From the NCBI GenBank assembly GCA_903950295.1, contig CAJBAP010000148.1, positions 1 through 8,753 of the forward strand: DNA of 8,753 bases, given 5' to 3'. Both the position numbers and the translations under genes were made by a program. Position 1 is the first letter of the stretch. Each line of letters starts with the position of its first letter. Positions 1 through 8,753 of this stretch are shown piece by piece. The notes beneath the pieces were generated by a model, which did not search any database, was not told the origin of the DNA, and saw only the letters and a list, made by a program, of their open reading frames with translations. The DNA comes from an uncultured Rhodocyclaceae bacterium (GTDB taxonomy: Bacteria; Pseudomonadota; Gammaproteobacteria; Burkholderiales; Rhodocyclaceae).

Positions 1-1408
1 GCAAGGCCTTGAGCAGATTCATGGCCTGATTCAGTTGGTAATCACTCTTGGAGGCCGGCTCGATCGGCGCGTTGTGGCTGTCGTCCTTGTCGCTCTCCTG
101 TGACTTGTCACCCTTGCTGGATTTGTCGGCTTTTTCTTTTTTAGCCGGCACCGCCTTGTCCTCGGACTTGCCTTCCTTGCCGTTGGTCAGGTGACGATCA
201 AGATCGGCCTCGCGCATACGCTCGCGCGAGGTGCCATTGGCGGTTTCCTCGACGATGATGTCCGGCGTAATCCCCTTGGCCTGGATCGAACGACCGCTCG
301 GCGTGTAGTAACGCGCCGTGGTGAGCTTGATGGCGGTCTTCGCGGACAGCGGCAGCACCGTCTGTACCGAGCCCTTGCCGAAGGTCTGCGTTCCCATGAC
401 GACCGCGCGCTTGTGGTCCTGTAGCGCACCGGCGACGATCTCCGAAGCCGAAGCCGAGCCGGCATTCACCAGCACGATCATCGGCACGGTGCGTACGCCC
501 TCGGGCAATTTCTTGAGGAAATCTTCGCGACTGTTGCTGCGCACGTAGTCCTCACTGGCTGCGGTGTATTTGCGCTTGGCATCCTCGACGCGGCCGTCAG
601 TCGTGACGATGACACTGTTGGCCGGCAGGAAGGCGGCAGCGACGCCCACGGCGCCATGCAACAAACCGCCCGGATCGTTGCGCAGGTCGAGCACCAACCC
701 CTTCAAGCCCGTACCCTTGCCATCGGCATCCGTCTTGTAAAGTTTTTCAAGATGGCGCACCACATCGGGCGCGGTTTCTTCCTGGAACTGGGTGACGCGC
801 AGGTAGCCGTAACCCGGTTCGATCGTTTTCGACTTGACGCTCTGCACTTTGATCTTGTCGCGCTCGATGGTGATCTCGAGCGGCTTCGTCTCGCCCTTGC
901 GCAGGATGGTGAGCTTGATCGAGGTCTTCGGCTTGCCGCGCATCTTCTTGACGGCGTCGTTCAACGTCATGCCTTTCACCGGCGTTTCGTCGAGCTTGAT
1001 GATGAGGTCGCCCGCCTTGACACCGGCGCGATAGGCGGGCGTGTCCTCGATCGGGGAGACGACCTTGACGAGGCCGTCCTCCATGCCGACCTCGATGCCG
1101 AGGCCACCGAATTCACCCTGCGTCGAAACCTGCAAATCCTTGAATGCGTCGGCGTCCAGATAGGCGGAATGAGGATCGAGATTGGCCAGCATGCCGCTGA
1201 TGGCATGGGTGATGAGTAGCTTGTCTTCGACCGGTTCGACGTAACCCTGCTTGATGGCATTGAAGACATCGGCAAAGCTGCGCAACTCCTCGACCGGCAG
1301 CGGCGACCCGCCTTCCTTCTGCGCGATGGCGGAAAAGTTGAGGCTCAACATCACGCCGGCGACCAGACCAACTAATACCAGGCCAATTTGTTGCAGTTTG
1401 CTACGCAT
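1..1408 (-). CDS. ctpA: S41-family C-terminal processing protease (CtpA/Prc), 3' end outside window
   Basis: Periplasmic, membrane-tethered serine protease that trims or degrades proteins from their C-termini. I translated 469 residues from ATG at 1408; no stop is reached before the window edge. Seen in order: a hydrophobic signal or anchor at ~7-29, an N-terminal helical region with LDPHSAYLD (77-85), a PDZ domain starting at GEFGGLGIEV (98-107) and running to ~180, then the peptidase core with LVLDLRNDPGGLL (238-250). The motif GSASASE (317-323) supplies the nucleophile and TFGKG (342-346) the general base. Ser320 and Lys345 are 25 residues apart and Gln349 follows by four, the same spacing as Ser452/Lys477/Gln481 in E. 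coli Prc. A Lys/Asp/Glu/Ser-rich low-complexity stretch at ~411-446 precedes the truncated end. It lies 41 bp downstream of envC on the same strand, so co-transcription is likely. In other bacteria CtpA-type proteases control cell-wall hydrolases, which fits this neighbour. The family call is very secure; the substrate is unknown. Confidence 0.96.
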   Translation of the reverse strand, partial: MRSKLQQIGLVLVGLVAGVMLSLNFSAIAQKEGGSPLPVEELRSFADVFNAIKQGYVEPVEDKLLITHAISGMLANLDPHSAYLDADAFKDLQVSTQGEFGGLGIEVGMEDGLVKVVSPIEDTPAYRAGVKAGDLIIKLDETPVKGMTLNDAVKKMRGKPKTSIKLTILRKGETKPLEITIERDKIKVQSVKSKTIEPGYGYLRVTQFQEETAPDVVRHLEKLYKTDADGKGTGLKGLVLDLRNDPGGLLHGAVGVAAAFLPANSVIVTTDGRVEDAKRKYTAASEDYVRSNSREDFLKKLPEGVRTVPMIVLVNAGSASASEIVAGALQDHKRAVVMGTQTFGKGSVQTVLPLSAKTAIKLTTARYYTPSGRSIQAKGITPDIIVEETANGTSRERMREADLDRHLTNGKEGKSEDKAVPAKKEKADKSSKGDKSQESDKDDSHNAPIEPASKSDYQLNQAMNLLKAL

Positions 1409-1425
1409 GGGAACCCCGATGGAAA

Positions 1426-1453
1426 ATGAAGGCGACTAGATGAAGGCGACTAC
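1426..1453. repeat. 14-bp tandem duplication at the envC stop codon
   Basis: The plus strand carries ATGAAGGCGACTA twice in tandem, as 14-bp units at 1426-1439 and 1440-1453 that differ only at the last base (G versus C). The right-hand copy contains the envC stop (TAG on the minus strand, 1452-1450). The left-hand copy carries the same TAG triplet out of frame, in the envC-ctpA spacer. It looks like a small slippage duplication that lengthened the spacer by 14 bp without changing EnvC. Confidence 0.85.
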
Positions 1454-2673
1454 GGAATCAGCCACTTTGCCGGATCGAATGCCCGCCCCTGATGCCTGAG
1501 CTCAAAGTATAAACCCGAATCTGCCTGCCCTCCGCCCCCGCCGATACCGGTACCTACCGTAGCCACCGTCGCGCCAGCGCCGACTTTTTGCCCCACGTCG
1601 ACCAGCAGTGTCTGGTTGTTGCCATACACCGACAGAAAATCGTCGTCGTGGTCGATGATGACGAGGTTGCCATAACCGCGCAACCAGTCGGCAAATACCA
1701 CGATGCCGCCAGCCGCCGCGCGCACGTCGGTACCTTCGGCAGCGCGGATGAACATCCCCTTCCAGACCGACTCACCATTGTCACGCCGGGTACCAAAACG
1801 CCCGGTGACAGTTCCCCTGACCGGCTGGATCAGTTTTCCTCGCAGCTTGGCGAAAGAACCGCCAGGGCGGACCGGTTCGGCCGCCAGTACGGGCGGCGGC
1901 GGGTCAGAACTGCGGCCACGACCAGCTTGCGCCGGTGGCTTGGCTTTAACCGGAGGGGGAGGACGCTTGGCCAGCGAATCGATCAACTGGCCAAGACGTT
2001 GCTCGTTTTGCTTGAGCGTATCGATCTCGCGGCGTTGCGCCTTGATCTGGTTGGCGATATTGGCCAGCACCACCTGCCGCTCCTGTTGGCGCTGCCTGAG
2101 GGTTGCGCGCTCATCTTCCTCGCGCTGGGCGATCTCGGTGAGCTTGTCGTTACGTTGTTGCACGACCTCCGCCAAGTGACGCGTTTCGACCGCATCGCGC
2201 CGCAGACCGGCAATCAACTCGGCTTTGGCACGCGACAGCAGAGCCAGAAAGTGGCGGTCGCGCGCCGCCGCGTTGGGATCGCCGCCGGACAGGAGCACGG
2301 CCAAGGCATCGGCTTCATGGGGGCGAAACTGGTAGCGCAACAGGCGTGCCAGTTGCGCCTGGCGGGCCGCGGTCTGGCGTTCCAGTTGCTTCAGTTCGCG
2401 TTCGCGCTCGGCCAGTTCAGCCTTGGTAACGGCGCGCTCCTCAGCCAGAACCCGCAGCTTGCGACCGACACTGGAGATGGATTTTTCGGTATCGCGCAGG
2501 CGATCGGCCGTCTCGGCATGTGAGGATTCACTTTGCTTGAGCTGACGTTCCAGCGCGGCACGCTGGCCGCGCAGTGATTCAAGTTTGGTCTTCTCGCGCT
2601 CGGCGCGTCCGTCGCCTGCCGCCAGTGCGATGACCGGCAGGCACAGCAGCACCAACGCAAGGCGACGTATCAA
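1450..2673 (-). CDS. envC: Murein hydrolase activator EnvC (degenerate LytM/M23 domain)
   Basis: Periplasmic activator of septal N-acetylmuramoyl-L-alanine amidases during cell separation. From a TTG start at 2673 the protein has 407 residues: signal peptide with MIRR then a hydrophobic run to ~19, long coiled coil ~24-235, Pro-rich linker ~236-272, C-terminal LytM domain ~278-405. The zinc ligands are gone. The canonical HxGxD site reads WKGMF (304-308), the Y-x-H site reads YGN (350-352), and the HFE site reads YFE (389-391). This is the degenerate pattern of EnvC rather than an active endopeptidase. An in-frame ATG at 2832 would add 53 residues, but that stretch has no signal-peptide character and crosses the upstream promoter region and the gpmA relic. 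The TTG places a normal signal peptide at the N-terminus and overlaps the relic's stop as TTGA. Another in-frame TTG 14 codons upstream cannot be excluded. ctpA follows 41 bp downstream. Confidence 0.93.
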   Translation of the reverse strand: MIRRLALVLLCLPVIALAAGDGRAEREKTKLESLRGQRAALERQLKQSESSHAETADRLRDTEKSISSVGRKLRVLAEERAVTKAELAERERELKQLERQTAARQAQLARLLRYQFRPHEADALAVLLSGGDPNAAARDRHFLALLSRAKAELIAGLRRDAVETRHLAEVVQQRNDKLTEIAQREEDERATLRQRQQERQVVLANIANQIKAQRREIDTLKQNEQRLGQLIDSLAKRPPPPVKAKPPAQAGRGRSSDPPPPVLAAEPVRPGGSFAKLRGKLIQPVRGTVTGRFGTRRDNGESVWKGMFIRAAEGTDVRAAAGGIVVFADWLRGYGNLVIIDHDDDFLSVYGNNQTLLVDVGQKVGAGATVATVGTGIGGGGGQADSGLYFELRHQGRAFDPAKWLIP

Positions 2674-2744
2674 ACTTTGGTTTCGCCCTGATTTCAGACA
2701 GATTCGCCGTGGCAAAGCAGAACAAGTTTGCAGGTAACGGGCAT
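2670..2744 (-). pseudogene. gpmA: Internally deleted relic of 2,3-bisphosphoglycerate-dependent phosphoglycerate mutase gpmA
   Basis: Reading from ATG at 2744, one frame gives MPVTCKLVLLCHGESV, a TGA (2696-2694), then NQGETKV and a second TGA (2672-2670). The first part matches the GpmA N-terminus (E. coli begins MAVTKLVLVRHGES). The second part, after the first stop, resembles the GpmA C-terminus (E. coli ends VANQGKAK). About 225 intervening codons, including most of the active site, are missing. The surviving RHG motif has become CHG, so the catalytic Arg is lost although the His remains. Both fragments are in the same frame and adjacent, consistent with an internal deletion plus decay (a premature TGA where Ala is expected). 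The last TGA overlaps the envC TTG start. Position supports the call: phosphoglycerate mutase genes commonly lie between envC and the rhodanese gene in proteobacteria. The N-terminal match is strong, the short C-terminal match moderate; homology was recalled, not computed. Confidence 0.72.
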
Positions 2745-2790
2745 GGTGCGCTGCGCGGTAAGGGGGAGTGGCAATGATAAAGTGAATCCA

Positions 2791-2822
2791 TTGCCGGCGC
2801 GGGTATAACAGTAAACTATAAT
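2791..2822 (+). promoter_or_regulatory. Putative promoter of the arsR-rhodanese-grxC operon
   Basis: A perfect TATAAT lies at 2817-2822, 43 bp before the arsR ATG. The best upstream element is TTGCCG at 2791-2796, but its 20-bp spacing is longer than the usual 16-18 bp, so the -35 is weak. A second TATAAC lies at 2804-2809. The long -35 spacing would suit an activated or regulator-dependent promoter, but this is inference. Confidence 0.45.
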
Positions 2823-2823
2823 A
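2804..2823. promoter_or_regulatory. AT-rich imperfect dyad, candidate ArsR-family operator
   Basis: TATAACAGTAAACTATAATA is an imperfect palindrome centred between 2813 and 2814, with 7 of 10 base pairs matching. It is embedded in GC-rich DNA, overlaps the -10 hexamer of the arsR promoter, and lies between arsR and the divergent envC gene. ArsR-family repressors usually bind AT-rich imperfect dyads over their own promoters, so autoregulation is the natural reading. Short AT-rich stretches form weak dyads by chance, hence modest confidence. Confidence 0.4.
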
Positions 2824-2837
2824 TTCTCCCATGCCAA
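2810..2837 (-). promoter_or_regulatory. Possible promoter reading towards the gpmA relic and envC
   Basis: On the minus strand TTGGCA (2837-2832) matches five of six -35 positions. It is followed after 16 bp by TTTACT (2815-2810), a poor -10. It would overlap the candidate ArsR operator, so the regulator could affect both directions. The evidence is weak and rests on hexamers only. Confidence 0.22.
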
Positions 2838-2865
2838 ACCTTCATCCCGCCTGAAACGAGACACC

Positions 2866-3192
2866 ATGGACAACCCGATTATCGACATGATGGATCACAA
2901 GGAGCACGTCGAAATTGCCGCACGCGCGTTGAAGGCGATTTCGCATCCCCTGCGCCTGAAAATTCTCTGCGTCGTCGGCGATCAGGAGGTTTGCGTGCAG
3001 GATATCGTCGAAGCGGTCGGTACATCGCAAAGCAACATTTCGCAGCATCTGGCCATCTTGCGTGACAAAAGTGTGCTGACCACGCGCAAGGATGCCAATC
3101 GGGTTTACTATCGCGTCGCCGATCAGCGCACCCTGCAGTTGATCGTGATGATGCGCGAGGTCTTTTGCGGCGTACCCGCCGTGAATCATTGA
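2866..3192 (+). CDS. ArsR/SmtB-family winged-helix regulator, candidate persulfide/thiol sensor
   Basis: Cytoplasmic 108-residue DNA-binding repressor of usual ArsR-family length. Residues 17-34 contain the ALKAISHPLRLKIL signature helix. The helix-turn-helix spans ~44-65, with SQSNISQHL (54-62) as recognition helix. The wing follows with RKDANRVYYRV (74-84). It has three cysteines, Cys35, Cys43 and Cys101. Cys35 (directly after LKIL) and Cys101 (in the C-terminal helix, REVFC) are exactly 66 residues apart. The sensing pairs of SqrR (Cys41/Cys107) and BigR (Cys42/Cys108) have the same spacing, and YgaV has cysteines at comparable places. The classic arsenic motif ELCVC is not intact: EVCVQ is present, with a single Cys43. 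The downstream rhodanese and glutaredoxin fit a reactive-sulfur role. Family assignment is secure, the inducer is inferred. The ribosome binding site is weak (GAG at 2858-2860); starts at Met8 or Met9 are possible. Confidence 0.93.
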   Translation: MDNPIIDMMDHKEHVEIAARALKAISHPLRLKILCVVGDQEVCVQDIVEAVGTSQSNISQHLAILRDKSVLTTRKDANRVYYRVADQRTLQLIVMMREVFCGVPAVNH

Positions 3193-3220
3193 CACAGGAC
3201 ACAGGACACGGGAAACAGGA
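3193..3220 (+). repeat. Four tandem 7-bp units filling the arsR-rhodanese gap
   Basis: The 28 bases between the arsR stop and the rhodanese ATG consist of four 7-bp units: CACAGGA, CACAGGA, CACGGGA, AACAGGA. Three of the four contain AGGA, a Shine-Dalgarno-like core, and the third has GGGA. The last AGGA abuts the start codon, too close to be optimal, while the third unit lies at a workable distance. Copy number could vary by slippage and alter translation initiation without touching either reading frame; that consequence is inference. Confidence 0.8.
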
Positions 3221-3628
3221 ATGGAATTCATCCAGCAAAATTTGATGTGGGTCGGACTGGCTGCTGCCAGCGGTGGCATGCTGTTGTGGCAGATGTTCAA
3301 CGGCAGCGGCGGCAACAACATTTCGGTAAGTGAAGCGACGCTGCTGATCAACCGCCAGGATGCGATCGTGGTCGATGTGCGCGAGATGGCGGAATGGTCA
3401 TCCGGCCATATCCCCAATGCACGGCATATTGCGCTCGGCCATCTCGGCAAGCACTTGTCCGAAATCGACAAGTTCAAGGAAAAACCGATCATCGTCGTCT
3501 GCGCCAGCGGCAACCGTTCAAGCTCGGCCTGCGGCACACTCAAGAAGGCCGGCTTTCAGCAGGTATTCAACCTTGCTGGTGGTGTCGGCGCCTGGGATTC
3601 TGCCGGCCTGCCGATGACCAAGAAATAA
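3221..3628 (+). CDS. Membrane-anchored rhodanese-like sulfurtransferase (YibN type)
   Basis: A 135-residue single-domain rhodanese. Residues ~8-26 form one hydrophobic segment, probably an inner-membrane anchor, followed by a short Gly/Asn linker and the rhodanese fold from ~34 to 131. Seen motifs are VVDVREMAEWSSGHIPNARHI (49-70 region) and the active-site loop CASGNR (94-99), so the sulfur-carrying nucleophile would be Cys94 in a six-residue loop. The closing motif NLAGGVGAWDSAGLP (117-131) is also typical. A second cysteine, Cys104, sits just after the loop. Rhodaneses carry sulfane sulfur as a Cys persulfide. E. coli YibN has the same architecture and the same place before grxC and secB. 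It follows the ArsR gene by 28 bp and precedes grxC by 18 bp, so it is likely in the same transcript. Family certain; sulfur donor and acceptor unknown. Confidence 0.95.
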   Translation: MEFIQQNLMWVGLAAASGGMLLWQMFNGSGGNNISVSEATLLINRQDAIVVDVREMAEWSSGHIPNARHIALGHLGKHLSEIDKFKEKPIIVVCASGNRSSSACGTLKKAGFQQVFNLAGGVGAWDSAGLPMTKK

Positions 3629-3646
3629 ACACGAGGAGCTTCTTTC

Positions 3647-3907
3647 ATGGCCAAGATCATCATGTACGCCACCGAGGTCTGCCCGTATTGCGTGCGCGCC
3701 GAAGCACTGCTGAAACGCAAGGGCGTCACCGACATAGAAAAGATTCGCGTCGACCTCGACCCGGCAAGGCGGCAGGAAATGGAAGCGCGGATTCCCGGTG
3801 CCCGCACCGTGCCGCAGATCTTCATCGACGATTTTCACGTCGGCGGTTGCGACGATCTGCACGAACTTGACCGCCAGGGCAAGCTCGATCCCTTGCTGGC
3901 AAAATAA
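3647..3907 (+). CDS. grxC: Glutaredoxin 3 (dithiol, CPYC)
   Basis: Cytoplasmic 86-residue glutathione-dependent thiol-disulfide oxidoreductase that reduces protein disulfides and removes glutathione from proteins. The active site CPYC is at 12-15. The cis-proline loop TVP is at 54-56 and the glutathione-binding GGCDD at 66-70, which gives the complete thioredoxin fold of a class I glutaredoxin at full length. Cys68 after the GG is an additional cysteine found in Grx3-type proteins. A good Shine-Dalgarno GAGGAG (3633-3638) lies 8 nt before the ATG. The gene sits between rhodanese and secB, the order seen in E. coli, and the nearby sulfur-sensor-like regulator may control it with the rhodanese. 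Confidence 0.96.
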   Translation: MAKIIMYATEVCPYCVRAEALLKRKGVTDIEKIRVDLDPARRQEMEARIPGARTVPQIFIDDFHVGGCDDLHELDRQGKLDPLLAK

Positions 3908-3925
3908 GTCCATAGCGGCGGCAGG

Positions 3926-3931
3926 TAGAAT
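3926..3931 (+). promoter_or_regulatory. Possible -10 element upstream of secB
   Basis: TAGAAT lies 33 bp before the secB start in the 57-bp grxC-secB gap, the longest spacer within the arsR-to-gpsA run. No -35 hexamer at proper distance was found. It may give secB expression independent of the arsR promoter; weak evidence. Confidence 0.22.
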
Positions 3932-3964
3932 GTCGCCCTTTTCATCCTCACTTTCAGGATCACC

Positions 3965-4456
3965 ATGAGCGAACCAGCGCAGCAGGAACAGGACAACACA
4001 CCCATTTTCAGCATCGAGAAGATTTACGTCAAGGATCTGTCGCTGGAGGTGCCAAATGCGCCGCAGTGCTTTCTGGAGCGTGACGCCGCCGAGATCAATC
4101 TGCAAATGCAAACCGGCGGCGAAGCGGTGGGCGACGGCATTTTTAGTGTCGTGCTGACACTGACGGTCACCGCCAAGATCGGCGACAAGACGCAGTTCCT
4201 GATCGAGGCAGCACAAGCGGGCATCTTCCAGATTCGCAACGTACCCGAATCGGAACTGGAGCCGATCGTCGCGGTCGCCTGCCCCAACATTCTCTTCCCG
4301 TATGCGCGCGAAACCGTCTCGGATGCCGTCACCCGCGCCGGCTTCCCGCCGGTGCTGCTGGCGCCGGTCAATTTCGAAGCCATCTACCGCGAGCGTCTGA
4401 TGCAGCAGCAAACCCAGCAGGCCGCCACCGGCGCGCCGGCAACCCCGCTCCAGTAA
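3965..4456 (+). CDS. secB: Protein-export chaperone SecB
   Basis: Cytosolic homotetrameric chaperone that keeps preproteins unfolded and delivers them to SecA for export through SecYEG. It is a full-length protein of 163 residues. Diagnostic segments are [17 protein letters not shown] (17-33), EAAQAGIF (81-88), [11 protein letters not shown] (106-116) and [12 protein letters not shown] (126-137). The C-terminus is a Gln/Ala-rich tail (147-163), as is common in proteobacterial SecB. AGGA at 3956-3959 is 5 nt before the ATG. The gene follows grxC and precedes the GC-rich hairpin block and the SH3 gene. Periplasmic proteins encoded nearby (the SH3 protein, EnvC, CtpA) would all need Sec export, though their SecB dependence is not shown. 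Confidence 0.98.
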
Positions 4457-4463
4457 CAATGAT

Positions 4464-4533
4464 TCCCCCCCGCAAACGATGCTTCGCGTCGTTCTCCCCC
4501 CAGGGGGCCAAGAAACACTTGGGGCGGCCCGGC
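4464..4533. repeat. GC-rich hairpin-forming intergenic block between secB and the SH3 gene
   Basis: This 70-bp block begins with seven C (4465-4471). An 8-bp hairpin follows at 4475-4493 (AACGATGC paired with GCGTCGTT around a TTC loop, one G-U pair). Next come CCCCCC-A-GGGGG (4496-4507) and a 5-bp CCAAG/CTTGG stem around AAACA (4508-4522). The block ends in GGGGCGGCCCGGC. Its composition and hairpins look like a dispersed intergenic repeat rather than coding sequence. From memory, similar C-run/G-run blocks containing CTTGGGGCGGCCCGGC occur between genes in betaproteobacteria. An in-frame ATG at 4459 makes it translatable as an N-terminal extension of the SH3 gene, which is probably spurious. 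Confidence 0.6.
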
Positions 4534-4974
4534 GTGTTTCTTGTGCGCGCTCTCTACATCCTATCGGGTCTGCTGTGTGCCGGCACGGCCACGGCCCTCG
4601 ACTATCGCTCGGTGAGCGACGTGGCGGTGCTTTACGATGCGCCCTCGCAAAAGGCAAAACCCCTCTTCGCCATTGCCGCCGGCACGCCGGTCGAGGCCAT
4701 CGTGACGCTCGATGTCTGGGTCAAGGTGCGTGATGCCAAGGGTGATCTGGCCTGGATCGAGCGCCGTCACCTGACCGAGCAACGCAGCTTGCAGGTACGC
4801 AGCGAACGGGCCCAGATTCGAGCCAGCGCAGAAGAGTCGGCGAAACTGGTATTCGAGGCCGAGGCCGATGTCGTGCTCGAATTGCTTGAGCCGGGCACGG
4901 CCGGTTGGGCCAAGGTGCGCCATCGCGATGGCGCGCAGGGATTCGTGAAGGCCAGCCAAGTCTGGGGGTTGTGA
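4534..4974 (+). CDS. Secreted tandem bacterial SH3-domain protein of unknown function
   Basis: With the GTG start at 4534 the product has 146 residues. It has a signal peptide (Arg at ~5, hydrophobic ~6-15, small residues AGTATA before LDYRS at ~22) and two SH3-like beta-barrel repeats, ~23-82 and ~84-146. Each repeat contains a [11 protein letters not shown] or [15 protein letters not shown] strand, a VDVELLE-like turn and a W(V/A)KVR strand; they end in AWIERRHL and [11 protein letters not shown]. The architecture suggests a periplasmic protein that binds peptidoglycan or a partner protein, but no catalytic domain is present and no specific function is recognised. The ATG at 4459 would add 25 residues encoded by the GC-rich repeat block and give an abnormally long signal N-region, so I prefer GTG 4534 (GTG 4543 also fits). 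Its stop overlaps the gpsA start by one base (TGATG), implying translational coupling. Confidence 0.85.
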
Positions 4975-5954
4975 TGCAACTCGCGGTTCTGGGTGCTGGC
5001 GCCTGGGGCACGGCACTCGCCTTGTCATTTGCCGAGCGCCATAAAGTCACGCTGTGGACCTGGCAGGCCGAACATGCCGCCGCCATGCAGAGCGCGCACG
5101 AAAATAGTGACTTCCTGCCCGGCTACCCGTTCCCGGAATCTCTCGCGCTCACGTCCGACTTCGCGGCCGCCATTGCCAACGCCGATCTTGCGCTCATCGC
5201 CACGCCGATGGCCGGATTGCGCGCCACCGCACAACAACTGGCACAAGCGCGTGCCGACCTGCCCTTCCTCTGGGTCTGCAAGGGATTGGAAACCGGCACC
5301 GGCTTGCTGCCGCATCAGGTCGTGGCTGACGTGCATGCAACTGCGCGCTGCGGCGCACTCACTGGCCCGAGTTTCGCCGACGAGGTGGCGCGTGGTTTGC
5401 CGGCGGCCATTACGCTCGCTTCCGCCGATGCCGCTTTTGCCAAGGCGATGGCCCAGGCCCTGCATGGCCCGCGCCTGCGCCTGTATGCCAACGACGATAT
5501 CGTCGGTGCCGAAGTCGGCGGTGCGGTGAAGAACGTCATGGCCATTGCCACCGGCATCTGCGATGGCCTCGGGCTGGGCCTGAATGCCCGTGCTGCCCTG
5601 ATGACGCGTGGTCTGGTCGAAATTACCCGCTTCGGTGTCGCCCTCGGTGCCCGGGCCGAAACCTTCATGGGTCTGGCCGGCATGGGCGATTTGATCCTGA
5701 CCTGCACCGGTGATCTCTCGCGCAACCGCCGCGTTGGCCTGGCGCTGGCGACCGGCAAGTCGCTCGCCGACATCCAGCGTGACCTGGGGCATGTCGCCGA
5801 GGGCGTGATGACCGCTCGCGAAGTAGCGCGCCGTGCCGAAACCTTGAATATCGACATGCCGATCACGGCAACCGTGCGCGACGTGCTGGATGGCCATCTG
5901 ACGGCCGCCGCCGCAGTAAATCGCCTGATGACGCGCGATCCGAAACACGAATAA
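4974..5954 (+). CDS. gpsA: NAD(P)-dependent glycerol-3-phosphate dehydrogenase
   Basis: Cytosolic enzyme that reduces dihydroxyacetone phosphate to sn-glycerol-3-phosphate, the backbone precursor of phospholipids. The protein has 326 residues, normal for the family. The N-terminal Rossmann fold opens with GAGAWG (7-12). CKGLE (102-106) carries Lys103, and [13 protein letters not shown] (131-143) is the family signature. The catalytic Lys is Lys186 in [10 protein letters not shown]. The C-terminal domain has [12 protein letters not shown] (233-244), SRNRRVG (249-255) and EGVMTA (276-281). The frame stays open upstream to an ATG at 4905, but the extra residues lie inside the SH3 gene and would precede the Rossmann strand, so ATG 4974 is right. 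Coupling to the SH3 gene by TGATG overlap is unusual, and cysE, which follows gpsA in E. coli, is absent here. Confidence 0.98.
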
Positions 5955-5972
5955 GCGGCGCCATCTCGCCGC
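5955..5972. terminator. GC hairpin between convergent gpsA and trmL, possible terminator
   Basis: GCGGCG (5955-5960) and CGCCGC (5967-5972) form a perfect 6-bp stem around CCATCT, starting right after the gpsA stop. There is no T-tract on the plus strand immediately after it. On the minus strand TTATTCG follows. It is a plausible bidirectional hairpin between convergent genes, but a poor classical intrinsic terminator. Confidence 0.4.
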
Positions 5973-6008
5973 GCAGCCTGAAGGTGCCGTCCCGCCAGTG
6001 CCGACTTT

Positions 6009-6473
6009 TTAATTTCCGCCGGCAAACCCCTGTTGCCGCCACGCCTCATACACTGCAACTGCGACGGTATTGGATAAATTCAGGCTGCGGTTGCCCGGCA
6101 TCATCGGCAGGCGCAAACGCTGCTCCGACGGCAGGGCCGACAGAATTTCCGCCGGCAAGCCGCGTGTTTCGGGGCCGAAAACAAACGCATCTCCGGGCCG
6201 GAAGCTCACCGTGTCATGGCGTGTAGTGGCCTTCGTGCTGAAGGCGAAGCACCGCACATCGCCCAGCGCAGCCAGGCAGGCAGGCCAGTCGGCATGCACC
6301 CGCATCTCGACAAATTCAGCGTAATCCAGCCCGGCGCGGCGCAGCGATGCGTCACTCACATCGAAGCCGAGCGGCGCCACGAGATGCAATTTGCAGCCCG
6401 TATTTGCCGCCAAGCGAATCACATTGCCGGTATTAGGTGGGATTTCCGGCTGATATAGAACGATCTGGAACAT
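6009..6473 (-). CDS. trmL: tRNA (cytidine(34)-2'-O)-methyltransferase TrmL
   Basis: SPOUT-class SAM-dependent enzyme that 2'-O-methylates the wobble nucleotide (C34 or modified U34) of leucine tRNAs. It has 154 residues, the usual compact single-domain length. Recognisable motifs are YQPEIPPNTGNVIRLAANTG (7-26), RRAGLDYAEF (45-54) and the knotted cofactor site: FGPETRGLP (99-107), RLPMMPGNRSLNLSN (121-135) and VYEAWRQ (141-147). Substitutions relative to E. coli TrmL are conservative. The gene is convergent with gpsA and divergent from mshE, whose start is 52 bp away. In E. coli trmL is also in the gpsA neighbourhood (gpsA-cysE-trmL), so this is the tail of a conserved block with the gene inverted and cysE missing. 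Confidence 0.95.
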   Translation of the reverse strand: MFQIVLYQPEIPPNTGNVIRLAANTGCKLHLVAPLGFDVSDASLRRAGLDYAEFVEMRVHADWPACLAALGDVRCFAFSTKATTRHDTVSFRPGDAFVFGPETRGLPAEILSALPSEQRLRLPMMPGNRSLNLSNTVAVAVYEAWRQQGFAGGN

Positions 6474-6490
6474 GTGGGATGTGGCATGTT
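6469..6490. promoter_or_regulatory. Dyad over the trmL start codon in the trmL-mshE divergent gap
   Basis: AACATG (6469-6474) and CATGTT (6485-6490) form a perfect 6-bp inverted repeat around ten bases (TGGGATGTGG). The left arm covers the trmL start codon. It could be an operator or an mRNA hairpin masking trmL initiation, or it could be chance. No convincing -35/-10 pair for mshE was found in the 52-bp gap; TCTAAT at 6508-6513 is the best -10-like hexamer. Confidence 0.2.
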
Positions 6491-6525
6491 AAGGTTCCGG
6501 AAGTTTATCTAATCGCGCGAATCTC

Positions 6526-8232
6526 ATGGCAAGACCAGAAAAAGTACGGCTCGGCGATCTGCTGGTGCAGCAGAACGTCATCACCGACGAGCAGCTCAAA
6601 CTCGCCCTCGACGAACAGAAACGTAGCGGGCGCAAGCTGGGGCGTGTGCTGGTCGAGTCCGGCTACGCCACCGAAGAGGGCATCTCCAAGGCTCTGGCCC
6701 GCCAGTTGGGCGCCGACTTCATCGACCTCAAGACCTTCCAGCCCAAACCGGATCTGGTGAAACTGCTGCCCGAGGCGCAGGCACGCCGCTTCCGTGCGCT
6801 GGTGCTGGACGAAGAGCACGGTCTGTTGCGTGTCGGTATGGCCGACCCCACCGATCTGGCTGCCTTCGATGAAATCGCCCGCATCGTCAAACGCGACATC
6901 AACCTCGCCGTCATCACCGAAGGCCAGTTGCTGCCACTGATCGACCGCGTCTATCGGCGCACCGCAGAAATCGACGGCCTGGCGAAGGATTTGACGCAGG
7001 AGATGGGCGATATCCCGGTCGAATTCGGCTCGGTGCTCGGCATCACGCCGGGCGCCGAAGACGCCCCGGTCGTCAGGTTGTTGCAGACGGTGTTTGAAGA
7101 AGCGCAAAAAACCCGCGCCTCCGACATCCATATCGAGCCGCAGGAAAAATCGCTGCTGATCCGTTTCCGTATCGACGGCGTGCTGCATATTCAAACCGAG
7201 GCCGACAGCAAAATCTCCACCGCGCTGGTGCTGCGCCTCAAGCTGATGTCCGGTCTCGACATCTCCGAAAAGCGCCTGCCGCAGGACGGCCGCTTCAACA
7301 TCAAGCTGCGCGGCAGCAACGTCGATGTGCGGATCTCGACCATGCCGACCCAGTATGGCGAATCGGTGGTGATGCGTCTGCTCGCCCAGAACACCGGCCT
7401 GCTGCAACTCGACAAGCTTTTCATGCCGCCGCGCGTACTCGAGCGCTTTCGCCATTGCATTTCTCGCCCGTCCGGCATTGTGCTGGTCACCGGCCCCACT
7501 GGCTCCGGCAAGACGACCACCCTCTATGCGGCGCTCAACGAACTCAACACCCCGGAAAAAAAGATCATCACCGTCGAAGACCCGGTCGAATATCGGCTGC
7601 CGGGCATCAACCAGGTGCAGGTGCACGAAAAGATCGACCTCACTTTTTCGCGCGTGTTGCGCACCGCCCTGCGGCAAGACCCGGACATCATCCTCGTCGG
7701 CGAAATGCGCGACCAGGAAACCGCCGAGATCGGCATGCGCGCCGCCATGACCGGCCACCTGGTGCTGTCCACCCTGCACACCAACGATGCGCTCTCTACG
7801 CCGATCCGCCTGCTCGACATGGGCGTGCCGCGCTATATGGTGGCGCTGTCGATCCAGATGGTGCTGGCGCAGCGTCTGGTGCGCGTGATCTGCCAGAACT
7901 GCAGCGAACCCCACACGCCTGAACCGCATGAACTGGAATGGCTGCGCTACGAATTGAAGGAGCGCGTCGATCAGTTCAAATATTCGAAGGGCGCCGGTTG
8001 CGCCCACTGCGCCAACACCGGCTACCAGGGCCGCCAGGCCGTCTATGAGTTCCTTGAAATGAGCAACGCGCTGGTCGAAGCCGCCAACCACGGCGATCCC
8101 AATGAATTCATGGCGGTTGGCCGCCAGCAGATGGCCGGCCACACCCTGCGTCGCGACGCCGTGCGCCTTGTTGTAAACGGTCGCACCACCATCGATGAAG
8201 CCATGCGCATCGCGACGCAACTGGCAGAATAA
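6526..8232 (+). CDS. mshE: MSHA-type type IV pilus extension ATPase MshE (GspE/PilB family)
   Basis: Hexameric cytoplasmic secretion ATPase that powers pilus assembly; 568 residues. The N-terminus is an MshEN domain with two tandem ~24-residue motifs, starting RLGDLLVQQN (8-17) and KLGRVLVESG (37-46) and separated by five residues, the arrangement that binds c-di-GMP in MshE. A longer N2 region runs to ~170. The ATPase core has RASDIHIEP (197-205), RFRIDG (213-218), Walker A GPTGSGKT (323-330), the Asp box around ITVEDPVEY (348-356), Walker B DPDIILVGEMRD (385-396) and the His box GHLVLSTLHTND (410-421). Cys456/Cys459 and Cys492/Cys495 form the tetracysteine zinc site. In the first MshEN motif the usual glycine is Asn17. 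The start has no clear Shine-Dalgarno. mshG follows after 13 bp. PilB is the alternative family name, but the tandem RLG/KLG motifs favour MshE. Confidence 0.94.
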   Translation: MARPEKVRLGDLLVQQNVITDEQLKLALDEQKRSGRKLGRVLVESGYATEEGISKALARQLGADFIDLKTFQPKPDLVKLLPEAQARRFRALVLDEEHGLLRVGMADPTDLAAFDEIARIVKRDINLAVITEGQLLPLIDRVYRRTAEIDGLAKDLTQEMGDIPVEFGSVLGITPGAEDAPVVRLLQTVFEEAQKTRASDIHIEPQEKSLLIRFRIDGVLHIQTEADSKISTALVLRLKLMSGLDISEKRLPQDGRFNIKLRGSNVDVRISTMPTQYGESVVMRLLAQNTGLLQLDKLFMPPRVLERFRHCISRPSGIVLVTGPTGSGKTTTLYAALNELNTPEKKIITVEDPVEYRLPGINQVQVHEKIDLTFSRVLRTALRQDPDIILVGEMRDQETAEIGMRAAMTGHLVLSTLHTNDALSTPIRLLDMGVPRYMVALSIQMVLAQRLVRVICQNCSEPHTPEPHELEWLRYELKERVDQFKYSKGAGCAHCANTGYQGRQAVYEFLEMSNALVEAANHGDPNEFMAVGRQQMAGHTLRRDAVRLVVNGRTTIDEAMRIATQLAE

Positions 8233-8245
8233 AGCTAAAAATAAT

Positions 8246-8753
8246 ATGCCCGCCTTTTCCTACCGCGGCCGCAACGGCGCCGGCGAGATCATCAACGGCG
8301 TGCTCGAAGGCGCCACGGCCTCCGCTGTTGCCGATCTGTTATTCGGCAGCGGTGTCACGCCAATGGAAATCAAGCCGGCACCGGAGAGTGCGCTGAAGAA
8401 AAAGGATGGTGCTAGCAGCAGCTTCGATCTTTTTGCGCCCAAGATCCTGCACGTCGACGTCCTGCTGTTCACCCGCCAGCTCTACACCCTGCTGAAGGCT
8501 GGCGTGCCGATCATGCGCGCACTGGCCGGCCTGCAGGAGTCCAGCGCCAACCCGGCGATGAAAGCGGTGCTCGGCTCGCTGCGTGAAAATCTCGATTCCG
8601 GCCGCGAACTGTCGATGTCGATGGCGCGCCACCCGAAGATTTTCACGCCCTTCTATCTCGCCATGGTGCGCGTCGGCGAGATGACCGGCCGCCTCGAAGA
8701 AGTCCTGTTGCGCCTGTTCGACCACATGGAGTTCGAGCGCTTCATGCGGGAGC
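8246..8753 (+). CDS. mshG: Type II secretion/pilus inner-membrane platform protein MshG (GspF/PilC family), 3' end outside window
   Basis: Inner-membrane platform of the type IV pilus machine; it contacts the ATPase and the nascent pilin fibre. Only 169 codons are in the window, of a family usually about 400 residues. The N-terminus MPAFSYRGRN and EGATASAVADLLFGSGVTPMEI (21-42 region) are the typical opening of PilC/GspF proteins. The first T2SSF domain starts at ~72 with LLFTRQLYTLLKAGVPIM and includes FYLAMVRVGEMTGRLEEVL (136-154), the diagnostic GE-x-x-G-x-L motif. A Lys/Ser-rich linker (50-60) separates the two. The first hydrophobic membrane span would lie beyond the window edge. The ATG is 13 bp after the mshE stop with only A-rich sequence and no clear ribosome binding site, so coupled translation from mshE is likely. 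Confidence 0.93.
   Translation, partial: MPAFSYRGRNGAGEIINGVLEGATASAVADLLFGSGVTPMEIKPAPESALKKKDGASSSFDLFAPKILHVDVLLFTRQLYTLLKAGVPIMRALAGLQESSANPAMKAVLGSLRENLDSGRELSMSMARHPKIFTPFYLAMVRVGEMTGRLEEVLLRLFDHMEFERFMRE

Follow-up and report, generated by a model that had tools for sequence, protein, structure and literature searches.

A gpmA remnant ahead of envC in an uncultured Rhodocyclaceae bacterium and its possible retention as a translational leader

How is a glycolytic gene lost from an operon, and why would both of its ends stay behind, in frame, in front of envC? The question is raised by the window, an 8,753-nucleotide stretch of an uncultured Rhodocyclaceae genome (contig CAJBAP010000148.1 of assembly GCA_903950295.1), in which the minus strand between 2640 and 2780 translates as ...MPVTCKLVLLCHGESV*NQGETKV*. 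The initial annotation had read this site as a fossil of gpmA, the gene for cofactor-dependent phosphoglycerate mutase, and sequence comparison makes it almost certain that minus-strand positions 2744-2670 are such a remnant (Table 1). When the window was scanned in six frames, the site scored 67 against the GpmA N-terminus, compared with 22 for the runner-up and 31 for the best of 60 codon-block shuffles, and 28 against the C-terminal decamer, compared with 17 for the runner-up and 26 for the best shuffle. The N-terminal match is thus more than twofold above the shuffle maximum, and the C-terminal match is also the best in the window, with a smaller margin. At the DNA level, 33 to 49 of the 57 bases from codon -1 through codon 18 are identical to those of eight intact relatives, the highest values (47 to 49 of 57) being reached with L002, L004, L005, and L007; of the 28-base 3′ piece, 18 to 24 bases are identical in comparisons with nine relatives. 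In close relatives, gpmA begins with M(P/S)VTYKLVLLRHGESVWNKENRFTGW and mostly ends with ...AVANQGKAK(A/G/V).

Table 1. Positions of the gpmA remnant and its neighbors in the window, and of distant GpmA-like genes in other genomes
Feature	Position	Strand	Remark
gpmA N-terminal remnant	2694..2744	-	ATG + 15 codons (MPVTCKLVLLCHGESV) + first TGA, at the Trp17 position
ATG of gpmA remnant	2744-2742	-	
First TGA of gpmA remnant	2696-2694	-	
AATCAGG at putative deletion joint	2687..2693	-	Basis: sequence
gpmA C-terminal remnant	2670..2693	-	NQGETKV (2693-2673) + original stop TGA (2672-2670)
envC	1450..2673	-	Amidase activator of the M23 peptidase family; its TTG start overlaps the old gpmA stop
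Interval from arsR to gpmA start codon	2745..2865	-	Aligns in part with the sequence upstream of gpmA in relatives
arsR-family regulator gene	2866..3192	+	Divergent; marks upstream edge of the slot
Distant GpmA-like gene, G002	G002:C22:5118-5801		
Distant GpmA-like gene, G006	G006:C104:37803-38492		
Distant GpmA-like gene, G014	G014:C13:32921-33601		
Distant GpmA-like gene, G010	G010:C38:48345-49019		

A search for EnvC relatives gave 15 contigs, of which 14 are proteobacterial and 12 carry the name Rhodocyclaceae; the remaining contig, L015 (Kroppenstedtia, 31% over part of EnvC), was excluded from all counts. arsR and ctpA were present in all 14 relative loci, and genes for rhodanese, grx, secB, an SH3-domain protein, and gpsA were present in 12 or 13 of them (L006 and L007 are short contigs). 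Nine of the 14 loci carry an intact gpmA in the interval from arsR to envC, and in this Rhodocyclaceae genus gpmA immediately precedes envC and ctpA. The claim that the fossil sits in the expected place upstream of envC was borne out, as close relatives carry an intact gpmA in exactly that slot; alignment with the GpmA proteins and gpmA-envC junctions of relatives agreed in homology, place, strand, and the TTGA overlap of stop and start. Pfam matches back all nine window proteins that were submitted (ctpA and the last, truncated gene were outside this set), and a scan of viral contigs with GpsA returned no relative.

The initial annotation had described an internal deletion of about 225 codons that left both ends in one frame, with a TGA between them. 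The deletion was confirmed: the remnant comprises 24 codons, 228 fewer than the 252-residue GpmA of L002, and since both ends share a frame, the missing stretch of about 228 codons is a multiple of three. The first TGA is not the joint. The V*N of the window aligns opposite VWN in the relatives, which marks this TGA as a nonsense mutation of the Trp17 codon, and the joint lies near 2693-2687, because N-terminal homology continues into the N/Q codons (AAT CAG), which also open the kept C-terminal piece. Relatives have AAYCARG at two places, following the Trp codon and within the C-terminal NQG codons; AATCAGG may therefore be a repeat that recombined, and a deletion between two copies would yield the in-frame joint. 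Further changes in the remnant are Y5C, R11C, and two in the tail. With 24 of 252 codons, an internal TGA, and CHG in place of the catalytic RHG, the remnant is unable to encode the enzyme.

An organism with such a remnant would need another phosphoglycerate mutase, as had been pointed out from the sequence, and the distribution of gpmI agrees with this expectation. gpmI encodes the cofactor-independent phosphoglycerate mutase, which is unrelated to the gpmA product. Among the 14 relatives, gpmI was found in five and gpmA in the other nine. Among 19 genomes of the genus (that of G011), gpmA was found in 13 and gpmI in 6, never both and never neither, so that gpmI is present in 6/6 gpmA-less genomes. 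Of the 199 family genomes searched, 143 contained gpmA and 54 contained gpmI above its cut-off, and three (G058, G179, and G203) contained both. By subtraction, four (G028, G047, G115, and G191) have neither, a count that takes the split gpmI of G207 as present; these are perhaps incomplete genomes or ones with another mutase. Four gpmA-bearing genomes have an additional, more divergent GpmA-like gene that passes the TIGR01258 cut-off (Table 1). For the window organism, we predict that gpmI lies elsewhere in its genome.

G001 and G003 form a clade with the window (support of 100), and their gpmI occupies the slot between arsR and envC, oriented against envC (positions 3173-4738 of L001 and 3172-4746 of L003, in the old gpmA slot and pointing away from envC). 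L001 has a further gene of about 150 codons between arsR and gpmI. The gpmI tree conflicts with the locus tree, which indicates that gpmI probably moved by transfer, and more than once: gpmI of G003 is 95% identical to that of G022, and gpmI of G011 is 91% identical to that of G127, G022 and G127 belonging to other genera, in which EnvC is merely 49% and 50% identical, respectively, to the window EnvC. On a tree built from seven proteins, all of this same locus, the hypothesis that the six gpmA-less taxa share one loss of gpmA was rejected (AU P value of 3e-68). Joining the window clade with G011/G013 only was rejected by the AU test (P = 0.006) but not by the SH test (P = 0.317). These tests together indicate at least two, and probably three, gpmA losses.

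Stubs of gpmA were found in at least four genera, and remnants of differing shape coexist within one genus in the known slot of the lost gene. In G011, envC is preceded by MPVTCKPALPRHGESAPNRENRFTGSGATWA and then a stop overlapping TTG; the tail of this stub taken alone is not significant (P = 0.21). Because G011 retains codons missing from the window but lacks the tail that the window preserves, neither of these two stubs can be ancestral to the other. G022, from another genus, has the same design as the window, with MYEIVLRHDNESAAAAINQRKAQV and TTGA into envC, while G127 retains a middle fragment of GpmA. In the genus of G062, stubs were found in G062, G273, G278, and G282. In the genus of G121, gpmA is intact in G209 and G186, G298 has a clear stub, G155 and G121 have starts that are weak by score (22 and 21) but lie at the same place, and no stub was seen in G071. 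The scoring that gave 22 and 21 ranked ATG codons alone, and retention of the ATG was judged by the ATG-blind scan described below.

The envC start codon was compared across the genus. In the window it is assigned as TTG at 2673-2671 from its position and from a signal-peptide-like N-terminus; the second TGA of the remnant shares its first two bases with this TTG, and the first TGA ends 20 bases ahead of it. The gpmA stop and envC start form TTGA in 11 of 13 gpmA-bearing genomes of the genus, the exceptions being G210 (GTGA) and G005 (gpmA detached, ATG candidates), and TTGA is kept in the window. Both stub carriers of the genus, the window and G011, retain the envC TTG. Four gpmA-less genomes were also compared (G212 was left out): G001, G003, and G009, the last without any remnant, have ATG candidates for envC, and G013 seems to retain TTG although it has no stub. 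This pattern fits a weak envC start that leans on an upstream frame, with G013 as the one exception.

Retention of stubs was examined with an ATG-blind scan, in which the residues after the start codon were matched in 60 distinct arsR-envC stretches and 300 shuffles. The 60 stretches comprise the window, gpmI-bearing genomes without gpmA, the genus of G062, and G298; for the genus of G062 and for G298, the gpmI/gpmA state elsewhere in the genome was mostly outside the search. EnvC was searched in 59 genomes, and 44 stretches were fetched beyond five loci already in the set. G116 and G181 (contig edge), G058, G179, and G203 (both enzymes), and G050, G108, G145, G176, and G201 (no EnvC match) were left out. 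A divergent arsR was in reach in 62 of 78 stretches, some of them duplicates, and the other 16 were outside the test. gpmA starts were recognized in nine of the 60 stretches, eight of them above all 300 shuffles and G128 at P = 0.01, a level at which about 0.6 chance matches are expected in 60 stretches. The codon preceding the match is ATG in 8/9. In G022, the best register begins earlier, yet an ATG stands immediately 5′ of the matching YEIVL.

The window, G022, and G278 preserve both ends recognizably and in one frame, an outcome with one chance in 27 if the frame is free. Compared with 17395 background open reading frame (ORF) ends, the C-terminal P values are 0.0001 for the window, 0.0005 for G022, and 0.0003 for G278; the C-terminal ends of the other 9 of 12 stubs are not or only weakly significant (P of 0.038 or more). 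Among these 12 stubs, three of which are weak, eight are informative on stop position, and in these the stop lies 20 to 31 bases ahead of the envC start, a position expected in 6 to 24% of shuffles for each; this band and the envC starts were set by visual inspection once the data were known, and G062 and G273 do not count as independent cases. The other four stubs, including that of the window, are uninformative on stop position (P of 0.83 to 1.00). G062 and G273 are an orthologous stub pair, and there selection on the start is supported; the window stub is a single sequence. Over codons 1 to 14 together with the 20 bases that precede the ATG, 2 of 62 positions differ between the two, compared with 25 of 87 in codons 15 to 43 (Fisher P value of 2.9e-5). 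Differences in codons 15 to 42 are even over codon positions (8, 10, and 7). These two observations suggest that the start was kept and the peptide was not. Third positions taken alone (0/14 versus 7/28) are not significant (P = 0.075), and the bases further upstream were compared ungapped despite an indel, so that low identity there says little.

The account that we favor consists of gpmI displacement, gpmA deletion, and retention of the stub as an envC leader, and we give the whole a probability of roughly 0.55. The lineage would have gained gpmI, which would have made gpmA dispensable; a deletion, putatively at the short repeat, would have removed about 228 codons and left the first ~17 codons, the last 7, and the stop in one frame; and the stub would have stayed because envC uses it. 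Ribosomes would load at the gpmA ATG, translate the mini-ORF, stop just ahead of TTG, and then restart on envC by termination-reinitiation; that the stub is translated, and that envC depends on it, are predictions. Taken alone, the step in which the stub survives as a coupled leader mini-ORF for envC seems to us somewhat better than an even bet, and such a leader would explain the recurrence, the retained ATG, the shared frame, and the stop positions better than any other single account. The broader claim that dead gpmA genes were repeatedly whittled down to a mini-ORF in several betaproteobacterial genera and selected as a translation-loading leader for envC we hold at even odds. The earlier proposal that the 16-codon ORF persists as a leader peptide stands in part: the recurrent stub pattern fits a leader reading frame, whereas its translation is a prediction, and the TGA that breaks the window frame 20 bases before the envC TTG was counted against the coupled leader.

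The serious rival is neutral decay, in which gpmA, displaced by gpmI, is simply decaying and the stub has no function of its own, remaining only because selection removes any deletion that extends into the upstream control region or into envC. Under the strict ATG-blind test, no stub is seen in 51 of the 60 gpmA-less stretches; a stub is thus dispensable, and this is what makes neutral leftovers a serious rival; the nonsense and several missense changes in the window stub and the even drift of the later G062/G273 codons point the same way. Set against this are the ATG kept in the strict stubs, the in-frame ends in three lineages, the stops close to envC, and the conserved G062/G273 start region, and we regard neutral decay as plausible, at distinctly less than an even chance. 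A mini-ORF peptide or regulatory mRNA leader whose sequence matters, as in attenuator-like control of envC, could explain why the first 12 to 14 codons are nearly unchanged between G062 and G273, but stub tails vary freely between and within genera, which makes it unlikely. Still less probable is an assembly artifact in which the assembler skipped an intact gpmA by joining two short repeats: although the joint lies within a short repeat-like stretch, Y5C, R11C, W17 to stop, and two tail changes are unexpected from a mis-join, and different stubs occupy the same slot in other genomes. Chance resemblance to gpmA, for all that the tail is short, was tested and given next to no probability, the scores being far above those of shuffles and of any other window site, and the site coinciding precisely in place and strand with the gpmA of relatives.

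The coupled leader that we propose joins two known phenomena. Non-orthologous displacement of the cofactor-dependent mutase (dPGM) by the cofactor-independent one (iPGM), with losses and lateral transfers, was described by Foster et al. (2010, PMC2964296), whose table lists 56 dPGM-only, 4 iPGM-only, and 0 both among 60 Betaproteobacteria. As there, two unrelated phosphoglycerate mutases are exchanged between close relatives; that work, as far as its accessible text goes, is one of presence and absence and mentions iPGM pseudogenes but no gpmA remnant before envC, whereas the window holds a remnant of the lost gene in its own slot. Huber et al. (2019, PMC6728339) report termination-reinitiation at overlapping genes, with strict coupling in 13 of 14 tested pairs. 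As in those pairs, stop and start share bases in the window; overlaps are defined there as ATGA or TGATG, whereas the window start is TTG, and the gene upstream of envC is a dead one, reduced to a mini-ORF and known from sequence alone. A further paper on coupling and pseudogenes (PMC1586002) deals with another gene. Searching by title and the start of abstracts, with subscription journals mostly outside coverage, we found no description of a recurrent gpmA mini-ORF before envC. Within those sources, then, dPGM/iPGM displacement and coupling at overlapping genes are already known, and the recurrent mini-ORF was not found described.

In E. coli (NC_000913.3), the order gpmM-envC-yibQ (also in PMC12440217) likewise places a phosphoglycerate mutase gene directly before envC, as in the relatives, and the locus shares yibN, grxC, secB, and gpsA on the other side with the window-type locus. 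gpmM is intact and of the unrelated cofactor-independent type, in contrast to the gpmA remnant of the window. Since E. coli gpmM fills the same slot, a mutase gene of either type adjoins envC across classes. In our set, the E. coli K-12 slot, with gpmM before envC, is at 5261-8098 of L158.

Mutase displacement is usually deduced from which genomes have or lack each gene; at this locus, both the position once occupied by the lost gene and the remnants of that gene are visible, and the outcome is similar in other genera, with the start codon kept, the body lost, and the stop near the envC start. The locus thus poses two testable questions, namely, how an essential glycolytic step passes from one enzyme to another and whether a gene can be retained in an operon for the ribosomes that it brings and not for what it encodes. 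The locus may also be relevant to the question of why envC is preceded by a mutase gene both in E. coli (gpmM) and in these Betaproteobacteria (gpmA). If the coupled leader is real, the protein is gone and the gpmA start region persists as a regulatory part of a cell-division gene.

Two minor observations concern neighboring sequences. In L005 (G005), at about 4836-5000, the gpmA C-terminus is altered and reads SQGLKSPSSQPPLAGR; envC is detached there and has ATG start candidates. Between arsR and the gpmA remnant, where a promoter and terminator scan of the interval gave no match, including none of sigma-70 type, the window contains a near-palindrome (ATAACAG-TAAA-CTATAAT, 2805-2822), which we take to resemble BigR-type sites and which is probably the operator of the divergent ArsR-family regulator. 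A similar AT-rich stretch is found in the gpmA upstream regions of several relatives.
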